In this document: positions 1-64,000 of the stretch, in pieces
Numbering within the stretch: the stretch's first letter is position 1
Layout: the number at the start of each line of letters is the position of its first letter
Source of the DNA: Candidatus Latescibacterota bacterium
GTDB taxonomy: Bacteria; JAAXHH01
Direction of reading: 5' to 3'
NCBI GenBank assembly: GCA_022822725.1
Contig: JAJEAN010000007.1
Span: 2,057,045-2,121,044 of the forward strand
Length of the DNA stretch: 64,000 nucleotides
Made by a program: the position numbers and the translations under genes
Notes under the pieces: model-generated
Seen by the model: the letters and a program-made list of their open reading frames with translations, nothing else
What the model was told of the DNA's origin: nothing
Database searches by the model: none

Positions 1-2
1 TG

Positions 3-752
3 GACCAGGGCACCGCCCGGTTGGAACGCGAAAGGACCAGGGATATCCTCCAGGAACACCTTCCCGCTCAGCCGGCTCGCATCCTCGACGTAGGCGGCGG
101 ACCGGGCGCATACGCCGTCTGGCTGGCCGGGCAGTCTTACGACGTCCATTTGCTGGACGCTGTCCCGCTACATATCGAGCAGGCAAAAGAACGAGATCGG
201 GACGGGCTCCTCGGGAGCGCGGCGATCGGAGATGCCAGGGTCCTGGATTTCGAGGCGGATTCCATGGACGCGGTCCTTCTGCTGGGTCCGTTGTACCACC
301 TCCCTGAACGGGCGGACCGCATCGCGGCGCTCGAAGAATCCCTTCGCGTGCTGAAACCGGGCGGGGTCCTTTTCTGCGCGGCCATTTCCAGGTTCGCGTC
401 ACTCCTGGACGGCATGAAGAAGGGATATCTCTTCAATCCCGAGTTTGCCCGTATCGTCCTTAAAGATCTGAACGAAGGTCGCCACGAAAACCCGGGCATG
501 GATCCCCGCTACTTTACCACAGCGTGTTTCCACCGGCCTGAAGAACTCGAAGAAGAGATCACGGAAGCGGGATTCGACCTGGTGAAGACGGTTGGCCTGG
601 AGGGTCCGGCATGGCTGCTTGGCGATTTTGACGAGTTATGGGCCGAGGCATCAAAACGAAAGCAACTGCTTACTTTCCTGAAACTCATCGAGAATGAACC
701 GACGCTGGTCGGCGTGAGTGCGCATTTCCTTTCCGTTGCGAAAGCGCCCTGA
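3..752 (+). CDS. Class I SAM-dependent methyltransferase, 5' end outside window
   Basis: The reading frame is open to the left edge of the window (residues before the first possible TTG start at 21 read DQGTAR), so the true start lies upstream. The visible part has the Rossmann methyltransferase motif I (LDVGGGPGAYAVWLA), an acidic residue at the end of strand 2 (LLDAV), and the post-motif region LLLGPLYHLPERADR followed by LKPGGVLFCA. This layout is typical of small-molecule methyltransferases of the UbiE/Methyltransf_11 type. The acceptor substrate cannot be told from sequence. It is one of several unrelated-looking methyltransferases scattered through the window and has no obvious operon partner. 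Confidence 0.85.
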   Translation, partial: DQGTARLERERTRDILQEHLPAQPARILDVGGGPGAYAVWLAGQSYDVHLLDAVPLHIEQAKERDRDGLLGSAAIGDARVLDFEADSMDAVLLLGPLYHLPERADRIAALEESLRVLKPGGVLFCAAISRFASLLDGMKKGYLFNPEFARIVLKDLNEGRHENPGMDPRYFTTACFHRPEELEEEITEAGFDLVKTVGLEGPAWLLGDFDELWAEASKRKQLLTFLKLIENEPTLVGVSAHFLSVAKAP

Positions 753-822
753 TGCCGACCGGCATACGTGGAACATTCCGCGCTACCCTCAAGCTACTCC
801 CATAACACCCTGACCGGATGCC

Positions 823-1512
823 ATGCCCATTTCAGCCATATCCTTCGACGGCGACATGACCCTGTGGGACTTTCAAAAGGTCATGCGGCATTCGTTGAAG
901 AAAGCCCTCGCCGAACTGCGCAGGCTGGTACCGAATCAACCCGCCCGCGACCTCACGATCGAAGATATGATCACGGTTCGCGGCGAAGTAGAGAAAGAGG
1001 TCGCGGGCAGGATCTGGAATCACGAAGAGATCAGGCAACTCGCCTTCGAGCGGACACTGGAGCACATCGGCTGTCCGGATCGTGATCTGGCCACTCATCT
1101 CAATACGATATATCTGAAACACCGCTTCGAAGACATCGAGCTGTATCCGGACGTCATCCCTTCATTGGACCAGCTTGCACCGCACTTCAAGCTTGGGCTG
1201 CTGTCGAACGGCAACAGTTACCCGGAACGCTGTGGGCTGGAAGGGCGATTCGCCTTCGTGGTCTTCTCGCAGGATGTTCGGGTTCGCAAGCCCGACCGGA
1301 GGATCTTCGAGATCACCGCGCAGAAGGCGGGATGTCAGATGGCGGAGCTGTTGCACGTGGGGGATTCACTCGAGAACGACGTCATGGGAGCGAACGATGC
1401 GGGCGCGAGGTCGGTCTGGCTGAATCGCGGAGGCCTGGCAAACGCCACCGGGATCTCGGCCGATCATGAGATCGGCACATTGGCCGTGTTGCCGGGGATA
1501 CTGGGTGTGTAA
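823..1512 (+). CDS. HAD-superfamily hydrolase
   Basis: This 229-residue protein has all four HAD motifs in order: FDGDMTLWD near residue 8 (nucleophile Asp and the acid/base Asp two residues on), LLSNGNS (motif II), RKPDRRIFE (motif III Lys) and GDSLENDVMGA (motif IV acidic pair). An alpha-helical C1 cap lies between motifs I and II, as in haloacid dehalogenase and YjjG-like phosphatases. It is therefore a predicted cytosolic phosphatase or dehalogenase. The substrate is not predictable. It follows the partial methyltransferase by 70 bp and may be co-transcribed. Confidence 0.85.
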   Translation: MPISAISFDGDMTLWDFQKVMRHSLKKALAELRRLVPNQPARDLTIEDMITVRGEVEKEVAGRIWNHEEIRQLAFERTLEHIGCPDRDLATHLNTIYLKHRFEDIELYPDVIPSLDQLAPHFKLGLLSNGNSYPERCGLEGRFAFVVFSQDVRVRKPDRRIFEITAQKAGCQMAELLHVGDSLENDVMGANDAGARSVWLNRGGLANATGISADHEIGTLAVLPGILGV

Positions 1513-1657
1513 CGAGGCCGGCCCAACTCGGTAAAACGGCTCCCACGGGTATTCTAGCGCCCCATAACATCTCGCTCAGCTACCCGGGCGCTGACGCGTC
1601 CGATCCGCTAACGCCATCGGTCCGACGCCAGCCGCCCGTGGCAATGCTTGTAACGTA

Positions 1658-1687
1658 CCTCAACCTCGCCCGCCAGCCTCAACCTCG
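1658..1687. repeat. Stop-anchored direct repeat, 11 bp twice, 19 bp period
   Basis: The sequence CCTCAACCTCG occurs at 1658-1668 and 1677-1687. The second copy contains the complement of the TGA stop codon of the minus-strand MFS gene (1679-1681), so the repeat starts at the gene's 3' end and runs into the spacer. The rest of the 1513-1678 spacer shows no gene. The pattern recurs at seven other gene ends in the window. Confidence 0.7.
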
Positions 1688-2983
1688 TCCCGGTGCGGCG
1701 ATCCCGTAACGCTGCAGCGTGGTCTCGAGCGTCGGGCGTCCAAGGCGGATCCGGCCGTCGTTCAGCAGGTAGGAGAACAGATAGCCGGCGCCGAGCATGA
1801 GGATCCCGATGAGGAAGCAGTACATGACCGCCCGGTCGGGGTAGACGTCCTTGAGGTAACCTACGTAGAGCGGGCCGAAAATCCCCGCGGCCGCCCATGC
1901 GGTCAGCACCGCACCGTAGATGGTGGACATCTTCTTCGTGCCGAACACGTCGAGGACGAAGGAAGGCATGGTGGCGAACCCGCCGCCGAAGCAGAGCAGC
2001 ACGTAGCAGACCAGCGCGGAGAAGATCCAGGGGTTGGTCTCGGTCATGAGAATGCCGAAGACCACCATCTGGCTGCCCAGCAGCACCCGGAAGACCGTCA
2101 CCCGCCCGAATCGATCGGACAGCAACCCCCAGAACAGCCGCCCCAGTCCGTTGCAGATCGAACTCACCGCGATAAGCGTGGCCCCGTATTCGGCCAGGAC
2201 GGTCGGTTCGATGGAATCATCCGCCAGGCCCCAGATCTCCTGCAGGATCTCCGATTGAAAGCTGACCACCGATATCCCGGCCGCGATGTTGAAGAAGAAG
2301 ACGATCCACATGAAGACGAACTGCGTCGTGCCAAGGTAGGTACGGGCGTACTTCGGTTCGTCGGCTTCGCCGGGATCGACCGCGGTGGTCGACGGACCCG
2401 CCGGATCCGGAGGCGGATCGGTGAGGGCCAGGCTGCAGGGGATGAGAATCAGGGCGAAGATGATGCCGAGCCAGATGAAGACTTCCGGCAGAGCGCCCGC
2501 GGTCCTGACGATGAGGAAAGGCGCCAGGCCCTTGCTGAGCAGGAAAGCCCCCACCCCGAACCCCATGACCACGATCCCGGTAGCCAGCCCCTTGCGGTCC
2601 GGAAACCACTTCGCCACGGTGGCGACCGGCGTGACGTATCCCAGCCCGATGCCGGCGCCCCCGATCACCCCGTAACCGAGATAGAACAGCGGGATATACT
2701 CCATCTGCAGCGCCAGGCCCGAAACCAGGTACCCGCATGCAAACAGGAAACTGCCGATCAGTGCGAGTTTGCGCGGCCCCATCTTGGGCAGCATGTTTCC
2801 GGCCCACGCCGCCGACACGCCGAGGGTGAAGATGGCGATACTGAAGGCCCAGGCCGTCTCGGTGTGCGTCCAGCCGATCTGGCGCACCAGTATGGTCTGA
2901 AAGAAACTCCAGGCGTAGACCGTTCCGAAGCAGATCTGAAGCGCCGTGCAGAAGAGCGCGATGGCGCTTCGGGGAATGCGCAT
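1679..2983 (-). CDS. MFS transporter, oxalate/formate antiporter (OFA) type
   Basis: The 434-residue protein has about twelve hydrophobic segments and an N-terminus (ALQICFGTVYAWSFF, then GWTHTETAWAFSI) characteristic of the OFA family related to OxlT. The loop after helix 4 reads KWFPDRKGLATGIVVMGFG, the family hallmark, and the second-half counterpart DRFGRVTVFR is present. It is expected to move small carboxylates across the inner membrane, but the substrate is unproven. It is the last of a tight three-gene unit with the HAMP membrane protein (13 bp upstream) and the exported binding protein. The start at 2983 is supported by a GGAGGAG site 8 bp upstream. Confidence 0.88.
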   Translation of the reverse strand: MRIPRSAIALFCTALQICFGTVYAWSFFQTILVRQIGWTHTETAWAFSIAIFTLGVSAAWAGNMLPKMGPRKLALIGSFLFACGYLVSGLALQMEYIPLFYLGYGVIGGAGIGLGYVTPVATVAKWFPDRKGLATGIVVMGFGVGAFLLSKGLAPFLIVRTAGALPEVFIWLGIIFALILIPCSLALTDPPPDPAGPSTTAVDPGEADEPKYARTYLGTTQFVFMWIVFFFNIAAGISVVSFQSEILQEIWGLADDSIEPTVLAEYGATLIAVSSICNGLGRLFWGLLSDRFGRVTVFRVLLGSQMVVFGILMTETNPWIFSALVCYVLLCFGGGFATMPSFVLDVFGTKKMSTIYGAVLTAWAAAGIFGPLYVGYLKDVYPDRAVMYCFLIGILMLGAGYLFSYLLNDGRIRLGRPTLETTLQRYGIAAPGRG

Positions 2984-2996
2984 CGCTGTTCTCCTC

Positions 2997-3737
2997 CTAC
3001 CGTGCTTTCCCGGGTGAAGCTTCGGGTGCGCCGGAGTCGGGTGACTGATCGGAGATGTGCCGGAAGAGACGGGCCAGGTCGCCCACTTCGTCGTCGCGGC
3101 CGAGCAGGTCGTCGGCCGTGGTCTCCGGCTCCCGTTTGTCCGCGATGTTGACGGCGTAGGCGAGCAGTTCAGCCAGGGGTTTCGCGGCGAGATTTACCAG
3201 CCAGATCGAAGCCAGGACGCCCACGACGAGGAAGATGCAGATGAGGATGACCTGCTGGCCTATGGCGCGCTGGATCTTGAGCGCGACCTCGTCCTGGTCC
3301 ATGCCGACGTGCACGGTACCCGCGACACCGGCGAGGATGGGGCTGCCGACCTCCAGGAAATCGCCCAGGCCAGGGATGCTTCGCTCCACGGGTTCGGTAT
3401 TCGCGTGATCGCTCGCGAGAATCTGCTCGGGAATGCCGGGCACGAAGGTATGGGCGAGGTATTCGCCATTCTCGCTGGTGATGTAGATGTACCGGATACC
3501 CTGGATCTCGACGAACTGATCGATCATCGATTGCAGCGTCGCCAGGTTACGGTTGAGCAGGATGTCGACACTGGCATCGGCGACGCTCTTGGCGATGTTC
3601 TGGCTGTTGGTCTCATACTCCGCTGTCAACTGTGTATCTACAGTGTATATACACAGGGCGGACGTGCAGAGGACGATGACGCCGAAGAGCAGGAAGATTC
3701 CGAATCGGGTGCGCTGGAACAACTTCTGTATTTTCAT
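2997..3737 (-). CDS. Orphan membrane sensor-like protein with extracytoplasmic domain and HAMP
   Basis: The 246-residue protein has an N-terminal transmembrane helix (about residues 12-32), an extracytoplasmic domain of about 130 residues resembling Cache-type sensors (YIYITSENGEYLAH, then GTVHVGMDQ), a second helix (ICIFLVVGVLASIWLV, about residues 162-180) and a HAMP-like stretch (KPLAELLAYAVNIA to GDLARLFRHI). It stops there with no kinase, cyclase or methyl-accepting domain. It lies between an exported solute-binding protein and an OFA carrier with 12-13 bp spacers, so it probably senses or relays for that system. That role is inference. Confidence 0.7.
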   Translation of the reverse strand: MKIQKLFQRTRFGIFLLFGVIVLCTSALCIYTVDTQLTAEYETNSQNIAKSVADASVDILLNRNLATLQSMIDQFVEIQGIRYIYITSENGEYLAHTFVPGIPEQILASDHANTEPVERSIPGLGDFLEVGSPILAGVAGTVHVGMDQDEVALKIQRAIGQQVILICIFLVVGVLASIWLVNLAAKPLAELLAYAVNIADKREPETTADDLLGRDDEVGDLARLFRHISDQSPDSGAPEASPGKAR

Positions 3738-3749
3738 GCTAAGCCAGCC

Positions 3750-5123
3750 CTAGGAAAGCCACCCTTGCCAGTCGTCCAGGGTCACATACCGGCCCTCCTG
3801 CACGACGGTGTAGTAGACGGTCTGCAGACCCTGCCGGCGGTCCGGTCCGAAGGATACGCGCTCGCCGATCCCGAGATCGTAGTTATCGACCGAGAACACG
3901 GCTTCCTCAAGTCCGTCCCGATCAGGGCTTGCTCCCAGGCGCCGCAGGATCTCGGTCATCAGCTTGGCGTCCAGAAAACCCTCGAGGCTCACAAAACTCT
4001 GCGGAAACGGACTATAGGACTCCTTGACGAGTTCCTCGGGAACCGCCGGATCGTAGCGTTCCATCAGTTCGCGGTATTCCCGGACGGCCGGGATGGACGT
4101 GTCCTCGTAGCTCGGGACCACCTGGGAGTTGACGAGATAACGGGAGTAGGTCTCCACGTCCTCCCCCAGGTCGCTGAGCAACTGGAGCATATTCTCGCTG
4201 CCCACGAACGAAAGATTGGCGATGGGCACGCGAAGGTCGCGATCGACCGCGTCACGGGCGAAGGCCGCGCAGGCCGCGTACGACCCGATGCAGATGACGG
4301 CATCCGGGGCATTGGACTTGAGGATCTCCACCTGCTCCCGCATGCTGCCGGTGAATCGCTGGCCCCGCCGGTAGGTCGCCTCGCCGGCAAGCCGCTCACC
4401 GTGCCGGTCCAGCGCCGCCCTCACCCCGGCCCATCCGCTTCTGCCGTAGGCGTCGGCCTGGTAGAACACGCCGATCTTCCTTTTGCCCGCGGCGAGGAAA
4501 TTGTTCACGAGTCCGGCCGTTTCCTGCCGGTAGGAAGCGCGGAGGTTGAAGGCGAAATCTCCATACGGCGGCTCGCGCTGGGGCTGGGCGCCGGTAAAGG
4601 GGAAGAACAGGTAGACCTGCTCGTCCTGGAACTTCTTGAGCAGGGGCAGCACGCGCGTTACGGTCGGCGTGCCCACGTAACCGAAGAGCAGGAACACGTT
4701 GTCTTCGAGCATGAGCCGCATGGTGTTCCGGACACAGGGATCCGGCTGGTATCCGTCGTCGTAGAGCTTCAGGGTGATCTTTCGTCCCGCGACACCCCCG
4801 TTGTCGTTGACATGATTGAAGTAGGCCATGGCCCCGCGGTACAACTCGCTGCCGAGTCCCCGGGAAGGACCGGAAAAGGCGGCCGACATGCCCAGGACGA
4901 TTTCATCATCCGTCGCGCCTTCGAATCCGGTTTCCAGTTCCTGTGCTGAGACCATGTTCAATCCTCCCAATACGGAATCGGCGCCCCGCCTGCCCACCCA
5001 GCCCGCGCAGGAGACCGCCAGCAGTCCCGCCAGGCCGCGGCGCAACATGGCCCTCCGCGTTAACGACGGCGCAGGCGATCCGGACCCTTCCCCCGATTGA
5101 CCTTTACCGTTACGCACATTCAT
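3750..5123 (-). CDS. Exported ABC-type (amino-acid/urea class) substrate-binding protein
   Basis: The protein has a Tat-like leader (LTRRAMLRRGLAGLLA, then AVSC, which may be a lipobox) and a type I periplasmic-binding fold of the LivK/Peripla_BP_6 class. Seen motifs are IVLGMSAAFSGPSRGLGSE, KLYDDGYQPD, LLFGYVGTPT and VYLFFPFTGAQ. No ABC permease or ATPase gene lies nearby. Its partners are a HAMP membrane protein and an OFA-type MFS carrier, so it probably presents ligand to these rather than to an ABC pump. The frame opens at 5141, but the ATG at 5123 has GAGG six bases upstream and is the better start. The 5124-5411 spacer holds no gene that I can see. Confidence 0.8.
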   Translation of the reverse strand: MNVRNGKGQSGEGSGSPAPSLTRRAMLRRGLAGLLAVSCAGWVGRRGADSVLGGLNMVSAQELETGFEGATDDEIVLGMSAAFSGPSRGLGSELYRGAMAYFNHVNDNGGVAGRKITLKLYDDGYQPDPCVRNTMRLMLEDNVFLLFGYVGTPTVTRVLPLLKKFQDEQVYLFFPFTGAQPQREPPYGDFAFNLRASYRQETAGLVNNFLAAGKRKIGVFYQADAYGRSGWAGVRAALDRHGERLAGEATYRRGQRFTGSMREQVEILKSNAPDAVICIGSYAACAAFARDAVDRDLRVPIANLSFVGSENMLQLLSDLGEDVETYSRYLVNSQVVPSYEDTSIPAVREYRELMERYDPAVPEELVKESYSPFPQSFVSLEGFLDAKLMTEILRRLGASPDRDGLEEAVFSVDNYDLGIGERVSFGPDRRQGLQTVYYTVVQEGRYVTLDDWQGWLS

Positions 5124-5411
5124 ACGTTTCCTCGTCATCAAATGAGCCGCGAGGATTCCTGTGCCTGCATCTCACGGCCGTCCGGCACCCGTATCCGGAC
5201 CGGTACTTCGACTATACCGGGAATCGCAATACGAAGTTCTGGTTTGGGAAATGTACTTATTGTTTCCGTCTTGGAAACTGTTGTAATGATTCAAAATGAT
5301 AAGACCGGGACTACCTCGTTGCAAGGTATTTTTGTGACCGTGAGCAATGCCCAGGGGACCTTGATCCACTTCAAACATCGGGTAACAGACTGCCGCCGCC
5401 CTGAGAAGATC

Positions 5412-6818
5412 CTACCTGCGCATTATACTCGGATCGAACGCGTACTCGCTGTACGGTTCCGGCAGGCCGTTGTCCGCCACCTCTTCCATCACGTCGCAGA
5501 AATAATCGAGCTCGGGCAGCGTGGTGTACAGATTCGGTGTGATACGAACCCACGTACGGCCGGTGTCCTCCCGGTCATACCGGCCCCGGGAAGTCCGGAC
5601 GTGATGTTCATTCCAAAGGTAGTCCCGCATACCGGTCGGATCGACTCCTTCGATACCGACCCCCGCGATACAGCAGCTCATTTCGGGGGCCGTTGACGTA
5701 TAGAGCTTTATCCGAGGATGTTCCCGAAGCCGTTCCGCCCAGTAATTCTTCAGGTAACGAAGCCGTTCTTCCTTGCGCTTCGGCCCGATGGCGTTATGAA
5801 AAGCGACGGCCTCGCCGATGGCGAGGAACGGCGGCTGGGGTTGGGTACCGACGGACTCATATTTCTGCATGCTCGTCAGGGGGTTGAATCTGAGACTCAT
5901 GGTCGGGCCGTACAGCGGCTCGATCTTCTCGACGTGCTCGCGCTTCATGTACAGCAAGCCGGTCCCTTTCGGCGCACTGAGCCACTTGTGCAGGCTCGTT
6001 CCGTAGTAGTCGCAGTCCAGGTCCGAGACCTTGAAATCCAGATGGGCGACGGCATGAGCGCCGTCCACGATGACTTCGATTCCGTGCCGATGGGCCAGTT
6101 CGCAGATTTCCCGGATCGGAAACACCTGGCCGGTGGTGTACGTGATGTGGGACACCAGGATCACGCGGGTCTTCGACGTAATGCCGTTTTCAATGACCTT
6201 CACCAGCTCATCCATGGATCCTGCTGGAAAGGGTACCGGCACTTCGACCAGCTTGATCCCTTCCTTCTGCTCCCGATTCCGCACGACCCGCACCAGGGAA
6301 GGATAATCATGGGTCGTAGTGAGGACTTCGTCGCCCGGGTTCAGCGGGATGCCGTACAGGACCGTCTTGAGCGCTTCGGTGGTGTTGCGCACGAAGGCGA
6401 TTTCATCGGCACCGCTCCCGAACAGCCGCGCCAGGGACTTCTTCACGGTGCGGGTTTGTTCCCTGGCCTCATCAATGTACACTCCGTACGGTCCCTGTTC
6501 CTGATCCCAAATGTATCGGACGAACGCTTCGGTAACGACGCGGGGCGAAGGGCAGGCATAGCCGTTATCCAGGTTGATCTGGCTGCGGCTTACGGTAAAC
6601 GCCTGCTTGACCTCGCGCCATAATGTCTCGTCGCGGGCGGCCGCATGTGGCGTGAGATCCGCGATTTCACTCACCGCGGCCTCAACGCCCCGGAAGGAAT
6701 CGGGGCCAAGGAACGTGGCCAGCCCGGCCGTCACGCCGGCGGTCTTCAGGAAATGCCGCCGTTCCATGATATTCGGGCGTTCCGTGGGACGGTCGTTTGC
6801 ATCGTTTTCCGATCTCAT
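5412..6818 (-). CDS. Tat-exported class V aminotransferase (isopenicillin-N epimerase-like)
   Basis: This 468-residue fold-type I PLP enzyme carries a leader MERRHFLKTAGVTAGLATFLG, a twin-arginine signal, which is unusual for an aminotransferase. The class V features are clear: FVRNTTEALKTVL, VSHITYTTGQVFP, VDGAHAVAHLDF (Asp contacting the PLP ring) and SLHKWLSAPKG (Schiff-base Lys). The closest described relatives are isopenicillin-N epimerase-like and cysteine desulfurase-like proteins of unknown substrate. The start at 6818 has AAAGGAG seven bases upstream. It is divergent from the methyltransferase at 7004, and the 185 bp between them presumably holds both promoters. Confidence 0.85.
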   Translation of the reverse strand: MRSENDANDRPTERPNIMERRHFLKTAGVTAGLATFLGPDSFRGVEAAVSEIADLTPHAAARDETLWREVKQAFTVSRSQINLDNGYACPSPRVVTEAFVRYIWDQEQGPYGVYIDEAREQTRTVKKSLARLFGSGADEIAFVRNTTEALKTVLYGIPLNPGDEVLTTTHDYPSLVRVVRNREQKEGIKLVEVPVPFPAGSMDELVKVIENGITSKTRVILVSHITYTTGQVFPIREICELAHRHGIEVIVDGAHAVAHLDFKVSDLDCDYYGTSLHKWLSAPKGTGLLYMKREHVEKIEPLYGPTMSLRFNPLTSMQKYESVGTQPQPPFLAIGEAVAFHNAIGPKRKEERLRYLKNYWAERLREHPRIKLYTSTAPEMSCCIAGVGIEGVDPTGMRDYLWNEHHVRTSRGRYDREDTGRTWVRITPNLYTTLPELDYFCDVMEEVADNGLPEPYSEYAFDPSIMRR

Positions 6819-7003
6819 GACAAATCTCCTTTGATCTTCGAGGTCGCACCGGCATCCTCAATCCAGCATCCTGGTTTCGGCGCGGTGCTTGCGAAGGGAA
6901 TGCATCCTTGACTGCGTAATAAACAGTTTTACACATTGGATTCCCAGAACATTCAAGACGGAATGCGCCAACCTTTCATTTCGACCAGGAAAGTGATCCA
7001 TTC

Positions 7004-7687
7004 ATGGACACACGCTTGCGGAAGAGCATGAACGAATATTACAACGAACGGGCGGCTGAGTTCGACGAGATCTACACGCTGGGGAAGCCGCCCGGTGCGG
7101 TCACAGATCCGGAGTTGTACATGGAGGAGGCCCGGTCCCTGGGGCAACTCGTTCGGGAACACTGCCGCGGCAGCGTCCTGGATATCCCCTGCGGAACGGG
7201 CTACTGGCTTCAGTTTTACGCTGCGAACTGTTCGTCGATCACGCTTGTGGACCAGTCGGAGAACATGCTCGGGGAGGGAAGGGAGAAGGCGCTCGCCCAT
7301 GGCGTCGAACCGATCACCCGAGTCATGATGTCCGACGCCCTCGAGGTGCCGCTGGAAGACCGGTCCTTCGATACCGTACTGGTGGGGTTCTTTCTCAGTC
7401 ATGTCACGGACAGCCAGATGGGCCCATTTCTCCACAGACTGCGGAACGCGCTGAAGCCGAGTGGCCGCGTGCTCATCATGGACTCCAGTTGGACGCGGTA
7501 CCGCGGATCCCGTCCCAGGGAAGGCACCACGGTTCGCACGCTCAATGACGGTCGGCAATTCGAGATCTACAAGCGGTACTTCGAAAGGGACGATTTCGAC
7601 CGGTTTTCGGACTCCTGCGAAATGGATTTCACCGTTCAATACGAGGGAAAGCTCTACCTCGGCGTCACGGGAACGAGGCGGGAATGA
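7004..7687 (+). CDS. Class I SAM-dependent methyltransferase
   Basis: The 227-residue protein begins MNEYYNERAAEFDEIY (after an eight-residue leader), a common methyltransferase N-terminus. It has motif I VLDIPCGTGYWLQFYA, motif II LVDQSENML, motif III SFDTVLVGFFLSH and LKPSGRVLIMDS. It is predicted to be a cytosolic O- or N-methyltransferase of unknown substrate. Its stop codon at 7685-7687 is followed directly, in the same frame, by a remnant of a second methyltransferase, which suggests an old tandem duplication. Confidence 0.85.
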   Translation: MDTRLRKSMNEYYNERAAEFDEIYTLGKPPGAVTDPELYMEEARSLGQLVREHCRGSVLDIPCGTGYWLQFYAANCSSITLVDQSENMLGEGREKALAHGVEPITRVMMSDALEVPLEDRSFDTVLVGFFLSHVTDSQMGPFLHRLRNALKPSGRVLIMDSSWTRYRGSRPREGTTVRTLNDGRQFEIYKRYFERDDFDRFSDSCEMDFTVQYEGKLYLGVTGTRRE

Positions 7688-8082
7688 GCGGCAAAACCCA
7701 CGACCGGCGACGCCTTCGACCTTGGATCCATCGCACCAGGCAAGTCTTTCGACGGCGGTTTCTCGGCGGGATTCCTGCACACCTGCCCTGCTTCGAGGTA
7801 TGCGGAGTTTCTGCATGGCTTCCACGCCCGGCTCGAGGAGGGTGCTGTCGTGTTCATGCGGTCATCCAGACCGACAAGCCCGATGCCGTAAGCAGGCTCT
7901 TCAGGGTCGAAGGCCACGAGGACCAGTTCATGGCGCGGCAGCTATCCGATGGTTCCGAGTACATTATGGTGGTGAACGACCCGACTGAAGAAGACCTTAG
8001 ACAAGTTTTCGAGTCCCTGTCCCGGAACCTGGAGATTCACATCGGCAGCTACTGGTGGTGGATACGGTACGAGTTGCCCTGA
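7688..8082 (+). pseudogene. Decayed methyltransferase remnant with frameshift
   Basis: Directly after the stop of the intact methyltransferase, the same frame encodes GDAFDLGSIAPGKSFDGGFS, then FLHGFHARLEEGAVVFM. This matches the second half of a Rossmann methyltransferase (motifs II-IV). The frame ends at a TAA near 7893, and the expected C-terminus (RQLSDGSEYIMVV to IGSYWWWIRYELP) continues in the +2 frame to 8082. The SAM-binding N-terminal half is absent. The missing half and the frameshift together indicate a pseudogene. A single assembly indel could explain the shift but not the missing start. Confidence 0.7.
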
Positions 8083-8104
8083 GGGCGGCCCATGTACGAA
8101 ATAG

Positions 8105-8905
8105 AACAACCTGCCCTTCGGCCTGGCGCACACACTGGCCAGGGATCCGCACTACTACGGCGACGATTCGCCGCTGCTCCTGAGTATCCTGGAGAACGGC
8201 ATCCCGGTGGGCGTTGCGGTCCGGTCACCGCCCTACAGAATCGTCCTGAGCATATTTGACACGGAAATCTATGCGGCCGTGGATCGGCTTGTCCAGCACC
8301 TGCGAGGCAGGAAGGCGCGGGTGCCCGGCGTGGTGGGACCGGAGGCTGAAGCCCGATGCTTTTTCTGTCAATGGATGAGTACTTTTCCAGGGGTTTCTGC
8401 TATACCTAAAAAGCGACTTCGGGTGTTCGAGGCGCGGAGTGTTATCGATGTACCTCCCGCCCCGGGCAGACTGAGGCCGGCCGAAATGGAGGACCACTGC
8501 CTGATGGCGCAGTGGATCGCGGAGTTCTCCCGGGAGGCTACAGGGGAGAATTCCGATCCGGGGAAGGCGGAACGCAACGCGGAGAAGTACATCGCGGAGA
8601 GAAACCTGTACATCTGGGACCACGATGGACCGGTGTCGATCGCCAGGCAGTCACGGGCCGTCAAAAACGGTACGAATGTCACCCTGGTTTACACTCCGCC
8701 AGCGTTACGTAACCGGGGATATGCGACTTCGTGCGTTTACGAGTTGACGAAAAAACTGCTTGCGGGCCGGTACAGGTTCTGTAGCCTGTTTACCGACCTG
8801 GCGAATCCAGCCTCCAACCACATCTATCAGAAAATCGGTTATGTGCCCATGGCCGCCACGCTGGAATTCGATTTCGATTACGCGGCGGGACACGCCGATT
8901 GCTGA
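8105..8905 (+). pseudogene. GNAT-family N-acetyltransferase, 5'-truncated
   Basis: From an in-frame TAG at 8102-8104 onward, the frame encodes NNLPFGLAHTLARDPHYYGD, then LSILENGIPVGVAVRSPP, the N-terminal domain of a two-domain GNAT family whose members are usually about 270-290 residues. The catalytic GNAT half is complete: LVYTPPALRNRGYATSCV (acetyl-CoA loop), then SLFTDLANPASNHIYQKIGY. The roughly 25-30 residues that normally precede NNL are missing, and the first plausible start is GTG at 8207, inside the domain. It may be an inactive remnant or express a shortened acetyltransferase. It lies next to another decayed gene. Confidence 0.6.
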
Positions 8906-8968
8906 CCCTGTACAAGGCTCGACCGAAGAGACCTGTGCCATCCTCGAGGGATCGGGGGAAAGGAGTAT

Positions 8969-9811
8969 ATGGTTATGGGATATCGATTGACCGAGCAGCA
9001 ACTCGCCTTCTTCGACACCTTCGGATACCTGGGATTCCCGGGTCTGCTTTCTGATCGTATCGACGAGATCATCAACGACTTCGAGGAGGTATGGACCGGG
9101 CGTGGAGGCGGGCACAACGGACGGCCCCATGACGGCAAGGAACGCTCCTGCATCGTACCCTTCATCGACCAGCATGAACGCCTATCCTCGCTGCTGGACG
9201 ACGACCGGATCAGGGGAATCGCAACCAGTCTGCTGGGAGAAGATTTCAACTACATGGGCAGCGACGGCAACTACTACGCCGGCGACACGAGGTGGCACTC
9301 GGACGGATGGCATCCTGAAATCCTGCATATCAAGATCGCCTTCTACCTTGATACGTTGACGCGGGATACCGGCTGTCTGCGCGTCATTCCCGGAAGCCAC
9401 AAGCGGGATGATGTCTACGGAGCGTCCTTGCAGGAGAACGTCGGTGAGAGTTCGACCTTGTGGGATACAGCGCCACGGGATGTGCCGGCGATGGCACTGG
9501 AGACCCGGCCGGGCGACATCGTCTGTTTCAACCACAATACCAAGCACGCCTCGTTCGGCGGCGGCGTTCGGCGGCGGATGTTTACCATGAACCTTTGCCA
9601 GCGCTATCCCGAGCGTCTCGTCCCGGAACTGCGCGATTACATCAGCGGCGCTTCCCGCTTCTGGCTGGTCGAGGCGTACGGCCCCGCGATGATGCGAACC
9701 GCTTCTCCCGACCGCATGCGTCACCTCGAACAGGTCATGGCCAACGACGATCACCTGCCGGAATTGAGCCGTAAGGCCAGGGAAACCATGAGCGAGCCGT
9801 CTCGGGGCTGA
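8969..9811 (+). CDS. Phytanoyl-CoA dioxygenase (PhyH) family Fe(II)/2-oxoglutarate oxygenase
   Basis: This 280-residue protein has the double-stranded beta-helix iron site: the HxD motif in RWHSDGWHPE, the distal His in NHNTKHASFGGG and the 2-oxoglutarate-binding Arg in RRRMFTMN. The sequence LTRDTGCLRVIPGSHK is the family signature. PhyH enzymes hydroxylate small molecules; the substrate here is unknown. The start at 8969 or the Met two codons later both follow an AGGAG site at 8961-8965, and the second has the better spacing. It ends five bases from the convergent creatininase gene. Confidence 0.88.
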   Translation: MVMGYRLTEQQLAFFDTFGYLGFPGLLSDRIDEIINDFEEVWTGRGGGHNGRPHDGKERSCIVPFIDQHERLSSLLDDDRIRGIATSLLGEDFNYMGSDGNYYAGDTRWHSDGWHPEILHIKIAFYLDTLTRDTGCLRVIPGSHKRDDVYGASLQENVGESSTLWDTAPRDVPAMALETRPGDIVCFNHNTKHASFGGGVRRRMFTMNLCQRYPERLVPELRDYISGASRFWLVEAYGPAMMRTASPDRMRHLEQVMANDDHLPELSRKARETMSEPSRG

Positions 9812-9815
9812 TCCC

Positions 9816-10670
9816 CTAGGTCATCTTCCACTTCGTATCCGGCACATCCCCGTGCTGGACGCGCCGTGGCAGTATGGGGGTCTGGCGCAACTCCCTGATC
9901 AATTCGATCACCCCGTTGATGGCGGCTTCCAGGAACTTCTCCCCCTTCTCCCGTGTCGCCTTCGTGGCGTCCCCCATGACCCCGCTGGGAGAAATCGAGC
10001 TCCAGAAAGGTACCAGGCGGGCGTCGGAGGCATTGGGATGCCCGCCTGCCAGTAGATCGGTCTTGAAACTGTCGGGCAATGGGCTCCGGTTGTCCACGGC
10101 CTTGTCCATGTCGACCAGATCGGGTTTCAGGGCCAGGTAGAGAGACGTCTCGTATTCCCCGCCGTGGGAGGTCCCGCCGTAGTCCGAATCGCGCAATTCC
10201 GCCCCCGTCTCCCTGGCCTGCCGCAGTCCCCAGTGATTGGCGCTGGCGCACAGGATGCGGCCCTCGAAATCTATGACGGACAGGCGCGCGGCCAGGTCCA
10301 GGGGCGAGGTGTTGCTCCCATGGCCGTTGATGATCAGGATGCGCTTGAACCCGTGATAGGCCAGACTGCAGCATACGTCACGGACATAGTTGATGAAGGT
10401 GTCCCACCGGATAGTGATCGTGCCGTGGAAATCCATGTGATGGGGGCTGTATCCGTGGGTCACCGGCGGGGCGAGGACGACCTCTTCGGGTATCCGGGCG
10501 GCGGCGCGCCTGCAGATCTCCGTCGCCAGTACTACGTCGACGTCCACGGGCAGGTGTGGTCCATGGTCCTCGTAGGTGGCGACCGGCAGCAAGGCAACCC
10601 GATCCTGGGCGGCCGCGTCCCTGATCTCGTTCCAGATCATCTCCGCGTAGTCATACTTCCGCGATGCCAT
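9816..10670 (-). CDS. Creatininase-family amidohydrolase at the end of the hut operon
   Basis: The metal ligands of the creatininase fold are present: Glu and His in TYEDHGPHLPVDVD plus the following Asp, His in NGHGSN, and the Glu region TSHGGEYETS. Family members cleave small amides and lactams (creatinine, mycofactocin precursor), and the archaeal member ArfB is a deformylase. The gene lies 58 bp after hutF on the same strand and has a strong AAGGAGG site. The operon lacks the N-formylglutamate deformylase HutG, so this enzyme is a good candidate to finish the pathway. That function is inference; the family call is firm. Confidence 0.85.
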   Translation of the reverse strand: MASRKYDYAEMIWNEIRDAAAQDRVALLPVATYEDHGPHLPVDVDVVLATEICRRAAARIPEEVVLAPPVTHGYSPHHMDFHGTITIRWDTFINYVRDVCCSLAYHGFKRILIINGHGSNTSPLDLAARLSVIDFEGRILCASANHWGLRQARETGAELRDSDYGGTSHGGEYETSLYLALKPDLVDMDKAVDNRSPLPDSFKTDLLAGGHPNASDARLVPFWSSISPSGVMGDATKATREKGEKFLEAAINGVIELIRELRQTPILPRRVQHGDVPDTKWKMT

Positions 10671-10728
10671 TAAGGCCTCCTTATGTTGCGTGTACAGGAT
10701 AAACCGGTTGGTTCAATACAGGCGGGAC

Positions 10729-11976
10729 TCAGATCATCTCAAGGTATTGCAGCGATGCACGGTACTGGTTCAGCGTCTCTTCATGCCGGTCGTGACGGCC
10801 CTCGGCGATTACCTGCTTCCCCGCTACCGATACGGATTTCACCGCCCGCGGCGTGGCGCCGAAGAGTACCGCGTCGGACGCGAGTTCCGGATCGATGGCG
10901 GCAATGGATGGATCATCGCGATCCAGGCAGACCCGGTCCTCCCTCCACTGACCATCGAAGCCACAGGCCGCGTATCCCTGCTTCGTGGCGGCGTCCAACA
11001 GATCCGGTCCCTCCGCCGCGGCGTGGCGCATCTCCAGGCGGGACCGTTCGTCCAGTTCCACCGCCCGGACTTCCTCGAAGGCGTTCTCGCCGGCGTGGCT
11101 GTCCACTCCGACGCAGAGGCGCGCGCCGGCGCACAAGAGACCGGACGTGGTCGGCAGGCCGTCGCCCAGGTCCCGCTCCGTGGTGCGGCATATGCAGACG
11201 AATGACCGGTTGTCGCCGAGTGCCGCCACTTCCGCTTCATCCAGGTGCGTGGCGTGTACGGCCACGAAACGGGAGGACAGCAGGCCTTCTCCGGACAGGA
11301 GCGCGACAGGTGTAGTGCCATGCTCCGCCTTGCATTCCTCCAGCTCGCCCCGTTGTTCGCAGACGTGCATGTGAAAGGGCAGCCCGTTTGCTACCGCGTA
11401 GGCGGCCAGCGTGCGGATCTGGGGCAGGGGAACCGCGCGGACACTATGCGCGGCCGCAGCTACGGCTACATTCGGGTCATCCGCGTAGCGCGACCTCAGC
11501 AGGTCGAGGTCCATCAGCACCTCGTCGACCGAGGGATCGATGAACCGTTCCTGCGCCGGCGCCGCGGACTGCTCGTAACCGGCGCGCAGGTAGGCGGTGC
11601 GGATGAGGCAGATGCGGATCCCGACGTCTCGTGCCGCCCGGACCACGGCGTCCGCCAGTTCGAGGCGGTCGGCATAGGGACGGCCGCCCGGACCGTGGTG
11701 AACGTAATGAAATTCACCGACGGCCGTTACCCCGGACATGGCCAGTTCCGTGTAGGCGAATCGTGAAATCGCGTACAGGTCGTCGGGACGGAGCCGCTCG
11801 GCCAGGCGGTACATCTCCTCCCGCCAGCCCCTGAAGGTCCCCGCCCGGGTCGCGCGGCGCTGGGTCCTGCCGCGCAGCGCCCGCTGGAAGGCGTGGGAAT
11901 GGGCCGTGGCCAGGCCGGGCATAACCCAGCGGCCATCAACGTATCGAATCGCAGGCGCGTCTTGCTCCGGATTCAT
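10729..11976 (-). CDS. hutF: Formimidoylglutamate deiminase
   Basis: This amidohydrolase-superfamily protein converts N-formimino-L-glutamate to N-formyl-L-glutamate and ammonia. It shows ATAHSHAFQRALRG (the HxH metal site and the HutF signature), FHMHVCEQ, HATHLDE and GVDSHAGENAFEE (catalytic Asp region). At 415 residues it is somewhat shorter than typical HutF (about 450), because the N-terminal beta-sandwich is brief. The start codon overlaps the hutI stop by four bases (ATGA), indicating translational coupling. It belongs to the minus-strand hut operon. Confidence 0.9.
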   Translation of the reverse strand: MNPEQDAPAIRYVDGRWVMPGLATAHSHAFQRALRGRTQRRATRAGTFRGWREEMYRLAERLRPDDLYAISRFAYTELAMSGVTAVGEFHYVHHGPGGRPYADRLELADAVVRAARDVGIRICLIRTAYLRAGYEQSAAPAQERFIDPSVDEVLMDLDLLRSRYADDPNVAVAAAAHSVRAVPLPQIRTLAAYAVANGLPFHMHVCEQRGELEECKAEHGTTPVALLSGEGLLSSRFVAVHATHLDEAEVAALGDNRSFVCICRTTERDLGDGLPTTSGLLCAGARLCVGVDSHAGENAFEEVRAVELDERSRLEMRHAAAEGPDLLDAATKQGYAACGFDGQWREDRVCLDRDDPSIAAIDPELASDAVLFGATPRAVKSVSVAGKQVIAEGRHDRHEETLNQYRASLQYLEMI

Positions 11977-13247
11977 GGGTTCAGCACCTGTCCGTTCTTG
12001 ATCACGGTTAGCACCGGGTTGCCCCCGAAGAAATAGGGGATGTGCCGGTAATCGCCTTCTTTCAGGATCAGGATATCGGCCCGTTTGCCGACTTCAATGG
12101 AGCCTGTTACGTCCCCCTGGCCGATGGCGAAAGCCGCGTTGATCGTGGAAGCGTTCAGCGCCTCCGCGGGGGTGAACCGCTGGTACCTGCAGGCGATGGC
12201 CATGACCGCGGGCATGGACGGACAGGGGGCCGAACCGGGATTGAGGTCGGTGGCAAGGGCCACGACGGCGCCGGCGTCCATCATTGCCCGTCCGTCTGCG
12301 AATTCCGCCATGCCCAGGTTGAAATTCACGGCCGGCAGCAGGACGGCGGCGGTATCGGATCCGGCAATCATCTCGATGCCCTCCCGGTCCGTCACATCGA
12401 GATGATCCACGGACGACGCGCCGAGTTCGAGGGCCATGGCGACGCCGCCTGAATCGTTGAACTGGTCCACGTGCATCTTGGCCCTCAAACCGGATGCAAT
12501 CCCGGCCTCCAGCACGCGGCGGGACTGGTCGAGGTCGAAGGCGTGATCCTCGCAGAACACGTCGATGAACATGGGCACGCCGCGGTCCGCGAACCGGGAG
12601 GAACCGTACCAGTCCGTCACTTCCGGCAGGATCTCGCCGATCACGCTGCGCGTGTATGCTTCGGCATCCCCTTCGAACTCCGGTGGGACCGCGTGCGCGC
12701 CCAGGAACGTGGGCACGATGTCGCAGGGATGGACCCGGTCGAGTGCGTCGATTACCCGGAGCATTTTGAGTTCGTCGTCCACGTTCAGGCCGTATCCGGT
12801 CTTGATCTCCACGGTCGTGGCGCCCAGCGCGAGCATCTCGTCGAGACGGCCGGCGGCCGATGTCACGAGTTCATCCTCGGACACGGCCCTCGTGTGCTTT
12901 ACGGTATTGACGATTCCACCGCCCTCGGCCATGATCTCAAGGTAGGAGGCCCCCCTGATCCGCATTTCGAATTCCGCGGCGCGGTCTCCGCCGAAGACGG
13001 TGTGAGTGTGGGCGTCGACGAATCCGGGACAAAGGGACCGGCCACGGCAATCGATGGTGCGGTCCGCCTTGAACTTCCCCTCGAGCGCGTGGCTGGGACC
13101 GACCGCTACGATCCGGCCGTCGCGCACCGCCACCGACCCGTGCTCGAACTCCTGTACCGATGCCATGTCCTGGCCGCGCCTGGGTGCGCCGGATGCACAG
13201 GTCACCACTTGTTCCGCGTTGTGGAGGTAAAGGTCAGCAGGGGTCAT
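11973..13247 (-). CDS. hutI: Imidazolonepropionase
   Basis: This 424-residue enzyme hydrolyses imidazolone-5-propionate to formiminoglutamate, the third step of histidine degradation. Visible motifs are FVDAHTHTVFGGDR (metal HxH), the conserved GYG in VEIKTGYGLNVDDE, AKMHVDQFNDSGG, SVDHLDVTD and ALATDLNPGSAPCPSM (catalytic Asp). Its length is normal for HutI. It lies 138 bp downstream of hutH, across a repeat-filled spacer, and overlaps hutF by 4 bp. No strong ribosome-binding site is visible at 13247. Confidence 0.95.
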   Translation of the reverse strand: MTPADLYLHNAEQVVTCASGAPRRGQDMASVQEFEHGSVAVRDGRIVAVGPSHALEGKFKADRTIDCRGRSLCPGFVDAHTHTVFGGDRAAEFEMRIRGASYLEIMAEGGGIVNTVKHTRAVSEDELVTSAAGRLDEMLALGATTVEIKTGYGLNVDDELKMLRVIDALDRVHPCDIVPTFLGAHAVPPEFEGDAEAYTRSVIGEILPEVTDWYGSSRFADRGVPMFIDVFCEDHAFDLDQSRRVLEAGIASGLRAKMHVDQFNDSGGVAMALELGASSVDHLDVTDREGIEMIAGSDTAAVLLPAVNFNLGMAEFADGRAMMDAGAVVALATDLNPGSAPCPSMPAVMAIACRYQRFTPAEALNASTINAAFAIGQGDVTGSIEVGKRADILILKEGDYRHIPYFFGGNPVLTVIKNGQVLNP

Positions 13248-13318
13248 TTAGTGATCCTAAACCTGGGATGTGCGGCGTTGGGTGTAATGAACGATTCCGG
13301 GAAGAGCACCGAACCCGG

Positions 13319-13392
13319 CGCGACGGCTCAGTCCGATGCAGGACCATACGGCTCAGTCTGACGCGAGGCCACACGGCGCGACGGCTCAGTCC
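13319..13392. repeat. Stop-anchored imperfect repeats between hutH and hutI
   Basis: Three copies of a unit containing ACGGCTCAGTC occur at 13319-13334, 13348-13358 and 13377-13392. The last contains the complement of the hutH stop codon (13386-13388). Read on the minus strand each copy is CTGAGCCGT, so every copy keeps a TGA. Spacing is 25-33 bp. The spacer between hutH and hutI is otherwise empty. Confidence 0.75.
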
Positions 13393-14969
13393 AGCGTGGG
13401 GCCGGGTATCTCCACTTTCTCCCCTACAGCGGCGATGATCCCGCCGGCCGCGACCAACCCCCGCACGGCCTCTATCATCGGCGCGAGCGGCCTGTCGCGG
13501 TCCAGGAAGGGCACGTGCCCGCGAATCAACCGGTACGCCGGGTCGGTACCGCGCCCCAGGCCTTCCGCGGTAACGCCGGGCGCCCTGCACCGGAAATCGA
13601 TGGCCTGGGTCGCGGCGATCAGTTCGATGGCGACGATGGCCTCCAGGTTCTCCACGACCTGAAGGGTATGATGGACCGTCGCCGCGCCCATGCTCACGTG
13701 GTCTTCCGTGTTGGCGCCGCTCGGGATGGAATCCGCGCTGGCGGGATGGGCAAAAACTTTGTTCTCCGACGCCAGGGCCGCCGCCGTGTACTGGGCGAGC
13801 ATCAGTCCGCTTTCCAGGCCGCCGTGGTCCGTGAGGAACATGGGCAAAATGCCTTCATTGGAATCGGCATCCACGAGCCGGGCCGTACGCCGCTCGCTCA
13901 TGTTGCCCATGTCAACGAGTGCGAGCTTCATGCTGTCCATGGCCACGGCGATGGGTTCGCCGTGGAAGTTGCCCGCGCTGATGATCTCCGCGTCTTCGGA
14001 CCCGTCCCCGGCGAATACCAGGGGATTGTCGTTCGCGGCGTTCAGCTCGATGTTGATCATCCACCGGGCGTAGTCGATCGTGTCTCTGACCGCGCCGTGT
14101 ACCTGGGGCACGCAGCGCAGCGTGTAGGGGTCCTGTACGTTGCCGGGATCGTCAGTGCGAAGCAGGCGGCTGCCGTGCAGTATGTCCCGCAGGAACGCCG
14201 CGCAGGCGACCTGCCTGGGATGGGGCCGGATGGCGTGCACACGGGCGTCGTACGCGCGGTCGGTGCCGACCAGCGCTTCCAGGGTCAGTGCGGCCGCGAT
14301 ATCCGCCGTAAGCGCGAGATTGGTCGCCCGGTGTACCAGCAGGGCGCCGAGTCCGGCCATGAGGGTCGTGCCGTTGGTGAGGGCCAGTCCCTCTTTGGCC
14401 TTCAGGACTACCGGATCGAGCCCCGCCTCCCGCAGGGCTGCCGCGCCGTCGAGCCGCCGGGACCGGTATATGGCCTCGCCTTCGCCGATCAGCACCAGGG
14501 ACATGTGCGCCAGGGTCGCAAGGTCTCCGCTCGCGCCGAGGGAACCCCGGCCGGGTATGCAGGGATGGACGCCCTCGTTCAGCATGTCCACCAGCAACTG
14601 CACGACTTCGGGCCTGATACCCGAGTAGCCCATGGCCAGCGTATTCGCCCGGACGACCAGCATGGCGCGTACGGTCTCCTCGTCCAGCTCGGGACCGGCG
14701 CCGGCCGCGTGACTCCGAATGAGGTTGAGCTGTAATTCGGCGACCTGCTCCGGAGAGATCAACTTGTCCTTGAACCGGCCGAATCCGGTGGTGATCCCGT
14801 AGGCGACCCTGCCCTCCGACACCAGCCGGTCCACCACCGCCCGGGAGCGTATCATGCCGGGGAGCGCATCGGGATGTACCGCTACAGGGCGGCCCTTCGC
14901 GACCGCGACGACCTCGTCGATGGAAAGGTTGTAACCCGTGAGGGCCAGGACTTCCTGGGAGCGATCCAT
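13386..14969 (-). CDS. hutH: Histidine ammonia-lyase
   Basis: This 527-residue protein catalyses histidine to trans-urocanate plus ammonia. The Ala-Ser-Gly triad that self-cyclises to the MIO cofactor is in GSLGASGDLATLAHMSL (about residue 145). The YGITTGFG motif near the N-terminus and NDNPLVF further on are also diagnostic of the HAL family. Its length is normal (about 510). It begins 22 bp after the hutU stop on the same strand. The final codons and stop lie inside a short tandem repeat that continues downstream. Confidence 0.96.
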   Translation of the reverse strand: MDRSQEVLALTGYNLSIDEVVAVAKGRPVAVHPDALPGMIRSRAVVDRLVSEGRVAYGITTGFGRFKDKLISPEQVAELQLNLIRSHAAGAGPELDEETVRAMLVVRANTLAMGYSGIRPEVVQLLVDMLNEGVHPCIPGRGSLGASGDLATLAHMSLVLIGEGEAIYRSRRLDGAAALREAGLDPVVLKAKEGLALTNGTTLMAGLGALLVHRATNLALTADIAAALTLEALVGTDRAYDARVHAIRPHPRQVACAAFLRDILHGSRLLRTDDPGNVQDPYTLRCVPQVHGAVRDTIDYARWMINIELNAANDNPLVFAGDGSEDAEIISAGNFHGEPIAVAMDSMKLALVDMGNMSERRTARLVDADSNEGILPMFLTDHGGLESGLMLAQYTAAALASENKVFAHPASADSIPSGANTEDHVSMGAATVHHTLQVVENLEAIVAIELIAATQAIDFRCRAPGVTAEGLGRGTDPAYRLIRGHVPFLDRDRPLAPMIEAVRGLVAAGGIIAAVGEKVEIPGPTLD

Positions 14970-14991
14970 ACCCGGCCGATGCCTTCCGGAC

Positions 14992-16629
<1,638 letters not shown>

Positions 16630-16649
16630 GATTCGTTCCAGACCGGAAC

Positions 16650-17324
16650 TTACGCGTTCTTCTCCCGGTTCTTCCATTTTTCGTAGGTGAAGTCGGGGCT
16701 GTTGATCATGTCGAAATGGGACCGTTCCCAGTTCCTGATCTCATGCGCCTTTCTCAAGGTGTCTTCCGCGATGTCGAGGGGAATCTTCACCACGCCGTCC
16801 ACGTCGGCGAGCAGCAGGTCGCCGGTCTGCACAAGCAGCTGCCCGGCCACAAGAGGCCGGCCGACGGCCCGCACGTTGAAAGGACCGTGGCCGGATACCG
16901 TGCCGATGCCCCAGATGGGCAGGCCCGCCCCCCGGATGCCCTCGAGGTCGCGGACACAGCCCTCCACCACGGCGCCCACCACGCCGAGTTTGCGGTGGAT
17001 ATGCGCCATGCCGTCGCCGAAGAGGGCGGCGCGCTTCGGACGGGTGTCCACGTCTTTCATCACCGCGATCATGGGACCCGGCGTCTCGTTCAGCACGTCG
17101 TAATAGTCGGACCAGCTCATATTGGGCGGTGTGGCGTCCAGCGGGGTGACCTCGGAAGTTACGGCGTACCCGACCACCGCGCCAAACTCAGGCGTCAGAT
17201 ACTGAATCTCCGGACCGGTGTAATCGTCGTTCGAAACACCCTGTACCTTTTCCACGGCGTTGTAGACCGTGGCCGAGTCGAATCCGGCCAGACCGGTCAA
17301 TATGGATTGTTCCACGCGGGTCAT
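16650..17324 (-). CDS. RraA-family protein (aldolase-like) heading the hut operon
   Basis: This 224-residue protein belongs to the RraA / 4-hydroxy-4-methyl-2-oxoglutarate aldolase superfamily. It contains [20 protein letters not shown] followed by CVRD, the region that carries the metal and pyruvate-binding residues in the aldolases. It also has [19 protein letters not shown], the family's C-terminal signature. RraA homologues range from RNase E regulators to oxaloacetate decarboxylases and aldolases, so the activity is open. It is the first gene of the hut operon (AAGGAG site upstream of 17324) and sits 20 bp before hutU, which is not a usual partner. Confidence 0.8.
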
Positions 17325-17672
17325 CCCGGTAGCTCCTTAAATTTGAAGGAAATATAGAATTTCGACGTATAAAGAACCGTCGCGAGAGGCAGGATAGTTG
17401 ACCTTCGTCCCTTGAGCCTAAAATCGATAGGAGAAGGTTATAAATCAAGGGAAATACGCCGATGACGCACGCTCTTCGAGTCCGGTCGCGGCACCCGGAT
17501 CGCCTGGTCCACCTGGTCGCCACACCGGGCTTCTCGCCGATCTTTACACCGGACTCCACGCATCGCCAGGTCGATGTAAATGCGTTGACACGAGCACGTA
17601 TTTACGGCATTTTCTCTGTGCGTAGCCAATTCACTGGCATAACAGAACAAGAACCGTTTTCAGGAGGTATCT
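17325..17672. promoter_or_regulatory. Divergent intergenic region between the hut operon and the DUF2911 gene
   Basis: This 348 bp stretch has no convincing gene. It must hold the minus-strand hut operon promoter and the plus-strand promoter of the DUF2911 gene. A TTGACA at 17585-17590 with a poor -10 (CATTTT, 17 bp spacer) could serve the latter. A strong AGGAGG ribosome-binding site lies at 17661-17666. I see no recognisable HutC operator. Confidence 0.35.
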
Positions 17673-18233
17673 ATGCTTCGCATTACCCGTTTGATCGGCG
17701 GCCTGGTCCTTGCCCTGGCCTTGACTTCCCTGGGCAGCGGGATCGCCGATGCACAAACGACCATGCCCTCGGGCGGTGAAGAAATGGACCCCGGCCGGGG
17801 CATGACTGAAGTCGCGCTGTCGGGCGGCAAGGTGTCCATCGAATACGGCCGTCCCGAGATGAAGGGCAGGGACATGCTCGCCATGGCGCCTGATGGATTC
17901 GTCTGGCGCTTCGGCAGCAACAAATCCACCACCTTCACGACGGAAGCCGATCTCATGTTCGGCGATATGACACTGGCAAAAGGCGAATACAGTGCCTGGA
18001 TCAAGCACGTGGAAGGTGATTCCTGGTCGCTGATATTAAATAGCGAAGTGGGGATCTGGGGCGCGCCGGGTGCCAGCCGGGAAAACGACGTGCTGGAAGT
18101 GCCGCTGAGTTACGGCACCGGCGACGAATCGGTGGAGCGCCTTACCGTGGAGCTTGGGGATTCGGATGGGATGGGCAATCTGTCCGTCTCGTGGGGAACC
18201 CACCGGCTCATGGGCAGTTTCTCGGCCAAGTAG
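17673..18233 (+). CDS. Secreted DUF2911 protein
   Basis: The 186-residue protein has a Sec signal peptide (hydrophobic residues 7-22, cleavage likely after GIADA). The mature part matches the DUF2911 family: KVSIEYGRPEMKGRDML, GFVWRFGSNKSTTFTTEADL and LAKGEYSAWI. The family is common in FCB-group bacteria, and its function is unknown. A strong AGGAGG site six bases before the ATG fixes the start. The gene is monocistronic and ends about 45 bp before a clear intrinsic terminator. Confidence 0.85.
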   Translation: MLRITRLIGGLVLALALTSLGSGIADAQTTMPSGGEEMDPGRGMTEVALSGGKVSIEYGRPEMKGRDMLAMAPDGFVWRFGSNKSTTFTTEADLMFGDMTLAKGEYSAWIKHVEGDSWSLILNSEVGIWGAPGASRENDVLEVPLSYGTGDESVERLTVELGDSDGMGNLSVSWGTHRLMGSFSAK

Positions 18234-18279
18234 TTTTCGCCGCGGCAATCACACGCGGCAATCGCGCGATGTAATATTC

Positions 18280-18312
18280 AAAGGGACAGGTGCGTTACGC
18301 CTGTCCCTTTTT
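18280..18312. terminator. Intrinsic (probably bidirectional) terminator
   Basis: A perfect 11-bp stem (AAAGGGACAGG at 18280-18290, CCTGTCCCTTT at 18300-18310) with a 9-nt loop is followed by a T-run. The stem begins with AAA, so it also gives a short U-tract on the minus strand. It lies between the convergent DUF2911 and dehydrogenase genes and can serve both. Confidence 0.9.
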
Positions 18313-18325
18313 CATTTCCGAAGAT

Positions 18326-19384
18326 TTACCACTGCTCGGGATTCAGGCCGACCCGCGTCCCGGCTTCCTCTATTTGCCGCCAGGTGGTCTCGTCGATGTT
18401 GATCCCTTCCTGCCGGCGTTTTGCCGCCAGTCGAAACTCCGGTTCGCCCGGAATGAGAATCTCGTCGAATCCCGGCGCCGTCCGGCTGGCTTTCACGTGG
18501 CGGATCAACCCCTCGACTTCCTCGTAGTACCAGTCCGTATCCGTAAAAAAAGAAATGTCGTAGACGGTGAAGAGGACCCCGTTGCTCGATACGGTCTGCT
18601 CTCCCTGTGCGCATCCCTGTCCACTCAGCGCGCCGCCGAGGATCTCCACGAGCAGGCCGAGGCTGTAGCCCTTGTGGGCGACGATGCCGCCCATGGGCAG
18701 GATCGCGCCGTTGGGCGGAGGCCCCTTGATCACCGTTGGGTCGGTAGTGGGATCGCCGTTGTGATCGATCAGCCAGCCCTCGGGCACCTGCACGCCCTTG
18801 TTCGCGGCGACGCGCACCTTGCCCTCCGCGACGACGGAAGTGGTCAGGTCCACCATGACGGGATCGTCGTCCCGGCGGGGGGCCGAGAAGGCGATGGGAT
18901 TGGTGCTGATTCGCCCGTCGATGCCGCCGAAGGGCGGGATCTGGCGTCCGAATCGGCCCGCATTGACGAAGGCCAGCCCGATCAACCCCTCCCGGGCCGC
19001 CATGAGCGGATAGGCGCCAACACGACCCACGTGGCTGGTGCGCCGGAGGGTTACCGTGGCCGAACCGTGCTCCCGCGCCTTCTTCATGGCCAGTTGCATG
19101 GCGAAGGTTCCGCCCACCTGGCCGAGTGCGCCTCCGTTGTCCACCAGGGCGGTGCATGGACTCTCCCTCAGGATCTGCACGTCCGCCCTGGCCTTGAACC
19201 GGCCCTCGTCCTTGATGGCCTTGACGTATTCCGGGATCCGGATGGCGCCGTGGGAATCATGGCCGAACAGATTGGAATCCACGAGGTGGTCCACCACGCT
19301 GCGCGCGTCGTCCTCCGTGCAGCCGGCCGCCTCCATCACTTCGCAGCCGATTCTATGCAGTTTCTCGGGAGAAATTACTGGCAT
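18326..19384 (-). CDS. Malate/L-lactate/ureidoglycolate dehydrogenase family oxidoreductase
   Basis: This 352-residue protein belongs to the Ldh_2 fold (sulfolactate, ureidoglycolate and malate dehydrogenases), which is unrelated to classic malate dehydrogenases. Typical motifs are DSNLFGHDSHGAIRIPEY (catalytic His region), TVTLRRTSHVGRVGAYP, GRISTNPIAFSAPR and HKGYSLGLLVEILGG. It is predicted to oxidise a 2-hydroxyacid with NAD(P)+. It lies last in a minus-strand block with a D-2-hydroxyacid dehydrogenase, a transporter and an amidohydrolase, which suggests catabolism of an imported compound. A GGAAG site precedes 19384. Confidence 0.88.
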   Translation of the reverse strand: MPVISPEKLHRIGCEVMEAAGCTEDDARSVVDHLVDSNLFGHDSHGAIRIPEYVKAIKDEGRFKARADVQILRESPCTALVDNGGALGQVGGTFAMQLAMKKAREHGSATVTLRRTSHVGRVGAYPLMAAREGLIGLAFVNAGRFGRQIPPFGGIDGRISTNPIAFSAPRRDDDPVMVDLTTSVVAEGKVRVAANKGVQVPEGWLIDHNGDPTTDPTVIKGPPPNGAILPMGGIVAHKGYSLGLLVEILGGALSGQGCAQGEQTVSSNGVLFTVYDISFFTDTDWYYEEVEGLIRHVKASRTAPGFDEILIPGEPEFRLAAKRRQEGINIDETTWRQIEEAGTRVGLNPEQW

Positions 19385-19503
19385 TATCTTCCTTTCCTGG
19401 TCTTAGCCGCGGTCTGTGTCCGGTGCGGTGATCTGCTTACGACGTGATTTCGGGTGGATCCGGCCGCGTCGGGTACCGGCCTGCACGGCAGCATCGGACC
19501 CTT

Positions 19504-20538
19504 TCATCTCCTGAACCGCTCCAGTTTCCGCTTCAATCCCGGACGCTCGAGTACTTCCCGGTTGACCACGTAGGGCGGTTCTTCTCCCCGGGAGACGGCC
19601 AGGGCCGCCTTCATGCAGTCGTGTCCGATATCGCGAAACAGCTCGTAGGTCCAGCACGAAGCGTGAGGCGCCAGGATGACGTTCGGCAGGGACAGCAGCG
19701 GGTCGTCGGCGTCCGGCGGTTCCTGCTCGAAGACGTCAATGGCCGCGCCCGCGATCCAGCCTTCCTGCAACGCCTGCTCCAGTGCTTTCTGGTCGACGAT
19801 GGCGCCACGCGCCGTGTTGACCAGGTAGGCGTCCTCCCTCATCATGCGCAGTTCCCTCGCGCCGATCAGGTACCGGGTGTGCGCGTTCAACGGACAGTGG
19901 ATGGTAACGAACGTGCTGCGCCTGAGCAAGATCTCCAGGTCCACCAGCGTAACGCCCAGTTGCGCGGCCTCCGCCGCGGTCACCGCCGGGTCGGATACGA
20001 GGATCTCGGACGGCTCGAAAGGCGCCAGCATGCGCACCACCTCGCGGCCGATCATGCCCATGCCGATGAGGCCGACCACGCGGCCCCGGATCTCGCATCC
20101 CATGTGATCGAACCGGATATCCCAGTCGTCCTTCCGTACGATGGCGTCCTTGATCGTTACCCGGTGGCAGAGACCGAGCATGAGGGCCATCGTGGCGCTG
20201 GCCACGGGTTTGCGCGTGGCCTCCGGCGTGATCGTTACCATGACGTCCGCTTCCGTTGCGGCGTCCATATCGATCATGTCGTAGCCCACGCCCGTCCGGG
20301 CGATCAGCGCCAGGCGCCCGGCCCCGGCAAAGGAGTCCTGCGTGTAAGGTTGACCCATGGATATCACCGCGTCGAAATCCTCTAGCTGATCCGGGGTGAC
20401 GGGGCGCCGGTCCTCTTCCAGGAACGCATGGAAGACCCCGGCTTCGTCCAGCAGTTCGACGCCGAAGTCTTCGAACACCACCCCGCCGTCGGGGCTCAGC
20501 AGGTCGGCGACCAGGGCTACGCGGAAATCATGGGGCAT
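19504..20538 (-). CDS. D-isomer-specific 2-hydroxyacid dehydrogenase
   Basis: This 344-residue enzyme has the NAD-binding motif GLIGMGMIGREVVRML and the catalytic triad of the family: Arg in NTARGAIVD, Glu in DVFEQEPPDADDPL and His in LAPHASCWT. An N-terminal extension (DGGVVFEDFGVELLDEAG) replaces the usual short start. It resembles CtBP/phosphoglycerate dehydrogenase-type proteins; the substrate is unknown. It starts 18 bp after the OPT-like transporter gene and is likely co-transcribed with it. Confidence 0.87.
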   Translation of the reverse strand: MPHDFRVALVADLLSPDGGVVFEDFGVELLDEAGVFHAFLEEDRRPVTPDQLEDFDAVISMGQPYTQDSFAGAGRLALIARTGVGYDMIDMDAATEADVMVTITPEATRKPVASATMALMLGLCHRVTIKDAIVRKDDWDIRFDHMGCEIRGRVVGLIGMGMIGREVVRMLAPFEPSEILVSDPAVTAAEAAQLGVTLVDLEILLRRSTFVTIHCPLNAHTRYLIGARELRMMREDAYLVNTARGAIVDQKALEQALQEGWIAGAAIDVFEQEPPDADDPLLSLPNVILAPHASCWTYELFRDIGHDCMKAALAVSRGEEPPYVVNREVLERPGLKRKLERFRR

Positions 20539-20556
20539 GGAACAGGTTCCTGGGCG

Positions 20557-22626
20557 TCAAAACAGGATCTGGGACGTGGACTTGGCGATCAGAACCAGGG
20601 AAACGGCGGCCATGCCGATCAGTCCCAGGCCGCACCCGTATCCGGCGAGGATGACAGGCGCGTAGGCGCGCCACCTTTTTTCTCCGTATCGCCGTCCGAA
20701 ATAGAACCGGCCCAGCATGGCACCGATGAACGTGGGCAGCGTGTAGTGTATCCAGGCGCCCGTACCCAGTCCGGCCACCAGGCCGTAGAACAGCAGCGGC
20801 GGCGCCTTGAGCAGGCTCAGGACCCCGTAAAGGGCCACGGTGAACCCCATCCCGGCGCCGATGTACTCCCACTTGATCAGTTGCCCGATCACATCCGATC
20901 CACCCGGCAGGGTAGACTTGATCCAGATCGTTTCCATCGTCGCCTGCAGCGGCCACATCTTTTCGACGAAGGGATAGGCCGCGGACGGAATGGGCGCGAG
21001 CTTCCAGATCAGGGCATAGAACAGGAAACTGAACACGATGAGCAGCAACAGGCTCAATATATACAGTTTTACCAGGCTTGGAAATCGCGTTCGAGTGAGT
21101 TCCAGCTGCCGGAAGGTCGATACGACACCGCTGTGATCGAAGAGCGGGACCGGGGCGAACCAGATGGCCACGCCCTTGTAGCCCGACAGGTAGAAGGAAC
21201 CCTCCCTCGCGTAGGGGAAGGATGATCCGTAGGGCGAGCCCGTGAGGCCGATCATGCGCGCGCCGATGTAGGAAAAGAAGGGCGTCCACAGGAACCCGAA
21301 TACCAGGGAGATCCATACCGGGAACGAGGGTTCGAGATAGTAGACCAGGAGAATGAAGCACAGGGTCGAAACCACCCAGAGCGCGATGGGGATGGGCAGC
21401 CTGAAATCGCCCCGGTCCGGCGGCGGCCGGCGGGGTCCCCGGGCGCCGGACGCGCCGTCCGGGTCTCGCCTCAGGGCACGTGCGAAGGCCACGAGGCCGA
21501 TCAGGCCGATGACCAGTGAAGTACCGATAGAGGAAAAACTCAGCCAGAAATCTATGGTATTGTTGATGGAGGTGGGGATGGTACTCATCCCTGGCGCCCA
21601 GCTGTGCAACAGGCCGAAGTGGTAGAGGGTCGGATTGGCGATGAAGGTGACCACGAAGGAACTGATAAAGGTGCCGACGACGATCCAGAAGGGCAGGACG
21701 AAACCCACCAGGAGCGTGGCCATGTCCGTGCCAATACCGATGGGCGACGCAGGCAGCACGTCCCTTACCCGCGGCGTGAAGTCCGCGAAGGGAATGGGGA
21801 AGACTTCGACCCCCTTGGTCAGCACCACGCCCGATACCGTCGGGACGACGACGTAGAGAATGCCCCAACCCAGGCCGATCATGGCGCCGACGGTAAAAAG
21901 TCGCCATCGCCAGGTCTCTTCGCCCGCCGAAGATTCCGCCAGCGCGGTGGCGCCTGCGGCCTGCACGGGCGCCAGGGGAAAGGGCAGGCGTTCGGTGTCC
22001 GCCGTGATGCGGAAGAGCACGTATCCCAGCGAAATGGCGTTGACCAGGCCGAGGATGGACACGAGGATGGCCAGCAGGATGGGTTCCAGCCACTCCATGG
22101 AGAAGAGGGTCCGGGTGATCAGGGAATCGGAACCCCGGGGCGGCGATACCCACTGGGGCAGAAGCTGGGCCAGGCCGTCCGCCTGGGGGGACTGGATCAG
22201 ATACTGGAACCAGATCATCTTGGCGAAAGGCGCGCCGTGCACCGATGATCCGGCGGCCATGCCGCTGGCGCCCAGTCCCGTTGCCGCCAGACCGGCGGCG
22301 AGCCAGTAGAGGATGATGGCTTCCTGGGGCTTCAGCTTGATGAACAGGCGCTTCCCGATCTCGATGAACATGATAATGGTGACCCATTCTGCGGCGCCCG
22401 CGAAACTCTTTCCGGTCACCAGTTCCAGGTAGATCGCCCCCGGGAGCATGACCAGCCCGACGAAGAAGGCGGCCCAGATGATCCGACCGCTGAACCCGTC
22501 CTCGTAGGGCAGGCTGTCCGGCACGATCTGCCACCGGTCGTCCTGCCCGGTGTCCGTCGCGTCCGGTGCCCGCTGTTCCTGCTGTTCCCGCTGATCCCGC
22601 TGTTCCCGGCTGGAATGATCACTCAT
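20557..22626 (-). CDS. OPT-like (DUF6785-type) multi-pass membrane transporter, copy 1
   Basis: This 689-residue protein has about 14-16 hydrophobic segments and the layout of OPT-like DUF6784/DUF6785 proteins: LPFPLAPVQAAGATA after the first third, IVVGTFISSFVVTF, and the C-terminal NPTLYHFG and SGYKG regions. It has a Gln/Arg-rich cytosolic N-terminus (REQRDQREQQEQRAP) encoded by a short DNA repeat. OPT relatives carry peptides or metal chelates, but no substrate is known for this branch. The cluster context (amidohydrolase, dehydrogenases) suggests organic-compound uptake. Two paralogues occur at 28489 and 37485. Confidence 0.8.
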   Translation of the reverse strand: MSDHSSREQRDQREQQEQRAPDATDTGQDDRWQIVPDSLPYEDGFSGRIIWAAFFVGLVMLPGAIYLELVTGKSFAGAAEWVTIIMFIEIGKRLFIKLKPQEAIILYWLAAGLAATGLGASGMAAGSSVHGAPFAKMIWFQYLIQSPQADGLAQLLPQWVSPPRGSDSLITRTLFSMEWLEPILLAILVSILGLVNAISLGYVLFRITADTERLPFPLAPVQAAGATALAESSAGEETWRWRLFTVGAMIGLGWGILYVVVPTVSGVVLTKGVEVFPIPFADFTPRVRDVLPASPIGIGTDMATLLVGFVLPFWIVVGTFISSFVVTFIANPTLYHFGLLHSWAPGMSTIPTSINNTIDFWLSFSSIGTSLVIGLIGLVAFARALRRDPDGASGARGPRRPPPDRGDFRLPIPIALWVVSTLCFILLVYYLEPSFPVWISLVFGFLWTPFFSYIGARMIGLTGSPYGSSFPYAREGSFYLSGYKGVAIWFAPVPLFDHSGVVSTFRQLELTRTRFPSLVKLYILSLLLLIVFSFLFYALIWKLAPIPSAAYPFVEKMWPLQATMETIWIKSTLPGGSDVIGQLIKWEYIGAGMGFTVALYGVLSLLKAPPLLFYGLVAGLGTGAWIHYTLPTFIGAMLGRFYFGRRYGEKRWRAYAPVILAGYGCGLGLIGMAAVSLVLIAKSTSQILF

Positions 22627-22662
22627 CTGCTTGCCCGGCCCCTTGTTCCCTCTTACATCCGT

Positions 22663-22701
22663 TTACTCGGTCCTGTTGCTCGGTCCTGTTACTCGGTCCT
22701 G
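22663..22701. repeat. Stop-anchored 13-bp tandem repeat, three copies
   Basis: TTACTCGGTCCTG occurs at 22663-22675, as TTGCTCGGTCCTG at 22676-22688 and again as TTACTCGGTCCTG at 22689-22701, exactly in tandem. The last copy contains the complement of the TAA stop of the amidohydrolase gene (22689-22691). The outer copy re-creates a TAA in another frame. It lies in the 62-bp spacer before the OPT-like gene. Confidence 0.9.
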
Positions 22702-23846
22702 ATATAGTCGCCTGCCGTGTCCCAGTCCGGCCGCGTCAGGCCGTTCAGGTCCCAGACCACCTCTCCGGCCCGCACCGTCAGCAGGCACCGCAGCCGCCGG
22801 TCGCCGCGCATACGGGCCAGACCCGAATCGACGAAACCGAATTCCCCATATTCCAGTTCCAGCACGGCGACGTCCGCCTCCGCGCCGATGCTCAGCGTAC
22901 CCAGTTCGGGGCGACGGATGGCGCGGGCGGCGTTTCGCGTGGAGCGCATGACTACGTCCTCCAGGGTCATGCCCATGTTCAGGCATTTCGACATGGTCGT
23001 GTTCATGCTCGTGTTCGGCATCAGTGCACTGTACTTGTGGAGGTCCGTGCTGACCGTATCCGGCAGGAAGCCCTGTTCGATGGCCGGCACGGCGATGCGG
23101 AACCAGAAGCTGCCGCCGCCGTGGCCCAGGTCGAACAGGATGCCCTTGTCCCGCGCCTCCCGGACGTAGTCATTCACCCGGCCGCGCTCGTCCAGCAGGG
23201 GAATGTGCTGCGCGTAGAGATGCGTATGTATGTCGCCGGGACTCAGTTTCTTCAGCAGCAGGTCCCGGTAGCTTCGGGTCGGCTTCGGCGCGAAATCGAT
23301 CATGGCGAGGGTGCCGCTTCGCCGGGCCGCCTCGACGGCGCCGTCCACCGCCTCCCAGCCAGGACCGCCGAAATGGGCGGTCTTGGACCCGACCACGTGC
23401 TCCGGGTACCGGCCGATCATGTCCGCGCAGGGTACCGGGTCCATCTCCGATACGTCCTGCTCCACGGCGCCTTCCATGCCGGCGCCTACGATATTGATCA
23501 GGGCCAGCACGCGGGTAATGGATTCGGCGATGACCGTGTCCTTGAAATGCTCGAATTTCTTCCAGCCCGCGCCCCCCGTATCCAGCACCGTGGTCACCCC
23601 GTTGGGGAGCACGTGGGCGTCGGGGAACACCCACCCCCGGTAACCGCCGTACGCGTGCATGTGGATGTCGATCAGGCCGGGCGTGACGTAATGGCCATGG
23701 ACGCGGGCGACCTTTCGGCCGTGTTCCGCCGGGATGTCGTGTTCCACCGCCGCGACCAGCCCGCCGTCGACGGCGACGTCCCGGCTCTCATTGATGCCGT
23801 TCTCCGGATCAATGACGTGCCCACCCTTGATGATCAGATCGTACAT
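22689..23846 (-). CDS. Amidohydrolase/deacetylase-family metallohydrolase
   Basis: This dihydroorotase-like amidohydrolase starts MYDLIIKGGHVIDPENG, with the metal site in GLIDIHMHAYGG and the conserved VTTVLDTGGAGWKKFEHF typical of the EF_0837/AHA_3915 deacetylase group. The stretch FDLGHGGGSFWF and the catalytic Asp region TVSTDLHKY are also present. Members hydrolyse N-acyl amino acids or related amides. The frame extends to 23915, but AGGAGG just upstream of 23846 fixes the start there. The 3' end lies in a 13-bp tandem repeat. Confidence 0.87.
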   Translation of the reverse strand: MYDLIIKGGHVIDPENGINESRDVAVDGGLVAAVEHDIPAEHGRKVARVHGHYVTPGLIDIHMHAYGGYRGWVFPDAHVLPNGVTTVLDTGGAGWKKFEHFKDTVIAESITRVLALINIVGAGMEGAVEQDVSEMDPVPCADMIGRYPEHVVGSKTAHFGGPGWEAVDGAVEAARRSGTLAMIDFAPKPTRSYRDLLLKKLSPGDIHTHLYAQHIPLLDERGRVNDYVREARDKGILFDLGHGGGSFWFRIAVPAIEQGFLPDTVSTDLHKYSALMPNTSMNTTMSKCLNMGMTLEDVVMRSTRNAARAIRRPELGTLSIGAEADVAVLELEYGEFGFVDSGLARMRGDRRLRCLLTVRAGEVVWDLNGLTRPDWDTAGDYIRTE

Positions 23847-23918
23847 CGCCGCTCCTCCTTCATGGCCGCGCCGCGCATCGCTCCGCCGCAGTCGTACATC
23901 GTTATTGCGCTCCACCGA

Positions 23919-26900
23919 CTACAGGGCCGTTTCGCGGTCGAAGGCCTCGATGTCCCGGTACCGCGCCTTTATCGGCTCGGCGAGGGTCCGCCACACGAGA
24001 AACCGCTTCCTCAGTACGGTAAAGAACCGCCGGTTGATCGTCTGCCACTGCGCCAGGTCTCCACTGCGGCGGTGGATCACGATCACGATGCGGTACAGTT
24101 TCTCGTGTAGCACGGGCTCCAGTTCGAGCCGCACGTCCTGGCTGATGGCGAGATCATAAGGCGCCAGCCAGACGGTGGACGCAACGTGATACGTGTCGTA
24201 GGTATCCCCCGGCAACACGTCGAGCGTGGTCCCCTCGGCGACGAAGTCCTCCGCCGAACTGTCTTCATGCGTCTGGAATATGTGGTGCAGGTAACCCGAA
24301 AGCGGCAACGCTTCGGGGACGGTCACCGTGAACGGGAACTCGAAGCACCAGTCGTCTTCTTCGGGCGGCGGGGGCGACCAGCGCCGCGTCACGTCCTCTA
24401 CCGTCATGTCGGCGGCCTTCTTCGCCGGATAGAGGGTGGACAGGAAGACGATGGCCATGACGACCACCGTGGCGTATACGGTCGACAGGGAGGAATAGTT
24501 GAGCGACATGCCGCCCAGGAGGTCCCATTGGGAAAGCCCCATGGTGATGATCTGGCCGGCCAGGTAACCGAATACGGCGCCGAGGGTCGCGAAAACGGCG
24601 GCTTCGGCGATGAACAGGGCGGCCACGTGGTTCGGGGCCAGGCCGACCGCGCTGTACACGCCGATTTCCCGGAAACGTTCGAACACGGCGCCCATCATGG
24701 TGTTCAACACCAGGAACGCCGCGATGAGCACCGGGATGATCAGGTTGGCCAGGCCCGAAACCGAAGTGGCGCCCAGTGAGCTGTAAACCCTCACCTCGTC
24801 TTCCATGCCGACGAACACGGCCAGGAGTACGCGCGACATGAAGGCCTCCACGGAATCGCGGAGCTGGTCGCCGTCGGCGAATCCCGCGATGGCCACGGAC
24901 CGCGTGGACCCGTTAAGGTCGAGGGTCTGCCGATAGGGCAAGACCAGCACGTTCCGGGACGGCAGGTGCTCAGAGGCCTGAATGGTGGACATGAACACTT
25001 CAATGTCCATATCGGTAAAGGACCGTGTCATGGAGAAACTGGCGGGCATGATGCTTTCGTCGTCCATGTCCCGATAGGCGTCGAACCCTTCGGAATCGAG
25101 CAGGCCGATCACGGTATAGCGCCCTCCGAGGATCTCCACTTCCGCCGTGCCCACGTCCTCCGGCCCCACGTTCAACCGCTCGGCCAGTTCCGTGGGCAGC
25201 AGGCAGGCCGCCCTTTCGCCCGGGGCGAACCACCGTCCGCCCGGCAGCAGGTAGCGGTCCAGGCCGGTGATGGCCGGTTCGCCGGCGTGAAGTCCCAGTA
25301 AGGACTGTACCGTGGTGGCGGTCCCTTTGTCCGGCGCGCGCAGATCGATATAGGGACTGGTCATGTCCTCCGGCTCGTACCACGACCGGGGTACCACGTC
25401 CGCCTGGCCTTCGAAGGCGTTTTCCACGTAGGGCAGGAAGGACGTGGGCAGGGAGTGCCAGGACAGGCTGCGCATGAGGACGCCGTCGTACGGCGGGGTG
25501 TTCTCACGTTCCAGCGTATAGAACTGGATGCCGGTCCTGAAGGAAGTGAAGGACAGCACGGTGAAGGTCAGCAGGGTCAGCGTGACCGCGGTCAGCGCCG
25601 TGCGCATCTTCCGCTTGCGCAGGTTCGATATTCCCAGGGAAATGGCCACCGCCGTGGCGCTCAGCCGGCCGATGTCCGCCTCGTGGAGTCCGGCCGCCGA
25701 CCGGGTCAGGTTCTTCATTTCGGTGTCGAACCGGGTCACGATCATGGTGATGATGATCAGCGCCATCGCCAGGATGATGAAGGCGAGAAAGACCATGTAC
25801 GGCGTCAGGCTGAGTTGAAAGGCCGGGTGCACGTTCTGCAACAGCATGAAGACCGCCGCGAAGATGACGCCCACCGACGCCAGCCGCTTCCGGATGTCCG
25901 TGAAACCGAAGAAAAGCCGTTCGAGGAAGAAGCAAAAGGGGACCAGCAGCATGAAGTAGAACACGATGCCGTCCACCGTGTCGTCCGCGGCGTACCGCAC
26001 GTCGGGATAGGCCCGTGCCTCGTAACCCCACGCCTCTCTCGACTGTGCGGCGAAGGCGTCGTAACGGCGGTTTTCCAGGGCTTCCCGGGCGGCCCGAAGC
26101 GCCTGTGTGCTTTCCTCGTGGAGTTCGGCGGCCCGGGCGTTGGTCACGCCGTGGTCCTCCAGTTTCATCAGGCGGGCCCGGTTGAGCGACCACAGGTCCA
26201 GGGCGCTCTGGAAGAAGGGGTAGGGGATCAGGCCCTGGTCCGCCGTGAATCCGCGTCCCTGGGCCAGGGCCATGACGTCGTCGGTGATACTTTCCGGCGG
26301 TTCATCGAGCCACGCTCCGGGCGTATTGGTCAGCAGGTACTTGACCCCCCTGGGGCCGGAGCTCATGAACATCTTGACCCGGTCCTCGGGCCTGGCGAAG
26401 ACCACCGCGGCATTGGTCATCCAGTTGCCGAAGAAGCTCTGGTCTTCCACGAAGGCCGCGCCGTACTTTCGCAGCGGGCTGTTGTCCCGGCCGAGTACGG
26501 TCAGGTTGTCGAGGGCGACGAAGACGCCGGGGTCCACGATATCGAAAAGGTTGATTTCCTCGCAGGGGAAGAGGACCTGGATAGTATTGTTCACCTTGGA
26601 GGAGTTCGGCACCGCCAGGGGAAAGGTGGCGTTGCCCTCTTCACCCAGGTCCGGGGCGTACACGATCCGGCCGTCGGCGCCCAATCCGTAGCTGCGCAGT
26701 TCCGTCGGTCCCGGGGGGAACCGGACCATGGACATCCGGAAATGCCCCATCGAGTCGGCGTGGGTCACCATGAACCCCCGCACGCCGCTGTGGCTCTGAT
26801 ACCCGGGCTCGTAGACGACCAGGGCGTCGGGAACGGGGGTATTGGGCTTGAAGAAATCCACCGTGCGGTCGAATTCGAGGACCCGGCCTTCGATGTCGCG

Positions 26901-28487
26901 GCCTTCGTCCTTGAGCCGTATCGATTCGTCCACGTCGAAGGCCTCGGGATCGGACAGCATGGCGGGAAGCAGGGTGCCGAGCGACCGGATCTGCCGGACC
27001 AGGTTGGGGAAATCGACATGCTCGATCCGGTCCTTCGGGGTATCGATGAGCAGCCGGTTGTCGTTCACCGTGGCGAAGGTCATGCCGTGCAGCCCTGCGA
27101 GCGTGACCATCTCGTGGTCGAAGGCGGGGCCGGCGGGCATGAAGCTCTCCTGCGACCGGAGCGGGTGCGTCAGCGTGTTGAGGTAGGGCGTCCGGCTTTC
27201 CTCTCCATCGTGGACCCCGGCCTTGCGCGCGTAATTCAGATACCGGTCCGCGTAGGGTTCGTAGAGAATGTCCAGGTTCGAGGTGAAGAAGATGAAATCG
27301 CCATAGCTGAACAGGCCGACCTGGTCCGCCCTGCTGGTGAGGTCCAGGCCCAGGAACAGGTCGAAGGGGATCCGGTCCTCCTCGGGTATGCGTTCCAGGA
27401 AGAACTCGTCCTTCCGCTGGTGCCGGTCCAGGAAGTCGTTTACGCCCTGCAGCCCGTGGAAATGGGCGGACGTGGCCAGGAACAGCACGGAGTAACCCGG
27501 CGGATGGGCCCGGAGCACGTCGATCAGCTCCAGCATGGCGGCGATGCCCCCCGCGCTCTCGGCGCCCGGCGCCAGTCCGGGTACGACCGACATGGCGTCG
27601 TAGAACGCCGAAAGCACGACGGTCCGGTCTTTCCATTTCTCCGTGCCGTCGCCCCCGGGCAGCGGTTCGTCCCGGCCCGGTATCCACCCCATGACGTTCC
27701 AGGTCTCAGCCCGTTCCCACGTCATGCGTCCCCTGATCGTCACTTCGGCCCCGCCGGACCGCGCGGCCGCCAGGACCGCGGCGGCATGGGAGTCCGGGAC
27801 CCAGAAGCGCGGCACGTCGGCGGGTACGTCCAGGATCTTGCGCTGGGCCTGGTTGTTGGTCACTGCGCCGGGACCGTTATCATAGAAAAGTACGGCCTGC
27901 GCGCCCAGCATCCGCGCGTTGAGGTACTGGTCGCGCCCGTCGAAGTCGACCAGGACGATGCTCCCCTCGATCTCTTTTCCGTTAAAGGCCTGGAATTCGC
28001 CCCGCCGGCCGTAGTGCAGGGGGCCCCGGATCCCGTCGGGAAAAGAACTCAGCCGGACCAGGTTGGGCCAGAACTGGTACACCGGTATCTCGGTCTCCAC
28101 GGAGTCGTGCACGGTCAGCGTGAATCCGTGATCGACGGGCGAGGAGACCGTGAAGGTGTCGACGGCTACGTCGGCCAGCCCGCGGGCATGGAAGGCATCG
28201 ACCACGTACTCCATGGCCGTCCGGTTTCCCGGATAGCCGACGACGCGCGACGGGTTCTCGCTCATCGCCCGGACATGGGCCTCCACGCGTTCCCGGGTAA
28301 CGATTTCGGAAACCTCTTCCAGGGACACCGGCGCTTCCTCGAGGGGCCTGGGCGGTACGTCATCGGGAAGGGAGACGATCCTCAGGATCACGTGCTCCGT
28401 CACCCAGGCCGGGCCGGCGACGGCCACGGCGAGGAACAGCAGGACGCCCAGGGAAAGGAAAAAGTAACCGAATATCCGCGAATACAC
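23919..28487 (-). CDS. Giant M28-peptidase-like / FtsX-type permease fusion
   Basis: The 1522-residue protein begins with one transmembrane helix. It is followed by an M28-like extracytoplasmic domain with a protease-associated insert (EGSIVLVDFDGRDQYLNARM, about residue 178). Near residue 294 the peptidase motif reads LSAFYDAMSVVP and then GAESAGGIAAML, where M28 enzymes have His-x-Asp and an Asp-Asn-Ser-Gly site. Near 340 SAHFHGLQG replaces the usual Glu-Glu, so the zinc site looks lost. From about residue 845, several helices and a MacB-like periplasmic domain lead to an FtsX block (IIPVLIAAFLVLNTMMGAVF, REIGVYSAVGL, near 1245) and a cytosolic tail. No ATPase gene is nearby. It starts 1 bp after the upstream OPT-like gene. 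Confidence 0.75.
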   Translation of the reverse strand: MYSRIFGYFFLSLGVLLFLAVAVAGPAWVTEHVILRIVSLPDDVPPRPLEEAPVSLEEVSEIVTRERVEAHVRAMSENPSRVVGYPGNRTAMEYVVDAFHARGLADVAVDTFTVSSPVDHGFTLTVHDSVETEIPVYQFWPNLVRLSSFPDGIRGPLHYGRRGEFQAFNGKEIEGSIVLVDFDGRDQYLNARMLGAQAVLFYDNGPGAVTNNQAQRKILDVPADVPRFWVPDSHAAAVLAAARSGGAEVTIRGRMTWERAETWNVMGWIPGRDEPLPGGDGTEKWKDRTVVLSAFYDAMSVVPGLAPGAESAGGIAAMLELIDVLRAHPPGYSVLFLATSAHFHGLQGVNDFLDRHQRKDEFFLERIPEEDRIPFDLFLGLDLTSRADQVGLFSYGDFIFFTSNLDILYEPYADRYLNYARKAGVHDGEESRTPYLNTLTHPLRSQESFMPAGPAFDHEMVTLAGLHGMTFATVNDNRLLIDTPKDRIEHVDFPNLVRQIRSLGTLLPAMLSDPEAFDVDESIRLKDEGRDIEGRVLEFDRTVDFFKPNTPVPDALVVYEPGYQSHSGVRGFMVTHADSMGHFRMSMVRFPPGPTELRSYGLGADGRIVYAPDLGEEGNATFPLAVPNSSKVNNTIQVLFPCEEINLFDIVDPGVFVALDNLTVLGRDNSPLRKYGAAFVEDQSFFGNWMTNAAVVFARPEDRVKMFMSSGPRGVKYLLTNTPGAWLDEPPESITDDVMALAQGRGFTADQGLIPYPFFQSALDLWSLNRARLMKLEDHGVTNARAAELHEESTQALRAAREALENRRYDAFAAQSREAWGYEARAYPDVRYAADDTVDGIVFYFMLLVPFCFFLERLFFGFTDIRKRLASVGVIFAAVFMLLQNVHPAFQLSLTPYMVFLAFIILAMALIIITMIVTRFDTEMKNLTRSAAGLHEADIGRLSATAVAISLGISNLRKRKMRTALTAVTLTLLTFTVLSFTSFRTGIQFYTLERENTPPYDGVLMRSLSWHSLPTSFLPYVENAFEGQADVVPRSWYEPEDMTSPYIDLRAPDKGTATTVQSLLGLHAGEPAITGLDRYLLPGGRWFAPGERAACLLPTELAERLNVGPEDVGTAEVEILGGRYTVIGLLDSEGFDAYRDMDDESIMPASFSMTRSFTDMDIEVFMSTIQASEHLPSRNVLVLPYRQTLDLNGSTRSVAIAGFADGDQLRDSVEAFMSRVLLAVFVGMEDEVRVYSSLGATSVSGLANLIIPVLIAAFLVLNTMMGAVFERFREIGVYSAVGLAPNHVAALFIAEAAVFATLGAVFGYLAGQIITMGLSQWDLLGGMSLNYSSLSTVYATVVVMAIVFLSTLYPAKKAADMTVEDVTRRWSPPPPEEDDWCFEFPFTVTVPEALPLSGYLHHIFQTHEDSSAEDFVAEGTTLDVLPGDTYDTYHVASTVWLAPYDLAISQDVRLELEPVLHEKLYRIVIVIHRRSGDLAQWQTINRRFFTVLRKRFLVWRTLAEPIKARYRDIEAFDRETAL

Positions 28488-28488
28488 G

Positions 28489-30483
28489 TCAGTCTATCCC
28501 GTAGATATGATGGCCCGCGTGGGGAAACCACACGTAGTCGACGCACATTGAGATGACCACGCCGGTGACCACGCCGAAGATCAGGCCCAGGAAGAAGGGC
28601 TGGCCCTTCCGGTACAGTTCGATGCCGCCGACCCACATCATGATGCTCTTGATGACCCAGCACACGAACATGGACGAGACGATCGCCCGGGCGGGCCAGG
28701 AGTATGAAAGGAAGAATCCCAGGGGATGCAGCGGCCAGCCCGGCAGCCTGGCCCTCAGTGTCATGAGCAGAAACATGAGCGAACCGCCCACGAGGAAGAA
28801 CATCAGCCGCGACGTGTCGGGTCCGAAGGGATCCCGGATCTTGGTCAGCGTTTCAGTGTACGGGATGGTCGATCCGATCCGGCCGAACCACCATCCGTTG
28901 GTGAACTGGCGCGTGCCCTGGTCGAACCCCAGGTAGACCGTCCAGACCAGCGAGATCACCACGCCGATGACCGCGGCCGAGAGGATCGACCAGCCCAGGC
29001 CGCGTTGCCAGCGCGCACCGATCTCGGACAGCTTGGCCGCCTGCATGAAGGCGGGCATGAAGGTCGACTTGATCTCGCTGACGGGCCCGTACGTCTGGGC
29101 CATGGCCGTCATGGTCGACATGGACAGGTTGGCCGACCCGACCGAATAGAACACGAGCACCTGGGCGATCATGGGCGAACGCACGTAGGGCAGCCCCGCC
29201 TCGGCGATGATGCGGGACACGCCGATATATATGACGAATACGCCGGCGAGGAGGAACACGGCGATGGGCACGCTCATGCCCAGTTGGTTCAGCCAGACCA
29301 CCCCGTAGACGAAACCCCCGATGAATCCGAAGACCGCTACCCGGTAGGGCAGCATCTCTTCCGAGTCGTCCAGGTCAGACCTGCGGCCGAACGCCTGGGA
29401 GAACACGGCGCGGATGTGAAACCGCGCCCGCCAGAGCCCCCATCCCACGAACAGGATGAACGCGCCCATGTTCTGCCAGTCCAGCATGGGGTGGATCGAG
29501 GTGTAGTTGTCCCGCCCCGGGATGTCGTACCCGATCCGGTGGGCGATGCCGACCTGGATGATCCCGATCATGTAGAATACCCAGAAACCGGCGAGGACGT
29601 CCAGGTTGACGAAATAGGAAATGCCCAGGATGGCCGGTCGGAAGTTGATTTCCAGCGGGGGAAACCCCTCGCCGAATACGATGGGCGGCGCCGACCCGAA
29701 ATAGGGGAACTGGGGTACGACCGGGGTGAAGTACCCGACGATGTTGTACATCATCACGCAGAATGGTATGGAAAAGCCGATCCAGAACCGCTTCTCCGAG
29801 AGAAAGGCGGGGATACGACTCGGCGATTCCATGCCCCGCGTGAAGGCGAGGGGGATCTGCATCATGGGAAAGACGAGCTTCTCGTGTTCGACCCACTGCC
29901 GCCTGAGGATGACCACGAGACACAGGCCCATGAAGATGAGCGGGACGATGAAGGTCAGCCACCAGAACAGCGGAATGCCCCACACGCTCCAGGGAATGGA
30001 CGCGCCGGGCGGTATCCCGTCTACCAGCCAGGTGAGGGCGTTGCCCTGGTTCGTGACGGTCGCCCAGGGCTTCAGGTAAGGGTAGAAGTACTCGGCCCAC
30101 TGGTTCTCGGGCGTGGCCAGCAGGTAGGGGGCCATCAGCGTGGAGATGAACGGAGCGCCCATGCCGTTGGTCGTCAGCCCCGATGCCGCCATGCCCATGG
30201 CCAGGGGGATGACGAACTCGTGGGGCGTGAGGGCCCAGTCCTTCTTCCACCTCGCCAGCACCACGTTGAAAACGACCAGGTACGCGAAGGCCAGAAACAG
30301 CGCGCCGATGTGGAGATGATCCGCGCCCAGCTGGGACGAGGCCATGGTGTACTGGAAATAGGGAACGATCAGGGAAATCAGGACGACGCTCAGCAGGCCC
30401 AGGAGAATGGACCGCGGCGTAATGATCCGGGTCGCGGTCGCACGGACAGCGGAGGTGGAAACACTTTGCTGTACTGAGGCCAT
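28489..30483 (-). CDS. OPT-like (DUF6785-type) membrane transporter, copy 2
   Basis: This protein of about 664 residues has many transmembrane helices and family marks GMAASGLTTNGMGAPF, IPWSVWGIPLFWW, EHEKLVFPMMQIPLAF and a C-terminus ending VDYVWFPHAGHHIYG, matching the end of the copy at 37485. The frame is open up to 30621, but the Met at 30483 (MASVQQSVSTSAV) is the first before the hydrophobic core, so I place the start there; no strong ribosome-binding site is visible. It is immediately followed by the M28-like/FtsX fusion with a 1-bp gap, so the two are translationally coupled. Confidence 0.8.
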   Translation of the reverse strand: MASVQQSVSTSAVRATATRIITPRSILLGLLSVVLISLIVPYFQYTMASSQLGADHLHIGALFLAFAYLVVFNVVLARWKKDWALTPHEFVIPLAMGMAASGLTTNGMGAPFISTLMAPYLLATPENQWAEYFYPYLKPWATVTNQGNALTWLVDGIPPGASIPWSVWGIPLFWWLTFIVPLIFMGLCLVVILRRQWVEHEKLVFPMMQIPLAFTRGMESPSRIPAFLSEKRFWIGFSIPFCVMMYNIVGYFTPVVPQFPYFGSAPPIVFGEGFPPLEINFRPAILGISYFVNLDVLAGFWVFYMIGIIQVGIAHRIGYDIPGRDNYTSIHPMLDWQNMGAFILFVGWGLWRARFHIRAVFSQAFGRRSDLDDSEEMLPYRVAVFGFIGGFVYGVVWLNQLGMSVPIAVFLLAGVFVIYIGVSRIIAEAGLPYVRSPMIAQVLVFYSVGSANLSMSTMTAMAQTYGPVSEIKSTFMPAFMQAAKLSEIGARWQRGLGWSILSAAVIGVVISLVWTVYLGFDQGTRQFTNGWWFGRIGSTIPYTETLTKIRDPFGPDTSRLMFFLVGGSLMFLLMTLRARLPGWPLHPLGFFLSYSWPARAIVSSMFVCWVIKSIMMWVGGIELYRKGQPFFLGLIFGVVTGVVISMCVDYVWFPHAGHHIYGID

Positions 30484-30677
30484 GGAATGGGCGGAGAACG
30501 GACGCTGTAATGTGCCGGCAGTGGTTTGGTTAAAAAAAACGGTCCAGCATATGTAAAGTCGCGGGCGGGATAAGTCAAAGAAAAACGCCCTTCGCCACAG
30601 TTCCGCAGCCACGATGCACATGCCGTTTTAGTGGTTGACACTCCAGTGGTTTACGGGGATATTTCCTTACCCTGGAT

Positions 30678-33245
30678 GTGCGCGTTTCACACGAGGACCG
30701 CTCCGTGAAGGCTGAGACCAGAGCTGCCATAGACCGCTTGCTGAACAGGTACATCGCCTTCATCTGCCGCCATCCGGCAAAGGTCCTGCTGTTCGCGCTG
30801 CTATCCGCCTCGCTTTCCGTCCTTTTCGCCTCCAGGCTCCAGTTGAAAACCGACTTCGTCGAGCTGCTCCCCGAAGGCTACCGGAGCGTCGACGACATAC
30901 ACCGGCTCACGGAGCGCGTCGGCGGCATCGGCAATCTGACCGTCGTCATCGAGACGGAAGACCTGGCCGCCGCCCAGCGGTACGCCGACGACCTCGCCGG
31001 CCGGCTCCGGTCCGATCTCCCGGAAGGATATGTCCGCTACATCGAGTACCGGGTGGACGAAGAGAAGCGGTTCTACGAAGACCACAAGTATCTGTACGCC
31101 GACCTGGAGGACCTGGAAGAGATCCAGAGCCGGCTGAGCCGGCAGATCCTGAAGACGAAGCTGGAGCAGAACCCCCTCTTCGTATCCGAGGAGGACCTCG
31201 GCCTGGAGGTGGAGGACGAGTCGTTCACCGTGAGCGACCTGGTGGAGAAGTACGAGAAACAGGCGTCGGAGCAGCTGGACAAGTGGGGCGATGGATATTT
31301 CACGGGACACGACGAGCAGGGGCAGTTTCTCGTCATGGTCCTGAAGCCCTTCGGTTCGTCGACCGGCGTGTCCTTCTCGCGTGACCTGTGCGAACGGGTC
31401 CTGGCCATCGCGGAAGGACTCGGGCCCACGTCCTACCACCCGTCGCTCAAAGTCGGCCTCACCGGCAAGTACCGCCTTATCCTGGACCAGTATTCGTCCG
31501 TGCAGCGGGAGATCTTCTCTTCCGCCGTTTTTACGCTGACCCTCGTTGCCCTGGCCATATTCCTCTACTTCCGCACCATCGTCCCGGTCATCAACATCAC
31601 GCTGGTCGTGGTCGTCGGCATCCTCTGGACGTTCTGCATTACCTATTTCCGCATCGGCTACCTGAACATGCAGACCGCCTTCCTGGGCGCCATCATCATC
31701 GGGAACGGCATCAACTACGGCCTGATCCTGATGGCCCGGTACAAAGAGGAGCGCCTGCGGGGAGAGAACGCCCGGGACGGCGTGCAGATCGCCTTCCGGA
31801 ACACGCTCACGGCGACGGTCACCTCGGCGGCGTCCACCGGACTGGCCTACGGTACCCTCATGATTACCGATTTCCGGGGCTTCAACCATTTCGGGTTCAT
31901 CGGCGGCCTGGGCATGCTGCTGTGCTGGCTTTCGACCTTTTCCGTGCTTCCGGCGCTGCTGATGCTGTGGGACCGCACGGCATTCGGGCGGAAGACCTGG
32001 ACCCGGAAGCTCTCGCGGGGCAAAAGCCTGCGCCATCTCGCCAACGTGGTCCTTTCGGTGCCGCGGGGCGTGGTGGGCACGAGTGTCTCCCTGGTGCTGC
32101 TCAGCGCCGTCCTGCTGGTCTGGTGGCTTCCGAACTCCTTCGAATACGACTTTTCGAAACTCCGGAACGAGCCGAGGGGCGACACTTACGAACGCATCCT
32201 CAACCACCGCGTGAACGCCCTGTTCGGCATTTCACAGTCGCCCGCAGTCATCCTGGCGGACCATCTGGACCAGGTTCCGGGCATACGCCGGGCCGTGCTG
32301 GACAAGAAAGAAGCCGAAAAGGAAGTGCCCAATCCGACCATCGATCGGGTGCGGACCATTTTCGACCTGCTGCCGGAGGACCAGGAGGACAAGATCGACG
32401 TCCTCTGGGACATCGAGTACATGCTCGACACGAATCCGCCCGACGAACTCGGGATACCGCCCGACCAGCTCGCGAAGATCAACGATTTCCGCGACAACCT
32501 GAGCCTGGACGGGATCACCGTGGACGACCTGCCCGAAGCGCTCACGCGGCCCTACGAAGAGCGGGACGGGACGGTGGGCAGGCTGGTCTACGTCTACCCG
32601 AGATCGGACGCCGGGCTCTGGAACGGCCGGAACCTGATCCGGTTCGCGGAGGTCGTCCGTTCCAACAGCCTGCCGGACGATGAAGTCATCTATTCTTCCG
32701 GGGAGGCCGTGGTCTTCGCCGACATGCTGAAGGCCGTGGACCGCGACGGGCCCATCGCCACGGCCGCCTGCTTCGTGGGCGTGATCACGCTCCTCGTACT
32801 GGCGTTCCGAAGCATCCACGCGTCGGTGGTGATCCTGGCCTCCCTGCTGGGCGGCATGCTGGTCATGGGCGGGGTCATCGCCGTCTTCGACATCAAGGTG
32901 AACTTCTTCAACTTCATCGTCATACCCACTACGCTGGGTATCGGGGTGGACTACAGCGTGAACCTGTATCAACGCTACCGCCTTGACGGACGGGGTTCCA
33001 TACGCAATATGGTACAGCACACGGGCGCGGCCCTGGTCATGTGTTCGTCCACGACGCTGATCGGGTACACCTCGCTGATGCTGACCTCCAACCGGGGCCT
33101 CCATTCCTTCGGGATCATGGCCAACGTGGGAGAGATCGCCACGCTGGCGACGGCCCTGATCGCGCTGCCCGCCTACCTGCTCATCATGGAAAAGCGGATG
33201 GGGAACAGGGCGCCGGAGCCGCGGAATCCCCTCCGGTCCGCCTGA
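30678..33245 (+). CDS. MMPL/RND-family membrane exporter
   Basis: This 855-residue protein has two repeats of one helix, a large periplasmic domain and five clustered helices. Family features include the start of the first periplasmic domain (LQLKTDFVELLPEGY), the helix-4 region GNGINYGLILMARYKEE and its second-half counterpart GIGVDYSVNLYQRYR, each with the Asp/Tyr or Asn pair of proton-driven RND pumps. It resembles hopanoid/lipid exporters (HpnN-like MMPL). The start is GTG at 30678; a second GTG at about 30705 is possible. It lies just upstream of the bacillithiol genes, perhaps by chance. Confidence 0.85.
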   Translation: MRVSHEDRSVKAETRAAIDRLLNRYIAFICRHPAKVLLFALLSASLSVLFASRLQLKTDFVELLPEGYRSVDDIHRLTERVGGIGNLTVVIETEDLAAAQRYADDLAGRLRSDLPEGYVRYIEYRVDEEKRFYEDHKYLYADLEDLEEIQSRLSRQILKTKLEQNPLFVSEEDLGLEVEDESFTVSDLVEKYEKQASEQLDKWGDGYFTGHDEQGQFLVMVLKPFGSSTGVSFSRDLCERVLAIAEGLGPTSYHPSLKVGLTGKYRLILDQYSSVQREIFSSAVFTLTLVALAIFLYFRTIVPVINITLVVVVGILWTFCITYFRIGYLNMQTAFLGAIIIGNGINYGLILMARYKEERLRGENARDGVQIAFRNTLTATVTSAASTGLAYGTLMITDFRGFNHFGFIGGLGMLLCWLSTFSVLPALLMLWDRTAFGRKTWTRKLSRGKSLRHLANVVLSVPRGVVGTSVSLVLLSAVLLVWWLPNSFEYDFSKLRNEPRGDTYERILNHRVNALFGISQSPAVILADHLDQVPGIRRAVLDKKEAEKEVPNPTIDRVRTIFDLLPEDQEDKIDVLWDIEYMLDTNPPDELGIPPDQLAKINDFRDNLSLDGITVDDLPEALTRPYEERDGTVGRLVYVYPRSDAGLWNGRNLIRFAEVVRSNSLPDDEVIYSSGEAVVFADMLKAVDRDGPIATAACFVGVITLLVLAFRSIHASVVILASLLGGMLVMGGVIAVFDIKVNFFNFIVIPTTLGIGVDYSVNLYQRYRLDGRGSIRNMVQHTGAALVMCSSTTLIGYTSLMLTSNRGLHSFGIMANVGEIATLATALIALPAYLLIMEKRMGNRAPEPRNPLRSA

Positions 33246-33297
33246 TGCCGACTTCCCATCCCCGCCGTTCGTGCATGTGTCGAACAAGGCCGGTTTC

Positions 33298-34932
33298 ATG
33301 AACGCTCATGCAGTGGACTACCGCCAGGTGCTTCCGGACCACCTGCTGCATACCTTTCTCGAAGACTTCGAGACGCTGCGGCCGTTCTACACCCGCGATC
33401 CACGCGACCCGGATGTGTGGCCGCGAATGATCGAGGCCGTGAAGTCCCGCGCCGTTCCACCGCCACGCAAGGCGCTTGCCGGGATCCTCGAAGAACAGAA
33501 CCGCCGGTTCGGGGCGGACGAGACCGTCCTGGCCAACGCCCGTTCCCTCGCCGGGGACGATGCATTCGTCGTTTCCACCGGACAGCAAACCGGCCTGTTG
33601 ACCGGTCCGTTGTTCACGATCTACAAGGCCGTAACGGCGGTCAAGCTGGCGAGGCGGGTGTCGGAGGAAACCGGCGTACGGGCCGTGCCCGTTTTCTGGA
33701 TGGCCGCCGACGACCATGACTACGCCGAAATCAACCATGTCCACGTCTGCCGTACGGACGGAGACGCCCTCAGGTTCGAACTGAGCCCCGATGACCCCAA
33801 CGACCGCCGGTCCGCGAGCGATCGCCTGCTCGGACCCGGTATCGAAGCGCTGCTCGGCCTGTTCGCCGAGGCCCTGCCCGACTCCGAGTACCGCCCTGCC
33901 GCCATCGAGGCGCTACAGCGGCACTGTACCGCCGGGACCTCGCTGTCCGATGCCTTCGCGCGGCTCATGACGCTGCTGTTCCGGGGACGGGGCCTGGTCC
34001 TCGTCGATCCCACCGACCCCGCGCTGAAGCCCCTGATGCGCCCCGTGTTCGAGCAGGAAATCCGCGAGCCGCTCGCATCCACGCGATCGGTCCTCGAGGT
34101 ATCCTGCGAACTGGAGGACGCCGGGTTGCATCCCCAGGTCTCCCGGTCTCCCGACGCGGTGAACCTGTTTCTGTACCGGGATGGGCAGCGCAACGCCCTG
34201 CGCTACATAGACGGGCGGTTCAGCAGCCGGGACGGGAGCCTTTCCTTTTCCGGCGGGGAACTGCTGCGGATGCTGGAAGATGCGCCCGGTCGATTCACGC
34301 ATAACGTCATCACCCGGCCCCTGGTGCAAGACACGCTGTTTCCTACGCTGACCTATATCGGCGGTCCGGCGGAAATCGCCTATTACGGCCAACTCGGCGG
34401 AGTCTACCGCCGGTTCGGCCTGCCCTTCCCCGTGGTCTATCCCCGCGCGTCCCATACGCTGGTCGGAGCGAGGACCGCCCGGGTCCTGGAGAAGCACGGC
34501 CTCGCGATTTCCCATTTCGTCCAGGGCATCGAATCCGTGGTCGACCGGAAACTCCGGGAAGAGATGCCGGAACCTGTCACAGAAGGTCTCCGGGCCGCAC
34601 GGGGTGACGTGGAAGCCCATTACAGAAACCTGATGGCACACGTGACGGCCATAGACCCCGGGCTAAGCCGGATCGTCGAGGCCTCGCAGCGTAAGACCAG
34701 CTTCGCCCTTGGCAGGCTGGAAGAAAAGACCCTCCGCGCGTTGAAAAAGGCGGACGGGGTCATGCGCGGCCAGATCATGCGGGCGGACCGCCTGTTGTAT
34801 CCCAACGGGCACCTCCAGGAACGGGTGGCCAACATCTGGCAGTACGTCGCCATTCACGGTTTCGACGTCATGAACAGGCTCTTCGAGGCCACGGACGAGG
34901 TCGACTTCAGACACAGGATGACTCCGCTATGA
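33298..34932 (+). CDS. bshC: Bacillithiol biosynthesis cysteine-adding enzyme
   Basis: This enzyme joins cysteine to glucosaminyl-malate, the last step of bacillithiol synthesis. Clear BshC motifs are VVSTGQQTGLLTGPLFTIYK, AVPVFWMAADDHDYAEI and TYIGGPAEIAYYGQLGGVY. The length of about 544 residues is normal. The frame also opens at a GTG at 33271, nine codons upstream; neither start has a good ribosome-binding site and I prefer the ATG. The last four bases overlap the bshB1 start (ATGA), so the operon order is bshC-bshB1-bshA. Confidence 0.93.
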   Translation: MNAHAVDYRQVLPDHLLHTFLEDFETLRPFYTRDPRDPDVWPRMIEAVKSRAVPPPRKALAGILEEQNRRFGADETVLANARSLAGDDAFVVSTGQQTGLLTGPLFTIYKAVTAVKLARRVSEETGVRAVPVFWMAADDHDYAEINHVHVCRTDGDALRFELSPDDPNDRRSASDRLLGPGIEALLGLFAEALPDSEYRPAAIEALQRHCTAGTSLSDAFARLMTLLFRGRGLVLVDPTDPALKPLMRPVFEQEIREPLASTRSVLEVSCELEDAGLHPQVSRSPDAVNLFLYRDGQRNALRYIDGRFSSRDGSLSFSGGELLRMLEDAPGRFTHNVITRPLVQDTLFPTLTYIGGPAEIAYYGQLGGVYRRFGLPFPVVYPRASHTLVGARTARVLEKHGLAISHFVQGIESVVDRKLREEMPEPVTEGLRAARGDVEAHYRNLMAHVTAIDPGLSRIVEASQRKTSFALGRLEEKTLRALKKADGVMRGQIMRADRLLYPNGHLQERVANIWQYVAIHGFDVMNRLFEATDEVDFRHRMTPL

Positions 34933-35651
34933 AACTCGACGTACTCGCCGTATCCCCGCACCCGGACGACGTGGAGCTGCATTGCGGCGGACTGATGGTC
35001 CGATTCGCCGACCTGGGATATGCCACCGGTATCGTCGACATGAGCCTGGGGGAGATGGGGACCCGGGGAACGGTCGACGGTCGCAAAAGGGAAGCGGCTG
35101 CGGCGGCGGAGATCCTGGGACTGGCGGCGCGTCGTAACCTCGAACTGCCGGACGCCCGTGTCGGTACCTGCTCTACGCACCGCGACGCACTCATCGACGC
35201 CATACGCCGGTACCGGCCCGATCTGCTCCTTGTGCCCCACGAGATCGCCCGTCATCCCGATCACGAGGCGACCGCCCGGCTGGCCCGGGACGCGGCCTTC
35301 CTGGCCGGCCTGGAGAAACTCGAATCGGACCACCCGGCCTTCCGTCCCCGGAAAGTGGTCTTCTACCTGACCCACCACCGTTACCGGGAGCCCCGGCCTT
35401 CCTTCATCGTCGACATCACCTCGACGTTCGACCGCAAGATCGAGGCTGTGAAGGCCCACCGGTCGCAGTTCCACGACCCGGACTCCGCCGAGCCGGAAAC
35501 CTTCATCAGCCGGCCCGATTTCCTGGAAGAGGTCGAAGCCCAGAGCCGTCACTACGGTTCGTTGATCGGCGCGCGGTACGGAGAGCCTTTCGTCGTCCGG
35601 GAATACCTTTCGATCGACGATCCCCTGGCCCATTTCACGGAACGCAAATGA
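34929..35651 (+). CDS. bshB1: GlcNAc-malate deacetylase of bacillithiol synthesis (LmbE/PIG-L family)
   Basis: This 240-residue zinc deacetylase removes the acetyl group from N-acetylglucosaminyl-malate. The LmbE zinc site is plain: AVSPHPDDVELHCGG (the PHPDDxE motif) and the His region HEIARHPDHEAT. The sequence SLGEMGTRGTVDGRKREA is typical of BshB1. It overlaps both neighbours by 4 bp (bshC upstream, bshA downstream), so the three genes are translationally coupled. Confidence 0.93.
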   Translation: MKLDVLAVSPHPDDVELHCGGLMVRFADLGYATGIVDMSLGEMGTRGTVDGRKREAAAAAEILGLAARRNLELPDARVGTCSTHRDALIDAIRRYRPDLLLVPHEIARHPDHEATARLARDAAFLAGLEKLESDHPAFRPRKVVFYLTHHRYREPRPSFIVDITSTFDRKIEAVKAHRSQFHDPDSAEPETFISRPDFLEEVEAQSRHYGSLIGARYGEPFVVREYLSIDDPLAHFTERK

Positions 35652-36769
35652 ATATCGGCATTACCTGCTATCCGACCTACGGAGGAAGCGGCGCCATCGC
35701 CGCCGAGCTGGGACAGGCGCTGGCCCGGAAGGGGCACAGTGTCCATTTCGTGAGTTATTCGATCCCCTTCCGCCTGCAGGAATACAGCCAGAACATCTTC
35801 TTCCACAACGTGGAGGTCATGCCCTATCCGCTGTTCAAGTACCCGCCCTACACCCTCGCACTCGCGGCGAAAATGGCCGACGTGGCCTCCGAGGCGAAAC
35901 TGGACATCCTGCACGTGCACTACGCCGTGCCCCACGCCACCTGCGCCTTCCTGGCGCGGCACATGCTGCGCGACCGGGACATCAAGGTCATCACGACGCT
36001 ACACGGGACCGATATCACCCTGGTGGGCAGCGACAAGTCCTTCTACCGGATCACCCGGTTCAGCATTGAGGAAAGCCAGGGGGTTACGGCGGTTTCCGAG
36101 TCCCTTAAGCGCGATACGCAGTCCCTTTTCGAAATCGAACAGGACATCCGGGTAATCCCGAATTTCGTCGACGTCGACCGGTTCCGCCGGAGGGACGGCC
36201 ACTGTGAGATCAGCAATTTCGTCGACGATGACGAGAAGGTTATCGTGCACGTCTCGAATTTCAGGCCGGTCAAGCGCATCGGGGACATCATCCGCATGTA
36301 CGCGGAGGTGCGGCAAAGGGTAAAGTGCAAGCTGTTGCTGGTGGGGGAAGGTCCGGAGCGCATCCCCATGCAGGAGCTGGTCCGGGAACTGGGACTTCAG
36401 GACGGCGTGGTGTTCATGGGTGAGCAGGAGGGGGTGGACCGGATCCTGTCCTGCTCCGACCTGTATCTGCTCCCCAGCGAACAGGAGAGCTTCGGCCTGT
36501 CGGCCCTGGAGGCGATGAGCTGCGGCGTCCCGGTAATCGGCGCCAACGCCGGCGGCCTGCCGGAACTCGTGCGCCACGGCGAGACGGGATACATCACCGA
36601 AGTGGGCGACATCCGGCAGATGGCCCGGCACGCCACGGACCTGCTCGTGAACGACGGATTTCGAGAGACGGTCGGCCGGCAGGCCCGGCAGCGGGTGTTG
36701 GAGAATTTCGCGGAGGAGACCGTCGTCCCGCAGTACGAGGCCTACTACGAAGAGGTGCTGCGGGGATAG
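35648..36769 (+). CDS. bshA: N-acetyl-alpha-D-glucosaminyl L-malate synthase
   Basis: This GT4 glycosyltransferase, 373 residues, makes GlcNAc-malate from UDP-GlcNAc and L-malate, the first step of bacillithiol synthesis. The start MNIGITCYPTYGGSGAIAAE is diagnostic of BshA. Other motifs are HVHYAVPHATCAFLAR, TTLHGTDITLVGSDKSF, HVSNFRPVKRI and the GT4 nucleotide-sugar loop PSEQESFGLSALEAMSCGVP. It is the last gene of the bsh operon and is convergent with the rhodanese gene 18 bp away. Confidence 0.95.
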   Translation: MNIGITCYPTYGGSGAIAAELGQALARKGHSVHFVSYSIPFRLQEYSQNIFFHNVEVMPYPLFKYPPYTLALAAKMADVASEAKLDILHVHYAVPHATCAFLARHMLRDRDIKVITTLHGTDITLVGSDKSFYRITRFSIEESQGVTAVSESLKRDTQSLFEIEQDIRVIPNFVDVDRFRRRDGHCEISNFVDDDEKVIVHVSNFRPVKRIGDIIRMYAEVRQRVKCKLLLVGEGPERIPMQELVRELGLQDGVVFMGEQEGVDRILSCSDLYLLPSEQESFGLSALEAMSCGVPVIGANAGGLPELVRHGETGYITEVGDIRQMARHATDLLVNDGFRETVGRQARQRVLENFAEETVVPQYEAYYEEVLRG

Positions 36770-36787
36770 TGGCTGCGTGGCTGCGCC

Positions 36788-37234
36788 TCAAGCCCCTTCC
36801 GACTTTGCCTCGAGCGACGCGTAACTCACACCTTCACCGCTCTCGTAGCTCACCGGAAGTCCGACCTCCTCCCATCCCGGGTTGACCACCTGGCCGAAGG
36901 GCGTCATCTCGCCGCTGAACCCACAGCGCATGTTGACGACCGTCTCATAGCCCATCGACTGCAGCAACTGCGCGGCGTGATCGGACCGCTGGCCCGTCCG
37001 GCAGCCCAGAACCAGTTTCGCATCCTCCGGATAGTTCGCTTTAATCACCCGGACGAAATCGGGGTTGGGTGTCATCTGCCCGGTCTGCTCGTCGGCGTGC
37101 ATCAGCGGGACGTTCACCGCGGGCGCGGGATGGCCCTGGTCGAATTCGGGGACGGACCGGACATCGACGTACACGTAACCCTCGGATTCGACCAGCCTGG
37201 CCGCCTCGTCGGGCATGACTTGCTCCACGCTCAT
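36788..37234 (-). CDS. Rhodanese-like sulfurtransferase
   Basis: This 148-residue, single-domain rhodanese has the active-site loop LGCRTGQRS with the persulfide-forming Cys and the N-terminal motif YVDVRSVPEFDQGHPAPAVN. A small insert (ADEQTGQMTPNPDF) between them is common in cytosolic single-domain rhodaneses. It is predicted to transfer sulfane sulfur. It is transcribed alone on the minus strand between bshA and the third OPT-like gene; the relation to bacillithiol chemistry is only suggestive. Confidence 0.87.
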   Translation of the reverse strand: MSVEQVMPDEAARLVESEGYVYVDVRSVPEFDQGHPAPAVNVPLMHADEQTGQMTPNPDFVRVIKANYPEDAKLVLGCRTGQRSDHAAQLLQSMGYETVVNMRCGFSGEMTPFGQVVNPGWEEVGLPVSYESGEGVSYASLEAKSEGA

Positions 37235-37293
37235 GAAGCATCTCCTTTCAATCTTCTTTCATATAGTGGCACAGGATCGGCGCTGCTGTGCTT

Positions 37294-37319
37294 CCGTCCG
37301 ACCGTGCCGTCCGACCGTG
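37294..37319. repeat. 13-bp tandem duplication in intergenic DNA
   Basis: CCGTCCGACCGTG occurs twice in exact tandem at 37294-37306 and 37307-37319, in the spacer upstream of the rhodanese start and downstream of the OPT-like gene. It adds to the larger repeat block that follows. Confidence 0.85.
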
Positions 37320-37351
37320 CCGAAGCGTTTCCACCTGAATGTGCCGCCGCT

Positions 37352-37510
37352 CTCTCATGTGGCCGGCAAGACCCCCGCCGGGTTTCCACGGTGCGGCCGT
37401 CCAACCCGGCTACCACATCTCCACCACGGTGCGACCGGCCGAGTCCGCCCTCACCACATCTCCACGGTGCGGCCGGCCATGCGCCTACCACGTCTCCACG
37501 ATGTGGCCGG
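37352..37510. repeat. Stop-anchored degenerate repeat array at the 3' end of the OPT-like gene
   Basis: The last codons of the minus-strand OPT-like gene (37485-37510, encoding GHIVETW and the TAG) are repeated in degraded form at 37450-37476 (TGA in place of TAG) and 37410-37438 (TAG again, with a 3-bp insertion). Shorter remnants lie at 37383-37399 and 37352-37365. Spacing is 35-40 bp. The array fills the 250-bp gap up to the rhodanese gene, and no other gene is visible there. Confidence 0.8.
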
Positions 37511-39482
37511 AATTCGGAAACCAGATCACATCCACGCCATAGGAAATCGCCACGCCCAGTACGTAACCCACCAGCATGCCGATGAAGAAGGGCTGTGCCT
37601 GGTGGTACAGTCTCGTGCCGCCCAGTTTCATGATCAAGGCCTTGATGATCCAGACGAGGAAGATCGAAGTGGCGATCATCCCGATGCCCCAGGTCTTGGC
37701 CACCGCCCATCCGATGGGGTGCATCGGCCACCAGTGGAAATTGTGATGGGCCAGGATCAGCAGCCAGGCGATGAGTGCACCGAGCCCGAGCCCCAGGTAC
37801 TCCCCGCCGGTCAACTGGGTCTGGTTGTTGATCCATGTCGTCAGTGTGTTGTATCCGGTTTTGGCATTGCCGAAGGCGTCCCTGAATCCATCCGCCCCGG
37901 TGGTGTCGTATCCCAGGAAGATGGTGTAGACGACCGATATGACCGCGGCCATGACGAGTGCAGAGACGATGACGGGAAAGATGCCGCGCCGGGCGCCGCC
38001 GATCTCGTCGCCCATCTTGTTGACGTGGGCCATGGCGCACATGCCCAGCGTCCGCCAGTTCCTCGAGAAGGTCTGGGACAGCGTCAGTATCGTGAGGTCG
38101 GCCCGGTGCAGGTTCGCCGACCCGAAGGAGAACACGGTGAAGTCATGGGCGTTGTAGGGCAGGTCCAGGTTGATGAGCCCTGCTTCCGCCACCACGCGGG
38201 TGACCCCGATATAGAGCAGCATGCAGGTGGCCAGCAGCGTGGCCGTGGCGGCGACGGACATCCCCATGCTGACCAGGAAGAAGAACATGTACAGGATGCC
38301 GATCACCACGCCGCCCATGGCGGTCCGGTACGAGAAGAACTCTCCCGAATCATCGATGTCGCGTCCCCGGCCGATGGCCTTTCTCACCACGTCGTACAGG
38401 TGCCGGCGCGCCATCCAGAGTCCGAAGAGGGTATACATGAAGAAACCGCCCAGGTGCTGGGCCGTGACGATCTCGGTCGTCTTCGGAATGCCGAACCGGC
38501 TCATGATGCCGATCTGGATCGTGGCCAGCAGGAAGAACACCCAGATGCTGAACAGGATATTCAGGTCCGTGAAGAACCCGATGCCGATGAATGCGAAATT
38601 GATCTTGAACTGAATCGGCGGGAAGGATTCGGCCAGGGTGATCGGTATGCGGTAGTCGCCGCCCAGCCTGATCGGCGGCACGACGTCCCAATACGAGACG
38701 ACGTTCCAGAGAATGACGAAGAGGGGGATGGAGAAACCGTACCAGAATACCCTGGACCGGGCGATCCGGGGAAGCACGGAGCCGCTTTCGTCTTCTTCGA
38801 TGAGCAGCAGGGGCACGCGGGCCAGCGGGAAGGTCAACCGCTCCCTTTCGATCCACTGCTTGCGCAGGATCACCATGAGCGATGCGCTGGCAAAGAAGAG
38901 GGCGAGGAAGAAGGTGCCCCACCAGCTCATGGGGATGACCCAGTCTCGCCAGGGGATGACGCCCGTAGAAGGCAGGCCCTCGTAGAACCAGTGCACGGCC
39001 CGTCGTTCGTCGGAGACGATCAGCCAGGTAGGCAGGTACTCGAAGAACAACTCGACGTATCTGTTCTCGGAATTGGCATAGTAGTGGGGGATGGAGGGGA
39101 CGGCGACCCAGTAGGTGGTAAAGGCCCACCCCGGAATGGCAGAGGCCGTGAACACGATGAAGAATATGATGATCAGTTCCGGCGCGGTGAAAATCCGCGT
39201 TGGCGCGAAACGCTTCAACAGGCCGTTTATGACGAAAACGACCAGCATGAAGGGGAAGAGCGCCGCCATGGGCATGTGGGTTATGGAGAGGTAGGAGGAG
39301 TGGGCTTCGAAGGCGGAATGCACCACCCACCACGCCATGAGCGCTGAGAGTCCCAGGCCCAGGCCCACGGCCCGTAGCGTCATGCCCGACGCCAGGCCCC
39401 CATGACGGGCGGGCGGGCCCGGTCCGGGAGGATGGGCATCCGGCTTTCCGGACGGCGCGGAAGACCGCTGACGTACGCTCAT
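37485..39482 (-). CDS. OPT-like (DUF6785-type) membrane transporter, copy 3
   Basis: This 665-residue protein has a Pro-rich cytosolic N-terminus, many transmembrane helices and the family motifs SYLSITHMPMAALFPFM, IPWRDWVIPMSWWGTF, RERLTFPLARVPLLLIEED and a C-terminus ending GVDVIWFPNSGHIVETW. It matches copy 2 (28489-30483) more closely than copy 1. It stands alone on the minus strand between the rhodanese and epimerase genes. Both flanks carry tandem repeats. The substrate is unknown. Confidence 0.8.
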   Translation of the reverse strand: MSVRQRSSAPSGKPDAHPPGPGPPARHGGLASGMTLRAVGLGLGLSALMAWWVVHSAFEAHSSYLSITHMPMAALFPFMLVVFVINGLLKRFAPTRIFTAPELIIIFFIVFTASAIPGWAFTTYWVAVPSIPHYYANSENRYVELFFEYLPTWLIVSDERRAVHWFYEGLPSTGVIPWRDWVIPMSWWGTFFLALFFASASLMVILRKQWIERERLTFPLARVPLLLIEEDESGSVLPRIARSRVFWYGFSIPLFVILWNVVSYWDVVPPIRLGGDYRIPITLAESFPPIQFKINFAFIGIGFFTDLNILFSIWVFFLLATIQIGIMSRFGIPKTTEIVTAQHLGGFFMYTLFGLWMARRHLYDVVRKAIGRGRDIDDSGEFFSYRTAMGGVVIGILYMFFFLVSMGMSVAATATLLATCMLLYIGVTRVVAEAGLINLDLPYNAHDFTVFSFGSANLHRADLTILTLSQTFSRNWRTLGMCAMAHVNKMGDEIGGARRGIFPVIVSALVMAAVISVVYTIFLGYDTTGADGFRDAFGNAKTGYNTLTTWINNQTQLTGGEYLGLGLGALIAWLLILAHHNFHWWPMHPIGWAVAKTWGIGMIATSIFLVWIIKALIMKLGGTRLYHQAQPFFIGMLVGYVLGVAISYGVDVIWFPNSGHIVETW

Positions 39483-39543
39483 GGGACCTGTCGCTTGAGG
39501 GGATGGAAATAACTGGATCTGCCGGTCGATCGCCGGTCGGCCA

Positions 39544-39632
39544 CCGGCCGTTCACCGACCGTTCACCGGTTTTTCACCGGCCGTTCACCGGTTTTTCACC
39601 GGCCGTTCGCCGGTCCGTACACCGGCCGTTCC
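39544..39632. repeat. 11-bp minisatellite, about eight copies
   Basis: Eight consecutive 11-12 bp units alternate between CCGGCCGTTCA-like and CCGGTTTTTCA-like forms (unit starts at 39544, 39555, 39566, 39577, 39588, 39599, 39610 and 39622). It lies in the 373-bp gap (39483-39855) upstream of both the minus-strand OPT-like gene and the plus-strand epimerase. It forms no strong hairpin with a T-run. Confidence 0.9.
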
Positions 39633-39693
39633 GGGATGCGCATAATGTATCTGCCCGACGGGGTCCGATCAAGGACTAAAACGGCTGCCGGCG

Positions 39694-39738
39694 GGCCGCG
39701 AAGAGGCCGCGGACAGGCCGCGGACAGGCCGCGGGAAC
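39694..39738. repeat. 11-bp GC-rich tandem repeat
   Basis: AGGCCGCGGAC is repeated at 39704-39714 and 39715-39725 and in degraded form on both sides. The tract ends 14 bp before the -35 box of the epimerase promoter. Confidence 0.85.
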
Positions 39739-39751
39739 GCGGCTGTTTCCC

Positions 39752-39780
39752 TTGACACCGACCCTTGCGCGCCATAGAAT
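39752..39780 (+). promoter_or_regulatory. Near-consensus sigma-70 promoter for the epimerase gene
   Basis: TTGACA at 39752-39757 and TAGAAT at 39775-39780 are separated by exactly 17 bp, a nearly perfect sigma-70 promoter. The epimerase ATG is about 75 bp downstream. This is the best promoter match I found in the window. Confidence 0.75.
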
Positions 39781-39855
39781 GGACGAGGTTTTCAGGCCGT
39801 TGTTTTCAGGCCGAATTTCTCCGGCTGATGTCATCCAGCTCAAAGGATTTGTCCC

Positions 39856-40833
39856 ATGCAGTATCTGCTCACCGGCGGATATGGTTGCATCGGTTCGTGG
39901 ATCGTGAAGAACCTGATCGACGACGGGCACGACGTCGCGATCTACGACCTGGTGGAACACACTGCCCGCATGGCGTTGATCATGGACGAGGAACAGATCT
40001 CCCGGGTCCGGTTCATCGAGGGCGACATCGCCGACGGGGCCCACTTCACCCGGGTGGTCGGAGAAACGGGCGCGTCCCGCATTATCCATCTGGCCGGGCT
40101 GCAGGTGCCCGTGTGCCGGGCCGATCCCATCAAGGGCGCCACGGTCAACGTGATCGGCACCCTGAACGTCTTCGAGGCGGCCAGGACCCACGCCGACGTC
40201 GTCCGGCGGGTCGTCTACGCGAGTTCCGCGGCGGTCTACGGCATGGAGGACGATTACGACGCCGGCCCCGTCGACAACGACGCGGTACTGAAGCCCGTGA
40301 CCCACTACGGCGTCTTCAAGCAATGCAACGAAGCGAACGCGCGGGTGTATTACCTCGACCACGGCATATCCAGCATCGGCCTGCGGCCCTGGACCGTGTA
40401 CGGCCCGGGCCGGGATTTCGGACTGACCTCCGACCCCACGAAGGCGGTCAAGGCCGCCCTGTTGCACCGCCCGTACGTGATCGGGTACGGCGGGCGGAAC
40501 AACATGCAGTACGTGAACGACACGGCGCGGACTTTCATCCGCTGCACCGAGGTCGAGACCTCCGGTGCCGGGGCCTACAGCATCCGCGGCGACGTCGTGA
40601 CCATCGACGAAGTCATCGCGTCCATCGAGCGCGTCGTCCCGGGTTCGGACGGACTCATCTCCCACCTGGACCTGAACCTGCCCATCGCGCCCGACCTCGA
40701 TGACCGCGCCATCCAGGAACACGTGGGTGAGATCCCCTACACGCCGCTGGACGAGGGGATCAGGGAGACCTGGGACGTATTCCGCCGCCATCACGAGGCC
40801 GGCACGCTGAGCACGGACGACCTGGATGGATAA
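39856..40833 (+). CDS. NAD-dependent epimerase/dehydratase (extended SDR)
   Basis: This 325-residue protein has the glycine-rich cofactor motif LLTGGYGCIGSWIVKNL, the acidic residue at the end of strand 2 (IYDL), the active-site Ser region VVYASSAAVYG and YGVFK as the Tyr-x3-Lys catalytic pair. The later LRPWTVYGPGRD is typical of UDP-sugar epimerases and dehydratases. The substrate is not assigned. It is preceded by a strong promoter and followed 83 bp later by a PhyH gene. Confidence 0.87.
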   Translation: MQYLLTGGYGCIGSWIVKNLIDDGHDVAIYDLVEHTARMALIMDEEQISRVRFIEGDIADGAHFTRVVGETGASRIIHLAGLQVPVCRADPIKGATVNVIGTLNVFEAARTHADVVRRVVYASSAAVYGMEDDYDAGPVDNDAVLKPVTHYGVFKQCNEANARVYYLDHGISSIGLRPWTVYGPGRDFGLTSDPTKAVKAALLHRPYVIGYGGRNNMQYVNDTARTFIRCTEVETSGAGAYSIRGDVVTIDEVIASIERVVPGSDGLISHLDLNLPIAPDLDDRAIQEHVGEIPYTPLDEGIRETWDVFRRHHEAGTLSTDDLDG

Positions 40834-40915
40834 CTGCCGTCCCCCGGCTTCGCGATCCCAATGAACCGAATCTCCACCGATCGGACTTTTGCGTAAAGAT
40901 GTTGGCGGTGACCGA

Positions 40916-41710
40916 ATGACGCTGAAACGACAGCTACAGGCCATGCAGACTGACGGCTGGTGCGTCCTGGACGACATCATACCGGGAGACCGACTCGACC
41001 AGGTACGCGGCCGGGTCATCGCCTCCACCAACCGCCACCGGAATCCAGACGCACCGGCGAACATCGGCCACGTGAGCGGTTTCCTGAAGTACGACCAGTC
41101 GCTGGCGCCCTGGCTCGCGGACCGGCGGCTTCTCGACCTGGCCGGCGCGCTGCTCGGACGCCATTTCCGCATCTCCTTCACCACGGCCACCATCAACGAA
41201 CCCTGGAACGAACGCGGGGGCTGGCACGCGGACTGGCCCTTCAACCAGCGGAACGCGGGACATGTCCCCGCCCCGTACCCCGACGCGGTCATGCACCTTA
41301 CGACCATCTGGATGCTTTCCGCCTTCACCGGCGAAAACGGGGGCACGCTCATCGTACCGGGCAGCCACCGCAGCGACAACAATCCCACCGGCAACAACGG
41401 GGTATCTCCCGACGAACCCCATCCGGCCGAAGTGAACGTGACCGGCGAGGCGGGAAGCGTCCTCGTCATGGACAGCCGGCTCTGGCATTCAACGGCCGCC
41501 AACACCTCCCGGGAGCCCCGCGTGGCCGTCGTAGTCCGGTACGCGCCCTGGTGGCTGAACCTGAACGTGCTGCGGCCCGGCTCGGAGGACCGCAGGATCC
41601 TGGTGGACGAGACCGGCGGAACGGAAAACCTGGTTCCCGCCCTCCCCAGGGACGTCTTCGACGGACTGCCCGGTGAGCTGAAACCCCTCGTTTCCCACTG
41701 GGTGGAGTAG
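40916..41710 (+). CDS. Phytanoyl-CoA dioxygenase (PhyH) family oxygenase, second copy
   Basis: The iron-binding HxD is in GGWHADWPFNQ, the distal His in SRLWHSTAANTSREPR, and Arg in EPRVAVVVRYAP is the likely 2-oxoglutarate ligand. The stretch ENGGTLIVPGSHRSDNNP is the PhyH/ectoine-hydroxylase signature. The frame extends nine codons further to a TTG at 40889, but the ATG at 40916 is the natural start. It is only distantly related to the PhyH enzyme at 8969. Its substrate is unknown, though the adjacent epimerase hints at natural-product or sugar tailoring. Confidence 0.87.
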   Translation: MTLKRQLQAMQTDGWCVLDDIIPGDRLDQVRGRVIASTNRHRNPDAPANIGHVSGFLKYDQSLAPWLADRRLLDLAGALLGRHFRISFTTATINEPWNERGGWHADWPFNQRNAGHVPAPYPDAVMHLTTIWMLSAFTGENGGTLIVPGSHRSDNNPTGNNGVSPDEPHPAEVNVTGEAGSVLVMDSRLWHSTAANTSREPRVAVVVRYAPWWLNLNVLRPGSEDRRILVDETGGTENLVPALPRDVFDGLPGELKPLVSHWVE

Positions 41711-41784
41711 GATTCCGTATACCTCGGCAGGACATTCCTCAGGTTCCCAAACACATTATACCCGTCGCATTAGTCTGTTGTTTA

Positions 41785-41811
41785 AGCATCGCAGTAAACT
41801 TTTGCGATGCT
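41785..41811. other. Perfect 9-bp inverted repeat
   Basis: AGCATCGCA (41785-41793) and TGCGATGCT (41803-41811) flank a 9-nt loop. The stem sits 75 bp after the PhyH stop and about 160 bp before the DUF4097 start, with no T-run on either side. It may be a weak transcript end, a protein-binding site or a leader hairpin. Confidence 0.55.
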
Positions 41812-41968
41812 ATACATCGAGACTGAAGGATGCGTGGCCGGCCCCGAGGCCGGCACGGTCGAAGGAAACCTCGAGCGGCGACGCAACCTTCTTGTCATCG
41901 CCGGAGTCTTATTCGCAGAACAGACAGTTCCACAAACATCGACCATACCGCACCAGGAATTGGGTATC

Positions 41969-42733
41969 ATGAAAACGTTTTTGAATTTGTCGATCGCATG
42001 CCTGTGTATAGTGGTAATGTTGAACGTGGTAGCGCAGGAAACCGGGATCGTGCGAACTGAACGGGGATTCGTGGAAAGCACCACGGCGACGTACACGGTC
42101 GATCCGGGCGGCGAGCTGAACATCGATGCCGATTTCGGATCGGTGCGTATCGAGACCGCGGCCACCGACAAAGTGGAGATCCTGATTGAAAAGCAGCGGA
42201 AGGAAGGCACCGAAGGCCAGGTCAGGCGCGCCTTCGACGAAGTGGAGGTAACCACGGAAAAGCAGGGCAACGACGTGCACATCCGCGTTGAGCACGCGCG
42301 ATGGTTCAAGCGCAACAGGATGTCCATCGCGATGACGGTCCAGGTGCCTTATACCTACAATCTGGACATCGAGACGGCAGGAGGCAGCATAGTAATCGCG
42401 GACCTGGACGGCGAGATCAGGGCGAAGACGGCAGGCGGAAGCATCCGGACAGGCGCCACGCAAGGGGACGTGAACGCCAGGACCCTGGGTGGAAGCATCC
42501 GCATCGGTCCGACCGAAGGGGGCGTGTCAGCGAAGACCCTGGGCGGCAGTATTATTATTGGAGACGCGAAAGGCGACGTGTCCGCACATACGATGGGTGG
42601 AAGCATCCGCGTCGGACGTACAGAAGGTGACCTGACCGCCTACACCATGGGTGGGAACATCACAGTGGAAGCCGCTTCGGGTAAAGTGTCGGCCAAGACC
42701 CTGGGAGGCAAAGTCAGGGTCGGTTCCACGTAG
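41969..42733 (+). CDS. Secreted DUF4097 repeat protein (GGSI type)
   Basis: This 254-residue protein has a signal peptide (MKTFLNLSIACLCIVVMLNV). After a stretch shared with its neighbour (GELNIDADFGSVRIETA), it carries seven 17-residue beta-strand repeats centred on T-x-GGS-I. These are DUF4097/adhesin-like repeats that form a right-handed beta-solenoid and often occur beside anti-sigma or stress proteins. The frame opens upstream at 41807, but the signal peptide fixes the start at 41969. It is paired with a longer paralogue 93 bp downstream. Confidence 0.82.
   Translation: MKTFLNLSIACLCIVVMLNVVAQETGIVRTERGFVESTTATYTVDPGGELNIDADFGSVRIETAATDKVEILIEKQRKEGTEGQVRRAFDEVEVTTEKQGNDVHIRVEHARWFKRNRMSIAMTVQVPYTYNLDIETAGGSIVIADLDGEIRAKTAGGSIRTGATQGDVNARTLGGSIRIGPTEGGVSAKTLGGSIIIGDAKGDVSAHTMGGSIRVGRTEGDLTAYTMGGNITVEAASGKVSAKTLGGKVRVGST
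42379..42715 (+). repeat. Coding 51-bp repeat ladder (GGSI units)
   Basis: The DNA encodes seven tandem copies of a 17-residue unit ending T-A/L/M-GGS-I, with the GGS core strictly kept while the intervening residues drift. Neighbouring copies differ by many silent changes, so the units are old rather than freshly duplicated. Confidence 0.8.
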
Positions 42734-42826
42734 CGCGAGGTTCAATATTCAGCCGCTGAAATGGTGAGGGCTGGACAAATGAGGACTGGAATGGCGAGTT
42801 CTGGTTATATTCAGTGAGGAGGAATG

Positions 42827-44161
42827 ATGCGTTTCTTATTGCACCTGGTCGGAGTCGGTCTGCTCGTTACCTCGGCATACGGAAGCAGCGCACAGGAGGT
42901 TACGTTTATGCGCGACGGTTTTGGTCACGTAGAAAGAACCCACCAGAAATACGCGGTTGATGGGGCTGGCACGCTGACCGTGGATGCCGACTTCGGCTCC
43001 GTAGGGGTCGAAAGCTGGTCCAGCGATGAAGTAGACGTCGAGATTGAAAAACGGCGGACGGGTATCAGCGAAGACAGCGCTCGCGACGCCTTCGACGACG
43101 TTGCCGTGGATATCTCTCAACGGGAGAACGACGTCGACATCCGAATCGACCGGAAAAGCCGTTTCGGGTCGGACAGGATGTCGGTGGATATACGGGTCAG
43201 GGTTCCGGAATCGTACAGCCTGGACCTCAAGACCTCGGGCGGCGATATCGATGTCGGAGACCTGCGGGGGGACGTGCATGCCCGTACGTCGGGCGGCGAT
43301 GTCAACGTGGGCAACGTAACGGCTGCGATGATCCGGGTTCACACGTCAGGAGGCGATGTGAACGTCAAGGGGGGCGCGAGTGAGACGAAGGTGTCCACCT
43401 CCGGCGGGGATATCGAGATCCAGGACGCCAGGGGCGCGGTGGAAGCGACCACCTCGGGCGGTGACGTCACGATCGGCGATGCGGCCGGCGAGGTGTCGGC
43501 CAAGACCTCGGGCGGCGACATCAGGATCGGCAGTACAGACGGCGAGGTGACGGTGAGGACCTCCGGAGGCGATATCGAAATCGATCAGGCCGGGGGAAAC
43601 ACGGAGGCGGTCACCTCGGGCGGCGACATCAGGATCGGCCATACCACGGGAGAAGTGAAGGCGAAGACGTCGGGCGGCGATATCACGATCGGACGCGCCA
43701 ATGGCGAGGTGGACGTGCATACCTCGGGGGGCGACGTCACCATCGACAGCGCCGAAGGGAGTCTGAAGGCGGGCACTTCGGGCGGTGACATTACGATCGG
43801 CAATGCGACGGGCGGCGGCGTGACGGCGAAAACCTCGGGCGGCGACATCGAAGCCCGTTTCAGGGCGGCCGTAAGCGCACTGGAGGAAGACTGGTTGCTG
43901 CAATCGTCCGGGGGAGAACTGGCCATCCACATTCCCGAGGACCTGCCGGCCACGCTCGATGCGGAGATCCGTCTTGAGCGGTCCTGGTCCGGACGCGAAG
44001 AGGAATATCGGATCGACTCGGATTTCGATCTGGACGAACAGAAAGAGGAAACTCGGGGCCGGCGGACGATCAGAGCCACCGGCGATATCAACGGCGGCGG
44101 CAATCGCATCCGGCTCATAACAAGTGGCGGCGATATTCAGATTCGCAAGGGGTCGTCCTGA
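42827..44161 (+). CDS. Secreted DUF4097 repeat protein (TSGGD type)
   Basis: This 444-residue protein has a signal peptide ending in YGSSAQE and a domain shared with the previous gene (GTLTVDADFGSVGVESWSSD). It then has thirteen T-S-GGD-I/V units of 17 residues, interrupted near the C-terminus by a nonrepetitive segment (ALEEDWLLQSSGGELAIHI). The pattern forms a long beta-solenoid with an Asp and Gly-Gly ladder on one face. GAGGAGG lies at 42816-42822, which favours the second of two adjacent ATGs (42827). The stop codon lies in a tandem repeat. Confidence 0.85.
   Translation: MRFLLHLVGVGLLVTSAYGSSAQEVTFMRDGFGHVERTHQKYAVDGAGTLTVDADFGSVGVESWSSDEVDVEIEKRRTGISEDSARDAFDDVAVDISQRENDVDIRIDRKSRFGSDRMSVDIRVRVPESYSLDLKTSGGDIDVGDLRGDVHARTSGGDVNVGNVTAAMIRVHTSGGDVNVKGGASETKVSTSGGDIEIQDARGAVEATTSGGDVTIGDAAGEVSAKTSGGDIRIGSTDGEVTVRTSGGDIEIDQAGGNTEAVTSGGDIRIGHTTGEVKAKTSGGDITIGRANGEVDVHTSGGDVTIDSAEGSLKAGTSGGDITIGNATGGGVTAKTSGGDIEARFRAAVSALEEDWLLQSSGGELAIHIPEDLPATLDAEIRLERSWSGREEEYRIDSDFDLDEQKEETRGRRTIRATGDINGGGNRIRLITSGGDIQIRKGSS
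43232..43855 (+). repeat. Coding 51-bp repeat ladder (TSGGD units)
   Basis: Twelve tandem units of 51 bp encode 17-residue beta-solenoid coils with an invariant TSGGD core. A thirteenth unit occurs alone near the C-terminus. The array is twice as long as the GGSI array of the upstream paralogue. Confidence 0.85.
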
Positions 44162-44206
44162 GCCCCGTAGATCAGGAGGGCCTCGTCCTGAGCCCCGTAG
44201 ACCAGG
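44153..44206. repeat. Stop-anchored 24-bp repeat, two copies, 30-bp period
   Basis: A unit beginning TCGTCCTGAGCCCCGTAGA occurs at 44153-44176 and 44183-44206. The first copy contains the TGA stop of the DUF4097 gene (44159-44161). The repeat fills most of the gap to the convergent threonine dehydratase gene. Confidence 0.88.
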
Positions 44207-44227
44207 GCGCATTACGGGTCAGCCGGA

Positions 44228-45187
44228 TCAGGCCGCGCCGAGGTACCCGGCGAGTTGCTCGGGCATGATGTTGCCGCCGCTGAGCAGCGCCACGACCTTC
44301 TTGCCTTCCAGCGGAACGATGCCGTTCAGGAGCGCGGCGACGCCGACCGCGCCTCCTGGCTCGACCACGAGTTTCGTCGTCCCGACCAGGTATTTCACCG
44401 CATCGATCGCCTGTTCGTCCGATACGAGGACCATCTCGTCCACGTAGGCCATTACGTGTTCGAAGGTGAGGTTGCCCGGCCGGGGCGCCACGAGTGAATC
44501 GCATACCGTGTCCGGCTCCGGCACCTCGCAGATCTCCTTCTTCAGAAACGACTGGTAGACCGCCGGCGACCCTTCGGGTTGAACCCCGATCACTTTCACC
44601 GCGGGGTTCAGCGTCTTGACGGCCGTGGCGATGCCGCCGATCAGTCCCCCGCTGCTCACGGGGACGATCACGGCGTCCAGATCCGAAGCCTGCGCCATGA
44701 TTTCGGCGCCGATGCTGCCGTGGCCCCGTATGACGTTCGCGTCCTCCCAGGTGTTGATCGCGGTGATGCCCCGTTCCCGGCCCAGCCGGTCCAGCGTGTC
44801 CCACCTTGCCTGGTTGCGGTTCCCGCACAGTACCGCCTCGGCGCCGTAGTCGATGGTGCGCCGCACCTTGTAGGGCGAGGTCTTTTCCATCATCACGATC
44901 GCCGTCGGAATCCCGAGCAGCGTGCCCATGAATGCGAAAGCCGTGGCGAAGTTGCCCGAGGAAGAAATGGCGGCGCCCTTTTTCTTCTGGTCCGCGGAAA
45001 GACGGTTCAGGATGGTATAGGCCGCGCGCGACTTGTAGGACCCCGTTACCTGGAGGTTTTCCGTCTTCAGCCACACGTCGGCGCCGGTCTGGTCGGAAAT
45101 CGCTCCGGACCGAAGGACGGGCGTGTAGACCACCTCCGGCGGGAGTTCCTTTCTCGCCTGCTCGATTTCTTCCAGGGTGATCAGCAT
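44228..45187 (-). CDS. Threonine/serine dehydratase-like PLP enzyme
   Basis: This 319-residue fold-type II PLP enzyme has the Schiff-base Lys in VTGSYKSRAAYT, the cofactor-phosphate loop SSSGNFATAF and VSSGGLIGGIATAV, and the conserved C-terminal LLSGGN. It lacks an ACT regulatory domain, so it matches catabolic threonine dehydratases or serine racemases rather than biosynthetic IlvA. Conversion of threonine to 2-oxobutyrate or serine to pyruvate is likely; racemase activity is possible. I choose the Met at 45187 over one three codons upstream. Confidence 0.85.
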   Translation of the reverse strand: MLITLEEIEQARKELPPEVVYTPVLRSGAISDQTGADVWLKTENLQVTGSYKSRAAYTILNRLSADQKKKGAAISSSGNFATAFAFMGTLLGIPTAIVMMEKTSPYKVRRTIDYGAEAVLCGNRNQARWDTLDRLGRERGITAINTWEDANVIRGHGSIGAEIMAQASDLDAVIVPVSSGGLIGGIATAVKTLNPAVKVIGVQPEGSPAVYQSFLKKEICEVPEPDTVCDSLVAPRPGNLTFEHVMAYVDEMVLVSDEQAIDAVKYLVGTTKLVVEPGGAVGVAALLNGIVPLEGKKVVALLSGGNIMPEQLAGYLGAA

Positions 45188-45460
45188 GGTCCACACAATC
45201 TGTGCCCGGCCACCATGCCGTCAAGCGAATTCAACTTTATCTCCGTGCTGGGAAACAGGAAGGTAGTTGCCAAAATAAACAGTGCATCCCTCTGGACAAA
45301 CCCGCAAACGGTCCCTATATTCCGCCCGCCATATACCGTTCGCACGACAGGCTTCGGCCATCACTTGAAGGATTACACCCGCCGGATTGTAGAATATTAG
45401 ATGGAAGTGAACGTCAATGTCCGTTGTTCCTGAATGCCACGTCCGATGCCGGAGGACTTA

Positions 45461-48025
45461 ATGTCATTATTCCCACCCGTCCGGAAAACCGGCGGCACAT
45501 GTTTCATATTGGCCTTCCTGCTGTTTCTTCCGGGCATCTCCGGGGCGCAATCGCCGCAAGACCGGACTGAGACCGAAACGGACATGACGGAATCCGTAAT
45601 GGCGATGACGGAGGTAACCGACCGGACGTCGGACCCGCGACCGTTCAGCGTTCCGCTGCCCGTATCCAGGTCGCCTTTCGATTACCGTAATCTCGATCCT
45701 GCCGACTATATACTGGAGGCTAAGCGGGCGACTTCCACGATCAATGTGGACGGCCATCTGGACGAAGCTGAATGGCAGCAGGCGGAAGTCGCCGGCGATT
45801 TCTTCCAGCTCGAGCCGATAGAGGGCGCCCCGGCGACTCATCCAACCGAAGTCCGGGTGCTTTACGACGACAAGAACCTTTACATAGGTTTTGTCTGTTT
45901 CGATCCCAATCCGGAGCAGATCATGGCCCCGGACATGCAACGGGACACCCGGATGAGTTTCTCCAACGACATGGTAACGGTCGTTATCGCATCCCTTGAC
46001 CAATACCGCGAAGCCTTCGAATTCCAGACCAATCCCAACGGCGCCCGGGCCGACTCCTTCGTCAGCTCCGAAGGCAACAACTCGGACCGTGACTGGAACG
46101 GGTTGTGGAATGCGGCGAGCCAGGTGTACGATTACGGCTGGTCGGCCGAATACGTGATCCCCTTCCATACGCTGCGGTTTCCCCGGCGCCAGAATCAGAC
46201 GTGGGGCATAAACTTCGGACGTCGTATCCAGCGCAGCAGGGAGGAATCCTTCTGGGTTCCCCTGAGCCTCAGGGACGGCGACCAGGCACTGTATCGCTTC
46301 GGCAAGGGCGGCCGCCTGACGGCCCTTTCGAATATCACACCGGGCGGCCGGGTACAGGCCACGCCCTTCACCGTGCTCGGTGCCCAGTCCTCCCGGTTTA
46401 CCGAATCCGCCCCGACGCCCGCCCTTCCGATTGCCGCGACGGACCTGGACAACGGCATGCAGCGGAGTCTGGGCGGCGACCTCAAGGTCAGCGTTACGTC
46501 CGGAATGACGCTGAATGCCACGGTTAACCCCGATTTCGCCCAGGTGGAAGCGGACGACGAGGTCGTGAACCTGTCCCGGTTCGAATTCCAGTTCACCGAA
46601 AAGCGTCCCTTCTTTCTGGAGCGCAGCGATATCTTCACCCTCAACCAGCGGCCGCAGCAACGTGGCCCGATGCGCCGAGGCGGCGACCTTACGCCCCAAT
46701 TGTTCTTCAGCCGGCGCGTAGGACGCCAGTTGCCTGACGGACAGTCCGTCCCCATCGACCTCGGCATGCGCCTTACGGGCAAGGTCGGCCGCACGACGGT
46801 CGGGTTCTTGAACGTTCAGTCCCGGGAGACCGAGTACGATGACGACGGGGAACAGAAGACGGAACCGTTGACCAACTGGCAGGCCCTGCGTGTCTTGAGG
46901 GACTTCGGGTCACGCTCGAGCGTGGGCATGATGGCCACCTTCAAGGAGCCGAATCCCCGGTTCGACGACCGGATCGGGATCGCCATACCCAGATACGCGG
47001 AATCGGACTACAACCGGGTGTTGGGGTTCGACCTGAACCTGGCGTCTCAGCGGACCAATCACCGGGGACAGATTACATTCGCCCGGAGCTGGACCGATAC
47101 GCTGAGCACCAGCAACCAGGACTGGACCTTCCGGATCATGGAGCGGTGGCAGAACCGGTGGCTCATGTACGGGGTTTCCTTCCTGGATATCGGCGAGGAC
47201 TTCATCGCCCAGTCCGGCCTGGTCCGGGACGAGGGCCTTCAGCGGTTGGGGGGCGGCTTAACGGTCAACAAATTCCTCCGCCGGTATGGCATACGGCGGA
47301 TCAGCGCGGGATTCAGGAGCAATTACGTAACCCGGAAGAGTACGGGTTTCTCCGATGCCGATTCCTGGACCTTCCAGCCCAATGTCTTCCTGGAACTGGA
47401 ACGGGGGCTGTGGATTTCCGCGTCATACAACACGAACTACGATACACTCAGCGAGACGACGCGCATAGCCGGCGTTCATTTTACCGAAGGATCCTATACC
47501 TTCAACCAGGGCAGTTTTTTCCTCTTTACCGACAGCGGCCGAAAACTCTCACTCCGGGGCAGTGCCCAGTTCGGTCGATTCTACGGTGCCGACCTCCTCA
47601 GTTTATCGAGTGAACTGTCCATCAAGCCAAACCCCCGATTCGCGCTGGAACCGGGCATTACCCGCAGCCAGGTCGACCGGGGTAACCGTCTGGGACTGGA
47701 AGCCGACGAATACGATCATCGTACGCAACTCATACCGAGTGTCCGGATGAGTTATGCCTTTACGCCGAACCTGTCCTTCTCCTCCTTCATCCAGTTAAAT
47801 GCGGACAGGCAGCGTGATATCGATGATTTCCACCTGAACACCGTGACCATGAATCTGCTCCTCGCCTACCGGTCGCCCTTCGGCCATTCCTTCTTCCTGG
47901 CCTTTAACCAGTTCCGCGACGACGACCTCGATACCGACGGCTCTTTCGGGGTTTACGAACGGACGCCGCTCAGGTTGCGGGACCAGCAGATCGTCGCCAA
48001 GGTATCCTACCTGCTGAACCTGTAG
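45461..48025 (+). CDS. DUF5916 outer-membrane beta-barrel protein with CBM9-like domain
   Basis: This 854-residue protein has a Sec signal peptide (hydrophobic core CFILAFLLFLPGISGAQ) and a CBM9-like domain (INVDGHLDEAEWQQA, then VRVLYDDKNLYIGFVCFD) at residues 90-220. A long beta-barrel ends in VAKVSYLLNL with a terminal hydrophobic residue. This is the DUF5916 architecture common in Bacteroidota and related phyla; its function is unknown, perhaps outer-membrane transport or ligand binding. A perfect GGAGG site five bases upstream fixes the start at 45461 rather than an upstream Met. Confidence 0.87.
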   Translation: MSLFPPVRKTGGTCFILAFLLFLPGISGAQSPQDRTETETDMTESVMAMTEVTDRTSDPRPFSVPLPVSRSPFDYRNLDPADYILEAKRATSTINVDGHLDEAEWQQAEVAGDFFQLEPIEGAPATHPTEVRVLYDDKNLYIGFVCFDPNPEQIMAPDMQRDTRMSFSNDMVTVVIASLDQYREAFEFQTNPNGARADSFVSSEGNNSDRDWNGLWNAASQVYDYGWSAEYVIPFHTLRFPRRQNQTWGINFGRRIQRSREESFWVPLSLRDGDQALYRFGKGGRLTALSNITPGGRVQATPFTVLGAQSSRFTESAPTPALPIAATDLDNGMQRSLGGDLKVSVTSGMTLNATVNPDFAQVEADDEVVNLSRFEFQFTEKRPFFLERSDIFTLNQRPQQRGPMRRGGDLTPQLFFSRRVGRQLPDGQSVPIDLGMRLTGKVGRTTVGFLNVQSRETEYDDDGEQKTEPLTNWQALRVLRDFGSRSSVGMMATFKEPNPRFDDRIGIAIPRYAESDYNRVLGFDLNLASQRTNHRGQITFARSWTDTLSTSNQDWTFRIMERWQNRWLMYGVSFLDIGEDFIAQSGLVRDEGLQRLGGGLTVNKFLRRYGIRRISAGFRSNYVTRKSTGFSDADSWTFQPNVFLELERGLWISASYNTNYDTLSETTRIAGVHFTEGSYTFNQGSFFLFTDSGRKLSLRGSAQFGRFYGADLLSLSSELSIKPNPRFALEPGITRSQVDRGNRLGLEADEYDHRTQLIPSVRMSYAFTPNLSFSSFIQLNADRQRDIDDFHLNTVTMNLLLAYRSPFGHSFFLAFNQFRDDDLDTDGSFGVYERTPLRLRDQQIVAKVSYLLNL

Positions 48026-48060
48026 CCTGATTCATCGATCTTGTATATATTCCAAGATAA

Positions 48061-48966
48061 ATGAATATGAACCTGCAGAAACAAATAGCGGTAATGTGCG
48101 CACTGTCGATCTGCATGGTCCTCGTCTCAATTACCGAGGCGGCGGCCCAGGATCGGCGCACTTCAGGCTGGTACATCTCCGGTGGACTGGGCGGCAACCT
48201 GGCATACGGCCTGGATCAGGAGGGTTCCAACACGGAAACCACCTGCTACCCCACCAGTGCCTGCTTCGATTCGGTAATACGCGATATACCCGGTTACCGG
48301 TGGCGTTACGACCCGTCTACCGACCGGGGTATCGGTTTCGACGCAGCCGTCGGGCGGGTATTCGACCGTACTCGCCTCGAGGTCTCATACGCGCATCGGA
48401 GCAACAAGGTCGAACAGGGGCCGCCGCTTGAGATAACCTACCTGGACGGCTCGTCTGCGGGAGCCAGTTCTTACGTTGGACTGGGGCAGGTGCAGGCTGC
48501 CGACACAAACTTTTTCGAAGACCTGGTTACGCGAACGGTTTCTTTGAACGCCTACTACGATCTGCCCATCGGTCCCCAGAAGATCACGCCCTACGTGGGC
48601 GTTGGTACCGGACTGGCGTTCGTGGAGCTGACCCGGATCTTCTTTTCGATCGAATACATCGACCCCTCGGGATCGGGTACAGTCTTCGTTCCACCCCTGT
48701 CGTTCTACAACAGCAAGCAGGATACCCGGCTGTCGGACACGGTCTTCGCGGGGCACGTCTACGCGGGCGCCGACTACAGCCTGAACGACCGTGCCGCAGT
48801 AGGCCTGAAAGCGGCCTATACGAGAGTGGACGACGTCGAACACATCGGCACCTACGAATACCATCCTCATTTCGAGACGGATCCTTCTCTCACAAACAAA
48901 AACACGTTCAGCGCCGCGAACCACTGGTCCCTGACGCTGAACGTGCGTTTCCTGTTTGGCAATTGA
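48061..48966 (+). CDS. Small outer-membrane beta-barrel protein
   Basis: The 301-residue protein has a signal peptide (CALSICMVLVSITEAAAQ) and alternating beta-strand sequence such as WYISGGLGGNLAYGL, ARTRLEVSYAHRSNKVE-like segments and TPYVGVGTGLAFVEL. It ends in LTLNVRFLFGN, with Phe near the C-terminus as in BamA substrates. A Cys pair (CYPTSAC) near residue 62 may form a loop disulfide. It follows the DUF5916 gene by 35 bp and is probably co-transcribed. The start may be the second Met at 48067. Confidence 0.8.
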   Translation: MNMNLQKQIAVMCALSICMVLVSITEAAAQDRRTSGWYISGGLGGNLAYGLDQEGSNTETTCYPTSACFDSVIRDIPGYRWRYDPSTDRGIGFDAAVGRVFDRTRLEVSYAHRSNKVEQGPPLEITYLDGSSAGASSYVGLGQVQAADTNFFEDLVTRTVSLNAYYDLPIGPQKITPYVGVGTGLAFVELTRIFFSIEYIDPSGSGTVFVPPLSFYNSKQDTRLSDTVFAGHVYAGADYSLNDRAAVGLKAAYTRVDDVEHIGTYEYHPHFETDPSLTNKNTFSAANHWSLTLNVRFLFGN

Positions 48967-48983
48967 CGCGGGCCATTCACGCA

Positions 48984-49053
48984 CTTCCGGCCCGTCCTGC
49001 CTCTTCCTCCCCGTCCTGCCCTTCCGGCCCGTCCTAGCCTTCCTGTCCCGTGG
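48984..49053. repeat. Stop-anchored 17-19 bp repeat, four copies
   Basis: CTTCCGGCCCGTCCTGC-like units occur at 48984-49000, 49001-49019 and 49020-49038, and a partial unit runs to 49053. The third contains the complement of the TAG stop of the FAD oxidoreductase gene (49034-49036). It fills the gap to the convergent barrel gene. Confidence 0.82.
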
Positions 49054-50413
49054 AATCGACGAAGACCCGGTGTGCGCTGCGGTCCTTGCCGGCTTCCTGC
49101 GCATGCTGGTAGGACCGGTGCTCGGACGGCTTCCCGAGCGAGGTAAGGGACAGCATCTTCTCCGCCGTCTTCGTGGCTACGTAGGGCCGCCGGATGTCGG
49201 TCGGGTTGGCCTGGATGTGCTGCTTCCATGCGCCCAGGTCCGTCTTCGCCTGGATCAACCCCTTGATCATCCCCATGTCGTTCAGCATGGCCACGTCGTC
49301 CGCCGGGCCGAGGATGATGGCGCCGGTGATCGTGGAGCCGTCCCAGATCAGCTTGCGGTAGACCGGGCGGTTGGCGTTGACGACTTCGGTAACGTCGCCG
49401 TCGCCGGACCAGTCGCCGAAACTGGCGCACTGCAGCCCGCACACGTCCAGGATATTGATCAGCAGGCTGCCGGGGTATTCCACGTCCTGGCCGGCCATGT
49501 TCGCGCCGGCGATCCGGCCGTGGTCGACGGCGGTAGGCTGAATGGCGTGCACCGCCTGGCCGCCGGTGGACAGGTCCGGCCCCTCGGCCACGTCGCCCGC
49601 GGCGTATACGTTGGCGATATTGCTCTGGCATCGGTTGTTGACCAGGACGCCCTGGTTGGTCTCGATGCCCGATCCATCTAGAAAACCGATGTTGGCCTTG
49701 ATCCCCGTGGCGACGATGACCACGTCCGCGCGGGTGGACGACCCGTCGGAAAGTTGCAGGGTCTTCACGCCGTCGTGGCCGTGATCGATGGCCTGCACGC
49801 TCACGCCGGTGTGGACTTCGACGCCCTGGGACTCGAGCCAGGAGCCCACCAGTGAAGCGCCCTGGGCGTCCAGCATGCGTGGCAGCACCTGGTCTTCCAG
49901 TTCGATCACCTTCAGTCGGGCACCGCGCTTATGCATCGCGTTGAGAATGATGAACCCGATGAAACCGGCCCCGATGAAGGCCACCTCGGCATCGCTCCCC
50001 AGGGCGCTCACGGTCTTTTCCGCGTCCGCCACGGTCCAGAGATTGTGGACGCCGTCGCCGTCCGCGCCGGGAATGTTCAACTGCTGGGCGGACGAGCCCG
50101 TGGCGATCAGCAGGTTGTCGAAGGGCACCATGGACCCGTCGCTGAGCGTGAGCATGCTCGCGTGGGGATTCACCTCGGATACGCTGACCCCGAAGCGGGT
50201 CTTCACCCCCAGCTTTCCGAAGTAGTCGTCGTCTCCGGTATTTACCTGTTCGACCGGGATGTTACCCGAAATGTAGTAGGGCAGGGCCATGCGGGAATAG
50301 GCCGGCTCATCGGAGATCAGGGTGATGGACGCGTCCGCATCGAAACCGCGAATCGTTTCTATGGCATTCATCCCGCCCGGTCCGCCGCCAATAATCACGT
50401 GTTCTGTTGCCAT
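49034..50413 (-). CDS. FAD/NAD(P)-dependent oxidoreductase, AorC-like subunit
   Basis: This 459-residue pyridine nucleotide-disulfide oxidoreductase-fold protein has VIIGGGPGGMNAIETI for FAD, VAFIGAGFIGFI for NAD(P)H and NVYAAGDVAEGPD near the C-terminal half. The adjacent genes encode two aldehyde ferredoxin oxidoreductases and a 4 x [4Fe-4S] ferredoxin, so it is the likely NADH-linking subunit of an AorABC-type enzyme. It begins 32 bp after the second AOR gene, with AAGGAG upstream. Role by context; fold by sequence. Confidence 0.85.
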   Translation of the reverse strand: MATEHVIIGGGPGGMNAIETIRGFDADASITLISDEPAYSRMALPYYISGNIPVEQVNTGDDDYFGKLGVKTRFGVSVSEVNPHASMLTLSDGSMVPFDNLLIATGSSAQQLNIPGADGDGVHNLWTVADAEKTVSALGSDAEVAFIGAGFIGFIILNAMHKRGARLKVIELEDQVLPRMLDAQGASLVGSWLESQGVEVHTGVSVQAIDHGHDGVKTLQLSDGSSTRADVVIVATGIKANIGFLDGSGIETNQGVLVNNRCQSNIANVYAAGDVAEGPDLSTGGQAVHAIQPTAVDHGRIAGANMAGQDVEYPGSLLINILDVCGLQCASFGDWSGDGDVTEVVNANRPVYRKLIWDGSTITGAIILGPADDVAMLNDMGMIKGLIQAKTDLGAWKQHIQANPTDIRRPYVATKTAEKMLSLTSLGKPSEHRSYQHAQEAGKDRSAHRVFVDSTGQEG

Positions 50414-50445
50414 AATCCGCTCCTTCTAAAGGTGGTTTGGTTTCG

Positions 50446-52275
50446 TTACGCGAGACCCAGCTCCGCCAGTTTCTCCGTGGTGGGACGTCCGTCGGCCGTC
50501 CAGCCCCGGGCTGCGTAGTAGTCCGGCAGCATGGCGTCCAGGTCGACGGTCACCCCGGCGGAAGGCCCTTCCTTGTGGGCTTCTTCCATCAGTCTCTTCG
50601 GCAGCGTGTCATCGGCCGCGGTGAGGCCGGCCTTGAGATTCCACAACCGCTCGATGTTCCAGATCCGCTCGCCGATATGCACGAAGTCGTCCATGGTGTA
50701 ATCCACGCCGGTGGCCGCGGACAGCACCGGGATCAGGTCGTCCAGGGGCGCGCCGGTGGTGGTGAACATGCAGATGCCCGTGGCGTCGTGGGCCGTGGTC
50801 CGGTTCTGCTCCTCGGCCACCCAGACCGACTTGCCGTCGGTGCCGTGGGGATCGTATTCACCGCTGGTTTCGATGCCGGGCGTCCACGCCCTCAGGTGAC
50901 AGGCACCGCGGTTGCAGGTGGCATAGGCCACGCCCATGCCCTGGAACCCCCTGGGATCATAGGCGGGGAACTCCTGCCCCTTGACGCCCATGAAATACTC
51001 CGGATGCTCGAACTTCTCGGTCATCCGCTTTGAGCCTTCGGCCAGTTCGTCGCCGAAGCCTTCCCGGAATCCCGTGGCTTCCGTCATGGCGACCAGGGCC
51101 TTGCCGTCGCCGAAACGGAGCGCCATGCCCGTCTGCTCATCACTCAGCAGGCCCCGCTCGTACATCTCCATGGCCGTGGCCAGCGTGGCGCCCATGGAGA
51201 TGGGATCCATGCCCAGGTCGTTGCACAGGTAGTTGGCCATGACGATGGCGTCCATGTCGTCCACGCCGCAGTCGGCCCCCAGCGACCAGAGGTTCTCGTA
51301 CTCCGGTCCCTCCCCGGCGACCTTCCAGTTGCGGGGATGCATGTTGACCATGTACTTGTCGGCGTTGGGGGACACCTGCGTCACGCGGCCGCAGGCGATG
51401 TTGCAGGCGAAGCACGCCTTGTTGGCGATCAGCCAGTTCTCCTTGATGCTATCGCCGTTGATCGCCTCGGTGCCTTCGAACTGGCCGGCCGTGAAATTGC
51501 GCGTGGGCAGGCCGCCGTAGGTATTGACCAGATCTACCGTGGGCGCCGTGCCCAGCTCCGTGAGGCCCTGCCGGCCGGGGCTTTCCGCCAAGTGTTCGTG
51601 GTAGGCCCAGATGGCGGCCATGTAATCCCGGGGCCGTGCGATCCGCACGCCCTGGCTGCCGCGTGCGGCGATCGCCTTGAGGTTCTTGGAACCCATGACG
51701 GCGCCGACGCCGGAGCGTCCCGCGGCCCGGTGCTTGTCGTTGACGATGCACGCGAACCGCACCAGGTTCTCTCCCGCAGGTCCGATACCGGCCACCCGCA
51801 GTTCGGGCATGCCGGTCTCGTCGCGGATGGCGTCCTCGGTCTCCGAGACCACTTTGCCCCACACGCCGGCGGCGTCGCGGATCTCGACGCGGTCATCGTC
51901 AACCAGGAGATAGCAGGGACGGTCCGCCCGGCCTTCCACGACTACCATGTCGTAGCCGGCGAACTTGAGCTCCGGACCCCAGTGGCCGCCCGAATTGGAT
52001 GTCGTGATGGCGCCTGTGAGCGGACCCTTGGTCACCACCATGTAGCGTGCGCCGCAGGAGGCGTTGGTGCCCGTAAGCGGCCCGGTGGCAAGGATCAGTT
52101 TGTTTTCGGGACCGAGGGCGTCGGCCGAGGGATCCATCTCCTCGTAGAGGTACCGCGCGGCCAGTCCGCGGCCGCCGATGAACTCCTCGGCCCAGTCCAG
52201 CCTCAGGGGCTCTTTGGTCGCCTTGCCCCGCGTCAGGTCGACACGCAGAATATGGCCGGCCCACCCGTGTGCCAT
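50446..52275 (-). CDS. Tungsten-type aldehyde ferredoxin oxidoreductase, second catalytic subunit
   Basis: This 609-residue AOR-family protein oxidises aldehydes (or reduces acids) at a W-bis-pterin centre. The N-terminal domain (GWAGHILRVDLTRGKATKEP, LILATGPLTGTNA) and the [4Fe-4S] ligands ACFACNIACGRV plus the later Cys in HDATGICMFTTTG are all present. It is a close paralogue of the AOR 108 bp upstream, so the two probably arose by tandem duplication. The start at 52275 has GGAG eight bases upstream. Confidence 0.93.
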   Translation of the reverse strand: MAHGWAGHILRVDLTRGKATKEPLRLDWAEEFIGGRGLAARYLYEEMDPSADALGPENKLILATGPLTGTNASCGARYMVVTKGPLTGAITTSNSGGHWGPELKFAGYDMVVVEGRADRPCYLLVDDDRVEIRDAAGVWGKVVSETEDAIRDETGMPELRVAGIGPAGENLVRFACIVNDKHRAAGRSGVGAVMGSKNLKAIAARGSQGVRIARPRDYMAAIWAYHEHLAESPGRQGLTELGTAPTVDLVNTYGGLPTRNFTAGQFEGTEAINGDSIKENWLIANKACFACNIACGRVTQVSPNADKYMVNMHPRNWKVAGEGPEYENLWSLGADCGVDDMDAIVMANYLCNDLGMDPISMGATLATAMEMYERGLLSDEQTGMALRFGDGKALVAMTEATGFREGFGDELAEGSKRMTEKFEHPEYFMGVKGQEFPAYDPRGFQGMGVAYATCNRGACHLRAWTPGIETSGEYDPHGTDGKSVWVAEEQNRTTAHDATGICMFTTTGAPLDDLIPVLSAATGVDYTMDDFVHIGERIWNIERLWNLKAGLTAADDTLPKRLMEEAHKEGPSAGVTVDLDAMLPDYYAARGWTADGRPTTEKLAELGLA

Positions 52276-52383
52276 GAAGAAACTCCATTCCTCGGCTCAG
52301 GCCGGGTGATGCGGGACGGCGCTCCGGTCGCCTGCTCCGGACATGCCCCGTGGATCACCCTGGCTCAAGAGCCGGATCGGGCG

Positions 52384-54231
52384 CTACGCCAGTCCCAGCG
52401 ACGCCAGTTTCTCCTTGGTGGGTTCGCCTTCCGCGTTCCAGCCGCGGAGTTCGTAGTATTCCGGCAGCATCTCGCCGAGGCGGTTCACTTCGCCCTTGGT
52501 CGGACCGTCGGGGATCGGATCTTCCAGCAGCCGCTTGGGCAGCGTGTCGTCCTTGCCCGTGAAGCCCGCCCGCTGGTTCCACATGCGTTCGATGTTCCAG
52601 ACGCGCTCCCCGACTTCCAGCAGTTCGGGCACCGTGTAGGAGATGCCGGTCACCGCCTCGAGCTGGGGCTGTATCTCGTCCAGACCCACACCGAAGGTGA
52701 GAAACAGGCAGAGGCCGGACGCGTCCACGGTGCAGGTGGCGTCCTGGAAGATCTTGGTGATCTCCGCCTTGCCTTCCGTCACGGCCGGGTCCATCTTCTC
52801 CGGGATCCCCAGGATCTCGGGTGCGACCGTGTAGCTCTTCAGGTGGCAGGCGCCGCGGTTCGAGGTCGCGTAGCCCAGGCCCATGCCCTGGATCGCCCGT
52901 GCGTCGTAGGCCGGGAATTCCTGGCCGCGCACGCCCATGAAGAACTCGGGCCGGTCGAACTTGGCGGTCATGCGCTTGGAGCCTTCGGCCAGTTCATCGC
53001 CGAAGCCTTCGCGGTAGGCCGCCTTCTCCGTCATGGCGACGAGCGCTTCGCCGCTCCCGAAGTTCAGCTGCATGCCGGTCTGCTCATCCGTAACGGCGCC
53101 GCTTTCGTACAGTTCCATGGCCGCGGCCAGCGTCGCGCCGAATGAGATCGGATCCATGCCCAGTTCGTTGCACATGGCGTTCGCCTTGATGAGCGCGTCC
53201 AGGTCGTTGATGCCGCAGTCGGCGCCCATGGCCCAGGCGTTCTCGTATTCCGGCCCCTCGACCGCGATCTTCCAGTTGTGGGGGCGGGTGGTCACGGTGA
53301 ACTTGTCCTGCGCCTCGCCCGGCAGCTGCGATACCCTGCCGCAGGCGATCGTACAGCCGAAACAGGCCTTGTTGGCCACCAGCCGCGTATCGGCGAGGGT
53401 TTCCCCGCTGATGTTGTCCGCGCCTTCGAGCTGGGACACCTGGTGGTTGTTGGTCGGCAGCGCGCCGCTTTCGTTGATGATGTTGACCAGTACCGCGGTG
53501 CCGTAGGCGGCCAGACCCTCACCCGTTACCGGATGCTCGACCAGCTTGCTCTTCATCTCCCACATGGCCGACATAAACTTCTGCGGGTCGGCGATGGGTA
53601 CGCCCCCGGTGCCGCGTACGGCAATGGCCTTGAGGTTCTTCGAACCCATGACCGCGCCGACGCCGGATCGTCCGGCGGCCCGGTGCCGGTCATTGACTAT
53701 GGCGGCGAAACGCACGAGGTTCTCACCCGCCGGACCGATGCAGGTAACGACCGTATCGTGCTGTCCCGACTCTTCCCGCACGATGTCGTCCGTCTCCCAG
53801 ACCGTCTTGCCCCACAGGTGCTCGGCGGAACAGATGCGGACGTCGCCGTCGCAGATGGAGATGTAGGACGGAACCGGCGCCCGGCCTTCCACGATCAGCA
53901 TGTCGTAGCCGGCGAACTTCAGTTCCGGACCCCAGTGGCCGCCCGAATTGGACGTGGTGATGGCGTTCGTCAGCGCCCCCTTGGTGACCACCATGTAGCG
54001 AGAGCTCGTCGAGGCGTTCGTGCCGGTCATGGGACCGGTCGCGAAGATCATCTTGTTGTCCGGGCCCAGCGCATCTGCCGCCGGGTCCATCTCTTCATAG
54101 AGGTACCTGGCCGCGAGGCCGCGCCCGCCCACGAAGGATTCGGCCCATTCCATGTTGAGGGGCTCTTTCGAGATCCGACCGGTGGTCAGATCGACGCGCA
54201 ATATCGTGCCTGTCCATCCGCCGTTGCTCAT
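52384..54231 (-). CDS. Tungsten-type aldehyde ferredoxin oxidoreductase, first catalytic subunit (AorB-like)
   Basis: This 615-residue AOR-family enzyme has the complete cluster and cofactor motifs: CFGCTIACGRVSQ (three of the four [4Fe-4S] Cys), the fourth in VDASGLCLFLTF, and the pterin-binding region RAAGRSGVGAVMGSKNLKAI. Its start overlaps the ferredoxin stop by 4 bp (ATGA), indicating fixed stoichiometry with that electron-transfer subunit. With the downstream AOR and FAD genes, this mirrors the NAD-linked AorABC enzyme of Aromatoleum. Confidence 0.94.
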   Translation of the reverse strand: MSNGGWTGTILRVDLTTGRISKEPLNMEWAESFVGGRGLAARYLYEEMDPAADALGPDNKMIFATGPMTGTNASTSSRYMVVTKGALTNAITTSNSGGHWGPELKFAGYDMLIVEGRAPVPSYISICDGDVRICSAEHLWGKTVWETDDIVREESGQHDTVVTCIGPAGENLVRFAAIVNDRHRAAGRSGVGAVMGSKNLKAIAVRGTGGVPIADPQKFMSAMWEMKSKLVEHPVTGEGLAAYGTAVLVNIINESGALPTNNHQVSQLEGADNISGETLADTRLVANKACFGCTIACGRVSQLPGEAQDKFTVTTRPHNWKIAVEGPEYENAWAMGADCGINDLDALIKANAMCNELGMDPISFGATLAAAMELYESGAVTDEQTGMQLNFGSGEALVAMTEKAAYREGFGDELAEGSKRMTAKFDRPEFFMGVRGQEFPAYDARAIQGMGLGYATSNRGACHLKSYTVAPEILGIPEKMDPAVTEGKAEITKIFQDATCTVDASGLCLFLTFGVGLDEIQPQLEAVTGISYTVPELLEVGERVWNIERMWNQRAGFTGKDDTLPKRLLEDPIPDGPTKGEVNRLGEMLPEYYELRGWNAEGEPTKEKLASLGLA

Positions 54232-54719
54232 GCCGCGTTACCTCCCTCGATGGACTGCAGATAGGACTCGTTGACCTTCTCGGCCCAGCCGCCCAGCCAG
54301 TCGGCCGACTCGCTCTCGGTGTACTCGATGGCGCCCGTCGGACAGGCGACCGCGCAGGCCGGATTGCCGTCGCACAGGTCGCACTTGAAGGCCTTCTGCG
54401 TGTCGGGGTTGTAGAACACCGTGCCGAAGGGACATGCGATGGTGCACAACCCGCATCCCACACAGTTGGCATCGCCCACGACCTTGGCGCCGGTATCCGC
54501 GTCGATGCTGATGGCGTTCACGGGGCAGGCCGTCATGCACCAGGCTTCGTCGCACTGGAAACAGGTGTACGGCGCGTAACTGGCCTGCTCATCGAAAATG
54601 TTCACGCGGATCAGCGACCGGGATGGTTGAAACATGCCGGTCTGCACCCAGGAACATGCCAGTTCGCACTGCATGCACCCGGTACATTTTTCAGGGATTA
54701 TGCGTAGAGATTTAGCCAT
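54228..54719 (-). CDS. Four-cluster [4Fe-4S] ferredoxin, AorA-like subunit
   Basis: This 163-residue protein carries sixteen Cys in four groups: CTGCMQCELAC, CFQCDEAWCMTAC, CVGCGLCTIAC and CDLCDGNPACAVAC. They predict four [4Fe-4S] clusters in a HycB/DMSO-reductase-B-like fold. It is the electron-transfer partner of the AOR encoded directly downstream (4-bp overlap). The start at 54719 (MAKSLRII) has GGGAG upstream and is preferred to a Met seven codons earlier. Confidence 0.92.
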   Translation of the reverse strand: MAKSLRIIPEKCTGCMQCELACSWVQTGMFQPSRSLIRVNIFDEQASYAPYTCFQCDEAWCMTACPVNAISIDADTGAKVVGDANCVGCGLCTIACPFGTVFYNPDTQKAFKCDLCDGNPACAVACPTGAIEYTESESADWLGGWAEKVNESYLQSIEGGNAA

Positions 54720-55062
54720 GCCGACTCCCTTCTGTAACAATGAGCTGGTTTTGGAGGCGTTTCTTTCTTCGAGTCCTGAGCGAAGGCAGATAAAACGAGC
54801 ATGAAAGGCCGCTAACGTCCGGTTTCAGGGCCCGTCATCGCGAAGGACAACGATGTGTTACGTAAGGTGATTACCTAAATACTGCTGGGGTTAATTACCA
54901 GTATAACGACTAAATTCCGAATGGCAACAGTTAAATCTGCTGTTCTGCTGATTCTGCTGTTCTCCTGGAACGGTTCACGAAAGACAGGGCCTGGCCGGCC
55001 GATCGCCGGGTCTGGCCGGCGTGCCGACGCACCGGCCTGGCCGGCCGACAGGCTGGCTTGTC
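54720..55062. other. Intergenic region upstream of the AOR operon, with GC repeats
   Basis: No gene is visible in this 343-bp gap. It must contain the AOR operon promoter (minus strand). At 54988-55048 three degenerate copies of a (GG)CCTGGCCGGCC-type unit lie 15 bp from the 3' end of the GYD gene. An A+T-rich segment around 54860-54925 is the likely promoter zone, but I see no clear -35/-10 pair. Confidence 0.4.
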
Positions 55063-55383
55063 TCAGGCTCCAGGCAATCTGTATGTCACGCTCTTCCCTA
55101 CCGCCTCGTCGATCGTTTCCGGCGACAACAGGACCGTCGTGGATACTTCGAGTGCGCCCGCCGCGGCCACGTTCAGGGCGATCGCGGTCGCGGTCGCCTC
55201 GTCGGGAACCTCGGCGATGAGAATGAGATCGTCGTCCCCCATGGCGTAATAGAATCCTTCCAGGCTGCCGCCCATGCCTTCGATCGTCTGCGACAGGGCC
55301 GCGCGCCTTCCGGTTCCACCTTCCCTGAGCAGGCCCTGCAGGCCCGTTTGCGTGTACTTGGTACGGAACATGTACTTCGCCAT
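55063..55383 (-). CDS. GYD-domain protein
   Basis: This 106-residue protein begins MAKYMFRTKYTQTGLQGLL, followed by GMGGSLEGFYYAMGDDDLI and AEVPDEATATAIAL, the typical pattern of the GYD domain, a dimeric ferredoxin-like fold of unknown function. The start at 55383 has GGAGG seven bases upstream. It is a stand-alone small protein between the AOR operon and a methyltransferase. Confidence 0.87.
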   Translation of the reverse strand: MAKYMFRTKYTQTGLQGLLREGGTGRRAALSQTIEGMGGSLEGFYYAMGDDDLILIAEVPDEATATAIALNVAAAGALEVSTTVLLSPETIDEAVGKSVTYRLPGA

Positions 55384-55713
55384 GTCACTTCCTCCCACGG
55401 AAGTTGTGTATGGTCCGCGCCGCGCCTCCCTGCCGCACGGACACCGGTTGGTTGCTCAAACGTTTGTATCTGTTAACAAGGCACGATCGCGCGGCGGCTG
55501 TCAAGGCTATTTTTCGTTCCCGAGTGCAGGTCGTAACCCCCGGTTTTCAATGGCGACCCGCATGGACGAACACCATTTCCGGTACACTTGCGGCAACGGT
55601 GAATTCCTGCCTATATTAAGGATGACCGATCGATGGATACCAGATCGACGGCAGTCCCGCTTTGCCCGGGTGTCCGCACCGGTAAAAACGACTTCTTGCA
55701 CAGGCCAACAGTC
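55384..55713. other. Divergent intergenic region
   Basis: The 330-bp region between the minus-strand GYD gene and the plus-strand methyltransferase has no convincing gene. A longer in-frame start for the methyltransferase (55633) exists, but the extension does not look like the family. It probably holds both promoters. Confidence 0.35.
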
Positions 55714-56535
55714 ATGACCGATACAACAGCGCGCCGGACCGCGGAAATGCACGATGCCAACCGCCGGTCCTGGGATCATGTTTCCGGCTGGTGGGCCGAA
55801 ATGCGGGACCGCGACGGGCTGTGGCGCCGCTGCCCGGAGGAACCCGAGCTGGGATTCGCGGGCGGCGCCTTCGAGTTGATCGGCTCCTTTGCCGGCGAAA
55901 TGGAAGGGAAGAAGGTCGTCGTCATCGGCAGCGGGGACAATCACGCGGCCTTCGCCCTGGCGGGGATGAAGGCCCGGGTCACTTCCATCGACATTTCCGA
56001 GCGCCAACTGGAAACGGCTTCTGCACGGGCGGATAAGCTGGGCCTGGAAATCGTATTCGCGCGGGCGGACGCGACGGATCTCGAAGCGATCACGGACCGT
56101 TCGTTCGACCTGGTCTGCTCGACCAACGGGTTCTTCGTCTGGATCGCGGATCTTCGCGGTGTTTTCCGCGAAGTCCGTCGTGTCTTGAAACCGGGAGGAT
56201 ACTACGTCTTCTACGATGTGCATCCCTTCCAGCGGCCCTGGAAAGACGGGACCCGGACGGTCGAAGTCGACAAGCCTTACTGGCAGACCGGTCCTTTTAT
56301 AGACGAGAAAGAGGGTACGTTTGAATTCAACTGGACGATCGGAGACATTTTGAACACGGCGGCCGATGCAGGGCTTGTCCTTCGGCGCATCCTGGAACGC
56401 CCGGCCGGGGATTCGAGTTTCTGGGAAGGAACTTCATACCTTCCGGGGAAGAACGGGGGGTTGCTCGATTGGAAAGAGAACCCCAGGGCCGCCCTGCCTG
56501 TCTGGCTCTCGGCGGCTCTCCAGAGACCGGTATAA
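55714..56535 (+). CDS. Class I SAM-dependent methyltransferase
   Basis: This 273-residue protein begins MTDTTARRTAEMHDANRRSW. Motif I is VVVIGSGDNHAAFALAG, unusual in having SGDN rather than the common GCGxG, with motif II TSIDISERQLETA and FDLVCSTNGFFVW. The same signature (GSGDNLVAFALAG) occurs in the methyltransferase at 58127, so the two are paralogues. The substrate is unknown. I place the start at 55714 because the family motif MHDANRRSW follows closely. Confidence 0.83.
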   Translation: MTDTTARRTAEMHDANRRSWDHVSGWWAEMRDRDGLWRRCPEEPELGFAGGAFELIGSFAGEMEGKKVVVIGSGDNHAAFALAGMKARVTSIDISERQLETASARADKLGLEIVFARADATDLEAITDRSFDLVCSTNGFFVWIADLRGVFREVRRVLKPGGYYVFYDVHPFQRPWKDGTRTVEVDKPYWQTGPFIDEKEGTFEFNWTIGDILNTAADAGLVLRRILERPAGDSSFWEGTSYLPGKNGGLLDWKENPRAALPVWLSAALQRPV

Positions 56536-56660
56536 TGTGCGGCGCCCGGACGGCGCAACTTGGCAAGACCGGCATGGAAACCTTGCAACTGCCGGAGTTA
56601 ACGCGTGAAGGTCCGTCGGGACATCATGGCAGAGCTCGTTTCGTAACCTGTGGTACGGAG

Positions 56661-57272
56661 ATGGGCGTGAACGCAGTCGAGGATTACCACGGCGTACCGA
56701 TCGGCCGGAGAATCCATGTCACCGGCAACAGTTGTTCCGGCAAAAGCACGGTGGGGGCCGGGCTTGCGGCCGTCCTCGGCGTCCCGTTGGTCGAACTGGA
56801 CGCGCTCAACTGGCAGCCGGGCTGGGTCGGTCTGGCGGACACAAATCCGGTGGAACTGGAGCGCCGCATCGCCCATGCGACGGCCGGGGAAGGCTGGGTC
56901 GTCGCCGGCTCCTACATGTCGTTCTCTCAGCGGATCTTCTGGCCGCACGTGGAGACGGTCGTATGGCTGGATCCGCCCATGTACAGGCTCCTCTGGCGCG
57001 TGCTGGCGCGGTCATGGCGGCGCTGGCGGTCGAAAGAGCTGCTCTGGGGAACCAATTACGAGCGATTCTGGCCCCAGCTGAGGGTATGGAACCGGGAAGA
57101 CTCGCTGGTCTGGTGGATCGCCACCCGGCACCGAGAGAAGCGCCGGCGTCTTGAGGCCTGTATGCAGGATCCCGATTGGCGGCATATTGCCTTTCTGCGC
57201 TTTGGATCCAACGCGGAGATTGAAGCGTTTTCGCGCGCCATGACGGGGACAGAGAAAGAAGCAGGTACTTGA
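56661..57272 (+). CDS. P-loop adenylate kinase-like protein
   Basis: This protein of about 203 residues carries a Walker A loop in RIHVTGNSCSGKSTVGAG and the region LDALNWQPGWV, with WVVAGSYMS and VVWLDPP as the later Walker B-like segment. This matches the topology-modulation/FlaR-type adenylate-kinase-like family, which phosphorylates unknown small molecules. The frame opens as far as 56469, and upstream Met codons at 56574 or 56469 cannot be excluded. Confidence 0.78.
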   Translation: MGVNAVEDYHGVPIGRRIHVTGNSCSGKSTVGAGLAAVLGVPLVELDALNWQPGWVGLADTNPVELERRIAHATAGEGWVVAGSYMSFSQRIFWPHVETVVWLDPPMYRLLWRVLARSWRRWRSKELLWGTNYERFWPQLRVWNREDSLVWWIATRHREKRRRLEACMQDPDWRHIAFLRFGSNAEIEAFSRAMTGTEKEAGT

Positions 57273-57409
57273 AGGACGTCTTGTCTGAATGTATGCCTGT
57301 GGGTAGGCCGATTCAAAATCAGAATTTGATTTAGCCCAAAAACGATAGGGGTGGCTGGTACCCTGGCACGGCCTTCACGAGGCGGATTTCTGGAAAAGGG
57401 GGCATTGAA

Positions 57410-58027
57410 ATGCATCGGGGCTGGCTTTTAGGGTCGAAAGCAGCTGTCATCCGCATCGTTCGTGTCGCAGTCTGCGGCGCATTCCTACCCGTTGCCGCAG
57501 TCTCACTACCCGCGGTCTCCCAACCCGCAGTTGCCCTACCTGCAGTCGCTGCGCAGGAAGATACCGAGGATAACGCCATGTTCTGGTCTACGACACTGAA
57601 GATGATCCGTGCGAAGTTCCCCGACGTCGCCCAGCTATCCACCGACAGCCTGCAGACCTGGCTCGACGAGTCTGCGATGGCGGAGCGCCCGCTGCTCCTC
57701 GACGTGCGGGAAAAGGAAGAATACGAAGTCAGCCACTTGATGGGCGCCATCTCCGCCTTGACCGAGAAGGAGGCGCTGCAGGCAATGGAAGGCGTTTCGC
57801 GGGAGAAGCCCGTCGTGCTCTACTGCTCCGTGGGCTACCGGTCGTCGGAAATGGCCGGGTTCCTGCAGAAGGAAGGGTTCAGGAAGGTCTATAACCTGGA
57901 AGGGTCTATCTTCGCCTGGGCCAACGAGGGACGGCCCGTTTACCGGGGTGGCGAGCGCGTCCACAAAGTCCATCCCTACGACCGGGTCTGGGGCAAACTG
58001 CTCAAGAAGGCCTTACGGGCAAAGTAA
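57410..58027 (+). CDS. Exported rhodanese-domain protein
   Basis: The 205-residue protein has a leader with a repeated PAV motif (AAVSLPAVSQPAVALPAVAA), which may be an atypical signal peptide or anchor, followed by a rhodanese domain: LLLDVREKEEYEVSHLMGA and the active loop VVLYCSVGYRSSE with the catalytic Cys. It is predicted to act outside the cytoplasm in sulfur transfer or redox. GGGGG precedes the ATG. The stop codon lies in a 20-bp tandem repeat. Confidence 0.82.
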   Translation: MHRGWLLGSKAAVIRIVRVAVCGAFLPVAAVSLPAVSQPAVALPAVAAQEDTEDNAMFWSTTLKMIRAKFPDVAQLSTDSLQTWLDESAMAERPLLLDVREKEEYEVSHLMGAISALTEKEALQAMEGVSREKPVVLYCSVGYRSSEMAGFLQKEGFRKVYNLEGSIFAWANEGRPVYRGGERVHKVHPYDRVWGKLLKKALRAK

Positions 58028-58100
58028 CCGGAGCCTTGGCCAGGTAAACGGAGCCTTGGCCAGGTAAACGGAGACTCGGTGGGGTAAACGGAACCTCCGC
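58024..58100. repeat. Stop-anchored 20-bp tandem repeat, about four copies
   Basis: Units starting GTAA-CGGAG at 58024, 58044, 58064 and 58084 (first GTAACCGGAG, then GTAAACGGAG) have an exact 20-bp period. The first contains the TAA stop of the rhodanese gene (58025-58027), and each further unit keeps a TAA. Because 20 is not a multiple of three, three successive TAA codons cover all three frames. Confidence 0.9.
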
Positions 58101-58126
58101 GGATTGGATGGCAGTTCGTTCCCACC

Positions 58127-59017
58127 TCACGGCTTGCACGGTTTCTTCCGACCCACCAGCAACAGGTTCGCCGGCATTTTCTCCATCGGCGCGCCGCCCT
58201 CCCATTCCTGATTCCCGTCACCGTACTCCTCCATGGCCACGAGCTCGCATCCCCCTTCAAGCAGCGCGCGGGTCATGTCCGAAACCGTCCAGTGAAATTC
58301 GTAGCTGGGGAGCGGTCCGGTACCCTCGGGCAGTTCCTCCGACCGGTCATAGATAAAGGGACCGTGGTCGAAGTAATGGAATTCCTGCTTCAGGGGTCCG
58401 GGGCGATGCTTCCATAGCCGGCGGAACGGATGGTACTCGTTGACCATGAACAGGCCGCCTGGCTTGAGCATCCGAATGCCCTCCCCGTAGTAGCACTTCA
58501 GGTCGGAAACCCATACGGCGACATGCCCGCCCGTATACACGATGTCGAACCCGGCGGCCGAGAGTCCGTCGGGACCGTCGGGACCGCCCGGACTGCCGGG
58601 ATCGTTCGAACCGCCTGATCCACCTGGACCGCCCGATCCACTCGGAACGCCCGGATTGCCCGGACTTGACAGGTAGCCCAGATCGGTTACATCTGCTTGG
58701 AGAAACCGGATCTCGAGACCGAGCACCTCCGCTCTTCCGGCAGCGATATCCAGTTGGGTCTGTGAGATATCCACGGAAGTGACCCGGGCCCCGGCGCCGG
58801 CCAGGGCGAAGGCGACCAGGTTGTCTCCGCTGCCCAGCACGCAGGCGGACCGACCGGACACGTCTCCCAGGTATTTAAGCTCGACGTCGTCCAGCGCGAG
58901 ATGGATGTTATCCGGGATGCTTCGCCAGTCCACCCTGGCGTCGATCTCCGCCTGCCAACCGGCGGAAGCGGCGTCCCAGCCCCTGCGGTTCGCCTCGTGC
59001 ATGGGATGCCTGCTCAT
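58127..59017 (-). CDS. Class I SAM methyltransferase with collagen-like Gly/Pro insert
   Basis: This 296-residue protein is paralogous to the methyltransferase at 55714: it shares MHEANRRGWDAA, motif I VLGSGDNLVAFALAGAG and TSVDISQTQLDIA. An insert of about 35 residues (PGNPGVPSGSGGPGG, then SPGGPDGPDG) lies between motif III (DVTDLGYLS) and FDIVYTGGHVAVW, exactly where the paralogue has none. The insert is encoded by a 9-bp DNA repeat. It is predicted to be a flexible surface loop; whether it affects activity is unknown. Confidence 0.82.
   Translation of the reverse strand: MSRHPMHEANRRGWDAASAGWQAEIDARVDWRSIPDNIHLALDDVELKYLGDVSGRSACVLGSGDNLVAFALAGAGARVTSVDISQTQLDIAAGRAEVLGLEIRFLQADVTDLGYLSSPGNPGVPSGSGGPGGSGGSNDPGSPGGPDGPDGLSAAGFDIVYTGGHVAVWVSDLKCYYGEGIRMLKPGGLFMVNEYHPFRRLWKHRPGPLKQEFHYFDHGPFIYDRSEELPEGTGPLPSYEFHWTVSDMTRALLEGGCELVAMEEYGDGNQEWEGGAPMEKMPANLLLVGRKKPCKP
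58558..58663. repeat. In-frame 9-bp repeat coding a collagen-like loop
   Basis: About twelve 9-bp units such as GTCGGGACC, GCCCGGACT and GCCTGATCC run in tandem inside the minus-strand methyltransferase and encode Gly-Pro/Ser-rich triplets. Nine bases equal three codons, so copy-number change would not shift the frame. Confidence 0.85.
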
Positions 59018-59049
59018 GCTCTGTACCTCTCGGCCACATCTTCTAATGG

Positions 59050-59134
59050 CCCTCCTGGCTCAGGTCCACCCGGCTCCGGTTATCCCGGCTCAGGTTATCC
59101 TGGACCAGGTCCACCCGGTTCAGGCCCTCCTGGC
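59050..59134. repeat. Stop-anchored 15-bp repeat, about six copies
   Basis: Fifteen-base units (on the plus strand, forms of CCTGGCTCAGGTCCA and CCCGGCTCAGGTTAT) fill the spacer between the two minus-strand methyltransferases. The last one contains the complement of the TGA stop of the gene ending at 59120. On the plus strand it would encode PPGSG repeats, but no gene is supported there. Confidence 0.85.
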
Positions 59135-59902
59135 CACCCACACCTGCTCGTTTCCATGGCGGAACGGACCGCGGCTAAAGTCCCCGTATAGCGCCTCGAC
59201 TTCGTAACCGCAGCGTTCGAGGAGGTGCTGCATTTCGAAACGGTGCACATAGCGCAGATTCAACGGGGTGGTGGTCTTCGAAAGCACTCGGCCTTCGTCG
59301 TCCACTTCTTCGAAGAACCGGTGCTCCTCCAGCGTCTGCTCCAGCGGGTCGTACCGTCGCGTATCCGACACCATGACGCGGCGTCCAGTCTCGGGATGGG
59401 TGAACGATCCCAGGTGATTGAGGGTGCCCCTGGGCGGTCTCATGTAGGCGGCGATCAGTTCGATACTGGGATCGAATACGTTGAAAACCAGCCGGCCCCC
59501 GTCCGTCAGATGCTCGCGGATGCATGCCAGGGCACGGCGCTGGTCGTCAGCGGTCATCAAGTGCAGGAACGCGCGGTATGGTATGATCGCCAGCGGGAAG
59601 CGCCGTTCCAGGCTGAACGTCCGCATATCGCCTTCGACGATCTGCATACGCCGCCGCGTTTTGTCCGGCAATGCCGCGATCTTGCGACGGGCCACCTCCA
59701 GCATCGCCGGGGCCCTGTCCAAACCAACGATGGACACGCCCGATACGGCGATCGGGATCATGATCCGCCCGGTTCCGCACGCGATCTCCAGCACGGGGCC
59801 ATCCGCCTTTTTGGCCTCCTCCACGTAGAACGCCTCGTCACCGTCGAGTCCCGTCGAGTAACTGTCGTACAGGCCGGCGTCCGTCCTGTCGTATTCCGAC
59901 AC
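59120..59902 (-). CDS. Class I SAM-dependent methyltransferase
   Basis: This protein of about 260 residues has motif I VLEIACGTGRIMIPIAV, motif II LDRAPAMLEVARRK and LAIIPYRAFLHLMTADDQR, then DGGRLVFNVFDPS. The C-terminal beta-barrel-like part (RYVHRFEMQHLLERCGYEV) matches the Methyltransf_25 group. An AAGGAGG lies directly against the ATG at 59908, too close, but the GTG two codons later (59902) has ideal 6-bp spacing, so I prefer it. The 3' end lies in a 15-bp repeat. Confidence 0.83.
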   Translation of the reverse strand: MSEYDRTDAGLYDSYSTGLDGDEAFYVEEAKKADGPVLEIACGTGRIMIPIAVSGVSIVGLDRAPAMLEVARRKIAALPDKTRRRMQIVEGDMRTFSLERRFPLAIIPYRAFLHLMTADDQRRALACIREHLTDGGRLVFNVFDPSIELIAAYMRPPRGTLNHLGSFTHPETGRRVMVSDTRRYDPLEQTLEEHRFFEEVDDEGRVLSKTTTPLNLRYVHRFEMQHLLERCGYEVEALYGDFSRGPFRHGNEQVWVARRA

Positions 59903-60228
59903 GTCCATCCTCCTTGAGAAACAGCTTTACTTTCGCCAACGCGTAGACTTGTGCGACGTCATCGCAACAGTACACCGGGCTGGATGCAGGATTGCCACGA
60001 CCCGCGTCAGGCACGACATACGTCGGGCGTTCGATCTCTACATAGCTGTATTATATCGGTTGATTTCGCTATTGTCCCGATTTTACTTCCATGCTTGTCC
60101 GGATCCCACGATGTCTCTTGAAATGTAAAGTGCCGCGGTCCAGACGGCGGGGTTCGAAGTCGAAAGCACGGTTTCACCATGTAACGATCGAATCGGTACG
60201 CCAGTCACACCACGATCGAGGATCTTCT
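59903..60228. other. Divergent intergenic region
   Basis: This stretch of roughly 320 bp separates a minus-strand methyltransferase from a plus-strand dehydrogenase. A frame extends upstream of the dehydrogenase to 60091, but the extension has no family match. An A+T-rich segment near 60040-60090 is the probable promoter zone. No gene or strong hairpin is seen. Confidence 0.35.
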
Positions 60229-61194
60229 ATGCCAGACCCAATACGTATCGTCATACCCGGGGACGACCCGCCCCAGATGCAGGGATCGCCCCACCTGGAA
60301 CGGCTCGACTCCTATGGAGAGGTCGTCCTGTACACTGATCGTCCGGAAACGTCGGAAGAGAAAATCGAACGGGCCGGAGGCGCCGCGGTAATGATCAACT
60401 CCCGCGGACTCGTGAAGTGGCCCGGGGACGTACTCCGCGCACTGCCCGATCTCCGCATGATTGCGACCTGTTCGATCGGCGTCGACAGTTTCGATCTGGA
60501 AGCGGCGCGGGATTGCGGCATCCTCATCTCCAACCAGCCCGGACGGACGGCGCCGGTCGTCGCGGAGCACGCCTTCGGCCTGATGTTCGCCCTCGCGAAA
60601 AGGGCGGCGTACTTCACGGGCGCCATGAAGGCCGGCCAGTGGCCCCGGCTGGACGCCTGGTACCTCCGGGGGAAGACCCTCGGCGTGATCGGCACGGGGC
60701 CCATCGGATCGGAGATGGCGAAGTTGGCGGGAAACGTGGGAATGGACGTGATTGCCTGGACGTACAACCCGTCGGATGAGAGGGCAAGGGAGATCGGCGT
60801 GGCCTACGTGGAACTGGATGAACTGCTGCGCAGATCCGACGTGGTATCGCTGCACGTCATGCTGACGGAAGACAGCCGGTACATGATCAATCGTGAATCG
60901 CTGGCAGGCATGAAGCCGGGGGCGCTGCTGATCAACTGCGGCCGGGGCGGCCTGGTGGATACGGACGCGCTGGTGGAAGCGCTTCGGTCGGAGCACCTGG
61001 GCGGCGCGGCCCTGGACGTCTACGAGGAGGAGCCGCTACCCGCGGACCATCCGCTGCTCGGGATGGAACAGGTCGTCCTGACCCCTCACTGCGCGGACAT
61101 GACCCCCGAAGGCGTCGAACTGCTCAACGAAGGCGCGGTAAATAACGTCATCGCCTTTCTGGAAGGTCGGCCGCAGAATATAGTGAAGTTGTAG
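60229..61194 (+). CDS. D-isomer-specific 2-hydroxyacid dehydrogenase
   Basis: This protein of about 321 residues has the NAD motif LGVIGTGPIGSEMAKLAG and the catalytic residues Arg in LINCGRGGLVD, Glu in DVYEEEPLPADHPLL and His in VLTPHCADMTPEG. The start MPDPIRIVIPGDDPPQM has GAGG seven bases upstream at 60218. It is distinct from the dehydrogenase at 19504 (different N-terminal domain). The substrate is unknown; it stands alone. Confidence 0.88.
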   Translation: MPDPIRIVIPGDDPPQMQGSPHLERLDSYGEVVLYTDRPETSEEKIERAGGAAVMINSRGLVKWPGDVLRALPDLRMIATCSIGVDSFDLEAARDCGILISNQPGRTAPVVAEHAFGLMFALAKRAAYFTGAMKAGQWPRLDAWYLRGKTLGVIGTGPIGSEMAKLAGNVGMDVIAWTYNPSDERAREIGVAYVELDELLRRSDVVSLHVMLTEDSRYMINRESLAGMKPGALLINCGRGGLVDTDALVEALRSEHLGGAALDVYEEEPLPADHPLLGMEQVVLTPHCADMTPEGVELLNEGAVNNVIAFLEGRPQNIVKL

Positions 61195-61224
61195 CACGGA
61201 CCTCGTGGCGAGTTCTGATGAGGA

Positions 61225-61626
61225 TTACGCCGGCGCGCGGTGCCGTGCCTCCCTGCCCTTGTCCGGCGTCGGATCCGTGACCAGGCCGTACATCTGCCTG
61301 CCTTCGTGGTCTTCAGGCAGATATTCGGTGATCGGAAGACCCTCAGGGGTGACGAACAAAAGGCAGTGGCAGTACTTCCAGATCTTCATCTCGTCGCATG
61401 CACAGACCCACTCGCGGCTTCGTTCCAGTTCGGCCTTTTTATCGGGATAGAAGTTGCACGGGCACAGGGGCCGGCCCAGTTCGTCCACGTGGGCGGCTAG
61501 ACCCTTTACCACCGAATCGGTCACTTCCGCGTTCGGGTGGGGCGAAGTGCCGGTCTTTTCCCAGTACTTGTCGCAGTACTTTTGCATGCGCTGCATGCTT
61601 TTTTCTGACGGTTGCTGCTCGTTCAT
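61225..61626 (-). CDS. Ferredoxin:thioredoxin reductase-like catalytic (beta) protein
   Basis: The 133-residue protein has the FTR catalytic-chain Cys pattern: CPC in LCPCNFYPDKK, CAC in VCACDEMKIWKY and CHC in YCHCLLF, ligating a [4Fe-4S] cluster next to a redox disulfide. The middle motif is CAC rather than the usual CPC, and the first spacing is 17 rather than 16 residues. The KYWEKTGTSPHPN region is also typical. No variable (alpha) subunit is nearby. AAGGAG precedes the ATG at 61626. Confidence 0.87.
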   Translation of the reverse strand: MNEQQPSEKSMQRMQKYCDKYWEKTGTSPHPNAEVTDSVVKGLAAHVDELGRPLCPCNFYPDKKAELERSREWVCACDEMKIWKYCHCLLFVTPEGLPITEYLPEDHEGRQMYGLVTDPTPDKGREARHRAPA

Positions 61627-62031
61627 GGGCCTCTCCTTATTCCTTATTATCCTTATTAAAGGTGCCGCTACCGGATCAAGGTGCCGCTACCGGCCAGACC
61701 GGTCTGTTTTGCCATTCCGATATCCTGATGCCAATCTACCCGGGATCGTCCTCCGTGTCAACCGGCCAGTGCCCGGGTAAGGGGATGGGATCCAGCGGGA
61801 ATAATGCGCCGCGCAAAGCGGAACCGTCCACCGAACTTGCGTAGTCGTCGGGGCGACTACATTGGCGACTACACACATGGAATCTGAGGCTGCCCGCCGA
61901 CGGTCAAAAAAACCAATCGAATTGACGATTTATATTGACTTTGATTCTGGCGCGATATATCGTGCATGACTGTTGTCTGGCAATTAGGTCATTGGTGAAG
62001 AACGCATCATAGAAAGACAGAACGAATTCAT
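61627..62031. promoter_or_regulatory. Divergent regulatory region upstream of the alternative complex III operon
   Basis: The 405-bp gap has no gene. It contains AAGGTGCCGCTACCGG twice (61659-61674 and 61678-61693) and a CCTTATT triplet near 61634-61657. Near 61935-61961, TTGACT and TATATC with a 15-bp spacer could be a weak plus-strand promoter for actA. The strand-specific promoters are not certain. Confidence 0.4.
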
Positions 62032-62700
62032 ATGCCACAGATTTTCTCCCCCGCCGCGAATACGTGGCTCAAGGCGAGCATCGTCGGTGGGGCGCTTCTC
62101 CTGGCAACCACATTCGGCGTCATTTTCTACCTCGGTTCGACTTCCTACGTTACCCGGCAGCATCAGGTTAGACCCCAGCCCGTTCCTTTCAGCCACAGGC
62201 ATCACGTCAACCAGCTCGGTATCGACTGCCGGTACTGCCACGCCTCCGTGGAAACGAGCGCTTTCGCCGGCCTGCCGGCGACCAAGACGTGCATGAGCTG
62301 CCACTCCCAGGTGTGGACGGACGCGCCAATGCTCGAACCGGTGCGAGACAGTTACGCGACCGGGGTGTCCCTGGAATGGACCCGGGTCCACGACCTGCCG
62401 GACTACGTGTACTTCGACCATAGTATTCATGTGAATAAAGGAATCGGCTGCGAGTCCTGTCACGGCGCCGTCAACGAGATGGCCCTGATGTGGCAGGAGG
62501 AGTCGCTGCAGATGATGTGGTGCCTCGAGTGCCACCGCGGCCCCGAGGACTTCATCCGGGAACGGTCGGACGTGTACAAGTTCGAATCGCAGCCCGATTA
62601 CGAGCCGCCGGCAGACCAGATGGCCCTTGGCGCCCAGCTTATCCGGGGCTACCGGGTCAACAAGGATCAACTGGAAGACTGTTCCATCTGTCACCGATAA
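62032..62700 (+). CDS. actA: Pentaheme cytochrome c subunit of alternative complex III
   Basis: This 222-residue protein has an N-terminal membrane anchor (IVGGALLLATTFGVIFYLG) and five CxxCH heme motifs: CRYCH, CMSCH, CESCH, CLECH and CSICH. This is the ActA architecture of alternative complex III, a quinol:electron-acceptor oxidoreductase that replaces cytochrome bc1. Its heme domain faces the periplasm. The actB gene follows 33 bp later, confirming the operon. Confidence 0.93.
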   Translation: MPQIFSPAANTWLKASIVGGALLLATTFGVIFYLGSTSYVTRQHQVRPQPVPFSHRHHVNQLGIDCRYCHASVETSAFAGLPATKTCMSCHSQVWTDAPMLEPVRDSYATGVSLEWTRVHDLPDYVYFDHSIHVNKGIGCESCHGAVNEMALMWQEESLQMMWCLECHRGPEDFIRERSDVYKFESQPDYEPPADQMALGAQLIRGYRVNKDQLEDCSICHR

Positions 62701-62733
62701 CAGGACGGCCACGGAAGCACACGGTATCGGACC

Positions 62734-64000
62734 ATGAATCAGACCTCAGCACGGCAAGTCACGAAGGCGGAAGAAGTGAAGGCGAACGGGAACGGGAACG
62801 GCGCGCCTGAGTACTGGCGCAGCATGGATCACCTGGCCGAGACCGAGGAATTCCAGTCGTTCATGGAAAAGGAATTCCCGCAGCACGTGGAAGAGGTCAA
62901 GGCCAATCCCGTCAGTCGCAGGAAGTTCCTGAAGCTGATGGGTGCTTCGATCGCCCTGGCCGGTGCCACGGCCTGTACCCGTCAGCCGTCCGAGAAGATC
63001 ATCCCCTACGTGCTGCCCCCGGAAGAGGTCGTCCCGGGCAAGCCCCTGTACTACGCTTCGGCCTACGTCCATGACGGTGTGGCGAACGGCATCCTGGTGG
63101 AAAGCCACATGGGCCGGCCCACCAAGGTGGAGGGCAACCCGGAGCATCCGGCCAGCCTCGGTTCGACGGACGCCTTCGCCCAGGCTTCCGTACTGACGAT
63201 GTACGACCCCGACCGTTCGCAGTCGGTGATCAGGCGGGGACGGATCACCACCTATGACGCTTACCTGAACGAACTCAACGAGGCCCTGTCCAACCAGTTG
63301 GAGAAACAGGGCGGCGGCATCCGCGTACTGACCGGCACCGTCACCTCGCCGACCCTGCACGGGCAACTGGAGGCCCTGCTGGCCCGGTACCCCGGCGCCC
63401 GCTGGCACCAGTACGACCCGGTCACGCTGGACAACGCCCGGGAAGGATCGCGGCTTGCCTTCGGCGAAATCGTGACCACCCGCTATGACGTCAGGAAGGC
63501 GGACGTCATCCTTTCCCTCGACGGAGACTTCCTGACCACCGGCCCCGCAGCCGTGCGCAATGCGCGGGATTTTGCTTCCCGCCGTGACGGGAACGATCTG
63601 GACAACATGAACAGGCTGTACGTCATCGAAAGCACCCCTTCGCTGACCGGCGCCCAGGCCGACCATCTGCTCAACCGTCGCGCGGGAGAAATCGAAGGAC
63701 TTGCACGATCGATCGCCGCGGGACTGGGCGTGTCCGTATCCGCCGGCGCGGAAAACGACGAGGACACGCAGCGCTGGGTATCCGCCGTGGTGGACGATCT
63801 CCGCGCGCACGCCGGCGCCTGTCTCGTGGTCACGGGCGATCACCAGCCACCGGCCGTGCATGCCCTCGTCCATGCGATGAACGACGCACTGGGCAACACG
63901 GGGAACACCGTTACCTATTCCGAGTCCATCGAAGCGTCACCCGTAAATCAGACCGAATCGATCGCCGCGCTTGTAAACGACATGCGCAACGGCGAGGTCG
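62734..64000 (+). CDS. actB: Alternative complex III iron-sulfur/molybdopterin-like subunit, 3' end outside window
   Basis: The frame is open to the right edge of the window. The visible 422 residues include a cytosolic leader (EYWRSMDHLAETEEFQSFME), a Tat signal (SRRKFLKLMGASIALAGATAC) and the start of the molybdopterin-oxidoreductase-like domain (HMGRPTKVEGNPEHPASLGS, ASVLTMYDPDRSQ). These are ActB hallmarks. The Fe-S domain is expected downstream of the window, so its cysteines cannot be checked here. It lies 33 bp after actA. Confidence 0.92.
   Translation, partial: MNQTSARQVTKAEEVKANGNGNGAPEYWRSMDHLAETEEFQSFMEKEFPQHVEEVKANPVSRRKFLKLMGASIALAGATACTRQPSEKIIPYVLPPEEVVPGKPLYYASAYVHDGVANGILVESHMGRPTKVEGNPEHPASLGSTDAFAQASVLTMYDPDRSQSVIRRGRITTYDAYLNELNEALSNQLEKQGGGIRVLTGTVTSPTLHGQLEALLARYPGARWHQYDPVTLDNAREGSRLAFGEIVTTRYDVRKADVILSLDGDFLTTGPAAVRNARDFASRRDGNDLDNMNRLYVIESTPSLTGAQADHLLNRRAGEIEGLARSIAAGLGVSVSAGAENDEDTQRWVSAVVDDLRAHAGACLVVTGDHQPPAVHALVHAMNDALGNTGNTVTYSESIEASPVNQTESIAALVNDMRNGEV

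Follow-up and report, generated by a model that had tools for sequence, protein, structure and literature searches.

AorABC of Aromatoleum aromaticum EbN1 (AORAa, PDB 8c0z) is a class III tungsten oxidoreductase (WOR), or WorLSN, made up of a polyferredoxin (AorA, WorS), a catalytic subunit (AorB, WorL) and an FAD/NAD subunit (AorC, WorN). Of the class III enzymes just one has been characterised (PMC13328260), in which a polyferredoxin nanowire carries one catalytic subunit. The wire of AORAa is built by AorA-AorA contacts, and the authors of its structure raised the idea of electron sharing along the nanowire, for identical subunits (PMC10413684).

The operon of the aldehyde oxidoreductase (AOR) of Moorella thermoacetica (AORMt) has been described as identical in structure to that of AORAa, with three subunits (PMC6365974). 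Class IV WORs add a WorABC module (PMC13328260, PMC12096430). The class I AOR of Pyrococcus furiosus (PfAOR, 1aor) is a homodimer bridged through E332/H383.

The locus described here lies in a window of 64,000 nucleotides from a marine Candidatus Latescibacterota bacterium. Its four genes probably encode a tungsten-dependent, NAD-linked aldehyde oxidoreductase of the AorABC type (class III), whose two catalytic subunits would be interchangeable and would be served by a single AorA wire and a single AorC cap.

An AorABC-type operon with two catalytic genes

A first-pass annotation had read this region as a ferredoxin, two AORs and an FAD/NAD oxidoreductase. Four minus-strand open reading frames (ORFs) were indeed found in that order, forming the operon AorA-AOR1-AOR2-AorC at 49034-54719 (Table 1). 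AorA and AOR1 overlap in an ATGA (54231-54228), AOR2 and AorC are 32 nt apart, and the spacer between the two AOR genes has no promoter-like or terminator-like site. A consensus scan of the operon strand gave two promoter-like matches, where 1.3 were expected; the better is listed in Table 1 and the weaker (54697-54724) overlaps the start of AorA. The same scan gave none inside the operon downstream of AorA. In contrast to Aromatoleum, no maturation genes aorD/aorE were recognised adjoining the operon on reading the ORF list.

Table 1. Positions of the operon genes and associated features in the window
Feature	Positions	Strand	Description
AorA / WorS	54228..54719	-	polyferredoxin, 163 aa, 16 Cys
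AOR1 / AorB1 / WorL	52384..54231	-	615 aa, predicted catalytic W-bis-MPT subunit
AOR1-AOR2 spacer	52276..52383	-	108 nt
AOR2 / AorB2 / WorL	50446..52275	-	609 aa, second predicted catalytic subunit
Codon of AOR2 Trp464	50884..50886	-	hallmark of AOR2 lineage; computed from ORF start
AorC / WorN	49034..50413	-	459 aa, FAD/NAD(H) oxidoreductase
Sigma-70-like promoter TTGCCA N16 TATACT	54900..54927	-	consensus match only

AorA belongs to 4Fe-4S families by Pfam, and its cysteines, whose number had been given correctly, correspond to four predicted [4Fe-4S] clusters. Its best PDB match is 8c0z_C (6.7e-56), of which P9, F42, W60 and A95 are kept. A C-terminal extension of ~25 residues with a WA.K motif appears to be of the kind that polymerises AorABC; it is common to this AorA and that of AORAa, whereas it is reported missing from AORMt (PMC12096430). 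The AlphaFold model of AorA is poor, with a helix at 139-158 at a pLDDT of 41. AorC is a Pyr_redox_2 protein by Pfam, matches 8c0z_E best (5.8e-77) and conserves the FAD/NAD residues R41, M42, R179 and Q294.

Both AORs have complete AFOR_N and AFOR_C domains (Pfam, E 1e-81 to 1e-146). AOR2 has 8c0z_A as its best PDB match (1.2e-194), while AOR1 matches 9mqx_D of the bifurcating class IV WOR1 best by E-value (1.3e-222), with 8c0z_A just behind (2.1e-218). The proposed likeness to AorABC is therefore upheld, as AorA, AOR2 and AorC are all closest to 8c0z subunits and AOR1 has 8c0z second. WOR1 also consists of a WorL and a polyferredoxin WorS, but it carries the WorABC module where a single FAD/NAD subunit is found here, and there is an alignment gap in 9mqx where AOR1 and AOR2 have a long loop.

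The operon thus unites WorL proteins with their domains, ligands and catalytic Glu/His, a WorS and a WorN, the features of class III WORs, in the subunit composition and order of AORAa. The catalytic subunits are ~50-57% identical to AORAa-type subunits. There are, however, two adjacent AorB genes here and one each in AORAa and AORMt, although the one-gene state is not part of the class definition. The same genome encodes MoaA and TupA (matching 3lr1, E 4.7e-83), in line with the suggestion that it be checked for pterin and tungstate transport genes, and tungsten is the probable metal.

Two complete subunits with different predicted pockets

AOR1 and AOR2 are 61% identical. The claim that both are full-length with complete motifs holds: all of the tungsten-cofactor, Fe-S and catalytic residues checked are retained in both proteins, namely R75, N92, R181, C295/298/302/509, E331, D361, Y443, H464 and D504 (8c0z numbering, PMC10413684), and are shared with AORAa. 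The catalytic fold and cofactor site are also those of PfAOR, on which the AOR2 model superposes with a TM-score of 0.94. PfAOR has no AorA or AorC, however, and its dimer-iron residues E332/H383 are replaced by K and V in AOR1 and by M and V in AOR2, so that the class I homodimer signature is absent from both.

The pockets differ. AOR1 has the canonical aromatic pocket, with Tyr467, Phe510 and Phe513 equivalent to Y468, F511 and F514 of Aromatoleum, and shares a benzoate-type pocket with PfAOR. AOR2 has Trp464 in place of Y468, Thr507 in place of F514 and a loop shorter by 3 aa. The Trp at 468 and the shortened loop are features of AOR2 in general, and loss of F514 is seen in the AOR2 studied here. 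From these three positions and one loop, AOR2 should differ from AOR1 in substrate. The idea that the two enzymes use different aldehydes thereby gains support, since the change in AOR2 is conserved and lineage-specific.

The altered pocket might also be taken to mean that AOR2 is inactive, or a purely structural or regulatory paralogue. This is highly improbable, as every checked cofactor, Fe-S and catalytic residue is retained and dN/dS is 0.07-0.10 for AOR1 and AOR2 alike, at low dS, the pattern expected of purifying selection that is as strong on one as on the other. The same data rule out a decaying copy. Moreover, in two Planctomycetota genomes (G039, G359) AOR2 is the sole catalytic gene of an AorA-AOR2-AorC operon; therefore AOR2 can be the only catalytic subunit of such a complex.

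An old pair of paralogues

In a phylogenetic tree, AOR1 and AOR2 form sister lineages within the AorABC clade, the AOR2 lineage having 100/100 support. They belong to a clade of AorA/AorC-associated AORs that is sister to the AORAa clade (98/88), a separate sub-clade that also holds Planctomycetota and Myxococcota-classed MAGs. The two AORs do not, therefore, fall into distant clades with unrelated partners, an outcome that had been named as a test of the AorABC assignment.

An adjacent AOR1-AOR2 tandem is present in 15 of the 16 sampled genomes of the phylum; the pair is thus not an assembly artefact. Within the phylum each AOR shares 78-99% identity with its orthologues, and both lineages are also present in Planctomycetota. 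Set against the 61% identity of AOR1 to AOR2, these findings rule out a recent tandem duplication. The catalytic subunit had been called duplicated, and there are two AORs; judged by their sequences, however, AorB was not simply duplicated in this genome, and the two are old paralogues that particular lineages have retained. Neither the 80 best loci nor the ~1,170 genomes sampled held another adjacent AOR pair.

Elsewhere the pair is split. In two genomes (G015, G040) the AorABC operon has AOR1 as its only catalytic gene, and the 229-nt gap between AOR1 and AorC in G015 holds no AOR2 remnant. Three Planctomycetota genomes (G041, G105, G174) have AorA-AOR1-AorC together with an orphan AOR2, which has no adjoining AorA or AorC, and only one close AorA; no neighbour common to the orphan genes was apparent by eye in the ORF lists. 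Three Pseudomonadota-side genomes (G1211, G1212, G916) pair a canonical AorABC operon with an orphan AorB-like gene. If two heads do share one wire, these arrangements could reflect more than one origin of that design.

The orphan genes could instead mean that AOR2 works alone. Extended to the present operon, this would make AOR2 a free-standing, ferredoxin-linked (class I) enzyme that is merely co-transcribed and binds neither AorA nor AorC. That is very unlikely given its place inside the AorABC clade and its position as the only AOR between AorA and AorC in the two operons noted above. It is also at odds with the spacing between the Fe-S cysteines and the catalytic EYE motif, which is 30 in AOR1, 29 in AOR2 and 26-30 across the AorABC clade, but 14-15 in the closest AorA-less relatives and 17-19 in most others. 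This AorABC-type long loop, shared with AORAa, is kept at 29-30 residues in AOR2, including the orphans.

A proposed single wire for both subunits

In the proposed mechanism, AOR1 and AOR2 would each dock on the same polyferredoxin AorA, which would form a filament and carry electrons onward to one AorC, where FAD would reduce NAD+. AOR1, with its broad pocket, would accept aromatics, and AOR2 a different set of aldehydes.

Alternatively, the operon could give rise to two kinds of complex side by side, AorA-AOR1-AorC and AorA-AOR2-AorC, with one isoform per filament or trimer and nothing in common but the pool of AorA and AorC. Each lineage is the sole catalytic gene of an operon somewhere, and presumably works alone with AorA and AorC. 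Nevertheless, such segregation seems unlikely: a wire made by AorA-AorA contacts has nothing obvious to sort AorB isoforms, and every one of 11 genus genomes has a single close AorA (the next match is 35-36% identical). Joint presence of AOR1 and AOR2 on the same filament is more likely, since neither AorA nor AorC has a second copy that could sort them. The earlier suggestion of a mixed oligomer is strengthened by this single AorA, by the AorABC-type loop in both AORs and by the orphan AOR2 genes that accompany a single AorA.

More tentatively, AOR1 and AOR2 might sit on one conducting AorA filament with different substrate ranges, either pooling the electrons of several aldehydes to one NAD site or letting aldehyde oxidation at one head be coupled through the wire to acid reduction at the other.

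Implications

Searching the main text of the 2026 classification of WORs turned up no operon with a pair of WorL genes, and no literature was found pairing Latescibacter with aldehyde ferredoxin oxidoreductase. The enzyme type is known; what may be new is that two catalytic subunits of ancient divergence, whose predicted pockets differ, are combined with one set of partners, so that one wire may carry interchangeable heads. A natural two-isoform, one-wire system would make electron sharing between different active sites directly testable. The Trp468, Asp468 and Ser468 lineages are natural head variants, and provide leads for engineering the substrate range of AOR, an enzyme valued for acid reduction.

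Operon structure and catalytic residues

The first-pass annotation had placed a ferredoxin with 16 cysteines, two AORs and an FAD/NAD oxidoreductase in that order. This was right, and so in the main was the interpretation. Open reading frames, Pfam domains and matches to the chains of 8c0z, the Aromatoleum aromaticum AorABC structure (AORAa, whose numbering is used here), all agree. The top solved-structure matches are 8c0z chains C, A and E for AorA (the polyferredoxin ‘wire’), AOR2 and AorC (the FAD/NAD(H) oxidoreductase ‘cap’), respectively; for AOR1, the bifurcating WOR1 (9mqx) is slightly ahead of 8c0z. The AorA and AOR1 genes share four bases, 108 nt separate AOR1 from AOR2 and 32 nt AOR2 from AorC. 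A promoter scan returned no match inside the operon downstream of AorA. The second of the two matches found overlaps the AorA start, and the promoter evidence is weak since the number found is close to that expected.

Features of the operon and its surroundings in the window
Feature	Position	Strand	Basis or remark
AorA	54719-54228	minus	ORF; 4Fe-4S Pfam domains; 16 cysteines
AOR1	54231-52384	minus	ORF; full AFOR_N + AFOR_C (Pfam)
AOR2	52275-50446	minus	ORF; full AFOR_N + AFOR_C (Pfam)
AorC	50413-49034	minus	ORF; Pyr_redox_2 (Pfam)
Promoter-like match, better of two	54927-54900	minus	consensus match upstream of AorA; 2 found vs 1.3 expected
GYD-domain gene	55063-55383	minus	directly upstream of operon
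Methyltransferase-like ORF	55633-56535		by eye
Methyltransferase-like ORF	58127-59017		by eye
Methyltransferase-like ORF	59120-59908		by eye
Repeat protein	42824-44161	plus	445 aa; many TSGGDI/V-type repeats

The GYD-domain gene also precedes the operon in four genomes of the same genus (G001, G003, G007, G009; 90-95% identity) and was not found beside it in the other genera read. The three methyltransferase-like ORFs cluster beside the operon. The repeat protein presumably resembles DUF4097-type beta-helical proteins.

Both catalytic subunits retain R75, N92, R181, E331, D361, Y443, H464 and D504, mapped from the residue roles in AORAa (PMC10413684), together with the four FS0 cysteines C295/C298/C302/C509. 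The predicted AOR2 model (pLDDT 84.8) superimposes on 8c0z_A (TM 0.95/0.94), and on the Pyrococcus furiosus enzyme PfAOR (1aor) and 9mqx (both 0.94). Unlike PfAOR, AOR1 and AOR2 lack E332 and H383, the residues of the dimer iron (positions were counted manually along the alignment), and a PfAOR-type homodimer is therefore unlikely.

The substrate pocket

In AORAa, benzoate is held by Y468, F511 and F514. AOR1 shares these three residues, and its loop, TVAPEILGIPEK, is the canonical one. In the AOR2 lineage, every protein read (Latescibacterota and five Planctomycetota) carries Trp at 468, a shortened TPxxE... loop and the conserved F511. At 514, members of the window's family have Thr or Ala; genome G014 and three of the Planctomycetota loci (L079, L081, L189) have Phe, and in the other two (L191, L193) F514 is replaced. 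These differences at 468, 514 and in the loop make a changed AOR2 substrate range likely, the particular substrate not being predictable from pocket residues.

Asp at 468 with a deleted loop (CHLKHD or similar) occurs in the AorABC-type catalytic subunits of loci L090, L091, L100, L102 and L129. The L091 AorA stops directly at the end of the ferredoxin fold, and L100 and L129 have unusual AorA tails; such complexes may therefore not form filaments.

Phylogeny and distribution

AOR1 and AOR2 are 61% identical and do not fall in distant AOR clades: within the AorABC group they share one clade, whose sister is the AORAa clade of proteobacteria (support 98/88). With more Planctomycetota in the tree, the AOR2 proteins of Latescibacterota and Planctomycetota form a single clade (100/100); the AOR1 lineage, more weakly supported (84/67), also includes Myxococcota- or Proteobacteria-labelled MAGs. 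As each lineage spans Latescibacterota and Planctomycetota, either the split is older than the sampled Latescibacterota or one lineage moved between phyla, alternatives that the trees do not distinguish. In quick trees, the nearest relatives of the Latescibacterota AorA and AorC belong to a Planctomycetota AOR2-only operon (L079) and to AOR1-only operons (G041, L080). Both catalytic genes are under purifying selection (dN/dS of the window against G003, 0.098 for AOR1 and 0.073 for AOR2).

The closest non-Latescibacterota match to the window AOR1 (71% identical) lies in an AorA-AOR1-AorC operon of a Proteobacteria-labelled MAG (L198, G1218:C416), possibly through gene transfer or a mislabelled bin. 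A third AOR-family gene of the genome (G000:C4:63289-65016; L041:7164-9173) is 29% identical to AOR1 and aligns Thr at the catalytic His464 position; such distant matches are present in most genus genomes.

The two genes are adjacent in 15 (G000-G014) of the 16 genomes of the phylum sample. In the remaining genome, G015, the operon is AorA-AOR1-AorC, and its 229-nt gap holds no recognisable remnant of AOR2. Outside the Latescibacterota tandem, the AorABC-type operons among the 80 best genome loci all have a single catalytic gene. Three further phyla, sampled with 392, 379 and 398 genomes, yielded no adjacent pair of AORs at E <= 1e-120, at most three candidates being scored per genome; tandem pairs in other lineages are possible.

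Probable sharing of partners and proposed mechanism

A single close AorA (98-100% identical) is present in each of 11 genus genomes, where the next match is 35-36% identical within a frame of about 550-600 aa. Three Planctomycetota (G041, G105, G174), each with only one close AorA, have an AorA-AOR1-AorC operon and an AOR2 on another contig without adjoining AorA or AorC; that of G041 is split across two contigs with a common 127-base end. Two others (G039, G359) have an AorA-AOR2-AorC operon, and AOR1 was not found in either. Between the FS0 cysteines and the catalytic EYE, the closest relatives that lack AorA have 14-15 residues; most other relatives, whether or not they have a polyferredoxin subunit, have 17-19, and members of the AorABC clade 26-30 (AOR1, 30; AOR2, 29; orphan AOR2, 29-30). 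Because this stretch follows the FS0 cysteines, an AorA-facing role is plausible. Taken together, the single close AorA, the Planctomycetota gene layouts and the AorABC-type loop length favour the use of one AorA and one AorC by both AORs.

Elsewhere in the genome lie genes for a TupA homologue (L177:1414-2259; match to the tungstate-binding protein 3lr1, E 4.7e-83) and for MoaA. By analogy with AORAa, an aldehyde hydrate would be oxidised at the W centre of AOR1 or AOR2 by the E331/H464-type catalysis proposed for that enzyme (PMC10413684). Electrons would pass from FS0 to AorA and along its clusters to the AorC flavin, which would then reduce NAD+. Since AORAa filaments assemble via AorA-AorA contacts, we favour a filament on which AOR1 and AOR2 would be mixed.

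A possible second lineage of alternative subunits

Three genomes, G1211 and G1212 (labelled Rhodobacterales and Alphaproteobacteria) and G916 (sampled within the Aromatoleum phylum), combine a canonical AorA-AorB-AorC operon with an orphan AorB-like gene (L202, L203 and L199, respectively) that has no neighbouring AorA or AorC. All three orphans retain a loop of 26-28 residues, and L202 and L203 have Ser at 468. They group with the Asp468 enzymes L090, L091 and L129 as a separate lineage (99/99), possibly a second one of alternative catalytic subunits. Thus, alternative AorB genes alongside a single canonical AorABC set may have two or more separate origins. What is unusual here is a second catalytic subunit that diverged anciently and has a different, conserved pocket, and a recurring gene content of one wire and two heads.
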